A stretch of DNA of 64,000 nt from Nitzschia sp. DOCU1 (lineage: Eukaryota; Bacillariophyta; Bacillariophyceae; Bacillariales; Bacillariaceae). Below, piece by piece: positions 1 to 64,000 of this stretch. Below the pieces are notes generated by a model, which did not search any database, was not told the origin of the DNA, and saw only the letters and a program-made list of their open reading frames with translations. The DNA lies in assembly GCA_951394045.1 (NCBI GenBank), contig OX595989.1:2108001-2172000 (forward strand), in the 5' to 3' direction. Made by a program: the position numbers and the translations under genes. Each line of letters starts with the position of its first letter. The stretch's first letter is position 1.

Positions 1-302
1 TCGAGCGTAATGGTGACAATTTGAGATTCATTGCCTTCAATCTTACTATTCACATCGAAATCAATGGGATGTCCAACGACACCATCTCGACTGGCTTTGG
101 CCAGTGCGCTACCGCTGTTATCGGGCGACAAAGTGGACAAGAAGGATTTGGGAATCGTCACGATGTGGTGATTGTGATTGCGGCAGGTTAGGCCAGCAGG
201 ATCCGTCAGACGAGCTGCTGCCCTTGCTCCTCTCGACGACGACGTCGAGGTCACCGACGGCAAATTGGCACGAGCTGCCGTTGTCAACAAGACTCTTCTC
301 AT
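1..302 (-). CDS. 5' part of an unidentified gene, leaves window at left edge
   Basis: A reading frame opens with ATG at 302..300 on the minus strand and stays open for 100 codons to the window edge. The first 30 or so residues are rich in R, A, S and T with almost no acidic residues (beginning MRRVLLTTAARANLPSV), which resembles a mitochondrial presequence. The mature part reads IVTIPKSFLSTLSPD and later GHPIDFDVNSKIEGNE. I do not recognise the family. A competing minus-strand frame at 118..393 uses the same DNA but is less protein-like. The 3' end lies outside the window. Confidence 0.5.
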   Translation of the reverse strand, partial: MRRVLLTTAARANLPSVTSTSSSRGARAAARLTDPAGLTCRNHNHHIVTIPKSFLSTLSPDNSGSALAKASRDGVVGHPIDFDVNSKIEGNESQIVTITL

Positions 303-726
303 GGTGATTGATGCTACAGTACCCTAAGGATGAAAGTTGATGAAAATGAATAATGCCACAAGATTTCCCTCTTGTCTTCCAATAGAGGTTCACGACTCGA
401 CTGCATCATCGTCATCGTCGTTCTTCGTCCGAAATCGATCTCGCGCTTGTTTGTTGTGGAAGGAGATCTTGCCGCCGACCGCCGGTGCGCCCGCGCGCGG
501 GAGCGAGCCGGTCCGGCGGCCGGCGCGGCGGCACGAACGGTTTTCGACTAAATCGACTGCAGGGTAGGCGGCAAGCAGTGGAACAAACGCTCAAAAGGCA
601 CAAAATCGAAAAAGAACTTGGGCTTTTGTTCCGAGTTTCGAGCACACGAGTCAAACTTTCCCTTTGGGTCATTGCTAACTTTTGAAAAGAAGGTTGCCAT
701 ACTATCGGAAGCAAACAACAAAGAAA
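303..726. other. divergent intergenic region
   Basis: This stretch separates the minus-strand gene starting at 302 from the plus-strand gene starting at 727. It holds a GC-rich patch around 475-535. I see no supported gene or recognisable promoter motif. Confidence 0.4.
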
Positions 727-1746
727 ATGAACCACGTTGTCTTTCGTTTACTGTTTCTGTTGGGGATTTGCTGTTCGGCCCTTCCACCGGCATTGGCATG
801 GCATGGTAAATTGAGCATGGCCCTGTTTCGCCGTGGGGGCAATGCTTTGAACTATCAAGACGACACGTCCGAGCAGAGTACAGTTGATAACGATGATTCA
901 TCCGCATTGGTCGCAAACAGTGAACAGAATGCTAAGCTTCATTTTCAAGGGGAATTCTGGCACCATCATGTCACTGACTTTCCAGCACACATTGTCCTTT
1001 CGACGAGACAAAAATTCCTGTCCTTTTTTCAAAATCGGCTCCATCGCAATCTTTTGCTAAAAGGCGGAGGCAATCCCACCGAAGAAATACCCGCTACACC
1101 TGAAATTCTCAAAGAATGGGCTGCTCAGTCTCGAGTGGTTTCCAGTACGCCGCCAGTGTTACTACATCAGAAAGAGGATGATCATCATCATTCGGTGGTC
1201 GCTATCCATAGTACCGTCCCGATTGTTCCAGGGTTGTCCATCAAGGCCGTTTCTTACACTGGGTGTAGACTTCTTTGGCATCCACAAACTTTATTACCAA
1301 CATATGAATTCACCTTGATTCAAGATAGATATCAAGCCCAAGGTACAAAAGCACTCGTGTGGTTATACCGCAAAGTCACTGGGGAACGAGCAACAACCGC
1401 CCAAGACGACGAGGACCCATTTCTAGTAGCCGCCGACAGTACTACTGGAAGTCGCAACACGCATGGCCTTTGTCGCGTAGTCATGGAACCCTTTCGACAT
1501 CCAACAGCAGCGGGGGAAGAGGTTTTGCGTCTATCGTATTACAGCATGGTCAAGGTTTCGTGCAGTTTGCCGCAACGCCTGCTCAAGATCTTGCCCCTGT
1601 CCAGACAAAGTATTGAGGCCAAGATTAGTGCTTCCATGGCGAAACAACTTGAAAGTGAAGTAATGCAGTCGGCGGGTAGGTTTCATTCGGCTCTGGAAGC
1701 ATGGGTCGAGAAGCAGAACCATGAAAAACTGCAAGGCGTACACTAG
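727..1746 (+). CDS. secretory-pathway protein of unknown function
   Basis: I chose ATG 727 because the open frame upstream to 682 has no ATG, and because 727 gives a clear signal peptide (MNHVVFRLLFLLGICCSALP, then PALAW). The product is 339 aa. The mature part begins with a low-complexity acidic stretch. A central region (about residues 160-310) alternates hydrophobic and charged residues and looks like a beta-rich lipid-binding or DUF1997-like fold; the family link is only an impression. The C-terminus is helical. The aromatic residue after PALA could suit plastid import in heterokonts, but the motif is not clear. It is convergent with the helicase gene downstream. Confidence 0.6.
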   Translation: MNHVVFRLLFLLGICCSALPPALAWHGKLSMALFRRGGNALNYQDDTSEQSTVDNDDSSALVANSEQNAKLHFQGEFWHHHVTDFPAHIVLSTRQKFLSFFQNRLHRNLLLKGGGNPTEEIPATPEILKEWAAQSRVVSSTPPVLLHQKEDDHHHSVVAIHSTVPIVPGLSIKAVSYTGCRLLWHPQTLLPTYEFTLIQDRYQAQGTKALVWLYRKVTGERATTAQDDEDPFLVAADSTTGSRNTHGLCRVVMEPFRHPTAAGEEVLRLSYYSMVKVSCSLPQRLLKILPLSRQSIEAKISASMAKQLESEVMQSAGRFHSALEAWVEKQNHEKLQGVH

Positions 1747-2026
1747 ATTAGAAAGCCACAAAGGATCAATTATGTCAAGCTCCGACATCCCCTGAATCAT
1801 CCCGAGAATCGAAAGTCTTTGGACTAATACTTGACGTTTTCGATGGCCCAACGTGGACGACCACAGGGGAACAACCATCTCATACCTTCCTAGCCATGAT
1901 GGACTGTGCCATCATTCAAAGTAAGTCGGAAGCCTCCACCCAATGATAGTCTGTTGGACCATCATACACCCTGATCGCAGGTAAATGTTTCTTGCAAAAC
2001 TAAACTGACGAATTCTCTAGAAATAT

Positions 2027-5000
2027 TTACAATGAGTCACATTCGTCACCATCTTCCGTATCATCAATGATACAATGGACCCCTTGGCACCACTTGTTAA
2101 AGGCTGCCCAGTGCTTGTCCCCTTCGATCAATGTCTCTACATCCCCAACCACCAGCAGTGCCTGACGAGCTCGAGTCAGCGCAACATTAAGTCGTCTCCA
2201 GTCCGTCAAGAAACCAATGTTGGCCCTTCGATTCGATCGAACTGCAGAGAAAATGATAACATCGCGCTCCCGGCCTTGGTATCCATCGACCGATTTGACC
2301 TCAATGGTCGCCTTCGGGTTGGATAATGTCATGGCCGAGATTTCTGGGTCGGTCGAAATGAGGTTCTTAATCAATTGGACTTGACCACTGTATGGGGTCA
2401 CAACTCCGATACTCTTTGGTGAGAAGGGGTCCTCGGGGCTGCCCTTCTTCATGATTTCTCGAATGAGAGCCACAACGCGGACCGCTTCGGCCTCGTTGCT
2501 GTAAGTGGTTGATTCCTCTAGCACGGTGGATGTCGTTGGACGAAATACTGTACGAGTGAGCTTGTTGGCTTCGCCTCTTCTTTCATTGCATCGGCCACCC
2601 ACATTGATAAGTCGGACCCCAATGTCCGGGTTCCCACAGGGCATGATGTTGTTCAACACGGTCGGAAAGGGTCGTTGCGCTGCGAGGAACTCGGGTGTCT
2701 TCAAGAGGCTGTCATAGAAGAGAGCCGAAGAAAAGGCGGCAATGGATGGGTGCATACGGTATTGGATACCGAGTAACAATGAGCCTGCAAATCGTTTCCG
2801 GTACACCATATGATTTTGTTGATCGTCTCCATAGGACCGCATCAGCGATCTCGCTTGCTTGATAGGAAGATCATCCAAATAACTTGAATCCATTTGAGTC
2901 ACATCGGTCTTGGTGTTCACCATGGGAGCAGGCATTGTAGCAGCCAACCGTTCCATCAAAGAAATTGTTAGGGGTGATGTAGGATCGCTCTTCACCGTGG
3001 CAGGAAGTTGGCAAGGATCTCCCAAGAGCACCAACGCGCGACAGCTATTGGATGCCGTCACAGGAATCAACGTGGCTGGTTCCACACTCTGGCAAGCCTC
3101 GTCAACAATGACAAACGGCAGCGACAGCGGTGGACCGCCATCGGGAGCATCCGTTCGCTCCTGCTGTGTATCCAATTTTGCCTTCTTGACTCCCTTTGCA
3201 GTACCACTTGGTTTCTTCGTGCCCATTCGACCATCCTCTTCCAGCATCTCGTCCATGTCGGGCTTCAAACCGCACGCCGCTAGCAGACGGGGATCGGCAG
3301 CACCCGTGGATGTAGACACAATGATATCGGCTTGTCTTAGCGCCTTGCTAGCTGCCTTGTTGCATGCCTGAATCGACTGCTTGACTGCAGCAGTTGCAAT
3401 TTCCTGCACTGTCTTGTCGCTGAGCATCGCGCTTCCGGCCTTGCCACTCGCCTTGCGTCGTTGTTGCAATTTGGCCAGTTGTGCAGTAGCGCGGGCAGCG
3501 TTCTTCAGGGCCTTTTGCGCATCAGGGTCCGCATCAATAGCAGCATCCAAAGTATAGTCCCACAAATCTTCCGACACTGCGGATGCCTTACCCACACGCA
3601 CCACTTTGAGACCCAATTTGAGAAAACTTTCTGCCAAATTGTCAGCACCCACGTTGCTAAATGCGCACGCCAGCACCTTGGCGTTAGGAGAGATAGAACG
3701 GCACTGGTGCGTAAAGCCAAATCCAATCGCGCCAGCAGTGGACGTCTTGCCACTTCCCGGAGGACCTTGGATCATGCTAAGCTTACGGGTCAAAGCGGCG
3801 CCGATTGCAGCCAACTGTGGCCCGTTCATGGGTTTGAAAATGCCGTGAGGATTCTTCTGAATGTACGCCAGCGCTTGGTTCGCCAACTTGACGGAAGATG
3901 CCATGGGAGGCTTGGAGACGAGCCGATTCAGATGTTGCAGGTCAAAAGCATCAACATCGTGAAAGAGAGGACTCGAGGGATCCGTAAAGGCATGAGTCGA
4001 AATGATCGTCTCCTTGAGCAAATCGTCCATCTGAATGTTTCCATGTGGATTGGATTTGTCTTGGTTTTCATTTCCATCTTGAAATCCATCCACGGATAGA
4101 TCCTTGTTGCGATCAGGAATGGCGGTCAATTGCGTCAGAGCTGTCACCATTCGTGTGTAAGGAATATCCGAAAAGAATCGGTCGGCACGAAGTCTCATTT
4201 TGGCATCGCCCGGTCCGGATGGCCCTGCATTGTTCGGGGCGGGTCCAAAGGAGGCCTCGAATTGACCACCTGCCACGGCAATATCAATGTACGTGGGGCC
4301 AGTGCCAATGACCCGGGCCTCGATAGAGGTGGCCGTAGTACTCGTGGGGAGCGCATTGGGATCGAAGAAGTCGCCACTACCTTGCGGTTGGAGTGTGAGC
4401 AAAATCACGTCATTGTTGGAAAATTTCGAATTTGGTGGGAGATATCGTGGGCTAATGGCTCCTTCCTCTAGTAGTTCATCGTCTGGTGTGTACACCGATG
4501 TGGCATCCTTTGCTTTGACGAGCCGATACACTTCATCAGCAAATAGGTTTCCTCGCCGCTCTGGGAACAGGTCGAAGACGGCATGACCTGCTACTTCCAG
4601 AGATATAGGGTCGTCAATAGAAGCCTTTATTCTACCCATGACTTCTTGTTCCTGTACAAAAAGGTGAAACCTGAGTGAGAAACCACCTCGAATGACGATA
4701 TGGGATTGATCGGTGGGAATGAATCTTCGAGATTCGCCCTAGGGATTCTAGCGAATCTCCTATGTGGTACCATGTTGCCTTGAAACCTTCTCTTACCTCT
4801 GCTTGGTATTCTGCCGTCAGTAGAGTAAAAAACTTGTTGTGGTAAGAGGACAAACTGTTGTAAAGCGAGGCTCTTTTCCGCGATCTTCCCCTCCCTCCCG
4901 TTTTCGCCATTTGAGACGGAAAGCCGCCGCCCTGCTTCTGGTTCCACGCGCCAGTCAACTCCATCGGAGAGCTGGTGATTGTGTTTCGAAGGTTTTCTCG

Positions 5001-5252
5001 AATCAAATCTTGTGTAAGCTCCTCTCCTCCACGCTGTAACCGCCTTGTCCGCCGATCCGATGCCTTTTGTTTCCGCATCGACAGGCTGGCTGCCCCCGAC
5101 GAAATTCTGGCGCGATTAGTATTCATTTCTTGTCGTCCTTCCAACGACGTCCCGTGGAACTTTGAAAATGACGAGAGGGACAACCCCACAGAGCAAGGAG
5201 CCAAGATGGTCAGCGCCATCAAGCCTATTATTAGATGCATTCGTGTCAACAT
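2027..5252 (-). CDS. SF1 helicase of the UPF1/IGHMBP2 (SMUBP2) type with N-terminal signal peptide
   Basis: Two exons are proposed: 5252..4797 and 4651..2027, with a 145-nt intron (gtaaga...tgtacag) in phase 0. The product is 1026 aa. Exon 2 holds the whole ATPase core: Walker A GPPGSGKTS (about residue 448), DEAC box VIVDEACQS (about 669), GDPCQLPA, IQYRMHPS (about 782), TPYSGQ, and the VDGYQGRERD and LNVALTRAR motifs. These place it with the UPF1-like SF1 helicases that unwind RNA or DNA. Exon 1 starts MLTRMHLIIGLMALTILAP, a strong signal peptide, followed by about 120 basic residues. That arrangement would send the enzyme into the secretory route or plastid instead of the nucleus. Plants have a predicted plastid SMUBP2-like protein, so a plastid role is plausible. 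An upstream in-frame ATG exists but would bury the signal peptide. Confidence 0.85.
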
Positions 5253-5819
5253 GGTTCCAATTTTATTTTTGTGAGAGCGAAATGCAATGACACGGAGGCT
5301 TTTGCAATCTTCCCACTTCATCCGGAGCAGAATTCGAACAAAAGACGAAAGAGGCAAAACCAGCTGGATGCGAGCTATTTCGGCTAAACAAAAGATGGCG
5401 TCACCTCCGTCATGTGTTTTATGGGAAGGACAGACTGACCAAATGGATCCTTTCCTCGACATACGTAGCATCTCGTATCTTTTCAACGGGAATTAGTGGC
5501 ATCAGATTCTGCCCAGCGACCGTTCAAACTTCAACAGTCAGATGAATGACAGCGAAACTGTCGTGCGACACATGTACTTAAAAAATGCGACATGCTTTTC
5601 AAATTCTCAGAACTTTTCAACTATGCCGTATTTCCTCTACGAGCGCGCCTTTTTTGCGTGCGTTGGTAGGTCGTCACCAAATATCCATCCGCGGTCGCGT
5701 GATGACTTTCGGAAGCAGCTTCTTTCTTTTTGAAGCGAAAGAACATATCTTCTTGACCACCTTCCATACTTTCTACCTTGTTGGGATCCGTCACGTTCTC
5801 CTCTTTTACCATCGCTACC
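5253..5819. other. divergent intergenic region, 567 bp
   Basis: Shared upstream region of the helicase (-) and the membrane coiled-coil protein (+). No supported gene or clear motif was found. Confidence 0.4.
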
Positions 5820-6803
5820 ATGTTGTTTGGACGTTCCAACGCGGATGCTGCTGCTACCAGCAAGGTGAATGCGGTCAAGTTTGAGGAAGAGGGCTGGGAG
5901 GTTGTCAAACCGACGAAAGGGAATCCTCAGCAGCAGCTGGCGAAGGTGTCTCAGCCTGACATCTCGACTGAATCATCAGAAAAATCGGATTGTAAGGTAA
6001 GCAACGATGACGCTCCGGATGCAGCCAATAATCCAGTGGACTCGGCTGCTCCCTTCGTGGTGATTCCTAGCGAGAAAAAGTCTTCGGGAATTTCTATAGA
6101 ATCTTTTGTTGACGCCATCCCGGATATTCACGTCCAGGAATGGCTGGCATCAATTGATTTCACCCAGCTTGCGGACCAAGGAACCAAAAGTTACTATCTA
6201 GTCAAGCGTAATTTGAAAGCGGTAGCCTTGTTGTTCTTGGTGGGCGTCTTTTGCGTCAACCGCGTCCCTGCTGGACAACGTTTTAAGCGAGAAACCGTCC
6301 CGTCGTCGCCGCCGGACATGCCGAACGGAGCCCCAATGGTCGAGTATGACCTGTTGGTGGAGCAACTCCGTGCTAAAATTGAGCAAATGGAAGCAACCGG
6401 TCGGCAGGTTGCCCATGAATTGTCCATGGCTGTTTTTGAACGCAATCACTGGCGCACCATGGCCCTTGGCTGCGACCATGATTTGAGAGAAGTATCCTCT
6501 GCGCATGCTAAACTTGAGGAGCAAATCAAACAGTCCAAGTTAATGGCTCCATTGGCATTTGTGGCGCCGTCGTCCCCGCGTCCGAATGCTACTGCGATTG
6601 CCGATACTCCCTATGTGGATCAGCGGCTCCCCACCCCCGAGCCATCCCCTCCCAAGCGTATTCCCTATCCTCAACTGGCTCTGCCCGAACCACAGCCCGT
6701 ACCACTGCTACCAAAACCATCTATGAAGACTGGCCGGGGCAGCAGAGCTAGGGGTCAGTCAGCTCTCATTCTGGCGCCATCGGTCGCGGTGACGGCTGTC
6801 TAA
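5820..6803 (+). CDS. single-pass membrane coiled-coil protein with LIR-like N-terminal motif
   Basis: ATG 5820 is the first ATG of the frame and lies in a good context (taccATG). The product is 327 aa. An acidic N-terminus contains FEEEGWEVVKP (W26-x-x-V29), which fits the ATG8-interacting LIR/AIM pattern of acidic residues before W-x-x-V. One membrane segment follows at about 131-149 (NLKAVALLFLVGVFCVNRV), then a coiled coil at about 174-235 and a proline-rich tail with many PEPxP-type repeats. There is no signal peptide, so a tail-out membrane anchor is likely. No known family was recognised. The next gene downstream on the same strand has the same layout. Confidence 0.65.
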   Translation: MLFGRSNADAAATSKVNAVKFEEEGWEVVKPTKGNPQQQLAKVSQPDISTESSEKSDCKVSNDDAPDAANNPVDSAAPFVVIPSEKKSSGISIESFVDAIPDIHVQEWLASIDFTQLADQGTKSYYLVKRNLKAVALLFLVGVFCVNRVPAGQRFKRETVPSSPPDMPNGAPMVEYDLLVEQLRAKIEQMEATGRQVAHELSMAVFERNHWRTMALGCDHDLREVSSAHAKLEEQIKQSKLMAPLAFVAPSSPRPNATAIADTPYVDQRLPTPEPSPPKRIPYPQLALPEPQPVPLLPKPSMKTGRGSRARGQSALILAPSVAVTAV

Positions 6804-7524
6804 CTTGGTTCTAGGTGAAGTCTATGACATGGGTATCTTTAGAAAAGAACGAATGAAGAATCATCAATCATAACAAGTTTTCTGGTGAATACATGTTGCT
6901 TGTAAAAGCGTTGCTGTCGAAGCGCGTCAAGGAAGACCGCACAGCTCAGAATTGTTGGAATGCGCTCCTTGTCGTGAAAACAAAGATGAAAATTCTGATA
7001 GAGTAGTAGTAAATGTCTGAGCATGCCGTATGGGATTCTCTAAAGTAACGAATTTGTTGTCTGGGAAAATAAGCTTGTGCTTCTCGATGATTGTAGCAAC
7101 AAATATGGGTCAGGCCGACGAATCCAGGAGATCTTCCGTCACTCTTCCCAAGTCTAGCTAGCTCGTGATTGCTATTGCTGCAAAGAAAATCATTGTAGCG
7201 GTCGAAAATGACTATGCCGTCTCCACAAGTCGATGAGGTCATTCTTGCCATCGCCCATGCCGGCGAAAGGGAAAGTGCGACACCAAATTCCGACACGTAG
7301 CAAAAGATCGCGCGACAGGATCGGGTAGTACACAACATCACGTAGAATTCAACGTACCAGGTACTAACGTTGCAATCCGTGCTGCACGACGACGGCAGCG
7401 TGTCATACGCAGAACATGCAACAAAGAAAAAAGAACTCACGCTGGAGCATTTGTTCCTTGAATGAAAAGGGAGGTGTTTGTTCTAGCATTGTGGTAGTTC
7501 TAACGAGGAAAGTATTCTGGCACC
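6804..7524. other. intergenic region, 721 bp
   Basis: It lies between two same-strand membrane-protein genes. A 164-codon minus-strand frame at 6946..7440 covers much of it, but its Cys/Tyr/Ser-rich translation lacks domain features, so I do not call it. Nothing else was seen. Confidence 0.4.
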
Positions 7525-8754
7525 ATGAAGACATCTCCAAGCTTCGAGTCCCAGAGTTCATTTGAGGAATTCGATACGTCCACTCTGAACGAATCAGCAG
7601 CAGCGGAAGGCGCTGACGATGCTGCGTTGGAAATGGACTGGGGCGTTGTGTCGACTACAGGGTCTGACGTCGGGACTTACGCACATCAATCTATGGGGAC
7701 CACCTGCGAGTACACTGATACTGGTATTTTGATTATTGATGGCATTGATAGCGGCAGTAGCCGTAACGATCACCCGTCGGACCTGTCCCTTCCGGGTACA
7801 GAATCCTTGCCTTCTGACCTAGGAAGTCTCAGTGCAGAGAACAACGACGAAGTGCATAACGATGCATCCCGTCACAGTGCATGGGTGATAAGCAAACGTG
7901 CTGTTTACCTCGCTGGGATTGCGGCATTTCTCGTTTTCTCTGTTGTAACAGGTCTCTTTATTCGCCAGCATTATCAATATCGTTCCACGATGCAACAGCT
8001 GGGTGAGAAGATCCAGCAACTCGAGAAGGAGCGGGAAGAGATGCCACAGCCGGTGTGGATGGATGGATCTGATATCAGCAGTGATTCGAAATTCTTTACT
8101 CTTCTTGACAATTGCTGGATCAAAGCAAGAATGAAGGTGAAATTCGGAGACTGCAGCCAGAACAGTTACGGTTTGTGCGGTGCGTTCTTTCAGAATGCCA
8201 CCGAAACCATCGGCAAGTGGTTTGGTGAGACATTTGCTTCGCTAGATGGTGGCGAAAGTTCCACTAGTGGCTCCAATCAGGAGATGCCAAGTTTGAATGA
8301 AGCCATGGAAACTATGGCCAAGTTTCCCGGGATAATGGGAGAAGCTATAGTTTCAGCAAGCAAGGCTGTTTCTGAGAAGATTGCAAGCTTGAATCTGGGG
8401 CTTGAATCTGAGGATGGTGCTGCCGATGAGCTTATCCGAGCTTCAGAGGCTTTTGCCGAAGCTCTTCATTCAGCCGGTGGTGCTATGGCGTCTGAACTCA
8501 ATGACCTTGGGGAAGATCCAATCAAGTATCTCACCGAGGCTGTGGGCGAAGCGTCCCAGCCTGCGCGAAATGCCAAGTTTTCGATGAGTGGGCTTCGAAA
8601 TGTAGTTGAAAAAGTTTCCGCGGCGTCAATAGGATGGGGCGAGGCACTCGTTCAAACTGGCGAGACAATTTCTGTCAAGGTCATTGAGATGATGGATGAT
8701 CCGCTCTCGTATTTCGAATTCCAGACGAAGTCTTCAAAAGAGAAGGAGTTGTAA
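7525..8754 (+). CDS. single-pass membrane coiled-coil protein with LIR-like N-terminal motif
   Basis: ATG 7525 lies in a good context (caccATG). The product is 409 aa. The acidic N-terminal 120 residues contain ALEMDWGVVST (W39-x-x-V42 with acidic residues before W), again a LIR/AIM-like pattern. A membrane segment spans about 127-147 (YLAGIAAFLVFSVVTGLFI), followed by a short coiled coil (about 153-172). Next comes a cysteine-bearing segment DNCWIKARMKVKFGDC and then amphipathic helices to the end. I do not recognise a named family. The order of parts (acidic W-motif, membrane span, coiled coil) matches the gene at 5820, suggesting paralogy or a shared function at an organelle membrane. Confidence 0.7.
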   Translation: MKTSPSFESQSSFEEFDTSTLNESAAAEGADDAALEMDWGVVSTTGSDVGTYAHQSMGTTCEYTDTGILIIDGIDSGSSRNDHPSDLSLPGTESLPSDLGSLSAENNDEVHNDASRHSAWVISKRAVYLAGIAAFLVFSVVTGLFIRQHYQYRSTMQQLGEKIQQLEKEREEMPQPVWMDGSDISSDSKFFTLLDNCWIKARMKVKFGDCSQNSYGLCGAFFQNATETIGKWFGETFASLDGGESSTSGSNQEMPSLNEAMETMAKFPGIMGEAIVSASKAVSEKIASLNLGLESEDGAADELIRASEAFAEALHSAGGAMASELNDLGEDPIKYLTEAVGEASQPARNAKFSMSGLRNVVEKVSAASIGWGEALVQTGETISVKVIEMMDDPLSYFEFQTKSSKEKEL

Positions 8755-8952
8755 AAGGTAGTGTAAAGGTATAGTTAAAGCAGCGAATATTACGCACTTT
8801 CCAGTAGGCTTAAGGCATTATCAGAACGTTGAACAGAAGGCATGGATAAACGTTCTAACTTCTAACAGTGGAGTCTACATTTTAATGACATGTGTTATTC
8901 CATTAACATTCCAAAATTATAAGCGAGCTAGCAATAGCAAAAGAAGGAAATT

Positions 8953-10380
8953 CTACCCCCCGAGGACTTTGATGCATTGCTTGTGCCTGTAGATATCAGG
9001 CTTCTCTGCAACAAAATGATACAAAATGTCAACGTCGAAATTTGCATTTAGTTTCGACAGCACTTCGGGCCACACAGGAACTGGCAAATTGAAGTCTCGA
9101 AACACTCTACGGCCGGCCTTGTTGAGACGAATCCAGTGGATGATCTCTCGTAGGATCGGGTCTGATACTTTGCCTTCGATGTGTAGGTACTCCAGTTCCA
9201 TGTTTCGACGGACTCCATCCAAGAGCGCCGAGGCCCCAACCCTGTCCACTTTGTTTCGAGTCATAACTAATTCTTTTAGGCCACGCATCATGGGTAGCTG
9301 GCGAGCTAGAGCATGGGCACCATCGTTGCTCATCTTGATTCTTCGAAGGGATAGAACTCGAAGAGTGGAATTCGCATGAAGAACCGATGCGATTGATGTT
9401 GCTCCAACGTCACCAAGATCGTTGAATGATATGTTGATTTCTTCGAGGAAAGTATTCTCGAGCAAAATATCTGCAATAGATTTTGCTCCTACGGGTCCTA
9501 TACCATTGTCAGAAAGATCAATCTTCCGCAATTTGCCGGTGCACAGGCCTTGGCACAAGCTCACCACTCCTTGGTCCGAGATTAAGTTCATGCCCAGGAC
9601 CAGAGTTACCAATGATTTCGATGCTCTGATCAGTTCAGACAGAGAAGAGCATCCTGCTCGTCCGATCTCGTTCGACCTAAGGTCCAACGTTTCTAGAGTT
9701 GAGTTCTCGAGAAGTCCGTCGGCGATTTGCTCGGCCCCTTCGTCACCCAGATTATTTTCACCCAAACATAGTTCGTGCAGACTCGTATTCCTTCGAAGCA
9801 TATCACCAAGACATCTCCCACCATATTCCCCATTTATTTCTGTGTTGATAAGGTGCAACCGCCGTAGCTTTGAACTTTGTTGAATGCCACGACAAAGTTG
9901 TGAGAGCGATGTACCGATTAGCTGGCAATCAACGAAACGAAGTTCTTGGATACTCGAGTTTGACGCTAGGATATCACCAAGGTACTTTGAGCTTCTCACA
10001 TCTACTTGGCAATTTCGAAAACTGAGCTCCTCCAGTTGGTTCATCGTCGCCATAGCCTGGAAGAAAGTTGTTGACTCCCGTGAGTTACGTAAGTCACGCA
10101 GTTGGATCTGGTGAATAGTCTTGTTTCGGGCGAGCACCGCAGCAAGTGCGATCGCTCCGTCATCAACCAAATTGTAGCACGATAGTAGCAGTGACTTCAC
10201 GGTTTTGGTTTCCCGGAGCTTTTCGGCCACGAAACGGGCTTGGGCATCATCCATACGCTGATGAGTGAGTTCGAGTGTCACCATTTGTGGGTCACAATTC
10301 GAAAGTCTATCCCCGATTTCCTCCAGCCAATCCGGGATTTCGGGACGCATCAGAGTAGATTGTGAGAGCCATCCAATCAT
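8953..10380 (-). CDS. leucine-rich-repeat protein (RNI/NLRC3-like)
   Basis: Intronless, 475 aa. From about residue 35 to 420 it consists of roughly 28-residue ribonuclease-inhibitor-type repeats with the pattern LxxLxLxxNxIxxxGxxxL (examples LETLDLRSNEIGRAG and LRKIDLSDNGIGPVG). There is no signal peptide, membrane span, kinase or NACHT domain, so it is a stand-alone cytoplasmic LRR scaffold. Such proteins are numerous in diatoms and usually have no assigned partner. The start ATG at 10380 gives a short leader before the first repeat. It is divergent from the methyltransferase gene, about 300 bp away. Confidence 0.8.
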   Translation of the reverse strand: MIGWLSQSTLMRPEIPDWLEEIGDRLSNCDPQMVTLELTHQRMDDAQARFVAEKLRETKTVKSLLLSCYNLVDDGAIALAAVLARNKTIHQIQLRDLRNSRESTTFFQAMATMNQLEELSFRNCQVDVRSSKYLGDILASNSSIQELRFVDCQLIGTSLSQLCRGIQQSSKLRRLHLINTEINGEYGGRCLGDMLRRNTSLHELCLGENNLGDEGAEQIADGLLENSTLETLDLRSNEIGRAGCSSLSELIRASKSLVTLVLGMNLISDQGVVSLCQGLCTGKLRKIDLSDNGIGPVGAKSIADILLENTFLEEINISFNDLGDVGATSIASVLHANSTLRVLSLRRIKMSNDGAHALARQLPMMRGLKELVMTRNKVDRVGASALLDGVRRNMELEYLHIEGKVSDPILREIIHWIRLNKAGRRVFRDFNLPVPVWPEVLSKLNANFDVDILYHFVAEKPDIYRHKQCIKVLGG

Positions 10381-10676
10381 CTTGGCATCGGCTCACTGGT
10401 GAAGGTCGCAAGAAAATAAAGACTATCGGGTCCAAAGAAAAAGAAGTCACAGGTCGGAACGAAGAAATTCAACGTCAAAGAATGAAAAGATTTTACGAAG
10501 CCAAAGTCATAAAGAAAAAGGCTTCACAGAAAAAATGGCGCAAGGCAACATGGCAAGTACAAGTACGTCAGTCTTATGCAAACATACGAGAACCAATAAA
10601 CTATTGATTGTCCGTTCTTCTAATTACCAAAAAATAAGAACACCTCTCCACCGGTAATCCACGGTTATGAAAACCG

Positions 10677-11897
10677 ATGTCAGCTCTACTAAAGCATGTG
10701 CATGCCATATTTTGGCACGAGATGCCAGTGCGTCGCTTTGGATTTTCTCTCAAAACTCTCCTTTTTCGTGCGAAATACCAATACAAATCACTCGACATCA
10801 TTTCTCGGGTTGTTGTCAAACAATCGCACTACTTTCTTCCCCTCCTTGCCGTCCTTTGCCTTCTTATGCAGGCTACTGCGGTTGCTTTGCTGGTATTTTT
10901 TGCTCAGCTTTCAAGGATCCAATGTTTCAGTCGGCCATCGGTGCGGGCGCGTATCCACCTGTTTGCCAGTGACCAAGAGACAAGCCCAACAATAACCATT
11001 CCATCGTCAGATGTGGTAGCCGACGATCTGGGTGTCCGCCGGGGGTCTCGTGCCCCTAGAAGGATATGGCGCTATTCCTGGCGTCTCCATGGCTACATGC
11101 TCCCACTACTTCACGCCTTGGATCGAGCGCGCTCAAAAGATTTGGATTATTCGTTGAAATGCCTTTGGTGCAAGGCTCTGAGTGGTCTCGACCCGAGCTC
11201 ACCTACATTCGATGGCGGTCTTGCCTATGATATGTTGCCCAGTGGAACCCGGTGGATCCTGCGATTGCCAAATCGAATCTTTCCGCGCCTCATTCATTTC
11301 AATATCGAACTTCGGACAGCCTACCTGAATAGAGCAATCCGGGAAGAAGTGGAACGATATCCAACAAAAAAGATCAGACTCATCACATTCGGAGCAGGGT
11401 ATGATACTCGATCTGTGCGTTGTTTGATGGAGGGACAAGTGCACGAGGCGTGGGAAATTGATATGGCGCCTGTTGTGGCGTCGAAAGAGATCATGTTGGA
11501 TCGCTTGAGACAGCGGCGGCATTCAATCATGGAACGCCCGAACCTTCTGGCGCTGAATTTGAATAATCTCGATGCTTTCCGGGAAATTTTACAAAGCGTT
11601 CTTGACTCCAAAAGGGGAAAGGACTGGCATACGATTTTTCTTTTCGAAGGGGTTCTTATCTATTTGGACAGAGATGTTCCCAAAACCCTCCTAACTTGTT
11701 GCTCGTCGATGCTGAGAACGGACGGATTATCAGGAAGTCTGGTATTTGCGGATCTTTTTCGGGATCTAACCCGCTTTGACAACGACTCGGCAGCCGAGTT
11801 TTTCCAATCCGTCGGATGGGACCTAATGAGGTCGACTTGGTGCGTCAAGCCTGGTTTGGCTCGCCACATGGGAGTGGCGCGATTGAATAGCATGTAG
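10677..11897 (+). CDS. SAM-dependent methyltransferase of the LCMT/PPM1 type
   Basis: The product is 406 aa if translated from ATG 10677. The catalytic half (about 160-400) has the leucine carboxyl methyltransferase-like signature: LITFGAGYDTRSVR (SAM-binding loop), EAWEIDMAPVVASKE (acidic ribose-binding strand), a segment with NLNNLDAF, and LFEGVLIYLD. The family transfers methyl from SAM to carboxyl or hydroxyl groups; the substrate cannot be told here. Residues 50-85 contain a hydrophobic stretch (ATAVALLVFFAQL). Translation from the internal ATG at 10866 would turn this into an N-terminal signal peptide, so the true start is uncertain. Confidence 0.75.
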   Translation: MSALLKHVHAIFWHEMPVRRFGFSLKTLLFRAKYQYKSLDIISRVVVKQSHYFLPLLAVLCLLMQATAVALLVFFAQLSRIQCFSRPSVRARIHLFASDQETSPTITIPSSDVVADDLGVRRGSRAPRRIWRYSWRLHGYMLPLLHALDRARSKDLDYSLKCLWCKALSGLDPSSPTFDGGLAYDMLPSGTRWILRLPNRIFPRLIHFNIELRTAYLNRAIREEVERYPTKKIRLITFGAGYDTRSVRCLMEGQVHEAWEIDMAPVVASKEIMLDRLRQRRHSIMERPNLLALNLNNLDAFREILQSVLDSKRGKDWHTIFLFEGVLIYLDRDVPKTLLTCCSSMLRTDGLSGSLVFADLFRDLTRFDNDSAAEFFQSVGWDLMRSTWCVKPGLARHMGVARLNSM

Positions 11898-12235
11898 GAA
11901 ACCGTGGACGATCTCATCGAAAGTCCTGGTCATGCCGAAAGAGACTGACTGTCAGGGGACTTCTTTTGTCCCATCTGCTTGCATATTGCCGACCAAACAT
12001 ATCACTTATGTGGGACTTCAGGTGCTGGAAATAGCCTGTCGAAGAGCCTCCAAAGTATTGTAGGCCTTTCAGGGTTTTTGAGTCTAACGAATCCGTCTTC
12101 GACTAAGAACCACCACGCACCGCCTCACAGTTTCTACGAATCTTGATTGAATCTCGGCGGAAGACCCGCTGACGACCACACATACATATTTTATCCTCCT
12201 ACTAGCAACTATCACATTTACGAATTTGTTTCAAT
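11898..12235. other. intergenic region, 338 bp
   Basis: Same-strand spacer between the methyltransferase and the MFS transporter. No gene or clear motif was seen. Confidence 0.4.
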
Positions 12236-14235
12236 ATGACGAATGAACATGTATCTACGGAGGAATGCTCCCTTGGAAGAAGGAGGTCAAATATACCAAG
12301 CTTAGTATGCGCATTCTTGGCATCGGCAACGACCGGTGGAACCATTTACGCCTTCGGCATTTTTGCAAATGACTTGAAGAGGGCCTTGCACATATCGGAA
12401 ATGCAGCTGGGGGCTATCAGTTCTGCTTTTTTCATTGCGGGCCTTTTCACCTGGATTCCTGGTATTGTTGTGGATCGAATGAAAATGAGATTCAGCATGG
12501 CTCTTGGTGGAATTGCTGGCGCAGCGTTCACTACCATTTTCTGGGCATTCTGCCGATATCCACACGTCTTCACATTCGTAATGGTTTATCCCGTAGGCAC
12601 TCTTTCGATCTTGGCAGTTGCTATTTGTCTCAGCTGTGGTTTGATTGTGGGCAGTATATTCAAACTGACCCTGCTTTGTGGTGGCCCCGATGGAACGGGA
12701 CCTTCCGTGGGGATCGCCAAAGGTATGACACCATTTTGCTTGCTGTTCCCTCCAGAAAGTCATTCCATGCTAACCAGTCCGCCGGTTCGCCCTACTTTTG
12801 GTGGATTATAGGTTTTGTTGGGCTCGGTTCGGGGATTTACGCTACAATCTTCCAAGCCTTTAGGACCGAGGAAGAATCAACATTGGATTTTTTGCCAGTT
12901 ATTGCCATCTTCTTCCTTGTTTGCTCGACAATACCTGCCTTGATTTTCCTTCCGACTCGAGACGAGTGGCAGCCGCATTTAATGAACTTTGAAACGACAA
13001 GTCTCCACTTCCATACCATGTATTACGCAGTTTCCGTGTTATGCCTACTGGTTCTAGGAAGTGCAATTTCTGACATTTGGGAGGCGGGCAATGACGAACG
13101 AGCATCCAAAGAGAGGCAGCCTGTCAAAATATTGTTGGTTCTAGCAATTTGGTTTGGGCCTATTCTGTCCATTCTCTTCCTTCCGCGGAAGAGATGCATC
13201 TCTCGAAAAGAATCCAGTGAAATCATCACTGAGCAGGCACCCCTTCTGACATCTGGACACGAGGTTCGAGCTCGGTCCAAGTCACATTCGCTCTCTTCTC
13301 TGGACAGCCCAGCAGATGAAGAAGTTGACGAACAAGAAGAAGAGAACGGAGCAAGGGTCGGTCGTTGGGGGGCGGCCAAAGAGGAAGAGAAAAGACGAGG
13401 TCTTGCTTCCACGGAAAGCAGCCATTCCCAATCGCAACAGTCAGAGCAACGTCAAAAGAACCTTGACGAAGTCGACTTTCAAGATAAGAATTTGAATCTT
13501 GTAGAAATGCTTCAAACGGGTCCTGCATGGGTCATGCTATGGATCACTCTTGTTATCGTGGGATCAGGCACGGCGAAAACCAACGCCATGGGTCAGATGT
13601 GTGAATCACTCGGGTTTCCGGACAGTGTGACACCTGCGACTCTTGCCATATTTTCAGTTGCCCAAGCGGCCTCGCGCATCTCTACGGGAATTGTTTCCGA
13701 AATCGCTCTTCAGTGGAAGTCACCGTTTCCAGCATGTATCACTGGTACAAGAGACCATCAGAGAGGCGGTGTACCGCGGCCCATCTTTCTCGTGATTGCG
13801 TCTTGCGTAGCCCTGGTGGCTCATGTCGTGCTCGCTACTACCACTGGCCTTGTTTCTTTTGTGATTGGTTGTACAATCTCAGCGATTGCCTTTGGTATGG
13901 CGTGGCCCCTAATGGTCCTCATTGTTGGAGACGTTTTTGGCGTAGAGCATCACGGCGCAAATTACATGTTCTACGACGGTGTAACCAAAGCACTCGGGAC
14001 GCTGCTACTTTCAGAGTATCTTTCGGGAAGTGTCTATGAAGCACACGCTTCGTTCCAAGTCGTCGACGACGACAGTGGGAGCTTCGCGACATGTTTGGGG
14101 CCCAGCTGTTTTCGAACCACGAACATTACCATTGCTGCACTTGCTGCGACTTGTATCCTGGCAAGTCTTATTCTCTGCTATCAAACACGACACGCCTACT
14201 TTGTCCCTAGTGGTCAACCCGTTGCTAGCAAGTAA
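12236..14235 (+). CDS. major facilitator superfamily transporter
   Basis: Two exons, 12236..12722 and 12812..14235, separated by an 89-nt intron (gtatga...ttatag). The join restores GIAKGFVGLGSGIYATIF, a conserved stretch of nodulin-like/OxlT-like MFS carriers. The product is 636 aa. The N-terminal half has an opening membrane span reading GGTIYAFGIFANDLK, a SEMQLG loop, and membrane spans to residue 260 or so. A hydrophilic, acidic cytosolic loop (about 290-392, with EEVDEQEEENG) separates it from the second half, which starts near WVMLWITLVIVGSG. The substrate is unknown; relatives carry monocarboxylates such as oxalate or formate. No signal peptide is present. Confidence 0.8.
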
Positions 14236-14436
14236 CCAGCTCGAAGGGCTTATGCACTACGGGATATTGCATCATAACAACAGAGAACGGATATGTGGCT
14301 TTCATGAAGCGCTCCGATTTACGCATACCATTCCCGAGAAATTTATCATGGCTGCGCCAGATCTACCAAACAGGAAAATTATTGCAAGTGACCGTCTTCA
14401 AGATACGGTACATTTGATCCAAGCTACTCTGGTTGG

Positions 14437-17400
14437 CTAGACAGCTTCATCCGCCAGCGTTTTCTGAGAAGCAATGATCTCTTCGCGCTCGTCTTCGATT
14501 CCCTTGGCACGTTCCAACATTTCCGCTACGATGGCCCTGCCTTCCTTTTCCCACATACTGCGGTTGTTCTGAGCATAGTTCAAGTTCTCGTCACTTGTGG
14601 GACCGAAAACACCACAGTCACGAAGCTTTTTTGAAAGAGGAATGATGTAGTAGTCAAAGAAGCCAATCTCTCCTTCGTACCAGGTCTCAGATGGATCAGT
14701 ATCCGCCCGACCCTCGCGATAGGCCCTGTAGCACTCCTCGAAGAGGCGTTGATTCCATTTGCGATAAATATTCCAGTGCTGGCAAGTATGTGCCACGTCG
14801 GCGGCTTGGATCAAGTGCTCAATCACAATGGTCGCCTTGCGATTTACTCCTTTCCGAGAGTTGACTTCTTCCTCGGCAAGCGCACTCTCGTCAAATGCCT
14901 TGGACCAACGTCCGTTGCGCAAAGCCTTGAGCTCTTTGTCGCCCAGATCGGTGGCCATGACACAATTGATAACCAGTTGACGGAATCGACGAAGATCCGC
15001 TTCTGTGCGGCAAAGGAACGAGCGAAGCTCGTCAAAGTTCGGATCCATAAACAAATCCCAAGCCAAGTCAAAAGATCTTTGCTCTGCCACCGATCGTTCC
15101 TTATAGATCTTTGCCAACCTTTCATTCTCCTTGATAAAAGTGGGATTCGGTACACCTGGGTGTTGCACTGAAACGACAGCAGACAAAGAAAAAATTGAGA
15201 GACCCCCGATGAAATACCTGGGGAACGAAAATCTCACTGAGCGTACCGTCGTGAATCAAAGCTGAGAAGACAACAGCAAACTGCGTCAGTGGATCACTCG
15301 TGATCCCATACGAATGCTCGTGGATAGCGGCTTGGGTACTTGATCGGTGCCTTTCAGAATCAAATCCAACGTCAAGTTCTGACGCGGCATTAATACGATT
15401 CATGTACTTGGTGACAGCCATTACCACGTAGGACGCATGAGCAAAGTTATGGAATGGCTGCAATGGAAACGAAGGCCAAATAGTGAGACTGACGCGACCG
15501 GACTAACGAACACCGACAGAGAAAGGGCGACGAAATTCCACGACTTACATTGTCCTCGTACATCCCAGCTACCTGTGTGTTTCATCGCAAACGAATAACA
15601 AAGAGAAGCATGAGAGTCAATGAAGTGCTTTCCCGACGATCCATTATTCAAAACACTTACCTGTGTGACATAGTCGCGAAGTTCGTCGACCACTTCAGCG
15701 GGAACGTCGCGGTCGCCCCTCTCGCGTAGTCGTCTTGCGACCTCTTTGTCAAAAGCCGGCAGTTCAATAATCTCCTTGACTTCTTCCAGCGGCATCCCAC
15801 CAGGAGCATCCAAGGAAATTAACCTGTGATCGCCGCTGCCTCTTCTCTCCTCCCTTCGAGAAGCAACATTTTTTAACATGGTTCGGAGAACTTCAGTGTT
15901 CCACTCGATCCATCGTCCCTCACTGTCAAGCCCATAAAAGTCATCTTCACCGCCATCATCTGAAGGATTCGTGTCTGCAATCGACCGTCCATCAGCAGCA
16001 TGGTTTGGTGATTTTCGGTAACGAGTGAGCCAGAAAGTCTGAAGCTCCCCCTTCTCCTGGGTGTAAATCTTGCCTTCTCGTTCCTCCACCCAGTTTTGCT
16101 TGCCGGCCTGGATCAACAACTTCGCAGTGGCCTCCGATAAATGGACTCTATTGCTCATGCCGGATTTATGAATCAGCCCCGCTGTCGTCATGGTGTCGCC
16201 GAACAGCTGGAATCGGCTTTGACTTCCTTTCATGAATCCTCCTGTGACGGGGCCGCTATGCAGGGCAACCCTTTAAAAAAGTTCACTTGTATCGGGACCA
16301 TACTGAATTTCGAGCTTTTTCGACAGGATGTCAACCTTCTTGAGACAATCGGCAGCGAATCGAGCCATTATGACTGCGTGATCGGATCGTGCCTCGGGAA
16401 TACCTGATGCAGCAACTGAAAGGCTTCCGGTTAGCTCCTTGACAGACAATTCAATATGACCTGATTTTGCAGTTTTGCTACATACCATAGTATTCCGCAG
16501 TCGAGTCCACCTGATATATCTTGTACCTTTCGGCTATCACGGCAAAGTTTTCAAAGAGAGCCTCCAAGAATTTGAAAACTTGAATGGGCTCGCGTACCGA
16601 TGACCACGCAGTAAAGCCTTCGATATCGGCAATCATCACGGTGGTCTCCAAGAAAAGGTCGGGCAGAATCTCAGCGTCCATATTTTTGCTGTCCTGGCAA
16701 AGCTTCGGTACTATATAGATTGCTGAAGCAATGCACATATCAAAACTAAGAAGGAGGCTTGTTGCCGCTGTCAACCCGGCCGTGTTGTTCTCCCCCATGA
16801 CCGCCCGAATGGAGGCACGGAGAGCAAGAAACATGGTGTGCACAACAAAAGTAGCTGCCACATATTTCGTGTCGTTTATGTCGCTAGTCACCCGGCTTAC
16901 AACGATCGAAACGACAAGGGATGGGAGGATGACAAGAGCTTGCCACGACAGACTGCCAACGAGCCAAAGGTCGGACTCTGAAGCACACATCTCGGACAAA
17001 ATGACGACGGTATCGCCATTTTCGTTTGCCGTGGTTGTAAGATCGTAGTCTTCGGACTTAGTGGGAGGGTCGATCACCGTCCAAGCAGCAAGGAACGCGC
17101 CAACGAGGCAAAGTGCAACCCCGGTGACACGGAAAAGGCGGGTAGCTCGGATGCGGACGCGCTGCATCTGCTTCCCAATGTTGGCAAGCTTGTTGATGGC
17201 GAACGTCCTTTGAGCCAGAGGTACCAGCTGCACTGCATACCCTATGTTCGTAAGCCACACAGTCGCCACGCAAGTACCACTCGTTGGCGGCAAAGTCAAG
17301 AGCAAAGCTCCAACTACCACAAGTAAAGACCCCACAAGCAAGAGAGAAAGGAACTCGATCTGAGCGAAGTATATCACCCTGGTGTTTCTTTTCGCGAACA

Positions 17401-19312
17401 CAAGAACGATCAAGAGCAAGAGCAAGACCCCGACCAAGCCAGCGATGGCAAGAGCCGAAGTCACCAGCGGAGAGTCAGCAAAGTCTTCCTTTTCAATGGA
17501 TCTGGGAAAGGATTTTGGAACGAACGACTTGACCATATCCAGATTGTCGATCACCCACTGGCAAGTGGCCTGACGATTCGCGAAGTTAAAATCGTCCCTG
17601 TCAAGACGGAACCAATTTTGAAAGATTTGACCATATTGCAGGTGGGAGATCTGAAAGTTGGCCAAGACATCATAGGCTGGACTCCACAAAGCTTCTGGCA
17701 TGTCAGGATCATTTGAGGCTTCATACAGCCCCAATGTGATCATCTTCTTGAGCGTTTGCGTTGGGGTGTCACACGCACCCTCTTTCTCACCCCTCATCAC
17801 TTCCCGATCTCCGTCGCAATTCTTGAGCATACTTACTCTCGAAGCGAGGCACTCTTGAGTCGGGGGAGGGAGCACGACGCTTGTGAGCGCAGCATCTGTG
17901 CCGACTGTGAAGAAGAATTAGTGAGCAAACGACAAAGATGATTTAATTCCAGCATCAAAGGGCGCGAGCCTACCATATCGTTCGTAAAGTCCCTCGGGGC
18001 TCCACCACATCGCAATAACGTTGTTCTTGGTTCTAATTATTACCAAAAAATTGACAAGCGAAGACTAGAGGTGAGAATAGACGGGAAGAAACAAGATTAC
18101 AAGAGCGTGGAAAGGACTCACGCATTCGCAGCCGCCCAGATCTGGTAAATTTGGCTGTAGGTATAGCCGCCGTTTGGGGACGGACCGTTGCTCTCTAAGG
18201 CGATGTCCAAATGATATGTCTGTTGGGTGACAAATGAAGTCCAAGTGCAAGGGTAATCAGTGATATGCCCGGTGCATGTATCTGGATAGTTGTCGCAGTC
18301 GTTCTCTTCTGTAGCACGAAAGTGACCAATATAGAGGCCCTCAACAAACATGCTCTCTTCCTCGTCGGGGCCGATGGGTGCTCGGACTGCAACACCGTCG
18401 TCGGTAGCACATGTGTTGTTGGAAACTTCCTCGCAGTAGGTTTTCCAAGTTGTGGGGCGCTTGAACATTTCGGCAAGCTTTCGGCGGTTTTCCTCACCGG
18501 CCAAGCCAATGTAGGTGGCCACAGTTGGATCCCTTTCAACGGTAAATTTTGTCACCCACCAATGTTGTTCGCCGAGAGCTCCAAGGTCCCTTGGAGTTTC
18601 AAGAAACTGGCTGTACGGAGTTTGATCTTTGTCTGCCAACCAACTCTCCAACGCGACATGAGCGCAAGCGTGGTACTCCTCTTCGGGTTTCGCGCGTTTG
18701 AGTTCACGGCAGTCAATGACTCGGGCGGCGTTCTGTAGCTCAACATAATCCCAGGTTGCTGCACCATAATCCAAAGCGCCAGATTTGTCGTAGAAGTCAG
18801 CAGTCATACCGGGGACAGTCGCTTCAATCGAAACAGGCACATCGAGGATCTCGCTCTTGAGAGGCGGCAGTCGGAAGTCGATGAGAGTAGATGAAGGAAG
18901 AATTGTTAGATACGGTGGTGGGAAATTCGAAGAGGGGACGGTTTTCCGTGCATTGCAGGTTAATTACCAATATGATCTGGATGACCCAGTTGGCAAAGAA
19001 CGCGGTATCCCAATCCTGAGCCAACGCCCGAATCTCAAGGTAATCAAATGGAGATCTTCGACAATATCCCATCGCCTCAGCTTCGGGCGGATCATCAGAG
19101 TTGCAAATTCGCGTCTTGTGCCAGTCGGGAATGTGGCTTGCCAAACATCCTTGGTTGAAGTATGGGTTTGTACAAAACCCGTCCACACATTCACTTCCGG
19201 GTGGGAGTTTGACAGCGCAGTCGGCCTCTTGTGAGCAAGAAATGGCAGCAGTTGCCGAATCGAGCAGAGAAGCCCCTGCCAAGAGGGAAAAACAGAACAA
19301 GAAGTCCTTCAT
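14437..19312 (-). CDS. receptor-type cyclase/phosphodiesterase fusion (class-C 7TM + class III cyclase + PDEase_I), with in-frame TAA
   Basis: Eight exons are proposed: 19312..18968, 18855..18122, 18032..17974, 17904..16486, 16415..15661, 15572..15549, 15457..15247 and 15167..14437, all with GT-AG introns and consistent phase (1425 codons). The order is: signal peptide (MKDFLFCFSLLAGASLL), a Cys-rich segment, a periplasmic-binding-like ectodomain, a seven-span region resembling GABA-B/class-C receptors (about 526-779), a class III cyclase (from MIADIEGFTAW, about 802), then a PDE (AFHNF-like PFHNFAHASYV, LIHDVQHPG, QAADVAHTCQHW). Bifunctional guanylate cyclase-PDE proteins are known from diatoms and linked to cGMP signalling. 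Two oddities stand out. The cyclase metal/substrate motif is degenerate (YQVDSTAEYY), and codon 900 (16275..16273) is TAA. The gene may therefore be a recent pseudogene, or only the receptor part may be made. Confidence 0.8.
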
Positions 19313-20090
19313 GCTTTCTAATGACGAAAGAATGGTGTCTTCGAAAAAGGTGGTGCAGGTGAGTTGGGGCATGCAATGGATAGCAAAACAAAGGAACGAG
19401 AAACGAACAATCCGAAAAAACCCGAACTTCCGAAAAGGTGATGAGAAGAAAAGATACGAAATGCCTGCCTTTTCTGGCATCTCATCGGAACCTTTGGGCT
19501 ATTGTGCCTTTTCTGGCACCAGGGGAACCATGGGCTATTGTACTGTCTGTACGCTTCTATGCTATCTTCCGGACAGACGAAACGTGAACAGGCATATGTA
19601 GTGTGATCGCACGAGCGCTTTTCATACTTTTCATAGAGCCGCCTTTGAGAAGAACGAGAGAAAGAAGATAGCAAATGCCGCATAAAGTACCGGTATCGCA
19701 CGTTCCATTCTGCCTGAGAACCGTTTAGGTGCTCGAGAGGGATGTATTCTATTACTACAGGTATACTACCGGTAGCTCCGAGTGCGAAAGTGACTCAATG
19801 CAACGACGGCATCATCTCTCGACGAAAACGAGGAGCACTGCTGACCAGGTACTTTGCGTGAATGGACGAATGCACCTGGTATCCAAGTGTAATATCAACC
19901 TGCAGCATAGCTAGTATCAATGCATTTTGCTTTACTCGTAGTAGCTACGGCATTGACCTCATTTGAATAGTACATGACCGTCTTCAACGCCTTTGGGACA
20001 AATTATTGAGAGTAGTCCAACTTATGGAACGGGACTCTTCTCTTGCTAGCCAGTAGACATGTCATCCTATGGAGCGCCCAACTTTGTTGA
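19313..20090. other. intergenic region, 778 bp
   Basis: Upstream of the receptor cyclase gene and downstream of the coiled-coil gene. A few TACCGGTA-like palindromes occur (for example near 19762), but no gene could be supported. Confidence 0.4.
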
Positions 20091-23000
20091 CTAATTGTTT
20101 ACCTGTCTGTTACCCAACACATTTGGGACTCGTTTGGGTTTGCCCAAGGATTGTGGAGATCGAATTTTGTTCAACTGATTCTTCAGACCCTTCATCCCCC
20201 CAAGTTCTCGTGCCTTTCGCATTCGCAGCGTTTTCGAACCACTTTGGGGAGAAGTGAAGGGCGCCTGGTTCTCCTTTGCAGGAGTGTTGGCGCTGGGACT
20301 TCCACTAACCACCACTTTCTTGACACTATTGGGAGTTCGCTTGTGTGGGGTGGGTCTCCAGCTTGGAGAAAATCCGGAATTCTCTAATCCTCTGAATCCC
20401 TCAGACCCCTTGATTGCGCCCCCATGTAGTCCTCCCTTCGGAGTGCTTCTTCCATTCTTTTCGGCTGAGGAGAGACGCGTCTTGGCATACTGATCAACCC
20501 AATCATTGATGTCAGTAGTAGCAAACGGAGACGCCCGGTCGGCTAGTGGAGATTGTAGGTCGCTCTCCCTTGGACTCAACTGGCCATTTTGGAACGAAGA
20601 CGGGATTGAAATGGTCATTCCAATCAAGTTTTCGTGTCCCGCGTGCTGAGGGTTCCTAGGGGTAGTAGGCTCTTCAATGCAATGAGAAGGTCCGCCTTCT
20701 GATAATAAACCATGGTTGTTCTTGTGCACGTGCGCGGTGTCAACGGGACTCTGATGTTGTGCCATGTATCCACTGTCGGCCCAAGTGGTTGACTTTCTCG
20801 CAGTGGCACGCACATCAAAGCTAATGCGTTGCGTTGGAGTTTTTGGATTCTTCAGGGACGACGATGGAACACATACATAGTGACTCGGCGACAGCCTGTG
20901 TTCTTCCCGTGGGTAGTTCATAGACAAGAGACCCTTCTCGAGAAAATCAGTTGGTGACATGAGCATATTTCTCGTGCCATATGTTTTCAAAGGGGTTTTC
21001 GTTTCAAGAGGCGCTGGTTCGTTTTTCTTCAGAGTAGAAACTTTAGTTTCCAAGTTCTGAATCTTCTTCGCTGCCTCATCAAGCTGCGTCTGCGTTCGCT
21101 TGTTTTCATCCACCGCCTTCTTGTAAAGCTCCAGCGAAACAGTCGAGGCCTGCTTTCGAATCTGCTGCTGATAATTTCGAATGGCTGCTTTGTACTGGGC
21201 TTCCTTTATATCCCATTCGTTTGCATGCGTATCATGAGTTGTCCTGAGCAGCTTGTCAATATATGTCCGGCTACTGATTACCTCAGCCGAGAGTTCTTCG
21301 ATTCTGCCCCCCAAAGTAACGTTTTCATCTTCCAGCACCTTGTTCTGCCTTAACATCTCCCTCATTCGTCTCTCCAGTCGATCACGCTCCTGTTACATAA
21401 ACTGTCAGTACACTAGATGCCGAAGCTTTATCGGAGATCGAAGATGTGCTTACCTCAACCAGCTGATTTGGTGCCGCCCGTGCTTCTTCGAGTTCTTGCG
21501 CCAAGGTCGTATTTTCTTCCTTCATGGCCTTCACTTTCTTGGCTAGTTCAACGTTCACTTCCATCTGCGACAACTTTTGGAACTTCGTCAAACACACGGA
21601 TGAGACGGGTTTCCACCAATAACAACATGGTAACTCTCTGCACCCAAAGGCTTACCTCGCTCTCGTCCACCCCGATGGCTCGGATGAGCTCTGCCCGAAA
21701 GGATTCTTGTGTCCGTTTGATTCGTTCCAAGTTCTCTCGTGTTTGCCGCAGCAGTTGATTCAATTCCACGTTTCGTTCTCTCTGGAGCTCTAGATCGCTT
21801 TCGCTCTGCAGTCGAAGCTTCTTTTCGGCACCAACGGCCAGCCTAGATCGCTCTACTTCCTCCTTCAAAGCGCTTTGAAGCTCGGCAATTTTCTGTTGCA
21901 TTCTTGTTTCCAGATCGCGAGCCTCTAGATCTTTCTCTTGAAGTCTGGCTTGTTCTTGCTGAAGCGCTTGTCTCATTTGGTGCTGCTCTAGCTGGATTCG
22001 TTCCATGGCTTTCAAAGTTTCTTCCTTTTGAGATGTGACTACTTCCACTTTGGTTTCCAGAGTTCGTACGAGATTCTCTGCCTCCTTCTTGGCGCGTTGC
22101 AAGCGACGGAGCTTCTCCATGAATTTACTCCGCTCTTGATGACGAACAGACTCCATCTCCATGGCTTGTCCTGTTAGCTTATTGACTTCATCCATCAGGC
22201 GCTCCTTCGCCGTACTTTCAGTTTGTGGCGTATTTTGTTGGGACGACGAGGAACCTTCGGAAATGGTGCCCAGTCGTTTGCCCCGACTGTCCGAGGAGAA
22301 CACTGCCGAATCTTGGAGTCTCCAACTTTGATTGGGCGTATCCACAAGTTGCAACCCCCGTAGCACCGACGGCGGCGAGTACGAAAAGTTCAGAGAGTTC
22401 CTACTGGCATCTATGGAATCCAGGGTTGTATTTCCTACCGTGATGCGAGAGATATTGGCCGTGGAATCGGTGAAGAACTGGCCAGGCGAGCAATCTTCTT
22501 CTTCTTCTTGTGCTCCTGGAGGGCTGACTGGAGAAACAAGTGGAATCTCCTCCTCATCGGCGACTGTTTGTGGTGACGGTTCATCGGTGGCAGCAATGAG
22601 AGGTCGACGAGGTGGTGGGGGAGGCGGCGGGGCTTTGAACGTCTTTCCCTGGACGACTTGCAGTCGCTTCCGAGCCGCTTGAAGCAACTGAGGGGAGCCC
22701 TTCTTTTCAGCCAGTAAGCGAATGACCTTTCCGAGATCCTTGGCACATTCACACTTGTTCACGAAACCAAAGTTAAGCATGTCAATGGTATTCAGAGTTT
22801 CAAACGATGTCGACATGGGGGCACTCTCTTCTTCCTGCACCGTCGTTTGCCCTGCGTGTCTTTCCTCCTCATGGAGGGGTCGATGAGGGGGGCGGCGGAA
22901 CTTGTGCAATTTTACCACGGGACTATCCGCAGCTATCTCAGTGACTTCGGTCATTGCCGAAATTGGACTCAAAATCGCACTTGCCGACTGAGACGAAAAG

Positions 23001-23284
23001 AATCTCTCACCGCCACCGGCATGGATCAGCTTTGGAGGACTCTTCTTTGGAGTAGCACTCGGTGTCCCCACTACTGTATCAAGACACTCCTTTGGTGCAT
23101 CTGGTGTGGCGGAGAAGATGGATTGTAACACATTTGCATGTTCTGGCTTCTTGGGTGGTGGTGGGGGAGGCGGTGGCGGTGGTACTACTTTGGCTCCAAA
23201 CGATGGAACATGCCACTGAGGTTGTGGCGACGTCGATGGCCGAGGAAGGCTGTCCGCAAATCGGACCCCTCGTTGAGCCATCAT
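20091..23284 (-). CDS. large coiled-coil protein with polyproline tracts
   Basis: Three exons are proposed: 23284..21656, 21582..21454 and 21389..20091, with introns of 73 and 64 nt, all in phase 0. The product is 1018 aa. The start is the ATGATG at 23284 in a caccATG context; the frame upstream has no convincing start. The N-terminal 300 residues are disordered with two polyproline runs (P10 near residue 35, P7 near residue 225), the kind bound by profilin and EVH1/WW domains. The middle (about 400-720) is an uninterrupted coiled coil rich in Q, E, R and L (SQKEETLKAMERIQLEQHQM). The C-terminus is basic and disordered with many SP/TP sites. A cytoskeletal or centrosomal scaffold is a reasonable guess; no named family was recognised. 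Confidence 0.75.
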
Positions 23285-24089
<805 letters not shown>

Positions 24090-24751
24090 GCGCATGCTCC
24101 GCCCCAGAAGGGACCTTGGCAATCTTATCCTGGGGATGTTTGTTCTTAGCATTCTCCTCGATGCCAATGAACTGATTTTTGTGAAATGGTAGTATTACTC
24201 TATGATAGCATCCATTCAATAGTAGATTGAATTTCGATACAATATACCCTTCTTGCTTTTACTGCTACATGCACCCTGCGTTGCCGACTTTCGAAAGGAG
24301 CCTCGCGGTTCCACGTAGCCGCGCTGTGTAAAAATGTACGGCAGAATATTCCTGCAACAGCATCTTTCAAAACATGTAGTAGGTGAACAAAATCGACCCA
24401 ATGAATTCATTGAATGTTATATTTCCCACATCTCCTCCTTCAATGCATCTATCTTGTCTTACTACTTTGAGTTCTTTCTCGGGTAGTGTCGGCACTCTTT
24501 CATCCACTCGCCGAACACTGTTTCTCCCACTTGGTACGAAATGCGAGAAGGCTCGCCAACAACACAACTCAAAGACTATGCTTCCGAACACTACACCATA
24601 TCAGGGCTAGAACTCGTCATTGCAATCGGCTTTTATTTTAAAGGTAACCTGCTCTTCGAAACAAAAGGGAGACGTAATGAACCTATCGGTAGAACCTGGT
24701 GAGGTGGCACCTGGAGCGGGGAACATTGTCGCCACCAGGACACACTCGGAC
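24090..24751. other. convergent 3' intergenic region
   Basis: This stretch lies between the H4 stop and the SECIS-like hairpin of the thioredoxin-fold gene on the other strand. Small open frames here have no protein features. Confidence 0.4.
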
Positions 24752-24822
24752 CAGTCCACTCCTTCAACCACAAACGGCCATCTCTAGCTTTGCTTGCAGT
24801 GTCATACATAGAATCAAAACGT
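24752..24822 (-). promoter_or_regulatory. candidate SECIS element in the 3' UTR of the UGA-containing thioredoxin-fold gene
   Basis: Read on the minus strand, A-UGA-C at 24805..24801 is followed by nine bases (24800..24792) that pair without a gap with 24775..24767 (six Watson-Crick, three G-U pairs). The 5' side of the apical part starts with AAA (24791..24789). A three-pair mini-stem GCU/GGC follows (24788..24786 with 24779..24777), as in form 2 SECIS elements. The 3' half of the quartet is U-GA-A at 24766..24763, giving the A.G and G.A pairs. A weaker lower helix (UUCU with AGGA, plus G-U pairs) lies below. It sits 67-108 nt after the stop codon. This was found by eye; no folding program was run. 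Confidence 0.55.
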
Positions 24823-24871
24823 TCCTCTCGCCCCCTCGAATCCTGGTTACCTACCTTTTGCACCACTAATT

Positions 24872-25567
24872 CTAAAGCTCGGCCTCCACAGGACCACCAG
24901 CCTTGATGATCTTCTTCAGAATTCGCATCCGGCGCCAAGCCCATTCGAGCAAGTCTTCTTTCATGGGCTTCGAAGTCATTTCCTCCAGACGAGTGAGTTG
25001 ATTCTTAACTTCGTCCAGCGGCTTTTCCTTCCACTTCTCGGCATACTTAGCCTCCTTTTCATTGCAATGCTTTCCATCAAGGCCACAGAGGACAGTGTTA
25101 CCATAATCCTCAATATAGTCAATCATTCTCATGCGATCAAGCAGCTCTTCACACATGGGTTTGTCTGTGAGCTTCTTGTAGGCATCACCAAACTGACCCG
25201 TGTTCTTGTTGAAGTACCGAATCGTAGGCCACCCACCGGTACCTGGAGGTCCCAGTTCATCGGCTCGAAGCATGGGTGCTTCCTTTAGATTGATGTCGGC
25301 AAAAGCGACATCCGAGTTCCCTTCAAACATGCGCGTCACGTCGTTCCATGACGGCGCCTGCTTTCGTCATCAGCCTCATTGCTCCGAGGCTATCCAACGT
25401 ACAAAGACCGTCTTGTCTTTCTCGATCTGCTCGTCGATGTAATCGAGGAAGTTACCGAAATCAGTAAACTTCTCCACGCGATCAAAGTGACCTTCGGGGT
25501 AGAAGCCGCTGCCCATGGCCGCAGTGGCCATGAGGCCTAGGGTTAACACCCTACGTGCCATGGTCAT
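24872..25567 (-). CDS. secretory thioredoxin-fold (PDI-like) protein with three in-frame UGA codons at the active site; candidate selenoprotein
   Basis: One frame runs from ATG 25567 (or 25561, better context accATGg) to TAG at 24874..24872 and is broken only by UGA at 25378..25376, 25372..25370 and 25369..25367. Before the UGAs it reads KTVFVRWIASEQ, the usual thioredoxin strand. After them it reads RKQAPSWNDV, the usual helix after the active site. Aligned with the PDI stretch C-G-H-C-K-x-x-A-P, the UGAs take the places of C, H and C, so the site would be U-G-U-U. The cis-Pro region GGWPTIRYF is present, and a signal peptide (MARRVLTLGLMATAAMG) precedes it. The total is about 230 residues. 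If UGA were decoded as Sec this would be an ER or extracellular thiol/selenol oxidoreductase. The alternative of a 45-nt intron would delete the active site. Confidence 0.75.
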
Positions 25568-26213
25568 CAACTTTCAATTTTGAGATATTCGATTGCTCTC
25601 CAACAAGGGAAATGACCCTCTCTTTTCGTGGTGTGGTCTGCGCGCGTCGTTCCGATTACCAGTATGAGTGTACCTGGTACGATAGGTACATACGCATACC
25701 GATACCAGGAACTTCCAATTTCGCGCGTCGGCCGCGCGATAACAGAATTCCGTTACCGCACGACTTGACGTTTCTATTTGGCATGCCACGCGCGCCGAGG
25801 CCAAAGTTCTTGGCCTCAGGCCAAAGTTCTTGGCCTGCGCCAAAGTTCTTGGGATGAAAACGGGATTGATGCCAAGGCGGGATTCACATGGCCGTTGCAT
25901 CGGTTCGCCCAATGAACGAACCCGGCTCCACTTTTCACGATGCTGCACAAAACTCAAAAAATGGTGCGCACCCATTTGACCACATTCTTTGTGACTTTCA
26001 ACTTTCTCCTTCCTACCATGGAATCTTTCACTCAAGGGGGTCGCGGTCGTGGTCGTGTCGTCATTGTTATGGTGGCCATGGGGAACGTGGTGAAACCCCC
26101 AAAACTTGGCACAAACTCCACCTCGGTACGATACGAGTACGATAGCATGGAGACCCTTGCAACACTCCTTCGTTGCCTCATCCAGACACACAACACAATG
26201 AACAACCGTCAAC
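25568..26213. promoter_or_regulatory. divergent promoter region with repeat cluster
   Basis: 646 bp between the thioredoxin-fold gene (-) and the RED-like gene (+). It contains the repeat cluster at 25799-25853 and one arm of a short inverted repeat at 25708-25719. Confidence 0.4.
25799..25853. repeat. short near-palindromic repeats, GGCCAAAGTTCTTGGCC units
   Basis: Three head-to-tail copies of GGCCAAAGTTCTTGGCC (the last ending in GGG) are separated by TCA and TGC. Each unit is nearly its own reverse complement (CCAA...TTGG). The same units recur at 28683-28790. Confidence 0.85.
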
Positions 26214-27231
26214 ATGGACAATGATGCCTTTAAAAAGATGGTCCGCAACTGTGGCGGCAAGTCCACCAAAGAAATAGCTCAGGCTGCCGTGGAACAGGAA
26301 TTTCGGAAGCGTCGCAAGGGCAGGAAGCGCCAAGATGATGACTATGAATCGTCGGACAGCGACAACGACGATCGCCGAAAAAAGAAAAAGAATAAAGAAT
26401 CCCCCGATGCTACTGCTACTAGCGCATTGCTACTTCGTCCAACTCAAGTCAAAGTGAGCGAGGAAGAGGCGTCCAAATATCGGGATCGAGCTAAGGAACG
26501 ACGAGAAGGTGCAAATGCCGATACTGGAACGACGCCGACGGCTCCTGGTGCTGATGATGACCCCAACGTCCCTCTGCCAGCGGCAACCAAGGGGCTGGAC
26601 CTTTCCCTAGTTCGAGAAGAAAAGGCGCGGCTTCGAGGGGACGATGACGACGACGATGATTCGGACGCCCCATGGTCAAGGGCATCAGTTTTTGCCAACA
26701 GCCGAGTTGCCCTCGATCGATCAAGCCCGACGGAATCTAGAACAATTTCTGGCTGATCCGTCTTCGTCGTTTCCCTCACTTTCCGCAGAAGAGACCGAAT
26801 ACTTGACTCTATTCGCCAGGTCGATCGCTAGTAGTAAAAGCTACCCTAGTGGTGTCAAGTGTGGTGTCGAAGGAAAGACGTTGCAACGGACGCGCCTCGT
26901 CCTGAGCATGGATGGGCACCCCTCGGATCGACGGCGAGCCTGGGAAATTCCGAGAGAGGCCATTCATTCCAATGCAAGTGAATACCCCAACATTCCACTG
27001 ATCCCGGAGCATATAGTGGAGTCTCTGGAGCAGTTCTTTCCTGTCCGACCAAAGAAAGCTCCCAAAGCTGAGCCGGATGATACCACGGCTAGTAGAACAT
27101 CGTCGGGCATTCCCTCAAATAACGAGCAGCCAGCCGTCGATACAAAGGTTGACCAGGGAGATGACGACGATGATGATATCTTTGCTGGTCTTGATGACTA
27201 TATTCCTCCGGATAAAGCCAAAGTAAAATAG
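26214..27231 (+). CDS. RED/IK-like spliceosomal protein, reading frame broken
   Basis: The first frame (26214..26756) begins MDNDAFKKMVRNCG and has the RED_N hallmark KYRDRAKERREG and the following KGLDLSLVREEK. RED/IK is a component of the spliceosomal B complex with SMU1. The C-terminal part, from ELPSIDQARRNLEQFL through SPSVF-like LVLSMDGHPSDRRRAW to an acidic DIFAGLDDYIPP tail, is in the next frame (about 26650..27231). The two frames overlap over an acidic GAC/GAT repeat. No intron of the right phase fits well. A 79-nt one (26610..26688) would join them but removes conserved residues, so a one-base sequence error or true frameshift remains possible. Confidence 0.65.
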
Positions 27232-27760
27232 ATTCCATTCGGTATGAACAGCGCCTAGACAGTGTTGTGGATTCGATGTTCGTAGAATGAAATTCGAATG
27301 AGATGAAATCCTTGTCCGGAGAGACTTATCTGCCCCGGACGATGACTTGCAATGTATCTTGAACAGAGATTGCTCCGACTTCTGTAGCAAGCAAAAGCAG
27401 AACAGTACTCGAACTTGCCATCACTTTAGTTCATGATGAGCTAATACTGCTACTAGTAGAGAGACTGATTAGCTACCGTGGCCATACTCCCACCGATTCC
27501 AAGTCTTAGAACGACTACCATGCCGCAATCAGACCAGACTCGCCGAGAAGACCCAATCACATTCTCTAGCAACATTGTTTGGTTCCGATATTTTGGAATC
27601 TCTTCAACAGCGCATGGACGAAATACCGCTACGGGGAGCTTTCCAGACTTTGCTTCAAAAGTACGACACCAGGGCACGACAGATCATCACTACACCATGC
27701 CGCCAGTGACGACCCGGAAATTTCACTTTTGGATACCACATCTTCCACCTCGCTGGCGAG
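27232..27760. other. intergenic region, 529 bp
   Basis: Between the RED-like gene and the decayed fragments. Short open frames on both strands have no recognisable features. Confidence 0.35.
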
Positions 27761-28434
27761 TTAGGGCTTACGGATCCCCGTAGGCCGAGTGAGTGTCGTA
27801 GTTACAAGCTTTTCTGCTGTGTACACCAAGGTCTTTGTCCCCTCAACTAGATACACCTGAACAGGCTTCATTTTCTTCTCGTCCATCTGTGTCAATGCCA
27901 ACAGACCGCATACCCTCTGAATGACGTAGCTCATTTGTTGGCCTATCTTGGCAATCAATTTCGTAACCAGTTCATCCTCCGATGCCCCGCTGCCATCGTC
28001 AATTACCATAGTTCCTCCCGCGGTAACATCGGATGCGAGCAGCAAGAGGGCTTGCCGAACGGCAATGGAGCAACTACAGAGTCACCCACGTCACGTAATA
28101 CCCATTTCATCACAGAAATACTTTCCACAACACGAGCCTGCAAGAGACATACAACGATGGCATCCAGTAGGCTGGCATTGAAGCCGGCCATACTTTCGAC
28201 GCGTCGCAAAATAAATGCGCCTCCGTTCACCAGGGCAGTCTCCTTTTCAGCGCCCAGGGCATCCGCTTCTTTGCTTAGCACCCCGATGAGAGTATCCTTG
28301 TAGCGTGCAACAGCACCCGTGATAAGGACGCAAACATCTTTCGCAAAAGTGGAATCATCCTTTGACACAAATCTTTGTGATCCACAACCGACGTTTTCCT
28401 TGGGAAGCCCGTTCAAGTAGACGCCCCATGACAA
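27761..28434 (-). pseudogene. decayed fragment resembling the nuclear cap-binding protein CBP80 (MIF4G-like part)
   Basis: Two minus-strand frames, 28434..28003 and 28045..27761, follow each other with a frame change near 28045. The first contains ARYKDTLIGVLSKEADAL, LVNGGAFILRRVESMAG and LLQARVVESISVMKWVL. This resembles the C-terminal MIF4G-like region of NCBP1/CBP80, where a helix pair and a 'xxVxxWxL' helix occur. The second is helical (KLIAKIGQQMSYVIQRVCG). The N-terminal two thirds expected for CBP80 (about 800 aa) are missing. The family match is by impression from a short stretch; confirm by search. Confidence 0.35.
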
Positions 28435-28609
28435 TCTCGCAAACGCCGCCTTCCACGGTACCAGCGCCGACCATTCCGATGCATAGCGGTCGCATCATAT
28501 CCCCACCATGACTGAGGTTTCGGCATTTCATGTGACGATGATGCCTTGGATGAAGTGAAAGAGAGGGAGGCGAAACGCTGTGGATTGACAAGGCGGAACG
28601 ACGAGGCAT
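28435..28609 (-). pseudogene. fragment resembling the N-terminus of homoserine dehydrogenase
   Basis: A short minus-strand frame contains RPLCIGMVGAGTVEGGVCEI, a dinucleotide-binding GxGxxG motif, followed by ITKICVKG. This pattern opens homoserine dehydrogenase. The frame stops at once, and the DNA continues, in another frame, into the CBP80-like fragment. The two unrelated fragments lie side by side, so this is probably gene debris and not a live gene. Confidence 0.35.
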
Positions 28610-28682
28610 GGGCGAAGGTACGAAGAGCTAATCGGCGAACTCATTGATCCGTTGAGCCGAGCACTCCAATCACGAATCGATG

Positions 28683-28790
28683 TCAAAGTTCTTGGCCTGC
28701 GCCAAAAATCTTGGCCTCAGGCCAAAGTAGGCCAAAGTAGGCCAAAGTTCTTGGCCTAGGCCAAAGTTCTTGGCCTATGAGGCCAAAGTC
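28683..28790. repeat. second cluster of GGCCAAAGTTCTTGGCC-type repeats
   Basis: About five full or partial units, including CAAAGTTCTTGGCCTGCGCC in the same orientation as at 25799-25853, plus two short GGCCAAAGTA units. It lies next to the decayed gene fragments. Confidence 0.85.
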
Positions 28791-29548
28791 ATTTGTATCC
28801 GTTGACCGAATTACCGCGAAACACAGTTTAACGCGCTAAAAATGTTTTCGCGCCGGCCGGTCATCGCGCCAGTCGGGCCCCATTGGAAGTTCCAGGAAAC
28901 CTTCACTATTACGAGTACTCACCATCCATACCGGCTCGCGGAAATTCCGAAATATGGAAATCTAATAATAGGAAAATGAATTACCAATAGGGAAATGTTC
29001 TTATGATCGACTAGCTGGACCGAAACCTTTTCTGTATTCATTCGATTGGCCGGCCCAGTTGGATGACTGATTGACGCGTACCAGTAGAGCAAAAGAGGTG
29101 TCGAAAGGCTCCTCACGACGCTGTGCCACCACAGCAGTCTCCTGGGCTCTGTGCGGGGAGAGGGAACATCTCAACATCAGAACTCGCTCCAAACAGAACA
29201 CAACACGATCATGGACCTGCGGCAGCAAACGCAACAGAGCAACCGATAACTTATACTTGCAAAAGAGTCGTCGATCATGCTTAACGAGCGACCGGCCAGC
29301 ACCCGCAGTGCGAGTGGCTTCTTGAAAGAGCGACCAGCCAGCGTCCGCAGCTTGAACTTGAAAGAGCGAGGCGCTGATGACGACCAAGGGTTGAATAGTT
29401 CTCACAACTTTCGTACGCAAGCCGTGTTTGTAAGTCCCAGGTATAGAGTGGTTTAGATGCAATTGAGCAATGTGATTGACGGTGACTCACCCCCATGATT
29501 TGATCGCTCGTTTCCGAACAGATTCGGTCAGGTGATGAAATTCAGGCC
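28791..29548. other. intergenic region upstream of the potassium channel
   Basis: 758 bp with no supported gene. It contains ATTGGAAGTTCC at 28882-28893, the reverse complement of 25708-25719. A 153-codon minus-strand frame (29001..29462) looks like chance. Confidence 0.35.
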
Positions 29549-31024
29549 ATGTCCTGGGACCAACGGGTCAAAATCAAACTAAGAGCTCTCAGTCGCAGAA
29601 TCTTCTGCTGCGAGGCTCTAGACGGAGCCGAGGACAAACGCGACGAGGAAGCTGGCGTGGAAAACCCGCAATACCGCTTAGAGGCAACTAGTAAAGGTGG
29701 ACGCTCTGGCATTTATTCGTGTCTGTGTGGCTCTGCCGTTGGCTCGGGAACCACTGGAATTGGCATAAATCACAACCAGCGCTTGGCGAGTTCGTTGCAC
29801 TGGATGTTCCGCGTCAACTTCATTTTTCTTTTTGCGGTAATGTGCACAATTTTCTTTCTCTGGGTCATGATTTTTGCTGGCTTCATTATTGCTGCTGGGC
29901 GGATCGATGATGAATGCGTTCGGGTCGGTGGGGCGCCTTTTGCAAACGCTACTTCCGACTTTGCAGATGCCTTTGCCCTCAGTTGGACTACATTTTCAAC
30001 TGTTGGTTACGGAAGTACGTACCCAGCTTTGGGACACGAAAACGACAATCCCACCAACTGCCTGTTTATCACTGTCATCTGCTCGTTGGAGTCCTTTCTG
30101 GGTGTTCTTTATTCGGGGTTTTGTGGGGCCATTTTGTTTGGGAAAGTGCTGCGTATCCAGAGTCACGCGCAGGTTATTTTCTCTGATCCGATATTGATTC
30201 GGTATGGAAGTGGTGTGCAGCAGGTACACCAAGAAGAAGATGACGAGGAGGATGAAGTTGGCCCAAAGAAGATTCCTTGTCCCGTTTTGGAATTCCGCGT
30301 GGTCAATCGATTGTTTGGAGAGGTCGGGGGAGAAATCATGGATGCTACACTGAACGTTGTTGCAAATGTGGATGCGAATGATGCCGATCCAAGTTTACGA
30401 GAGTCGCTGTCGTCATCTCAGACCAGCGATAGGAAAAGCACGCTCATGGCTTCTACGATCGACTCCTCCAGCACCCACAGTGAATCGGGTCGGATTTCAA
30501 GTTCAAGAAATCAATCAAACAGATTCTTCTCAACTAGTACACTCTCGCATTTGCTGCATAGGCAGCATCACCATGCCATTGATGAAGACCCGTCGGCGCG
30601 CTTGGTGAACAAGCGTATCTTTTCAAAAATGATGATCGAAGCCAGCGAACATCCATTCTTCAAGCGAGTCTGGCTTGGGCGACACGTATTGGATGACACT
30701 TCACCTATTCTAAAACCCAAGGTGCGACGACAAATACGTCGGAACCACGGATATTGGCCCGAGCGTCTGAATTCGTACGAAGGTGTACGGAACAGCCTTC
30801 AATTCAATCAAATCCTTGTATCGTTGAATGGAGTGTCGAACGTAAGCGCTTCGGATGTCTACGCACAAAAGATCTATGACTTTGTCGACATCAATGTCGG
30901 CTATCAGTTCGTAAATATCCTCTTCAAGGATTCGGATGGCACGTTGAAGGTAGACACCGATCTCATCAACGACGTCCGGGAGCAACATGGGGGCGGCGGC
31001 GAGCCACTTATTCTTGGCGAATAA
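29549..31024 (+). CDS. inward-rectifier potassium channel (Kir family)
   Basis: Intronless, 491 aa. A first membrane span lies at about 90-117, a re-entrant pore loop ends in the K+ filter TVGYGS (151-156), and a second span lies at about 172-198. The large C-terminal part (about 200-490) starts with the Kir-type RIQSHAQVIFSDPILI segment and has the beta-rich cytoplasmic domain (LEFRVVNRLFGEVGGEIMDATL). Its middle holds a Ser-rich, probably disordered insert at about 285-345. The channel conducts K+ across the plasma or an organelle membrane and is normally controlled by lipids or nucleotides binding the cytoplasmic domain. ATG 29549 is the first in frame. Confidence 0.88.
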   Translation: MSWDQRVKIKLRALSRRIFCCEALDGAEDKRDEEAGVENPQYRLEATSKGGRSGIYSCLCGSAVGSGTTGIGINHNQRLASSLHWMFRVNFIFLFAVMCTIFFLWVMIFAGFIIAAGRIDDECVRVGGAPFANATSDFADAFALSWTTFSTVGYGSTYPALGHENDNPTNCLFITVICSLESFLGVLYSGFCGAILFGKVLRIQSHAQVIFSDPILIRYGSGVQQVHQEEDDEEDEVGPKKIPCPVLEFRVVNRLFGEVGGEIMDATLNVVANVDANDADPSLRESLSSSQTSDRKSTLMASTIDSSSTHSESGRISSSRNQSNRFFSTSTLSHLLHRQHHHAIDEDPSARLVNKRIFSKMMIEASEHPFFKRVWLGRHVLDDTSPILKPKVRRQIRRNHGYWPERLNSYEGVRNSLQFNQILVSLNGVSNVSASDVYAQKIYDFVDINVGYQFVNILFKDSDGTLKVDTDLINDVREQHGGGGEPLILGE

Positions 31025-31585
31025 TTAACTGGACATTTCATGGGCCAACGAGCATCCCTCTGAAGACTGACTGACGGCCAGGGGCAAGGTGGGTGTAAGC
31101 CCTCGACAGGGAATCCCACACCATTTGTGGAAGTATGGATGCATATTCGAAATCTCTACCAGCGTGGCCTTTCTTCTGGTAGTAATACCGGACGAAGCAG
31201 AGTACTTATAAAACTAGAATGGTTGGGATAGCTATGTTCGCCGGATTGATTTCTTACTGTAGGTCGGCCATCATAGGAAAGGAAAAGGAATGAACGAAGG
31301 AATCCAACCGATCGACGGGCATGGTAACCGAGTCAAAGTGGTCGACTTGTGTTTCCGCGCGCGCGTACCACCTGCCCGTCCCTCATTTGTGACGTACCTG
31401 GTAATCGGCAGGCTCGCTTTTCAGACGGGTTTTTCCCACCACAGAAAATTGAGAAAAAAGCCAACCCAGAAACTCATCATCATGCCGTTTTTGGAAACAT
31501 CATCAACATCATTGCATCCATAGAGAAAAATTCTACCATCACTTCTTGCAATTATCGAGTTTGAAGAACCTGACAGGACCGCTCG
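31025..31585. other. intergenic region, 561 bp
   Basis: Same-strand spacer between the Kir channel and the HAD hydrolase. Only short, featureless open frames were seen. Confidence 0.4.
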
Positions 31586-32338
31586 ATGATCATGACATCG
31601 CCACTCTACAAAACGTTGCTACTTGACATGGATGGTGTCCTCGCTGAAGTGTCGAAATCTTATCGCGCATCCATCGTCGCTACGTGCCACAAGTATGGTG
31701 CGATGGGCGTCGACTACGATTTGATTGGAGACTGGAAAGCTCGTGGTGGATGCAACAACGATTGGAAACTTTCTTTGGATTTGATCAATGAAGACCCCAA
31801 TGGTCAAAGGGGGCTGACACTGGACGAGGTCACAGAGACTTTTGAGGAATTTTACCAGGGAAAGGACGGTACGCCGGGCTTGTGCGAATTGGAGACCTTG
31901 ATTCCTACACGTGAAACGCTTGAAGAGCTGCGGAAGCGCGCCGACAAAATTGCGATTGTGACCGGACGACCAAGGAGTGACTGCGACAAGTTTTTGAAGC
32001 TCCACAAATTGGACCAGATGGTTGATGCATGTGTCTGCATGGAAGATGGTCCTGCAAAGCCGGACGCCTTCCCTGTTACCGAGGCCTGCAGGATATTAGG
32101 TATCAAGCCTTCAGAGTCGGTAGTGTTGGTTGGAGATACCCCAGATGACATTCGCGCAGCGATAGCAGCAGGATGTAGGGGAGTTGGAGTTGCTACTCCG
32201 GAGGGTGCCGACGAACAAGAGAAGCTTGGCAAAACGTTTGATTCGACAAAGTTGTGCATTGCCATGAAAGAATGTGGCGCGGATACAATCTTTGCTCCAG
32301 GTTTTGCCGAGCTGGTAGACAGTTTCCCTTCAAGTTAG
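31586..32338 (+). CDS. HAD-superfamily IA hydrolase (phosphoglycolate phosphatase-like)
   Basis: Intronless, 250 aa. All HAD motifs are present: LLLDMDGVLAE (motif I, nucleophile D and general acid D near residues 14 and 16), IAIVTGRPRSD (motif II), the lysine of PAKPDAFP (motif III), and VLVGDTPDDIRAA (motif IV). A helical cap lies between motifs I and II. Such enzymes remove phosphate from small molecules; the substrate is not evident. There is no targeting peptide, so it is probably cytosolic. It is convergent with the NTF2-like gene, about 50 bp away. Confidence 0.85.
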   Translation: MIMTSPLYKTLLLDMDGVLAEVSKSYRASIVATCHKYGAMGVDYDLIGDWKARGGCNNDWKLSLDLINEDPNGQRGLTLDEVTETFEEFYQGKDGTPGLCELETLIPTRETLEELRKRADKIAIVTGRPRSDCDKFLKLHKLDQMVDACVCMEDGPAKPDAFPVTEACRILGIKPSESVVLVGDTPDDIRAAIAAGCRGVGVATPEGADEQEKLGKTFDSTKLCIAMKECGADTIFAPGFAELVDSFPSS

Positions 32339-32388
32339 ACATAAGCGACTAGAAACACTAGAGATAATCTGTACTTTACTATCGGCCA

Positions 32389-33258
32389 TCAACTCAAAGG
32401 GTGCGGCTCATTGTCCGATGACTTATGGATAATCCACCATTTGGGCTTCCCATTCTCGTTGATGCGTGCGCATGTTAGAAAATCTGTCCAAAGAAATGGT
32501 GGGTGGCCCACCTTCAGCGTCACCATCGCCAACTGAGCAGATCCAAACTCGATGCTTAATAAGGTATTCGCATCACCGAGCCTTGGATCGTCCTTCAGAT
32601 GCTTGTACGGTTGGTGAGGACCCTCATTTTCGTACCTACCAGATACCTTCTCGTAGAATTGGCCTGACTCGCAGATAGTTATGCGTTTATCGGGGCCTGT
32701 AAACGTGAGACGACTCTCAATGTGAAAGGACTAGAAAAAAACGTTGAGAATGAAAGTGAGAAGGTGTCTTTGAGAACAAGCACTTTGCGGCGACTCAACC
32801 CTAACCTTGGCCATGAGGTTTCCGTCACAGATACTGTTGGCATGGCAGTATCCGTCCCAGGTTAACGCATTTACTTGTTCATAGGTGGAGGGAACAATTT
32901 TCTCCTTGAGAATTGGTCCAATTGCAACAGAGATGCACTTCCAAGAAAATGTACCGGTATCGCCTTCCTTGAGAAACACGAAAAAACCCACGAATTCTGT
33001 CCCCAATTTTACCTGAACGGATGCACAACTTTGTAGCCCGGTGGGTGATATCTTAACATACTGAACGTGGATCTCATTCTTCAACAAATGATCCGGCCAA
33101 GTTGAGGTGTGCCATTTTCCAAACATAGCGTCACCATCAACTGTGATGATCGTAGCTGCGCAATCGGGGTGAACGGCATCACAACTTCTCCACCCGGCTA
33201 CAAAAGCCTGCCAAGCCTTTTCTGCTGATTCTCGTAGAATTTCTTCTTCCCCTACCAT
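32389..33258 (-). CDS. NTF2/SnoaL-fold protein (putative lumazine-binding-like)
   Basis: Two exons are proposed: 33258..32806 and 32730..32389, joined across a 75-nt intron in phase 0. The product is 264 aa. It begins MVGEEEILRESAEKAWQAFV, a helix typical of NTF2-like domains, followed by short beta strands. The second exon contains ESRLTFTGPDKRITICESGQ and ends WTDFLTCARINENGKPKWWI, a late strand pattern of the lumazine-binding-2 group. It may be two tandem NTF2 folds. The function is unknown. An upstream ATG at 33363 would add 35 basic residues that could be a targeting sequence. The stop codon is a normal TGA (32391..32389). Confidence 0.65.
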
Positions 33259-33841
33259 TCTGGCCGCAATGAACTGTAATGATAACCGACTTAAACAAGT
33301 TGCATCCGCGTTTGTTTGAAGTGACTTGCGATAAATTGTTTTCGTTCGCGTCGATCTCATCATCAGGAGCGCTTCGGCAGAAAAATGAAGCGACTAAAGT
33401 GTGATGGGTACGTAGCACGGTACATATGTATCGGTAGTTGGGAAGAGTATCGCTTGATTTGGTGACGTCAGTCACTCACAACGCCCAGAGCAAAAGATTC
33501 AAGATGCCGACCGTTACTTCGTAGTTCATGTTGATCATATTTATTTTCGGTATTCATACTCTTATAAAAAGTTCTTTAGCACACATGAGATCAACGAGCT
33601 TAGCCAAGTGATTGCGCCGGCCGGCAAATCCATCGCCATCTTTTCGATTCTGTTTTAGTGGTCACCTGCCTGGTAACTTTTCTCCCCTGCAGACGATGTT
33701 CCACAGGGGTTCTAAGTTCATCGCTCGGCAAAACATTCAATAGAGCACGCGTTGTTTATATCAATTGTACCGGAGAATTTTGCTGTAGTTTCCCAGCTGT
33801 TCATATATCTGTCTCAAAAGCATTTCTCCGCGGGTGTCAAG
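33259..33841. other. divergent intergenic region, 583 bp
   Basis: Between the NTF2-like gene (-) and the C2-like gene (+). No gene or clear motif was found. Confidence 0.4.
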
Positions 33842-35266
33842 ATGGAAAGAAGAAATCTCATGACAAGGTCGGAAAGGCAATTCTCCAGTGAAAATTGGGA
33901 TGATCGTCTGGGTCGACCTCCTTTAGTTCCTCTAGGGCTACCTGAACATGGCCTTCTGCCCAACATTCGGTATGACTACGTGCCCGAACCATCTCAGCCT
34001 CAGAGGGTGTTTTTCTCCCGATCTGACTACTCTGATGGCATGCAACATGACAAAGAGGATTCCGACAAGTTTGAACTGATGAATGTCACTGTTGTCATAT
34101 ATAGTTTGTCTGGGGTGATGTGTGAAAAACAGTTAGAGCCTAGGAGGAGGTCAACATTTGGGAGGAAAGAAAAGACCTTTAGAGCGAGGGATGCAGAGGA
34201 CTCCTACGGCCGTATTTCCGGGTCCACAATTTCGTCTTTCGAACCGTCTGCATCAGAGGAGGGTACATTAATGGATAATGTCGGAGCTCCCACGACGGCT
34301 GTTGTCTCCTATCGCAAGAATGCCTTTAGCAGTCAGACCTCACTTGAAACGTTCCTTCCAAGTGTACCTATGCAGAACCCGCTGAGTTCTATCGGTGCAA
34401 AATACCGATACCAAGCGTCTTGGCCATCGGAGCAGTCAACGCTTACTAGAGACGAATCGGCCGTTGCAAGATCATCATTCAAGCTAACCCGTTGTATGAA
34501 ACAAGAAACATTCGTACCCGGCGCTGGCGTGGGCTCGAATTATGTTCACGAAACACTGGAGCTGCGGATCAATCTCAGCAGGGGGACCGAGCTTCTTCGC
34601 CTAGGCACAGCAACTTTGGTTATCAGTGGCGAAGAGGAAGGTGAAGTACAAATGATCATACCTGCAAAACCAATAGAGGTCAAAAAGAAATTAAGCCGAA
34701 AACGAGTGAAAGGCAAGCCAAACAAGTATGGCTTCTTTTCTGGAGACTTGACAAGAAGGTTCTTCCTCGACGAGAACTCCACTCTCCGGGTGGGGATTCG
34801 CGTTTTGCCACAGGAAACTCTAGCTATAGTGGAGGACAAAGAGCGAAAAGAGAACAGCTTTAGGCAAAATAGCTTCAGGCAAATGCTTGGGTCGGAAGAA
34901 TTGAAGCAAATGGTCGCCAACATCGGCCAAAGGAATGTTCATCACGAGGAAGCAAGACGTACATTCTACAACAATGATCAAGGCTTTGAAGGTGAAAATC
35001 TTCCCGAAGACGAAGAAGAAGTTGAGCAAAAAAACATATTTCAAAACATCTTTTGTGGGGCTTTATGCGCTACAAACTCGACACGCGTCGCCAAAGTACC
35101 ATCTGTTCCAATAGTAATTCGTGCTTCAGAGCACGGGCAGCTTGGTTTGGAATCACTGATCAGCTCTGTTTCCGAGTCGACTGATGGCACTGAATACGAC
35201 AGTGACGACGACGAAGCGGAGATCAGCGACTATCGAATGCCTTCTGCCTTCCGTCATTTTGCATAG
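33842..35266 (+). CDS. NT-C2-like domain protein, paralogue of the convergent gene downstream
   Basis: I chose ATG 33842 because the longer open frame upstream has no ATG. The product is 474 aa. The region from FELMNVTVVIYSLSG to LGTATLVISGEEEGEV has the strand order of an NT-C2-type C2 domain with long, charged inserts. A DENSTLRVGIRVLPQ strand follows, then a disordered tail with a cysteine cluster (FCGALCAT) and an acidic end. The gene at 35380-37323 has the same order: LGIANLVINGRE, then NATLRVRMDVKPG, then a CSWVCLPFCGG cluster. Both may be membrane-associated adaptors; the cysteine cluster could be S-acylated. No enzyme motif was seen. Confidence 0.6.
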   Translation: MERRNLMTRSERQFSSENWDDRLGRPPLVPLGLPEHGLLPNIRYDYVPEPSQPQRVFFSRSDYSDGMQHDKEDSDKFELMNVTVVIYSLSGVMCEKQLEPRRRSTFGRKEKTFRARDAEDSYGRISGSTISSFEPSASEEGTLMDNVGAPTTAVVSYRKNAFSSQTSLETFLPSVPMQNPLSSIGAKYRYQASWPSEQSTLTRDESAVARSSFKLTRCMKQETFVPGAGVGSNYVHETLELRINLSRGTELLRLGTATLVISGEEEGEVQMIIPAKPIEVKKKLSRKRVKGKPNKYGFFSGDLTRRFFLDENSTLRVGIRVLPQETLAIVEDKERKENSFRQNSFRQMLGSEELKQMVANIGQRNVHHEEARRTFYNNDQGFEGENLPEDEEEVEQKNIFQNIFCGALCATNSTRVAKVPSVPIVIRASEHGQLGLESLISSVSESTDGTEYDSDDDEAEISDYRMPSAFRHFA

Positions 35267-35379
35267 GACACGAGATAGCTCTCTGCTGATTTATTTTAGG
35301 TTCTGTACTGATACTGGGGCTATGTCACTTCTGTCGTTTTAGCACTTAGTGTGCATGGATCTGCAGTATGGCATCGGTC

Positions 35380-37323
35380 CTATTCATCCACGCCTTCAAG
35401 CAAGTCCTCCATGTCGACTCCAACCTTGTTGGCGTATCGTCGGAGCGTGGCTTGGGCATCCTTCAAATCCTCGTACGCTTCGTCACTCATGCCAGCCGCA
35501 CCCCGGCTAGGGCCGTGCTGATTTCGTTTGATGCTCTCATGAGTTCTTTTGCTCGTGGAAGACCGAGATTTTGACGCCCCACGCTCGTAGATTAGCTCCT
35601 CTCGAAAGGATTCTTCGGAGGTTTCGCTTCTTTCGGTGGATGAGCTTTCATCAGACGATCGTGTTGACATCGAGTGATCTTTTTGATTTTCAGTCATTTC
35701 ATTCCAGCTTGGCAATTCATCGTCGAACGAAAAACTATTGTTCAGAGCACCTATAGATTTGTACGGAGCCTCGCTTTCGCCACCGCAAAAGGGGAGGCAA
35801 ACCCACGAACAGAAACCAGGTGCTGGTGCAGTGAGGCTCGACGTAGTCGACATTTCTTCGCCACGATAGTACTTGTCCACCATGATGTATTTCAGTGGTA
35901 GCTTTTCCTGCGGTCCCCTCTTGCTGGAAGAACTGATTTCGCCGCTTTGTTGGGCTAAGTCATTAGATTCAGACCGATGGTTGGAAGGTGGCGTCAATGG
36001 AAGTCCACCACCATATCCTGCCGCTGTAGACATTTGATGGCTCCCAGGTTTATACCCGAAAGAACCGCCAGTCCCTCGTGTGTCGAAACTGAAGCTGGTA
36101 ATATATGATGCGTCGTCTCCATCACCCCATATTGTTGCCTTGTTTTCTCCTGGAGCGCCAGGTTTGACGTCCATTCTGACCCGAAGTGTAGCATTAGATG
36201 CAAGACGATAAAGTTGGTCGTGATTCTTAAAAGAGATGCCATCTTGCTTCTTTCCAAACATGCCAAGCCTTGATTTCAGTTGATGCTTCGATTCCCCCGG
36301 GGAAAGTTCACTCATTGGGCGAAGCGCGAGATCCACCTTCTGCTCGAGTGATTCTCTTCCATTGATCACTAAATTAGCAATTCCCAAAGGATACATTTCC
36401 TCACCACACTTCAAACCAACAACGATCTTTACCACTTCGGGATTGTAGTCGACGTTTGAGTTTAATGAATCATCTTCGGCCCGCGATTCTCTGTCCACCT
36501 CTTTCTCGAGCTTGAGAGAGAAGTGAAGCCTTCGCTTGGAACCCGTCGATGAAAGTAGATCTCCACCCTTCGGTTTTGCCCAGAACAACTTTAATGGCTT
36601 TTGTGAACCGTCGTTTGCAACTGGCCCAAGCGGTTGGCTAAGTGCAATCCGCTTGCCTGACTTGATAAGGGCTGCGTAGCCAACTACTATTCCATTCGAC
36701 GTGTTTTTCCTCGTTTTCAATGCATCGGCCTTGACGCCAGTCAAATAGCCAAGACAAACTCGTACGTAAAATGTTTGTCGACTCGATGTTGGGCCGTCTT
36801 GTCTTTGTTCTATGGATGTGATACTACTAGACCTCGATGTGAACGATCGATTGCTGGCAGACCGCGACGAGCGAACCGAGCCCGATCTTGCAATCATTGA
36901 CCTTGTCCTTGAAAGACTCCTAGCACGTCTAGGGGGGTTCACTGAAGGTGGCTTTGGTATCCCGGGGGAGACTGGCGGCTTTCCTCCTGATACAACTTTC
37001 GACGTTAGCCCTGAAGGCGCAGGACTCGACAGTGATTTCTGCAACTGCAGTGCGTCTTGCGAGGAAGCAAGACCTCCATTCCGCGAAATCGAGCCATTTC
37101 CATTGATCAACTTTGAGTGTGGAGAATGAGGAGGCCGCGCAGATACAACCTCCGATCCTCGGATTATCGATGACGCGTTTGATGAGGTCGCTGAAGCACC
37201 ATTTTTTCGGTGTCGCCGTTTTTCCAAGATCCGTGGGAACTCCCTCCTTTTCCGGGAGGTTTCCGTGACCACACTTCCTCGGGAGCTGGCCATTGAGCCC
37301 TGAGACAGAGACGGAACCACCAT
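35380..37323 (-). CDS. NT-C2-like domain protein, paralogue of the convergent gene upstream
   Basis: The product is 647 aa from ATG 37323; the frame further upstream opens with TTG only. The N-terminal 170 residues are Ser/Arg-rich and disordered. The C2-like region starts FYVRVCLGYLTGVKADALK and goes through VGLKCGEEMYPLGIANLVIN to ASNATLRVRMDVK. A cysteine cluster CSWVCLPFCGG and an acidic Ser-rich tail follow. It is convergent with its shorter relative (113 bp between stop codons), so the pair probably arose by inverted duplication. The function is unknown. Confidence 0.6.
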   Translation of the reverse strand: MVVPSLSQGSMASSRGSVVTETSRKRREFPRILEKRRHRKNGASATSSNASSIIRGSEVVSARPPHSPHSKLINGNGSISRNGGLASSQDALQLQKSLSSPAPSGLTSKVVSGGKPPVSPGIPKPPSVNPPRRARSLSRTRSMIARSGSVRSSRSASNRSFTSRSSSITSIEQRQDGPTSSRQTFYVRVCLGYLTGVKADALKTRKNTSNGIVVGYAALIKSGKRIALSQPLGPVANDGSQKPLKLFWAKPKGGDLLSSTGSKRRLHFSLKLEKEVDRESRAEDDSLNSNVDYNPEVVKIVVGLKCGEEMYPLGIANLVINGRESLEQKVDLALRPMSELSPGESKHQLKSRLGMFGKKQDGISFKNHDQLYRLASNATLRVRMDVKPGAPGENKATIWGDGDDASYITSFSFDTRGTGGSFGYKPGSHQMSTAAGYGGGLPLTPPSNHRSESNDLAQQSGEISSSSKRGPQEKLPLKYIMVDKYYRGEEMSTTSSLTAPAPGFCSWVCLPFCGGESEAPYKSIGALNNSFSFDDELPSWNEMTENQKDHSMSTRSSDESSSTERSETSEESFREELIYERGASKSRSSTSKRTHESIKRNQHGPSRGAAGMSDEAYEDLKDAQATLRRYANKVGVDMEDLLEGVDE

Positions 37324-38723
37324 GGTCAAGAAACCCAAAGTGAGAGCCGATAACGTCGTTTCTACTGTGAAAGTTGGATGTGAGAGAGACTTCTATCAAA
37401 TTGCGCTCATGAACTTCAAGAAAGCGACCGTTCAACGGTCCCACATCCGTCTTGCTTCTAAGTACCGTCGCCTCAGATCGCTAGAGTTGATACCAACGGA
37501 CTTACTCTTATATACATAGAATAGGAGTGGAAGGTAATTACGAACAAATTACATGTGCGTCCTGATGACTGGAAGTGACACATATGCCGAAAGAAAGTTA
37601 TATAGCAACGGCCTCTTAACGTCGGTAGCCCCGATCAGAGCCATGAAAACGGCACACTTCTCCACGTGGAACGCAACAACGCGCTTTTACGTCCAGTCGT
37701 TTCGAATTGCTCTATCATAGCTACCTGTTCCTTGACGTGTGCTTGTTTGGTTATTGTACAATCCAGCAGGATCATGATCTATCTGCTTGCCCCCATACCC
37801 GGGGTAAGCAGCAGCTACAGCTGGCCTAGGGCCATACAGCAGAGATAGTCCATGGTGCTACAAGCTTCATCCTGAAAAGTGGGCAAGGGCACTGATAGCC
37901 GAAAATTGAACGTCTATCACATGCAGATTTTGATCAGTTATTCTGTGGTTTTCAACGGCATCGTATTGTCCTGCTTTTAGTTATTGCATTGCCGCCTCGT
38001 TAGTATGAAGGATGATTTTGCCAGCTGAAAGCGCAATTCGATTGAACCATCCATCGATTAGGTGAGTAATCGGTACTGCAATGGTCCTCTCGTTCCGTTA
38101 GACCCCACAACAATGACGATTGAAACTACTCTTGACACTTTCTCCATGAAAGCCAAAAATATGCTTAAATTTCCGAGTTGAGGGTGAAACGCTGGTAGGC
38201 TGCTATTTGAATTTCCTGCTCTCATCGGACATCCTGCACTTTCTTCTCTGCAGCATTTCAGACACCGTAGCGATAACCACTGACGAATGAGCTGCTAATG
38301 CCGATTCGAGGCTTCATTCTTGATTGGAAAATCAAAGACTGGCTTTTGGGTATGCGATAATCTCGGTCGCGTTTTGGGCATCAAGCCTTGGCCATTATGA
38401 GTGTTACAAGTGAAGCAGCACGGCCAAGTTAAAGACTCTGGACCACGGAGTGCCACCGCTGCGGGTGTGACTTCCCCTTATACTTGATTGCGTTCAAGGT
38501 GGCAGATCGATAAGAAGGATTGGTCACACTGCATGCAAAAGACATCAATTCAATACCGGTACTGACTGTAGCACCCCCAGGGCCGGTACTATAGAGGGGT
38601 GTCTGTCGGTTGGTCAAGCGGCCATGGGAAATTGAAATCGCTACAACCCCAGGTATAGCTATAGCAACAACAAAATCTAATACATAGCTTGCAGGACTTC
38701 TTGTTCGCTCTACATTTTACGTA
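37324..38723. other. long intergenic region, 1.4 kb
   Basis: Upstream of the C2-like gene and downstream of the IMPase gene. I looked for tRNA cloverleaves, ORFs and repeats on both strands and found none I can support; a few GGTACT/TACCGG-type palindromes occur near 38560-38600. Confidence 0.4.
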
Positions 38724-39713
38724 TTAGGCAATGCCCGCCTTCTTCAACGCCTGTAAGACTTCGCCGTGAATGCCCCCATTTGTAGCACAGATCTTCCTAC
38801 ACGGAAGACTAAAATCCTCACCCTTCAAATCAGTCATTTGTCCACCAGCTTCCTTTACAAGCAGCGAGCCAGCTGCTACATCCCAGCACGAAAGGTCGTA
38901 CTCCCAGTAGCAAGTCAATCTTCCGTTTGCCACCCAAGCAAGCATTATGGCTGCACTCCCAAGCATTCTCAAAGAGCGAACAACTGGCATTAATTCCTTT
39001 GCACCTTTCATGCTCATCTGCATGCTCTCCTCTCCAGGAGGAGACCCCATTGCAACAATGGCATCGGCAAGCCTTGTTGCAGCACCAACTCGGATGTCGT
39101 TGCCGTTCATTTGGGCACCACCTCCCTTCGTCGCAGTAAATAGCTCGTCTCTGTGGGGATCGTAAATAGCTCCGGCTACGACTTCGCCTCGGTATGCCAC
39201 CGCAATGCTGGGAGCAGATAGCGGGAGGCCATTAGCAAAGTTTGTCGTGCCGTCGATGGGGTCTACAATCCAGAGAAAATCCGACTTGCTATCATCTGAC
39301 AATATCGCCTTGATCGCAGCGGCACTAGCTTCTTTCCCTGGAGGAACGGATTCTTCTCCAAGAAAGTCATGATCGGGATATACCTTGAGGACCGATTCGC
39401 GGATTGTTTTTTCGCACAGTGTGTCTACCAACGTAAGCAAATCCCTTTCGTTAGCTTTGCTCCTCTCTACTGTGGCGCCACCGGCGTGTTCCATGATGAT
39501 GGCACCGGCTTTCTTCGAAGCATCTACGGCGACGTTCAAAAGTCCCGAGATTACTTCAGCATCGAGAGCTTGGGCGCTAAAGGAAGTTTCGGACGCCATA
39601 CTCAATTGTCTGGGAGACTTGCTGCCGCTGATGACAAAGCCGTGTGCCAAGATCTGGAATCCCAGCAATATTAAAATCGTCACGCCGGTAGGTAGTAAGG
39701 TGGAAGCTGCCAT
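38724..39713 (-). CDS. inositol monophosphatase-family phosphatase, secretory or plastid-targeted
   Basis: The product is 329 aa from ATG 39713; a longer frame upstream has no ATG. The catalytic core has [17 protein letters not shown] (metal-binding D-P-I-D-G-T/S) and [13 protein letters not shown] (metal-binding WD), with the upstream Glu in FLGEES. The family removes phosphate from inositol phosphate, or from histidinol phosphate in a related branch, using Mg2+. The first 35 residues are a signal peptide ending ILAHG followed by FVISGS. A Phe just after the cleavage site is the heterokont plastid-import signature, so plastid delivery is plausible. The core is full length, with no breaks. 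Confidence 0.88.
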
Positions 39714-40288
39714 TCGTTGGACACTAGTACAACAAGCTAAACGCAAAACACAACTGGCAGGTATTGACGCTGCTCGGGTTGACGACAGCGTTATGATGAA
39801 AATCTTGTGCTATGATCAATTGCTGTTGTTCGTCAACCAGCAACATCGTCGCAACAATTGGACGTTCGGCGCTCGAGATCCTGTCGGTGTTAGATGCCTC
39901 CTCAAGAGGGGTGCAGACATGTTGGCGGCATTTATGCGAAATCTTTCCTATGCATGGTACTCCAATATCCTGGGTATACCACTACTTACCTGGGTATGTG
40001 AAATGAACGGATGTTCCCTTGATCGAAATTTTAAGCCAACTTGATATGCCTGAAAAATTCTTAACAATATTCAGTACTGAATAATATATTCTCTAACAAA
40101 CTATGGCTACATATATGGAGGATGGACACCCAAATCGGCCTCCTCCCCATACAAATTTCTTGCGCGCCATGATTTCCCTCCAAGAATGAGCGTCGAGCAA
40201 GGACTCCCCATTCGATCTTTGCATTCACCGACAGCGAGCACCGAAGATGTTGTTCTCAACATTTGCTCATAGCAAACATTGAGCCACC
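39714..40288. other. divergent intergenic region, 575 bp
   Basis: Between the IMPase gene (-) and the disordered-protein gene (+). No supported features. Confidence 0.4.
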
Positions 40289-42757
40289 ATGGTTAGACTA
40301 TCAAAACCAGGGGACCAAGCCCCATATGTCTCGTACATCGATAGGATCGACGATGAGGATGTTCTCAAAGGCTTGGAAGCTTTAAAGCGACGAGCAATGA
40401 GAGTGGCCAACCACCCCACATCGGCCGAGGTTCAAGGACAGCCAGCAGCCGAGACTCGGCGCCGAAACGCAACGGAGATAGTCGCTCCAGTAACACCGAG
40501 GACGACCATGGGTAGGTCTCTACTAGCTATGGACTCGCCCGTTACACCCAAAATGGGACCTAGAACCCGAATGTGGGGCGTTGGAACCCCGAAGACACCC
40601 AGAACGCCCAGGACTCCAAAATCTACCACCAGGACTCCAAAATCCACCACGGTGTCCTCGTCTTCCAAGACGTCGGTTCCAGCAACTCCACCACCAATCC
40701 CTGACGCTGTCTCAAAAAAGACAGGAACAAATGGTAGTGAGTTTGTTCCAAAATGGAAGCTCTCCCCAAGGATCGAACCTATAGAAATTCCTCGTTGGCA
40801 ATTGGAGACTGAACGAGCAGTGCAGCTCGCAAAGGCTAAGGAAAAGGAAGAGGTAGAAGCAGCCAAGGGGAAAGGCGTCTTCGGTCGTTTTTCTAGAGTT
40901 TGTAGCCTTCAAAGGCGAGGATCCAAGACAGAGTTGAAAGAGGAAGCCGGCGAAAAGGCACCGTCACAAGGTGCCAGCGAAGAAGAAAAGGAGCCTTCGT
41001 CCAGTAGTAGCGTCCGCAAGTTCGAGCCTGTAACTCCTCCCAAGAAGAAAGAGACTATCGCGTTAAAGGCATCCGATTATATTATTCCCACCCGGAAGTC
41101 GAAAGGACCTACAAGGAATCTTGCCTTGGAGCAGAATGTTCCAGGAGCAAGTAGGGGATATTCAATTGTGAAAACAGCCTCTGATGTGCGGCGCGAGAGG
41201 AGGAGACAGAAGAGATACGCGCCTGAGAACGAGGATGAACTTGATGCCGGATGCTGTGACGATGGTTTGACTGCACGTGGGTTCATGAAGAACAGCGAGC
41301 GCGTATCCTTCCTCTTTGACGGGTTCGGGTGCTTAGGGATGGTGGATCAAATGATCGAGCCCAATGGTGACTTTGACGAAGAATTCACCTATTGCTCTGC
41401 TACAACTTATGGAAATGAGGAAGAGGAGGGGTCGCTTGCTGAACATCGGTCGATGAGAGCGACCCGTGTTTTTGAAGATGAGTCGAATGATTGGACAGAA
41501 AGCGAAGCAAGCGCAGCGAGAACGCTAGGAGAGCTGGAACCTATGGTATCCTCCTTGGAAGGATATAAACGATTTCTTGAACAGGGGGAGTCGGAGCCTG
41601 TGCAGCTTGAATACATTTCAAACTTGCTCTCGGTCATGGAAGGAAAGCTCCAAGCTTACGGGGGTTATCGCCGCCGCGTCGATCGCAGGGAGAAGCCAAC
41701 GCTTCAAACGGTTTCGCAGCAAGTTGATGAGGTCAACAAGTTGCTTCTCCGAGTAGTTGAGGACTTCATCGATGAGCAGCTGGTCCGAGCTACGAACCCT
41801 GACGAGGCTTCGATTTCTAGCGCATCTTTTACGCTGGGAGAAGACTACACAGTAAATGAATCGAGTACGATCGGGTATACGGTAGATGGAGCAAGTACGA
41901 TCGGGGATGCAACGGCAACAGTTTTCAAGGAAGACGATTCACTTGTCGTTCCCCAGGCGGTCTCTTTTGACCGCGACTACAACCCGCCAACTGTGGGCGG
42001 CTCCGTATCGCCTAGTAGAAATGAAGAGGGGGAGCGGGAATCGCCCAGAGATGATCACGACGTTACTTCTGTCACTTCAGCCCGTTTGGCCGGCGAAACG
42101 AAGTTTCTCTCGGCTGAAAGCTTTACTGAAAATGACCCCTCGATTCCCCGCCAAGCGAGCTTTTGTAGACCGCCTCTTCTCGAAGCGGGAAAAGATGACA
42201 AGTCATTAAGATCGTACAACACGCAACCGACCCGCACGGCGCTCGTGAAGAATATCACGAGAGCTCTTTCGTTTACACCGAGCAGCAGTAAAGTTCAGGG
42301 ATCTAAGGAGCAAGGTGTAGCTCGTTTGGACAACGCTATCTTGCTGGCGTCCAATGACGAGGGGAAGTCAGGATCGAGATTGCCACCGCTCAAACCAAGG
42401 CCGCGGAAAAGCTCACGCATAATCACCGGGGGAGCCGGTCCTGCACTAACCGGCATCGGTATAACGCCCAGTTCTTCATGGGGAGGTGGAACAGGTCAAA
42501 GAACGAAGATGAAACGCCGCAACTCTGAAGGAAGTAACACCTTCATTCATCCAGCATGCGGGGACGGAAACTCCGTCTTGGGAATTGAGGCAGTGGCAGA
42601 TTCGCCTGAAAGCGGTACTTCGCTGGTGATCGGCGAAAGCCAAAATGGTGCCGTTTTGGTGCACGAGACGTTTGACGGCGACAGGGCACTTTCAGCGATC
42701 GAGAGCGTCATGGGGTTTGCCGCAGCGCCGCTTCGACACTTGTCGATTACCTTTTAG
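40289..42757 (+). CDS. large disordered protein with TP-rich repeats
   Basis: Intronless, 822 aa, with an ideal start context (ccaccATGg). Residues 60-125 are rich in TP and RTPK units (TPKTPRTPRTPKS), like microtubule-binding or CDK-target segments. The stretch near 195-260 is basic and helical. The centre (about 410-500) has helices (SSLEGYKRFLEQGE, LEYISNLLSVMEGKL) that may form a short folded module. The remainder is Ser-rich and acidic. No signal peptide, membrane span or enzyme motif was seen. I do not recognise a family. Confidence 0.65.
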   Translation: MVRLSKPGDQAPYVSYIDRIDDEDVLKGLEALKRRAMRVANHPTSAEVQGQPAAETRRRNATEIVAPVTPRTTMGRSLLAMDSPVTPKMGPRTRMWGVGTPKTPRTPRTPKSTTRTPKSTTVSSSSKTSVPATPPPIPDAVSKKTGTNGSEFVPKWKLSPRIEPIEIPRWQLETERAVQLAKAKEKEEVEAAKGKGVFGRFSRVCSLQRRGSKTELKEEAGEKAPSQGASEEEKEPSSSSSVRKFEPVTPPKKKETIALKASDYIIPTRKSKGPTRNLALEQNVPGASRGYSIVKTASDVRRERRRQKRYAPENEDELDAGCCDDGLTARGFMKNSERVSFLFDGFGCLGMVDQMIEPNGDFDEEFTYCSATTYGNEEEEGSLAEHRSMRATRVFEDESNDWTESEASAARTLGELEPMVSSLEGYKRFLEQGESEPVQLEYISNLLSVMEGKLQAYGGYRRRVDRREKPTLQTVSQQVDEVNKLLLRVVEDFIDEQLVRATNPDEASISSASFTLGEDYTVNESSTIGYTVDGASTIGDATATVFKEDDSLVVPQAVSFDRDYNPPTVGGSVSPSRNEEGERESPRDDHDVTSVTSARLAGETKFLSAESFTENDPSIPRQASFCRPPLLEAGKDDKSLRSYNTQPTRTALVKNITRALSFTPSSSKVQGSKEQGVARLDNAILLASNDEGKSGSRLPPLKPRPRKSSRIITGGAGPALTGIGITPSSSWGGGTGQRTKMKRRNSEGSNTFIHPACGDGNSVLGIEAVADSPESGTSLVIGESQNGAVLVHETFDGDRALSAIESVMGFAAAPLRHLSITF

Positions 42758-43191
42758 AACAATTGTTCACAATGACAAATACATATAAACTTTCTCCTGC
42801 TGCTACAAAGATCGGCCGCATTATTGATTCCAGCTCCGCTTCGTAGCTTTCTCGAATTACAATTTGATTCTTGGTGTTCTGCACTACAAGCCCGCACACA
42901 TCATGGCAAAGCTATGCGGATACACCCTTGGATGCCATAGCAAGGGCGGCATTGGCGGCCGCCGAACCACCAGTTGCCCCATCGATTACGGCAGTAACAC
43001 CAAGCGCTGTGCAGGTGTACCTCCACGCTGCCGATCTCCTCGGCGGCGTATAGTACTTCGAACAATGCACTGCTACTTATCCTAGAAGGCCTTGATAAGT
43101 GCAAAAGGATTCTAGTTTCTATATCTGTATCTTGTAGCGTGCTACGGAAGGATGGCCGCAAAGGTTAAAAGTTGCAGGCACCAAAACTGGT
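42758..43191. other. convergent intergenic region, 434 bp
   Basis: Small open frames are present on both strands (for example 42871..43053 +), but none has a convincing product. Confidence 0.35.
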
Positions 43192-43638
43192 TTAGATGAT
43201 CTTCAAAAATCTGTCCACAGGGATGGCATCGGTGTTACCCCCAACTTCCCGGAAGATTGTCTCCATTTCCGATCGGGTGACTCGGTGTTGCATGTTGATA
43301 TTGGCAAGCACACGCTGCATTCCATCCAATGCAACGCGATCACTTTCACCAGTCATTGCAGCCCGAAGAAGGTCCTTCTTGAAACGGGAAGGCATGCATT
43401 GCGAATAACTGAAGTATGAAAAGAAGATTTTGTAAGCTTTTGATGTTTTCACAATTAGATGACCGGAATATTAGTATCCAATGTCAACTTACTGTTGGGT
43501 GCGATATTCCTCCAAAGCACCGCGAAGTTTCTCCACGGCTTCTACTCCGTGAGTGGAGAGAGCACGGGCATTCATGGTCTTTGCAACTCGACCGATGTGG
43601 GCAGCAGGGATGCGAGTGATCATACTTGTGGGAATCAT
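43192..43638 (-). CDS. small conserved-looking two-exon protein, possibly EF-hand-like and mitochondrial
   Basis: Exons 43638..43493 and 43408..43192 are joined across an 84-nt intron (gtaagt...cttcag) in matching phase. The product is 120 aa. It begins MIPTSMITRIPAAHIGRVAK, basic and amphipathic like a mitochondrial presequence. An RGALEEYRTQHYSQCMPSRF helix follows, then a C-terminal pair of helices (GMQRVLANINMQ, SEMETIFREVGGNTDAIP) spaced like an EF-hand pair but lacking full calcium loops. Neither exon is convincing alone; together they make a coherent small protein. The function is unknown. Confidence 0.6.
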
Positions 43639-44473
43639 ATTTGATGTAGTTCTAGTTAACTTCTTGTTGGATGTTTGTTACCAAGTGTTTGGTTTCCAAT
43701 GTTTTTTTTTGTGAGAGAATTGCTAGGCCGCCAAGGAGCGATGTGATGGATAAAGTTGGCGAAAGAGGAAAGTTCGAAACTTTGCCTCGAACGACCGAAT
43801 CAATCATTGTCTACGGGGGACAGATGGAGTATCCTTTGCTGACGTGGAAGACATCCGGCGAACCGGCACTCCAAAGTCAAAACACTCCTCAAGAGTCGTA
43901 TAATTTTGGAAACTGGAGAAATTTAAGTACAGAAGGTAAACGACAAAAGAAATCGCGACCACCGGAACACATCACTAATCACGAATCAAAGGGAGGCTTC
44001 CAAAAATGTCGGCCCAAGCGCACATTTCCAGCTCAACTCTTGGGGGGCTTTTCAGGCAAGATTACTATTACTTCTTGCAAGACTTTGAAGTCGTGCATGT
44101 CTGGGACTGCCTGGGAAAATTTGATACACACATGATCCAACTTGATTGCGCATACTACACGGCTCGCTGACTCGACTCACTAGAAAAACAGTGATAGTAG
44201 TCTCGACGATACCTACCGTAGAATACTTCAATAGAGCAACCATCACTCTGACTAGCTAGCTACTACTGTAGAGCCTTGCCTCCAATTCGTATTGAGATGC
44301 TCGCTACAATAGCGTTCTCGAAACATCAGCACGACGGGGAAGGCTCCCCTACTACGATACAGTGATCTACGCATTGCTCGCAGTGGTACTAATCGTGCTA
44401 AAGTCGCAACAATCACCCAAAGTTATTGCTTTCGTTGGCCTTCTACAAATAAGAGCTGCTACAACTGTCCCAT
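43639..44473. other. intergenic region, 835 bp
   Basis: Upstream of the small gene and downstream of RNASEH2A. A 154-codon plus frame (43671..44135) has no features and was not called. Confidence 0.4.
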
Positions 44474-45694
44474 TTAAAGCGCATGGACCACCTGCAACTT
44501 GCGGCTCTTGAAATAGCTGGATCGCTTGCGCTTCTTTCCTTCCAGCATGGTTTTGTGATTATTCTCGGAAGGCACCTGCAAAAACGCCGCCATGCCCTTT
44601 TGCGCTTGCATCTTTTCCATGTCTTCGTCATCCAAATCTGCGGCAAACACAACAGTGGCTGGCTGGACGGCAGTAGTAATAGTAGCGGCTTCGTTGCTTT
44701 CCGCCCCACCCGACGACGAAGCAGCAGCATTCGGCGCCAAACGAGTCTTGATCGGAGCCCAGCTGAATCGTACAAAGTCCGAATATCCAAAGACACGATC
44801 TTGGAGTGTTTGATCCATCCAAACCTTGCACTTGGGATCACTTGGATATCCACTTCCAAAATCGTTTTGCTGGTAGAGTTCATCCAGTCCTGGTTCACTA
44901 AACTTCCACCCCTCCAACATTTTATCTCGCATGACCTTTGCCACTAGTATAGTATAAACGATGGTGTGAGCATGATTCCACACGCGTTTCCTTGACACGT
45001 AGTCCTTCCCGACAATCTACTTACCCACACTGGCCGCCGAACACGGCGCATACTTGGCATCGGCTTTGGATTCAACTACAAATTCAATGCCGGGAAATTC
45101 TCGTTCCAATTTGCGCCGATAAGCACCCGGATTGCCCACGGTATCAATGTAGCACGTTTGAATCTGTTGATGCTGCAAAACTTTGCGAATCAAAGTCATG
45201 GCCGTATCGTGCGATTGTTCATTGAGATTGTAGGGCAACGTTCGTAACATATTGCGAGAAATTTCATTGGGCAACAATGCCTTGCAAGCAAATCCAATAT
45301 CAGGGTGCTGCAATAATTCCTTCCACAAGCTTTCCCGAGTTTCCTCGGACAATTGTTTCGAATCATTAAAGCCAGAAGGAATTCGTTTGGCGGCTTGTGC
45401 CTCGACACTCCAATACGCCAAACCATAGACCATGGGACCCAAGACACAACCACGACCCGCCTCGTCAATGCCTAGTACAATCGGACCTGAAGATTTGGGA
45501 ATGTCTGAAAGCAAGAGAGGTCCATGGCCGTGGACATTGGACCGGACGGGCCGGGGATCCTCGAGAATGTGCTGAATGGCATCGAGAGTGGCCTGGCGAT
45601 CCACGCGCGGTGTGCCGCATTTCGTACAAGTCGAGGCATGTAAACAATAGCAATACACGTCGGCGTGGGGATGAGAGTCCTTGACCGTTGTCAT
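44474..45694 (-). CDS. RNASEH2A: ribonuclease H2 catalytic subunit A
   Basis: Two exons, 45694..45025 and 44943..44474, with an 81-nt intron; the product is 379 aa. The join restores SAASVVAKVMRD, a conserved RNase HII stretch. Catalytic and signature motifs are present: LGIDEAGRGCVLGPMVY (D and E), FNDSKQL, CYIDTVGNPG and ESKADAKYAP. The enzyme cuts RNA in RNA-DNA hybrids and removes single ribonucleotides from DNA in the nucleus, normally with subunits B and C. An N-terminal extension of about 70 residues contains a Cys/His-rich start (YCYCLHASTCTKCG). The C-terminal 100 residues are low-complexity with a basic end. It originally faced the AP-3 mu gene across a short shared promoter. Confidence 0.93.
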
Positions 45695-45999
45695 GGTGAT
45701 TCTTCAAGTCTACTTCAACGAGTCGAGTCAATAGAAAAAGAGAGTGATGGGATGCAATCACCGCCAACAACGACCACGACGGCCGCATTGGTCGCCGGCC
45801 GTGATGCATGCCGACACAAAAAGCACCTCTTTGACATTTGGCGCGAACTTTTGATCTAAGAGGTCGATTGAAAGAGGGGCCGAAAAGGTAGGGGATCCCT
45901 CAAAACCTTTTGTCCCCGTTGTTGGCAGTGGCGCAAGCTTCGCTCCGCACCAAAACCCCTGCTTCCCCGTTGTTCCCGCTCCACAACGACGACGACGAC
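45695..45999. promoter_or_regulatory. upstream region of RNASEH2A, cut by the retrotransposon
   Basis: 305 bp between the RNASEH2A start and the 5' LTR. Together with 52285-52374 it once formed a single divergent promoter region of about 390 bp. It ends in a GAC repeat used as the insertion site. Confidence 0.5.
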
Positions 46000-46311
46000 T
46001 GTTCAAATACGGTAAATCTGGTGGTCAAGGATCGCTCTTCACGACGTCATCAGCGTGATGACGCAATCGTATAGGGAAGTGCAACGTTCACTCCCGAACA
46101 GCCACGTGCTGACTCCAACGAGGAGAAGGCATGGAGATGGCACTAAGTACGATACAAATCAGAGTACATCAGCTGTCTATCTCGACAGCATACATTTAGT
46201 TTACGCACTGTTAGTGCTCATAAGTTTCAGAATCAACACACTGCAACACAACCACAAGTTATTTGAGCTCTTTTTACGATTAGCCAGTACCGGTCATCGT
46301 AGATTTCAACA
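46000..46311 (+). repeat. 5' long terminal repeat
   Basis: 312 bp, identical to the 3' copy over its whole length by direct reading. It carries the promoter and polyadenylation signals of the element. It contains the CRE-like palindrome at 46045-46063. Confidence 0.95.
46045..46063. promoter_or_regulatory. CRE-like perfect palindrome in the 5' LTR
   Basis: CGTCATCA-GCG-TGATGACG, two 8-base arms around GCG. It holds two TGACG half-sites of the kind bound by bZIP factors, and just upstream an ACGTCA core. Similar TGACGT elements control CO2/cAMP-responsive genes in diatoms; a role here is inference. Confidence 0.5.
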
Positions 46312-46368
46312 CGCTTCCTCTGCGCATAAGAGACATACAAGTTCTTCAACAGTTAATCATCAGCTACA

Positions 46369-47727
46369 ATGGCCGCCAACCTTCAGGTTCCTCCAGTGGT
46401 TCCACCAATGATACCACCGATAGTACCGCCTCCGGTCGTGCCACCAGCGGTCCCCCCAGCGGGGCCGCCAGCTCAGCAAAACATCGCTGCGCCAACGTTT
46501 GCACTCACGCCAGCTCTCGCACATGCGAATGTGCTTGACTACACGACATCCGAGGGAATGAAGATTTGGTCATCCGCAACTTCCTCAATGTACTCATCCG
46601 ACGAAGAAGGCTTCGACTGCTCTCCCGAACGAATGAAGGATTTCCTCAACAGGAAAGGCGGACGAGCAGCTATCAACGGATGGGACGACTCCTTCCTAGC
46701 AATCCCTGAAGATCCCAACAATCCAATCGGACCAGCATCCAATTTCCTCAATCACTACGGAGAGTACACCCTCGACTACCTGCATCAGTGTGCACAAGTC
46801 TACGTCAACGCTCAGAATCGAGCTGCTCAAGACTCCGTGCAAGCGTACAACTGCATCATGAACAGCTTAAATGCATCGGGTCGCAACAAGATAGCAGCAT
46901 ACAAGGACGAGTACACTGTCAGCAACAAGGGCGTGGGAATTCTCCTACTCAAAGTGGTCATACGGGAATCAAGCATCGACACGAACGCAACAACCGCACA
47001 CATCAGGACTCAACTCTCCTCTCTGGATACCTACCTACCTACCATAGGCAACGACATAGGCAAGCTGAATCTGTACGTAAAAGGACTTGTGGATGCTTTA
47101 GCCGCGCGAGGCGAGATCACAAACGACCTTTTGGTAAATTTGTTCAAAGGCTATCACGCCGCAAGCGACAAACGATTCATTGCCTACATCGAGAAGAAAG
47201 AAGAGGAATACGAGGATGGAACCACGGCGATCACTCCAAGCACTCTCATGGCATTGGCCAAAAACAAGTACGAGGTGCTAGTCGAAAAGAACCAGTGGAA
47301 CGCACCATCTTCGGAAGAAGAAAAGATTATGGTGCTCGAGGCCACTCTGAAACGACTCCAAGGTCAACAGAGAACTGCCGGCAAGTCTAGAACGACTGAA
47401 AGCAATGACAACAAAGCCGGCAAGGCCAAAGGCAACAACAAGAAGAAGAAGTCCGACATGCCTGCGTGGGTGTCCGTCAAACCCAAAGCTGGGGAACCCA
47501 CAAACAAGACAGTCGATGGCAAGCAATGGTGGTTCTGCGCCAATCATCAAAAGTGGTGCCGCCATTCGACCGACAAGTGCGAGAAGAAAGGATTGGGAAA
47601 GGGAAAGGATGGAGGCAACGCGACAACTTCGAAACCAGCAACGCCGACTACAACGACTAAACAAGAGTCGAAGTTTGCAAAAGCAATGACTGCTCTCGCC
47701 GATATCGCCGAAGAAACTGAGGAGTGA
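46369..47727 (+). CDS. retrotransposon gag protein
   Basis: 452 aa, starting at ATG 46369, 58 bp after the 5' LTR. The N-terminus is a Pro/Val repeat (VPPMIPPIVPPPVVPP), followed by a long helical part as in copia Gag. Near the C-terminus is a Cys/His-rich segment WWFCANHQKWCRHSTDKC, a possible zinc-binding RNA knuckle that departs from the usual CCHC spacing. A basic K-rich region precedes it. It ends in UGA, after which the same frame continues into pol. Confidence 0.9.
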   Translation: MAANLQVPPVVPPMIPPIVPPPVVPPAVPPAGPPAQQNIAAPTFALTPALAHANVLDYTTSEGMKIWSSATSSMYSSDEEGFDCSPERMKDFLNRKGGRAAINGWDDSFLAIPEDPNNPIGPASNFLNHYGEYTLDYLHQCAQVYVNAQNRAAQDSVQAYNCIMNSLNASGRNKIAAYKDEYTVSNKGVGILLLKVVIRESSIDTNATTAHIRTQLSSLDTYLPTIGNDIGKLNLYVKGLVDALAARGEITNDLLVNLFKGYHAASDKRFIAYIEKKEEEYEDGTTAITPSTLMALAKNKYEVLVEKNQWNAPSSEEEKIMVLEATLKRLQGQQRTAGKSRTTESNDNKAGKAKGNNKKKKSDMPAWVSVKPKAGEPTNKTVDGKQWWFCANHQKWCRHSTDKCEKKGLGKGKDGGNATTSKPATPTTTTKQESKFAKAMTALADIAEETEE

Positions 47728-50700
47728 TTCCTCAATCTGCCGACGAGGTTACAAGATACCCTGGCCGTATGGACATACATTGGCCTGGCGTACTTGATAA
47801 TCTACATATGGGTGACGGTCTATGCCGACAGCTGCTACTACTACTATCCTAAGAAGCAACGCTTTCGGGCTAAGTTAACTCGCTATTTAGCATATCTACG
47901 AGCCTGGAAAATCGCGATTTGGACTAGTTTTAGGCTGCGAATGAAGCACAGTCAACAAAACAAGGAAGTGAGGCGACGACGGGACATCGCCAGCAAGTAC
48001 CGACGCAACGACATGCCGCTACAATGTCACGTCTGCGGCAGCATCAACTTTGCAGCGCCGCGAACACTACAAGTCTGGCAAGTCCTATTGGCAATGGAGA
48101 CGATGACGAACAAAGGAGAACGGTTAGCAGTGATCGATACAGACTCGACAACCCTTGGGATCGACAATCGCGCGACGGCTTACCTATCGGGGTTCATCGA
48201 GGACTTCCCCGGTGAACTACAGCCAACAAATCGGATCGTGAACGGGTTCATGGGAGCCAAGGCCACGAATGTGTCAACAGGAACAGCAAAAGTAAGGTTA
48301 GAAGCCGACGGCGGCGACGTGCACGACTTCACTCTGCACGATTCCTACTACGTACCTGGATGCGGAATACGCCTCTTCAGCCCACAACATTGGGCCCAAC
48401 AAATGAAAAGACAACATCGCGGCCCAGCCCAATCGACAACCACACACGACCGCGTCATCCTCAGCTCCAAAGACTTCACCAAAACGATCCCACTCGATCC
48501 GGTCACCAACGTGGCGACGTGTCGGACCGCCCCCGGATACTCCAAGTTTGCGGCGTTTTGTGCGGAGGCAGGATTCGACGATGACGGCGACGACGTCCTG
48601 GCATTCGATGCACAGGTTATCTCCGACGATGAAGATGACGATCCTGCGGATTTCTCGAATATAGGCAACGATAATGTTAGCGACGACGTTAACAACAACA
48701 TACGCGACGACACAGAAAACTTACTCGGACCAACGCCTGCTCCACCTGCCAATCCTGCGAGGATAGTGGATGAAACAGAGGTTGAGAGAGAGGAAAGGAA
48801 GCTCGAGACCGAATTACTGACTTACCATCTGCGCTTCGCCCATGTATCCTTTCGGAAACTACAGATCATGGCGCGATACTCCATCATCCCAAGGCGACTG
48901 GCCAAATGTCGCGTTCCCGTATGTGCAGCCTGCATGTTCGGTAAAGCAACAAAGCGTCAGTGGAGGCAGAAGGCACCAATCAACAAGGACGAAGCTTACT
49001 TACCAACAAAACCGGGTGAAGTGGTCTCGGTCGACCAAATGAAGTCCCCAACACCGGGGTTCATCGCGCAGATGACAGGTATCTTGACGACGAAGCGATA
49101 CGTGTATGCAACTGTCTACGTGGACAGCTACTCATCGTTCGGCTACGTCTACCTGCAGAAGACCGCTAGTGCTGACGAGACGATCGAGGGCAAGCATGCA
49201 TTCGAACGTCTGTGCCAGCAAAACGGTTTCAGAGTCCAACATTATCATGCCGACAATGGAATTTTCAAGGCCAACAAATGGGTGCTTGACTGCCACAAAT
49301 GCGAGCAAGGTCTCTCATTCGCGGGAGTCAACGCGCATCACCAGAACGGACAGGCGGAAGCTCGAATCAGACGACTACAAGAGCTGACGCGCACACAACT
49401 GACCTACGCAAAACGACAATGGCCACAGGAGATCTCGGCGAACCTCTGGCCATACGCCCTCCGAATTGCGAACGATGCAAACAACGCGACACCCAATCTG
49501 GCCGACAAACCTGACTACCGCTCCCCAGCGGAGCTCTTCTACAGTACGAAGGTCTCCACCAACGCCAAGCGCTGGCAACACTTCGGTTGTCCAGTGTACG
49601 TGTTGGACAGGAACTTGCAACAGAACAAACCGCTCCACAAGTGGGTCAGTAGAGCGAGGGTTGGGGTGTACCTGGGACGATCACCACACCACTCTCGTTC
49701 TATTGCGCTGGTGCTGGACATCAAGACGGGACTTGTGTCTCCACAGTTCCACATCAAGATGGACACAATGTTTGACACCATAGCACAACTCTACCAGTCG
49801 GTGGAGAGTGCTAGCACACAACAATCGCTATGGCAAATCAAGGCGGGGTTTGTTCAGCAGTCACAAGCGAATGTGACAGCACCCAAGCAGGGCAATGCGA
49901 CAACCACAGCTTCGAAAAGAAAACAGGTCACTACACAAAACTCTCAGACAAGAGAGGGCACCCAAGTTCCAGAGGGAGCCTACGTGGCACCACCTGAACC
50001 ACGCACAGTCGACATGACCCCGAAGACAGACAGGGACAGCGGTTCTCCCACCGTTACAGAAGGGAACACACCCGGGAATGGCAAACAACAGCCATCTACA
50101 CAACAACACCAGTCTCCACGAATGCAATCAGAATCTGGTACGGCCACCAGGCGATCGCAGAGACGCGTGCAACCTGCGCAACGACTGATAGAAGCAATGA
50201 CAGCGGAACTCACTACGCAAAGTGATGTTCCTGGCGAAGTGTTCTCCTTCCAGGCGATGTTCCCAAGCGACGGCAGGTCCATCAACGAGGACCTGAACCC
50301 ACTCTATGCCTACAAAGCCAATGCAGACCCCGACACTCTGTATCTTCACGAGGCTCAGAGGGAGAGCGACTGGGAACAGTTCGGCGAAGCAATGGAACTG
50401 GAGATCAAGCAACAGGTCGACATGGGAGTCTACACCATCATGTTACTCACCGACATACCAACGGGGACTACCGTGCTACCTGCAGTGTGGCAACTGCGCC
50501 GCAAGCGCGACATAAGGACGGGCGCAATCAAGAAATACAAGGCACGATGCAATATCGACGGTTCTCGAATGCGACACGGCGAGCACTACGATCAGACGTA
50601 TGCTCCGGTTGCCGGATGGCCCTCGATAAGGCTACTGCTGGCGCTGGTTCTACTCTTCAATTGGCGAACGGTCCAACTCGACTACGTGCTCGCGTACCCA

Positions 50701-51942
50701 CACGCGCCAGCAGACAGGGACCTCTACATGAAGCTACCAAAGGGATTCACCCTCGACGGCGTTGACGACCCAAGCAAGTATTGTCTACGAGTCAACCGCA
50801 ACCTCTATGGGGGAAAAAGCGCCTCTCGTATATGGTATCAATATCTGAGGAAACGGCTCATCGACAAGTGCCATTTCGTGGTGTCCAAGCACGACGAGTG
50901 TGTATTCTACAAGGGCAACATGATCTACGTCCTCTACACCGACGACTCAATCTTAGCCGGTCCTGACCAGGCAGAGATCGAGCGAACGATACAGGAAATG
51001 AGAGACGCAAACCTCAACATTACCATTGAGGGAGATCTCACGGACTTTCTCGGAGTCAACATCGATCGGAAAGAAGACGGAACGATACACCTGACGCAAC
51101 CCAAGCTAATCGAACAGGTGATATCGGACCTACGCATGCAGTATGACAATGTACGAACCAAGGACATCCCCATGGCGTCCAGCAGGCTACTGTCACGTCA
51201 CCTGAGCTCCACACCACACGACGACTCGTTCCACTACAGGAGTGTCATCGGCAAGCTCAACTACGTCGAGCGCGGATCAAGGCCAGACATCGCATACGCA
51301 GTGCACCAGTGTGCACGGTTCTCCATCGACCCAAAGAAAGAACACGGCGATGCAATACGCTGGATCACACGTTACCTGCTCGGCACACGAGACAAAGGAA
51401 TAATCTTCAAGGCAGATCCTTCGAAGGGATTGGAGGTATTCGTCGACGCCGACTTCGCGGGGAACTGGGACAAGGAACTGGCAGGATTCGACAAGGACAC
51501 TGCTCGCTCCAGACACGGCTACATCATCTGCTACGCAGGAGTGCCAGTCACATGGAAATCACAGCTACAGCAAGAGATCGCTCTGTCTAGCTGCGAATCG
51601 GAGATCACAGGACTCTCGTACGCTTTGCGAGAGGCTATACCGATCATTGAGCTTCTGAGGGAGATGCAAGGACTCGGATTCAATGTGCACTTCGACAAGG
51701 CACACATCACTTGCAACGTCTACGAAGACAACATGGGCGCCATTGAGATCGCCCGTACTCCCAAAGCAAGACCAAGAACAAAGCATATCAACAATCGTCT
51801 ATTTCACTTCTACGACTATGTGGAGAGAGGCGACATCGAGATACATCATATCCGATCCGAAGATCAACCTGCCGATATCCTGACCAAAGCATTAAGCGAG
51901 GATCTCTTCGTCAAACACAGACAGGTCATCATGGGATGGTAA
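47728..51942 (+). CDS. retrotransposon pol polyprotein (protease, integrase, reverse transcriptase, RNase H)
   Basis: An open frame of about 1400 codons in phase with gag directly after its UGA; the first ATG is at 47941. A hydrophobic segment (YIGLAYLIIYIWVTV) lies at the very start, which is unusual for Pol. The protease region has GIDNRATAY in place of the usual D-S/T-G. Integrase has an HHCC zinc motif (HLRFAH ... CAACMFGK) and DDE residues (VSVDQMKS, HADNGIF, QNGQAEARI). Reverse transcriptase carries YVLYTDDSILAGP, with YTDD at the active site, and RNase H carries VFVDADFAG and SSCESEITG. No internal stop occurs. Pol may be made by UGA read-through or from its own ATG. Confidence 0.92.
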   Translation, partial: FLNLPTRLQDTLAVWTYIGLAYLIIYIWVTVYADSCYYYYPKKQRFRAKLTRYLAYLRAWKIAIWTSFRLRMKHSQQNKEVRRRRDIASKYRRNDMPLQCHVCGSINFAAPRTLQVWQVLLAMETMTNKGERLAVIDTDSTTLGIDNRATAYLSGFIEDFPGELQPTNRIVNGFMGAKATNVSTGTAKVRLEADGGDVHDFTLHDSYYVPGCGIRLFSPQHWAQQMKRQHRGPAQSTTTHDRVILSSKDFTKTIPLDPVTNVATCRTAPGYSKFAAFCAEAGFDDDGDDVLAFDAQVISDDEDDDPADFSNIGNDNVSDDVNNNIRDDTENLLGPTPAPPANPARIVDETEVEREERKLETELLTYHLRFAHVSFRKLQIMARYSIIPRRLAKCRVPVCAACMFGKATKRQWRQKAPINKDEAYLPTKPGEVVSVDQMKSPTPGFIAQMTGILTTKRYVYATVYVDSYSSFGYVYLQKTASADETIEGKHAFERLCQQNGFRVQHYHADNGIFKANKWVLDCHKCEQGLSFAGVNAHHQNGQAEARIRRLQELTRTQLTYAKRQWPQEISANLWPYALRIANDANNATPNLADKPDYRSPAELFYSTKVSTNAKRWQHFGCPVYVLDRNLQQNKPLHKWVSRARVGVYLGRSPHHSRSIALVLDIKTGLVSPQFHIKMDTMFDTIAQLYQSVESASTQQSLWQIKAGFVQQSQANVTAPKQGNATTTASKRKQVTTQNSQTREGTQVPEGAYVAPPEPRTVDMTPKTDRDSGSPTVTEGNTPGNGKQQPSTQQHQSPRMQSESGTATRRSQRRVQPAQRLIEAMTAELTTQSDVPGEVFSFQAMFPSDGRSINEDLNPLYAYKANADPDTLYLHEAQRESDWEQFGEAMELEIKQQVDMGVYTIMLLTDIPTGTTVLPAVWQLRRKRDIRTGAIKKYKARCNIDGSRMRHGEHYDQTYAPVAGWPSIRLLLALVLLFNWRTVQLDYVLAYPHAPADRDLYMKLPKGFTLDGVDDPSKYCLRVNRNLYGGKSASRIWYQYLRKRLIDKCHFVVSKHDECVFYKGNMIYVLYTDDSILAGPDQAEIERTIQEMRDANLNITIEGDLTDFLGVNIDRKEDGTIHLTQPKLIEQVISDLRMQYDNVRTKDIPMASSRLLSRHLSSTPHDDSFHYRSVIGKLNYVERGSRPDIAYAVHQCARFSIDPKKEHGDAIRWITRYLLGTRDKGIIFKADPSKGLEVFVDADFAGNWDKELAGFDKDTARSRHGYIICYAGVPVTWKSQLQQEIALSSCESEITGLSYALREAIPIIELLREMQGLGFNVHFDKAHITCNVYEDNMGAIEIARTPKARPRTKHINNRLFHFYDYVERGDIEIHHIRSEDQPADILTKALSEDLFVKHRQVIMGW

Positions 51943-51972
51943 CACTCGCTCGAGTCAATCCTTGAGAGGGAG

Positions 51973-52284
51973 TGTTCAAATACGGTAAATCTGGTGGTCA
52001 AGGATCGCTCTTCACGACGTCATCAGCGTGATGACGCAATCGTATAGGGAAGTGCAACGTTCACTCCCGAACAGCCACGTGCTGACTCCAACGAGGAGAA
52101 GGCATGGAGATGGCACTAAGTACGATACAAATCAGAGTACATCAGCTGTCTATCTCGACAGCATACATTTAGTTTACGCACTGTTAGTGCTCATAAGTTT
52201 CAGAATCAACACACTGCAACACAACCACAAGTTATTTGAGCTCTTTTTACGATTAGCCAGTACCGGTCATCGTAGATTTCAACA
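51973..52284 (+). repeat. 3' long terminal repeat
   Basis: 312 bp, the same as the 5' copy. It ends 90 bp before the start codon of the AP-3 mu gene and points in the same direction, so LTR transcripts could run into that gene. It includes the second copy of the CRE-like palindrome at 52018-52036. Confidence 0.95.
52018..52036. promoter_or_regulatory. CRE-like perfect palindrome in the 3' LTR
   Basis: Identical to 46045-46063. It lies about 340 bp upstream of the AP-3 mu start codon. Confidence 0.5.
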
Positions 52285-52374
52285 GACGACCATGAATCTA
52301 CATTAACTTTTTGCAAATGCACATATCCTTTACACTCTCCACACCCACTCTCTTCATTACATTACATTCAAATT

Positions 52375-53847
52375 ATGATTCAGTCGCTATTTATTCTAAG
52401 TCCTACTGGCGAAATCTTGATTGAACGCCACTTTCGCGGCGTCACATCTCGCAGTGTCTGCGATTATTTCTGGGATCGCGCCAGCGTCAGCGTAAATCAT
52501 CATGGGGGCTTGTCCACCACCACTTCGCTACTGACGAGTGAAGAACAAGAATTGCTGTTGCCACTTCACGATTCCGTCCTTCCCGTCATGGAAGTTCCTG
52601 AAAGTCAACATGGGACAGTCTACATTGTGAGCATTTTACGAGATGGCTTGTCGTATCTGGCCGTCTTGCCAGCTGAAGTCTCGCCCTTGATGATTTTGGA
52701 ATTTTTGCATCGCATCGCGGACATTTTTGTAGAGTACTTTGGAAGTCCGGCAGATGAGTCGGCAATCAAGGATAATTTTTCTACAGTCTATCAATTATTG
52801 GAAGAATTGGTGGATAATGGCTGGCCATTGACGACGGAACCTAATGCTTTGAAAGCAATGATTCGACCACCCAGTGTCATGGCTAAATTGACTTCGGTAG
52901 TCTTTCAAGGAACGGCCGTGTCGGATGCCTTGCCGAGTGGGACTATTTCCAACATGCCATGGAGAGCGGCGGGTGTCTCGTATTCGCAAAATGAAATTTA
53001 TATGGATATTGTAGAAGAAGTGCATGCGATTGTCGATGCGGTCACGGGACATTTGATTTCCAGTGATGTATCGGGAAGTATTCAATGTCAATCGCATTTG
53101 AGTGGAATACCAGACTTGCTATTGACATTTAAAGATCCTTCCTTGATTGATGACTGTTCCTTTCATCCTTGTGTCAGGTATCAACGATTTGAACGCGATC
53201 AAGTCGTTAGCTTTGTCCCGCCGGATGGAAACTTTGAACTGATGAAATATTCCATTGATACCCAAAAGATTCTTGCCAATTTTTCACCACCGCTCGAATG
53301 TCATTCCCAGTGGTCTTGTTCGGTGCAAGATGGGACGGCCCGATTGGTCGTTCAACTTCGCGTTAAATCGCTGAGTAGTCTCATCCATTCGGCCGGTGGA
53401 CGCAAGGATATGAAAACTGTCATGGAAGATGTCGCGTGTACTATTCCATTCCCGAAACAAGTCCGAACAGCTTCGTTTGAAGCTACTGTAGGATCCGTGG
53501 CCTTTGATGAGGCGGGAAAGATTGCCAAGTGGACCTTGGGAAAATTGGCGGATGATCCCGCCAGCATGGCCACACGGGCGCAATTGACAGCTACCCTCAA
53601 ACTGAATACTACTGCTTCGACTACAACAGCAACTACTCCTTCAGATACCAAGGAGGATGATGGATATTATTTGAATGATCGTAGTACCGTTCGAAGTCCC
53701 AATTTATCCTTGCATTGGAAGATTCCTCTGACATCTGTGAGTGGTTTGACGGTCAGTGGGCTGAGTCTGGCAGGCGAGTCGTATCGTCCCTACAAGGGAG
53801 TCAGGAATATTACCAAAAGTGGTCTCTATCAAGTTCGATATAGTTAA
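52375..53847 (+). CDS. AP3M: AP-3 adaptor complex mu subunit
   Basis: Intronless, 490 aa. It begins MIQSLFILSPTGEILIERHF with SRSVCDYFWD, the longin-domain start typical of AP-3 mu. EPNALKAMIRPP follows in the linker. The mu-homology domain starts near residue 195 (MPWRAAGVSYSQNEIYMDIVEEV) and ends YRPYKGVRNITKSG. AP-3 sorts membrane proteins from endosomes or Golgi to vacuole/lysosome-like organelles; mu reads YxxPhi signals. A Thr-rich insert (about 405-420) precedes the last strands. The native promoter is now only 90 bp long, because a retrotransposon sits directly upstream. Confidence 0.92.
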   Translation: MIQSLFILSPTGEILIERHFRGVTSRSVCDYFWDRASVSVNHHGGLSTTTSLLTSEEQELLLPLHDSVLPVMEVPESQHGTVYIVSILRDGLSYLAVLPAEVSPLMILEFLHRIADIFVEYFGSPADESAIKDNFSTVYQLLEELVDNGWPLTTEPNALKAMIRPPSVMAKLTSVVFQGTAVSDALPSGTISNMPWRAAGVSYSQNEIYMDIVEEVHAIVDAVTGHLISSDVSGSIQCQSHLSGIPDLLLTFKDPSLIDDCSFHPCVRYQRFERDQVVSFVPPDGNFELMKYSIDTQKILANFSPPLECHSQWSCSVQDGTARLVVQLRVKSLSSLIHSAGGRKDMKTVMEDVACTIPFPKQVRTASFEATVGSVAFDEAGKIAKWTLGKLADDPASMATRAQLTATLKLNTTASTTTATTPSDTKEDDGYYLNDRSTVRSPNLSLHWKIPLTSVSGLTVSGLSLAGESYRPYKGVRNITKSGLYQVRYS

Positions 53848-54209
53848 TGTTAATGAAACGACTACAAGGTAGCTAGATAGGAGTGAAGGAAGCTAACAAT
53901 TACAGTAGCGTAGGCTGTCTGAAGATTTTGATGATGCCACACTTCCACGTGGCGTTGAAGAAAGAACGATGGGCGCGCCCCGAAAGCGCGCCAAATATTG
54001 GTTCCGAGAGCCGCCAATGCCGCTCTTGGTAGCATTCCTAGTGGAACTCTACGTACAGAAAGAGATTCGCGGCAGACCCTCGTCGCAATTTTTGCTTCCA
54101 AATTTTTGCGCATCTCGCAAACTCGAGCTTTCGAGAAGTGCTCTGGCACTTTGGCATTGCTTTGCATCGATCGATTGATTGATTGTTGTTTTGTCGTCCC
54201 GATAGAACC
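53848..54209. other. intergenic region, 362 bp
   Basis: Same-strand spacer between AP-3 mu and the SNF2 helicase. No supported features. Confidence 0.4.
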
Positions 54210-57200
54210 ATGTCCAAGAAACGCCCTTCGCCGGACAGCGTCATCTGCATTGATCTCACGGAAGATGATTCCGATGACGAGCAGAAGCGACGCCTCGGTG
54301 ACGTCCGCAAGAGTCTCGCCTGCGACACGACGTCGAAGAAAGTCAAATCTGAACGAAAGCAAGGCGCGAAGGTCAAGTCCGAACAAAAGGAAAGCAATAC
54401 TTCCATCAAGCTGGATCTCAATGCGGACGGCCTGGAGATTGTCGAGCCTACTGTCCAGCCTGTTGTGCCAGTGGCCGGAATGCCCTCAACTGCGGCGGAC
54501 GATGGCATCGAAATTGTTGGAGCCAGAAACGAGACTCGACTGCCGCACTTGCGTCAAGATTGTACGCAATTCAAGTTTGACAAGTCGTCTTTCAATTTTG
54601 AGCAAAACTACACGGACGAGACTCTCGAGAACAATCAGCAGTGCTGTGATCGGTGCTACTGCTATGTTTGTGACTGCCCGGCAAAGAGCTGCAAGTCGTG
54701 GCATTCGGGTTTTCCAGGTCTAGGGAAATTTAATCACTGCTGTGGCAATAATGCGGTTGCCTTCTGGAAGATGCAGCGTTCAATTTTCAAGGCTACGGGC
54801 TCGGATAGCTTGCCTCATGCCTCCGCTCCAGGCACCCTTCCTGGAACTAGCGATCAAGCCGTTCCAGCCAGGAACAGGACGGTGCCTCAGACTCTTCAAG
54901 GCCGTGATACGAAATTGTCTGGAAATCAAGCGGCTCTTCCAAGAACCACGACGGTGTCTCAGGCTCCTGTTCCGGCCCTTGATGTGAAGTCATCTGCTGT
55001 AAATCAAGCCGCTCCTTGTCAACATATCTTGTCATGGGAATACCATCTCAGACCACATAACGAGCATTCCCATTTTGATTATTGTACCCGTTGCGGCCGT
55101 GTGGCTAGATTGGAAGATTTCGGAAAAGATCAGGCAACTCCAATCGAGAAAGACCAAGGAGAACTATTTCTGGGCTATCGTGAAGTGAAATTTAAGATCT
55201 TGCCTCGTGACATTAGACATGATCTTCGCTACTGTAACTTCTGGGCAGTCAACGCAAGTCAATTTTCCGAGGTTGAAATGGAAGATGAAGTTTTTCGGTA
55301 TCAAATCGGGCCGAATCCAAAGCCTTGTAACGTTGCAGATATGCTGTTGCTGGCATCTGCAGCTTCTAAGCCTTCCAAAGATATCGGACGAAGGGATCAC
55401 ATACTGGTCCAATCAGAGCACGATGGTGACCTACTTCGGTATGCTGCATCATCTTTCAGCCATAATGAGTGTGACATCAAAGCCTCTTGGAACAAATCTT
55501 CCCGACAGGGGGTAAGAAATAGCATATCTGTTATGAAGATGTCACGCTGCACCACTCTCACTATCATGTTCCTTTCCTCTCCGTTCCCAGATGCTACGAA
55601 TCAGCATCCACCTTACTCAGAATGCCTTCACCTCTTCTGGCAGTTCGGGGCTTTGGGTTCTTATGGGACTCTGGTTTGGAATTTTCCCGTTGAGTATTCC
55701 AGACCTGGCCCTCACTTCTGTGGACCGCACATGCGTTGACCACTTCATGAAGAATCGTAACTTCGAGCATTTTTTTAAGAACATAGGAGATAATCTGGTC
55801 GCGGAAATGAAGCAGAAACTTTCGGACATAGCCAACGCTTATGGCCAGACTACAGCGGTGGAAAAAGAACAATTGAAGCTACTGGGCAGCACCGGGGACG
55901 TCCATCAAGGGTTCATTTGTCCGCAGTACAATGCTTCTTTCTCTGACCTTCTTCGCCGTTTTCTCTCGGCAACGCTTTCGTCCGGAACACAAAGATCCGA
56001 ACATGCCCAGGTCGCGCAAAAGCTGCGTAGATTACAAATCGGCGTTGTTTCACATAGACAGGAGGAAGAGACAACCTTGGGTACTCTGCCGAGTACCTTT
56101 GTGGATGTTTGTAACAAAACACACAATCGATTTTCCATCCTCAGATTTTCCATCCAAAATTTGATGGAAAGGATGGAAAATCTCGGTCACAAGGATTATG
56201 GCTACATTGACGGACTTAGCGTGGAACTCCTTGAGTTTCAACGTCAAACACTGCAATGGGCACTGGAGCGGGAGACTATGGAGGGTGGTGTCCAGATGTG
56301 GTTCTGGGGAAAGCTTCCAGACGATCCTACTCGAAAAGATGGCAACGACATCTATTTCAATCCTCTCCTGGGCCTTTTCCGTCACGGGCCTCCAGAACTT
56401 GTTCGAGGTGGCCTAATCGCCGAGGAGATGGGTCTCGGCAAGACTGTGATAAGTCTTGCGTTGATTCTTGAGAATCCAGCTCCAGAAGAGCCAGCTTCCG
56501 GTAGCCATATTACCGACTTGGAGAAACTCACCATACCGACTCCATGGGACAAGACTCTTTATCAAAAGGCGTCGAGTTCGAACAAGAAGCGAGGCAGCAT
56601 TCTATCTCGCGGTACATTGGTCATTGTAAGTACTTGGGTGTCTAGGATGTCTCGGCGTCGACACCAGCATCTCACCATTGCATTGTGGTCATCCGTAGTG
56701 CCCCGTCTCTTTGGTCGGACAGTGGGTGGAAGAAGCCAAGTCGAAGCTGAAGGATCCTGGTCTGATTTATCAGTACTATGGTGGGAATAGAAAGCGCGAC
56801 GCCTCGTTTCTTGCTCGAAACTCGATTGTCGTGACTACGTACCAGGTGCTGGCCTCGGATGCCACTTATCATGCCAAAAAGGGTGGCCAAGATTACTGCG
56901 GTCCACTCGAACAAGTTCGTTGGTGGCGTATGATTTGTGATGAGGGCCACATGTTGCGGCAGGGTAGCACCGCCATGTCAGGTGCTGTGTCAAGTCTGGT
57001 CGCCGATCATAAGTGGCTTGTGTCTGGTACGTTTGTTCGAATGCGCTTCATTGAGTTGCTTTCAGCAGTGAACCTCACCCCTTTCTTTGCCCAGGCACAC
57101 CTTTGAACACTGGTTTCCAGGATCTCACAAATCAATTCAAGATTCTTGGCATTGAGCACGCGGATAAGCTGGTTCGGAAAATAGTCGGCGGAGGATCTTT

Positions 57201-58514
57201 GCGCCGGGGGTTTCAGGAAAAGGCGCACCCATCTTTCGTTCCTTTTCTTTTGGGCGCCGTCATGATTCGCCACTCCCAAAAGCAAAAGTATCGTGGCACG
57301 GAGACTACTCTGATGTCCCTCCCAAAGAAGGTAAGTATATACGTATTTCCGACAGCTAGCAATTCAATGGATGCATCCGTGCTGGTTCTAACCTGTATTT
57401 CGGTTCTTGTTACCAGACGGAGCGTACTATCACCATCAAATTTTCGGAGGCCGAAAAGGCCGAATACGACAGTGCCGAGACTTCAGTCCGCGACTTTTAT
57501 GTTTCATTTTGCAAGAACAACGATGCCAGATTCATCGGCAGAAACTACCTTAAGCTTTCGCAGAAGCTCATGCCCCTTCGAGTTGCATGTTCAGGTGGGA
57601 AATACCCGCTTCCCAGCAAGGATGGGGAAGAGGATGGCGTCGGCGACGAGGGAGACGAAGGAGTGGCACGAAAGAAAAAGCCTGTCAAGTATTCTTCGTT
57701 CGAATTTACTAGCAAGGCGAAGACGCTAATCAAGGAGCTCGAACGTGCTCGTGACTCGGATGCAACAAGTATGTTTGGTTGGGCGCACTGGTGGTACCTT
57801 CGAAGTCTTTCATCTTCCGCTTCTAAACATATTTCTCTCTTGTTGTAGGCAAGAGTTTGGTTTTTTCTCAATTCGGCACAACCCTTGAATGGCTCCAACA
57901 AGAGCTCCCTAAGCACGGATTTCAGTACCGTACCTTGAAAGGAGATATGTCGATGCAGCAACGTGCAAAAGCACTGCATGACTTCCAGTCGGACCCGCCC
58001 ACGACTGTATTTCTATTGAGTATGAGGTATGTTTTCGTTTCCAAGGTTTTGGATTTGCTTGTGGTTTCGTCGATCTTTTGTCTGATCTTTCCTGGTACGA
58101 CTTAGAGCTGGCGCGGTTGGCATCAACTTGACCCAAGCCAATCGAGTATTTTTGATGGAGCCTTGCCTCAATCCTGCGCTTGAGAAGCAGGCGATTGGCC
58201 GTGTCCACCGCCTTGGACAAAAGCGTGAGGTCGAAATCATCCGCTTGATCCAAGAGGATTCTATTGAGACTCGTCTATTGAAGTTCTTGAAGAGGAAGTA
58301 TGGCAGCTCGGGATCGGAAGAAAGTGACGATGTTGCCGCTCCTGTTGGTCCCGTTGGCAATCTCAAGAGTGACAAGGTCCAAATGATGACCGATGATTTT
58401 GACTTGCTCTTTGGAGTCGAAGGCACTGTACATGGCAACAACGACGATACGGGGGCCTCAAGTGAAGCTGTTGCCGACATGGTACTATCTTACGGTGACG
58501 GTGGGGTGGTCTAG
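54210..58514 (+). CDS. SNF2-family helicase (Rad5/HLTF-like core without RING)
   Basis: Seven exons are proposed: 54210..55511, 55591..56625, 56699..57026, 57095..57330, 57417..57768, 57849..58026 and 58106..58514. Introns are 68-86 nt with consistent phase; the product is 1279 aa. The N-terminus is charged and disordered, then comes a Cys-rich module CYCYVCDCPAKSCKSW and a second one around HFDYCTRCGRVARLE. The ATPase core has LIAEEMGLGKTVISL (motif I), CPVSLVGQWVEEA, WRMICDEGHML (motif II as DEGH, not DEAH), SGTPLNTGFQDL, and the C-lobe SLVFSQFGTTLEWL, GAVGINLTQANRV and GRVHRLGQKREVEI. It would remodel protein-DNA complexes in the nucleus. The RING finger that Rad5/HLTF carries between the lobes was not seen. 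Confidence 0.87.
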
Positions 58515-58708
58515 CAGTCTGGTGAGGTCGAGTTCTATAGATATGGGACGGTCGAAAGCTTTTCTGTGATGATTCCTCAGTAGTCTATTCTTTACTACTA
58601 GAACCGAACGAGCAACCCGTCATTGTTCCTAGCAGTTTTCCACCTCTTCTCCCCTCAAGACGATGGCGACCTTTCCCCAATATATTGTGCGACCCATCAG
58701 CGGTCATG

Positions 58709-59677
58709 CTACGCTTTCCCACGATGATAAAATTTCATGCCAACATGACGTGACAAATCGGATCCTATCGGTTTGCCCTGTTCCAAGCACTCCAATGCCT
58801 TGGGAAAGGAATAGACGGGTTCCCAGCCAAGCACCTTTCGGGCGTGGTCATTCCGATATATCCGATCGACTGTCGGAAAGAACTCGAAATTGGCATTGGC
58901 ATAGATTCGTTTCATGTCGGGATAGTAAGACTGAACAACTTTGACTGCATCCACTTGTAGCTCTTGTCGATCGGTTTGCTGAAATGGACTTGTGCTTGAA
59001 ATGATAAACTTGTCAAAGCCAATTTCCGGCGCCTTGTCAATGGCTATCCGGTGCGCCGTCGCCATGTCGTAGATATCGGCCCGACGGTACAAGAGCTCAT
59101 TGACCTTTGAATTTTCGGCACTACAAAACTCCCGAATTTCTTTGGTATCGTCCGTCTCTGGAAAAAACCGGGACACCTTCAAAACTAAACACGGTAGATT
59201 GTGTAGTCGATGGAATAGTAGACACAAATCCTCTGCCGCCAATTTGGTAATTCCGTAGATGTTCTTTGGCTTTGGCCGTACCGTCTCGTCGATCCAAACA
59301 GCCCCTTGGCCAGGCTGTGGCTTGAGAGCATCACCAAATGTGCTTGTAGTCGACGTAAAAATAAATGACTTGACCGTGCCAGCTTCGACGGCTGCTTCCA
59401 ACAAATTCAAGGTCCCCGTGATGTTCACGTTGACAAAGTCTTGCCTCGTGTGCGTTTCAATGTGGGGTTTGTGCAGTGATGCAGTGTGAAGGACAGAAGT
59501 CACACCTTTCATGGCTGCCTTGCAAACATCGGGGTCGACGATGGATCCAACCACACTTGTAAATGGGGACTCGAGAATGTCCAATCCGCGAACTCCTTCA
59601 CTTCCAAACTCCTCTCGCAACAGACGTACAAGTGCCTCGCCGAGATGACCAGCAGATCCTGTTACCAATATTGTCAT
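58709..59677 (-). CDS. NAD-dependent epimerase/dehydratase (extended SDR)
   Basis: Intronless, 322 aa. The N-terminal Rossmann motif is LVTGSAGHLGEALVRLL (GxxGxxG). The catalytic Tyr-x-x-x-Lys is IYGITKLAAEDL, with the preceding Ser/Thr in FIFTSTTSTFGDA. Such enzymes modify nucleotide sugars or related alcohols using NAD(P). The substrate is unclear, although the C-terminal DRIYRNDHARKVLGWEP is common in sugar-nucleotide epimerase relatives. No targeting signal is present. It is convergent with the SNF2 gene (194 bp between stops) and divergent from the LRR gene. Confidence 0.88.
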   Translation of the reverse strand: MTILVTGSAGHLGEALVRLLREEFGSEGVRGLDILESPFTSVVGSIVDPDVCKAAMKGVTSVLHTASLHKPHIETHTRQDFVNVNITGTLNLLEAAVEAGTVKSFIFTSTTSTFGDALKPQPGQGAVWIDETVRPKPKNIYGITKLAAEDLCLLFHRLHNLPCLVLKVSRFFPETDDTKEIREFCSAENSKVNELLYRRADIYDMATAHRIAIDKAPEIGFDKFIISSTSPFQQTDRQELQVDAVKVVQSYYPDMKRIYANANFEFFPTVDRIYRNDHARKVLGWEPVYSFPKALECLEQGKPIGSDLSRHVGMKFYHRGKA

Positions 59678-60146
59678 TTATCCTTTGGACGGACGAATTT
59701 GCCAATATGAAAGATTGTGGCTGTCAACGTTTGGCTGAAGAGAGAAAATGTTCTTGAGACCGAGTTCGTGACGAGCGGATAGCGTCGGCATCAAATACCA
59801 CCCTGCCAAACCCGCGCCTACCGTCACCCCTTTGCGATGTTACTGAAACTACATTATCTATTCGTTTTATTAAGCGCAAATGAAATATATCTGGTAAGGG
59901 GTGAAGGAGCAACCGCGCTCTTCATCGCGCACGATAGGATTCGGAATCTTCGGTGTCAAGAAAAAACGTATCTTCGCGCCGTTCTGCTCTGCGACTAACT
60001 ATTCGGAATTCCATTCACTTTTCATGTTGCGGCTGATGAATCTGGACTGGTAGCCTACTGGCAGTTTGCAATTGTAGGGAATCCGTTGTTGTTGCATAGT
60101 CTCTCGGTCTCGCCACAGCATAGACAACAAAGTGCAGGACGCCAAC
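59678..60146. other. divergent intergenic region, 469 bp
   Basis: Between the epimerase (-) and the LRR protein (+). No clear promoter element was recognised. Confidence 0.4.
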
Positions 60147-63100
60147 ATGAGTAGTGACAAAATGAAAGATTCTTCGCCGCCACAACCGCCACCCGACCCT
60201 CTCGAACTGGTCGTTGAATTGGATTGGATCCCGTCTGCTAGTCAAAGTTTGCACACTTTGACAATACCATCGTCCACAGCAATCTGGGAATTATCGCCCA
60301 AAGAAGCCCGTCAAGCTGGTCAGCTGCTGACAGGTAATGTCGTCGAAACCAAAAGCCTGAGGCAATTGCACGTTCCAATCATTGCGGCCGAGACCGTTGT
60401 CTACATTTATTTGCCAGACGTGCTCGAAAATGGATCATGGTTGGCGGTGCAACATGACCTGTCTAGCATACCCCGCAAACGCGTCCAACGGTTGATTCGA
60501 TCGGCCATGTTGACACCCGGGAGTTTGCAGCTCAAGGCACCGCCGTCTTGGTCAAAAAAAATATTCGGGCCACGGGGAATTCCGAATGTCAAGTTTGGGA
60601 TTTTACAGTTGAGAGGAATTCACATGACAAAAAATGTGATGATTGCGGCCTATGCTCCGCTAGAAGCTTCTTCGACGAAAAAGGAAGAGTATGCTATGTT
60701 TCAGTCGCCGGTGCCGAATCGACTGTTAGATTCATTGGTGGCTGTAACCATAGCGGCTTATATCGGGACACCTAATTGGGCGATTCCAATATCCTGGAGC
60801 GGAGAGCTGCCCGACACTTTGACTCCTGTCACAGATAAGCAATATGATGAATGGATGGGATCCGATGGTGGATTTTCGTCGTATATGTATGCTGCCGTTG
60901 TGGCCTACCATGTGCAAGCCAAGGTACCGATAATTCCAAATATTGGCTCTGGAGGCCGAGTGGCAATGTCGTGGTTTCTCCCGAATCAAAAGAAACAAGC
61001 ACAGTCACCGCCAACTTCTTCTCGGCTGGGTATTCAAACCATTAACCTGACAGAATACATCAAACTCATAGCAGAAAATTTGAACCAGCACGATCCAAAG
61101 CCAGATCCGGCAAGGCCGAAAAAGAGAATCAATGTCAAAAAGTTTACAGATAGCATGATCTGTCATGCTCTGGAAGGAATGGCATTCAATTTGATTTTTC
61201 GGCATGTTCGACTCAATGACTATCAACTGGCTTTAGGTCAGCCAACCATTCCGTTTCGAGATGCTTTGGCCAAAGTTGTACGTTACAATGTCACGCTTCG
61301 TTCTGTTGATCTATCCGGAACTACGTTGACCGGTATGGGAACCGTTTTGGGGCGAGCCTTGGTGGGGAACGTGCAGCCGTTGATAGCTCAGTTGAATTTG
61401 TCAAGGTGCGGCCTGACAAGTGAAGATTTATTGGGTCTGTTGCCTGGTCTGACGAGAACTTGGTGTGGCTCTGGAGCAAGTGCATTGGTAGAAAGGATTC
61501 AATTTCGTGGCAATTCAGGGATTTCTGCGGAGACATGGAACTCATTCTTCCTAGCGCTCGTTGAGAAATCCACCGTTCCTTCTCGTCAAGGGGGAGGAGG
61601 AACCGTTTCCAATTTTGGCTTTTTGCAGGAGCTTGATCTATGTAATACTAGCGCTGTCGGTCCGGGTCTGGTGACATTATTGCAGCATTTGACAGGCCTT
61701 CGCAGCCTTGCAATGTGTGCACCGGCCAAAGCGGACATGAAGCAGTACAATTCTCAAGCGCTTGATGTCGTGTTAAAGAGCAAGGCTCCCTTGCGAAGCT
61801 TGCATGCGCAAAATTTGGATGACACATCGCTACCAGTGCTTCTTGCTCTAGGAGATACCTTGAAAAGCTTGGTGTTAGATGGATACAGTGGCGATGCGAC
61901 GCCACTTCTGTGTGGCTGGCCCAACCCGAGACCTCAGTTGACCCTTGAATTTTCAAGTGCAACAGGATCTCTACTCGAGGCGACGGCCAATGCTCCAACC
62001 GATACCAGCGCTGGGTATTCTCCAGGCTGCCTTCGAATAGAAGAAAGGTCTAATTTCGGTCCCAAAGTCATTCGTGGTGTCTTGTCGATAAAGGGAACGG
62101 GCTTAAAGCACTTGAGACTGGGACACGTCTTTTACTCAGCCTTGGCAGACGCCGCTCCTGTCCTGGCTTTTTGCGGGCTAGAAAGCCTGCATATTCTTAA
62201 TGCACCAGCACACAATCCTCAAAAGCCTTGGAATCAGCAACAATGTCAGACATTTTGGGATGGCTTGGCCCCTTCCACGACTCTGCAGGAAATCTTAATT
62301 CCCGATCAACTTCGAGGTGGTCCCGACGAACTCGCCATGGTAGGATACTTTCTCAAAAAGAATCGGAGCGTTCAACGCATACACTTTGACAGTACGTATG
62401 GCTCGATGGATGTTAAAAGCGTCATGGTACTTCGATCGGCTTTTTATGGCAACAAAAAGGTGATAGAACTACAATATCCCCGAAAGTGCCAGGACGCTTA
62501 CATGTATCAAGTTCAGGCAGAAACAGGCATACAACTTGCAGAAATTGCCACTTGCAAGGCGTCGATTAAAAGTCTCTTCAAAAAGCACTACGATAAGTTC
62601 AATGCCAACTGGAGGACAAAGCCACACTCAATCAAGGGTCCCTTCGTCGATAGGATTCGTGTTGCCAAACGAAAAATTGGGCAACTGGAACGTGACGCAA
62701 GAAAGATCGCAAGTTTGTTAGAAGAGATTCGGGAGGCTGTGTCTCGAAACTGTCAGACCCAGCATCAAATCCAACGAGAAAAGGAAGCCATCAAAATATC
62801 CCGTCGTGAGAACCAGCTAAAGAATTTGGGCCGGAAAAAGCAGAAAGTCCTCGCCAAGCTCATCACTAGGCTTCATGAGGCCAAACGACGCGGCCGTCGG
62901 AATCAATCGGCCAAGCCGCAGGTTTCGAGGTCGTCCTACTACAAGTCTCCGAATCGATGGCATGGCCGTCGAAGTCGGGACCGCAGGGATGATGGATACT
63001 GGGACGGTTACTATGCTGGCTACTATGGCGGCTACTATTACTACTATAACTGCCCCTATGACCATCATTACCACCATCCACCTCCTGGCAACGGGCAACA

Positions 63101-64000
63101 AGACGACGGCTTTCCCATTCCACCCATCATACCAGATATGACTCCTGGCGAGGGCCCCGGCGGCTTTTTGAGTGGGCTGATACCTGACATTGCAGATCGA
63201 TCGCCCGTACCATCAGATCCATGGAGCAATATAGATGATTTGATCTCACCAGGGGGGGTTAATTCAGGTGGTTTGTACCAAATGATGACATCTCCGGCGC
63301 ATTTGGCTGCGATCCACGCTGAGGCCTCCGAACTTGGACCCGACGTTGTTGCAGATATCTCAAACTTCTTGGATACTTTCGCAGAGGTCAATGAATCATT
63401 GGATGGAATCGCGACAAATTCCGGTATCGCGAGATCGGAATTGGATAGTCGGGTGGACGACTCTTTGGATGCCCAGATGGATTTCGCTATGGTCCAAAGC
63501 ACGTTGGACAACGTCCCAGAGTACGACGATGCGGCTTTGTCGTTGGAGGTCGATGGAGTCGTCGACATGTACGCTGGTGCGGGACCACGGGATTTGGGTG
63601 GTGGTAATGGAGGACCTTCCAATTTCGATGCTGATGCGATACTGGCAGGTCGACGAGCGCGAAGACAGAAACAGAAGCTACTTCGACGACAGCGCGGAAA
63701 GGCTCGGACTCAAGCTCTCTCCACCATCGTTCCATATTCCGCACTTAACCTGAGTGCGGCCTTCGGACACGAAAATGATGTTGCTGTGGAGGCAAGTGAT
63801 CGTCCCCGCGCAGATTGGCCGGCGGAAGACTTGGTGGTAGCATGGAGAAATGAGACCAGACATTGTCAGATCCAGGCTATGTCTAGAAGCGATCTGTTTG
63901 TCGTCCCCGATGTCGCTGATCGCGAGCCCCATCTAATAATGGAGTGGTCGACGGAGCACACGAAAGAAAGGACAGGCACCCCTGAGATTGACGTCGCCCT
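60147..64000 (+). CDS. large leucine-rich-repeat-like protein, 3' end outside window
   Basis: Translation from ATG 60147 stays open for 1284 codons to the right edge. The N-terminus (PPQPPPDPLELVVELDWIP) has no signal peptide. From about residue 340 to 760 there are irregular LRR-like units (LRSVDLSGTTLTGMG, LIAQLNLSRCGLTSEDL, LKHLRLGHVFYSAL). Next comes a basic coiled coil (about 830-920, AKRKIGQLERDARKIASLL), a Tyr/Gly-rich stretch (GYYAGYYGGYYYYY), and an acidic disordered region with a short basic patch RRARRQKQK. The role is unknown; the basic coiled coil and Y/G-rich part suggest nucleic-acid or phase-separating behaviour. The protein is incomplete here. Confidence 0.8.
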   Translation, partial: MSSDKMKDSSPPQPPPDPLELVVELDWIPSASQSLHTLTIPSSTAIWELSPKEARQAGQLLTGNVVETKSLRQLHVPIIAAETVVYIYLPDVLENGSWLAVQHDLSSIPRKRVQRLIRSAMLTPGSLQLKAPPSWSKKIFGPRGIPNVKFGILQLRGIHMTKNVMIAAYAPLEASSTKKEEYAMFQSPVPNRLLDSLVAVTIAAYIGTPNWAIPISWSGELPDTLTPVTDKQYDEWMGSDGGFSSYMYAAVVAYHVQAKVPIIPNIGSGGRVAMSWFLPNQKKQAQSPPTSSRLGIQTINLTEYIKLIAENLNQHDPKPDPARPKKRINVKKFTDSMICHALEGMAFNLIFRHVRLNDYQLALGQPTIPFRDALAKVVRYNVTLRSVDLSGTTLTGMGTVLGRALVGNVQPLIAQLNLSRCGLTSEDLLGLLPGLTRTWCGSGASALVERIQFRGNSGISAETWNSFFLALVEKSTVPSRQGGGGTVSNFGFLQELDLCNTSAVGPGLVTLLQHLTGLRSLAMCAPAKADMKQYNSQALDVVLKSKAPLRSLHAQNLDDTSLPVLLALGDTLKSLVLDGYSGDATPLLCGWPNPRPQLTLEFSSATGSLLEATANAPTDTSAGYSPGCLRIEERSNFGPKVIRGVLSIKGTGLKHLRLGHVFYSALADAAPVLAFCGLESLHILNAPAHNPQKPWNQQQCQTFWDGLAPSTTLQEILIPDQLRGGPDELAMVGYFLKKNRSVQRIHFDSTYGSMDVKSVMVLRSAFYGNKKVIELQYPRKCQDAYMYQVQAETGIQLAEIATCKASIKSLFKKHYDKFNANWRTKPHSIKGPFVDRIRVAKRKIGQLERDARKIASLLEEIREAVSRNCQTQHQIQREKEAIKISRRENQLKNLGRKKQKVLAKLITRLHEAKRRGRRNQSAKPQVSRSSYYKSPNRWHGRRSRDRRDDGYWDGYYAGYYGGYYYYYNCPYDHHYHHPPPGNGQQDDGFPIPPIIPDMTPGEGPGGFLSGLIPDIADRSPVPSDPWSNIDDLISPGGVNSGGLYQMMTSPAHLAAIHAEASELGPDVVADISNFLDTFAEVNESLDGIATNSGIARSELDSRVDDSLDAQMDFAMVQSTLDNVPEYDDAALSLEVDGVVDMYAGAGPRDLGGGNGGPSNFDADAILAGRRARRQKQKLLRRQRGKARTQALSTIVPYSALNLSAAFGHENDVAVEASDRPRADWPAEDLVVAWRNETRHCQIQAMSRSDLFVVPDVADREPHLIMEWSTEHTKERTGTPEIDVA

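Follow-up and report, generated by a model that had tools for sequence, protein, structure and literature searches.

A new copy of the algal selenoprotein family PDI_e in Nitzschia, with three predicted selenocysteines at a thioredoxin-type active site

Introduction

The 64,000-nucleotide stretch of the Nitzschia sp. DOCU1 genome analyzed here (the window) contains a minus-strand frame that is interrupted by three UGA codons only, all located where a thioredoxin or a PDI would have its active site. The question raised by this locus is whether these codons specify selenocysteine (Sec) or tryptophan, end translation, or are removed by splicing.

A thioredoxin-fold protein with three Sec residues had been presented in the preliminary description as implicitly new, which it is not, since Jiang et al. 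(2020; PMC7539508) had already described the family under the name PDI_e. The published account describes the GUGUU motif and the first Sec-Sec pair and covers 12 genes of 10 algae, for which ESTs and SECIS predictions are reported. It places the family in haptophytes and the SAR group, and states that the motif has been lost in Fistulifera solaris and that the homologues of Plantae are all Sec-less (PMC7539508). The gene described here is a new copy of this known family. It has in common with the published members three neighboring Sec in x-U-G-U-U and a PDI/thioredoxin-like fold, the assignment being made by description, and it differs in that Gln replaces the Gly that precedes the first Sec of the published motif (PMC7539508). 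No other paper on PDI_e was found among the matches listed in a literature search whose coverage of subscription journals was thin.

Reading Frame and Position of the UGA Codons

Read with TGA as U, the frame runs from ATG to TAG and yields 231 residues (MTMARR...VEAEL), with U64, U66 and U67. The length of about 230 codons reported earlier is borne out, and the strings VFVRWIAS, RKQAPSWN and GGWPT are all found around the UGAs as claimed. The string E-Q-U-G-U-U-R-K-Q-A-P occupies the thioredoxin/PDI active site. The features of this part of the gene are as follows.

24872..25567, minus strand: PDI_e coding sequence of 231 residues with Sec at 64, 66 and 67, from the frame and its homologues
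25376..25378, minus strand: UGA codon 64, predicted Sec at position 1 of the CxxC-type site, aligned with the C of CGGC/CSRC homologues
25370..25372, minus strand: UGA codon 66, predicted Sec at the x2 position (His in C-G-H-C), from sequence and alignment
25367..25369, minus strand: UGA codon 67, predicted Sec at position 2 of the CxxC-type site, from sequence and alignment
25511..25567 (end approximate), minus strand: likely signal peptide, suggested by a hydrophobic N-terminus

When the 52-Mb genome was searched with this protein, five places matched at E <= 1, namely the gene itself and, with weaker scores (E 1.4e-10 to 0.0155), four exons of PDI-like or C-terminal-domain type. On the plus strand, the end of a gene that we take to be histone H4-like (up to about 24089) converges on the 3' end of PDI_e.

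Homologues and Register of the Motif

Homologues were collected with the query (best 120 of 132 proteins), with a 33-member alignment (best 120 of 843) and with an alignment of 7 Sec-less members (best 120 of 312). The combined set comprises 234 distinct listed proteins besides the query, among which all family counts were made; P0002, which belongs to this set, is the truncated product of the window itself. Named homologues belong to diatoms (Nitzschia, Cylindrotheca, Seminavis, a Bacillariaceae MAG) and dinoflagellates. P0158, from Seminavis robusta, is named glutathione peroxidase, although it is a PDI_e homologue. Homologue DNA was looked for in viral and genome contigs, where none was found.

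The motif is spanned, with family-like upstream sequence, by 61 of the 234 proteins, 53 of which have Trp at all three sites and 8 other motifs; in the profile alignment of the 234, 52 read WGWW and one reads WSWW (P0157). By BLAST, 164 others begin after the motif, in nearly all cases at a distance of 1 to 32 residues. Their start residue is M (111), V (51) or L (2), and the hmmalign placement of their gapped rows is an artefact. Without the 52 WGWW rows, the remaining 70 leave 18 proteins: the 8 with a different motif, five models that lack the segment, two that read RGWW, the WSWW row, and two (P0152 and P0153) that begin beside the motif. Trp at exactly the UGA sites is the product expected when UGA is called under table 4, and a cut at this place is the product expected under table 11. 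The tryptophans would stand for UGA, the DNA codons being deduced from protein records, while part of the late starts might reflect introns instead. The WGWW and WSWW rows and the 164 post-motif starts, all at the same site, agree with the earlier argument that the UGAs are not randomly placed.

Both forms, WGWW and truncated, are found in one pair, P0030 and P0173, which are 96% identical over 155 aa. It is the sole case among the 164 truncated proteins of a WGWW partner at >=90% identity, a scarcity that is probably due to clustering of the protein database at 90%. Five of the listed proteins, the MMETSP transcript ORFs P0006, P0046, P0174, P0191 and P0226, also begin after the motif, as expected of unspliced transcripts with a stop at that place. 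In P0138 and P0142, R-G-W-W is preceded by unrelated residues, which is taken to mean that an intron ends inside the first UGA codon; that these are true R-G-U-U proteins is less probable. The residue before the first Sec, Gln63 in the query, is mostly G in the relatives, with Q (P0048), N, A, F and K also found. It varies within the aligned family and is not treated as defining.

The register of the motif is set by homologues with a Cys pair, CGGC in P0144 and P0145 and CSRC in P0198, which place U64 and U67 at the CxxC positions and U66 at x2. The earlier alignment of the UGAs with C, H and C of C-G-H-C is thereby confirmed. None of the listed homologues combines Sec-type Trp and Cys at these three sites.

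That the gene is a pseudogene, or that UGA acts as an ordinary stop and the product is either a peptide of 63 residues or a protein of about 155 residues started downstream, is very improbable. Standard calling does give just a 155-aa ORF with a GTG start downstream of the UGAs, and 164 of the 234 listed proteins are annotated likewise, as anticipated from the remark that normal gene callers would shorten the protein. Against this, the upstream part (the hydrophobic N-terminus, I-Y-P and VRWIAS) is conserved in the relatives, the three UGAs are confined to the active site, and the 231 codons contain no further stop or frameshift. An assembly error, which had been named as another way in which the UGAs might be explained away, would not recur in unrelated contigs.

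Probable Retention of the Active-Site Segment

The three UGAs lie within a short stretch that has the appearance of an intron.

25358..25402, minus strand: 45-nt gtacgt...aaagcag stretch, codons 56-70, holding the UGAs; rejected as an intron because it is conserved coding sequence

The stretch starts with gtacgt, ends with cag, has an internal branch-like CTGAT and is in phase 0, and it is missing from the models of Nitzschia Nitz4 (P0010), Seminavis (P0158), Symbiodinium KB8 (P0148), Effrenium (P0183) and Cylindrotheca (P0056). Its splicing, which the preliminary description had raised as an objection to its own reading, would produce a protein devoid of the active-site segment. It is nonetheless kept in frame in the 61 motif-spanning homologues listed, those with Cys included, and R57, I59, A60, S61, G65 and Q70 are invariant in 33 aligned rows. 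In the AlphaFold2 model, loss of codons 56-70 would delete most of the central core strand and the helix start along with the active site. Models without the segment would be expected as artefacts, since predictors must avoid stops. Splicing of 25402-25358 was thus discarded, and there is very little chance that it takes place.

Decoding Capacity of the Genome

Genes for Sec decoding are present in the genome. Thirteen matches to tRNA-Sec were obtained, five of them over the cut-off (L007-L011), with four in tandem at C5:639526-640069 and one at C6:887673-887758; their anticodon is tca (ARAGORN). A SepSecS gene is also present. These copies recall the multiple tRNA-Sec copies of Fragilariopsis cylindrus, for which four genes are counted in Table 3 of PMC5330540 and eleven non-identical predictions are reported there.

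In-frame TGA codons occur in 3 of 4 GPx, 1 of 4 Rdx, 1 of 2 Sep15/SelM, 4 of 15 MsrA and 2 of 57 thioredoxin matches. The loci read closely were three GPx, one Rdx, one Sep15/SelM, two MsrA and the thioredoxin locus L041; in every one the domain TGA sits at what we take to be the usual Sec site of the enzyme. L041 (about 1444-2100) encodes A-P-W-U-G-H-C and a KDEL C-terminus and is a further Sec PDI, while L003 (about 1278-1953) encodes U-G-H-C and ends in AEL, with an apparent intron end just before the UGA. Both share with the query a PDI-type domain, a first-position Sec and a KDEL/AEL end, but have one Sec each where the query has three.

The least probable of the alternatives, to which almost no weight can be given, is that this genome reads UGA as tryptophan (code 4). 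It would account for the Trp of the public proteins at the UGA sites, and UGA is rare as a stop in the window, where it ends 3 of the 24 ORFs of >=250 aa. However, two of these three ORFs close again within 7 and 40 codons on readthrough, and the third is a retroelement gag ORF. The tca anticodon of the tRNA-Sec genes also argues against it, as does the domain TGA of the seven enzyme genes examined (L003 apart), which occupies the usual Sec position.

Elsewhere in the window, on the plus strand at 46369-51942, an ORF of 452 aa that ends in TGA is followed in the same frame by one of 1382 aa. The longer one has an RVT_2 match and a gag_pre-integrs match below cut-off. This is a copia-like retroelement whose gag and pol are seemingly split by a UGA, possibly with stop-codon readthrough.

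A Candidate SECIS Element

A strict scan of the 872 nt past the stop codon returned a single match, at 24805-24763, 66 nt 3' of the stop.

24763..24805, minus strand: form II SECIS candidate with ATGA core, 9-bp helix, unpaired AAA, apical hairpin and TGAA, from the strict scan and shuffles

In order, the element consists of ATGA, C, an uninterrupted 9-bp helix, AAA, a 4-bp hairpin and TGAA. Its energy of -11.9 is reached by five strict matches in both strands of the 64-kb window, the candidate included. Of 600 dinucleotide shuffles, 112 had some strict match at any energy and 11 reached -11.9, but none combined this energy with an uninterrupted 9-bp helix. The 126-nt context folds with the same helix, the fold energy of the region being ordinary (z 0.19). 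The Rfam model SECIS_1 matched nothing in 23400-26200 and nothing genome-wide, and an Rfam scan of 23400-26200 at E <= 10 gave three chance-level snoRNA/sRNA matches and no SECIS.

The same scans were applied to other loci. The strict scan had no match downstream of L003, L004 and L005. At eight other Sec-gene loci it gave a good match in L018, weak ones in L023 and L025, one within the coding part of L003 and none in L019, L020, L033 and L036, and was thus convincing in one of the eight. With the relaxed scan, L018 and L023 looked strong, L033 middling (-11.2 vs. -12.5 for the window element) and L003, L025 and L036 weaker, with no match in L019, L020 and L041; its background was high, the two strands of the window giving 46 matches of -11 or better. 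These results indicate that the strict scan is insensitive and the relaxed one unspecific. As judged from its sequence, the element at 24805-24763 is a good SECIS candidate, which is not proof.

Domain Organization and Localization

Beyond the active site, three features describe the build of the protein.

25133..25489, minus strand: thioredoxin-fold domain, residues about 27-145, with GGWPT and P114 at the cis-Pro position, from AlphaFold2, VIA-align and Pfam PF00085
24896..25066, minus strand: helical C-terminal domain, residues about 168-224, possibly ERp29/Windbeutel-like, from AlphaFold2, matches to 2qc7 and 2c0e/2c1y, and PF07749 in relatives
24875..24886, minus strand: C-terminal EAEL, a KDEL-like signal with a putative role in ER retention, from the sequence and family tails

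With C in place of U (P0001), the query matches Pfam Thioredoxin (PF00085) at 24.9 bits vs. a cut-off of 23.5, and P114 is invariant across the 33 aligned rows. The match to TIGR01126 (pdi_dom; 30.6 bits, E 3.1e-7) is below the curated cut-off of 107.2 bits. By its sequence, the protein is a relative and not an ordinary PDI. The best solved-structure matches, both in sequence and in fold, are thioredoxin domains of ERp46 (TXNDC5), PDI and PDIA6/P5, which, unlike the query, have C-G-H-C sites and several domains.

Over both domains the fold matches ERp29 and Windbeutel (PDB 2qc7, 2c0e, 2c1y), and Wind was aligned with the predicted structure over 182 residues at 6.9 A (VIA-align), within Foldseek and VIA lists that hold mostly thioredoxin domains and in which the helical-domain match is thinly supported. 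Of 33 relatives, 7 match PF07749 at E <= 1, the best of them at 1.4e-4, whereas the query does not; in a scan of ten proteins three matched it, all under the 24.3-bit cut-off. Another of the ten, P0124, matched Apo-CIII instead (6.2e-5), which indicates that helix-rich sequence by itself can score. P0008 and P0025, Sec-less or truncated relatives, have an apparent second copy of the C-terminal helical domain. The tail ends in EL in 210 of the 235 family proteins, listed ones and query together, and its commonest last four residues are KDEL (28). An ERp29/Windbeutel-like build with an ER-retention-like tail is likely. Animal ERp29 is not known to have a CxxC-type redox site, and the query differs from it in this respect.

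Sec-Less Relatives and History of the Motif

Homologues without Cys or Sec at these positions had been regarded beforehand as evidence against the selenoprotein reading. Among the 61 motif-spanning proteins, 8 are Sec-less, three with a Cys pair, two with one Cys (HAEC, HADC) and three with neither (SAQS, HPQA, STPA), but these are scattered at four separate places inside the UGUU tree. This tree has 52 rows (43 UGUU, 8 other, 1 outgroup) and leaves out the truncated proteins, those of <185 aa (several WGWW rows and the WSWW protein P0157), and P0148, P0183, P0158, P0010, P0045, P0153 and P0025. It needs four label changes, all four forced by starred branches, and none of 500 shuffles was as low. 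The tree reads best as repeated loss of the Sec motif; the outgroup branch is very long (4.44), so that the root is insecure and gain vs. loss is unproved.

Proposed Function and Significance

The best reading of the locus, as first proposed, is a selenoprotein that has Sec at the two CxxC positions plus a third one at x2. The triple-Sec protein is very probably real, with decoding deduced from the genomic evidence. With high confidence, the gene can be considered a member of the algal selenoprotein family PDI_e, coding for a secreted, ER-retained disulfide isomerase with a single thioredoxin domain and an ERp29-like helical C-terminal domain. The three UGAs would be decoded as Sec by means of the candidate SECIS in the 3' UTR. 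Sec64 might then attack the substrate and Sec67 resolve the intermediate, giving a 64-67 diselenide, while Sec66, beside Sec67, might be an alternative partner or a guard against over-oxidation. The helical domain and the -xxEL tail would put the protein on ER clients. To our knowledge, the chemistry of an all-selenium CxxC-type site that includes a third Sec has not been described.

A more tentative proposal, somewhat less likely to be right than wrong, is that the U-G-U-U triad, ancestral in the sampled family, works as a catalytic unit in an all-or-none manner. It would have been kept whole over wide divergence and lost in one piece, to C-x-x-C, one Cys or none. In that case the middle Sec would serve a selenium-specific function without Cys equivalent, for example in a switch based on a vicinal Sec66-Sec67 diselenide, within an ERp29-like ER protein.

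To the published family this analysis adds the QUGUU variant, the likely ERp29/Windbeutel-like build with its ER-retention-like tail (the word ERp29 is absent from the main text of PMC7539508), and a wider family picture in which Sec-less homologues occupy four separate places in the tree. Members are nearly always mis-called among the 234 listed proteins, being truncated (164), given three Trp (53) or deprived of the segment (5). Three UGAs in four codons, two of them adjacent, put Sec insertion to a hard test, and the relatives that lack Sec offer natural controls for the contribution of selenium.
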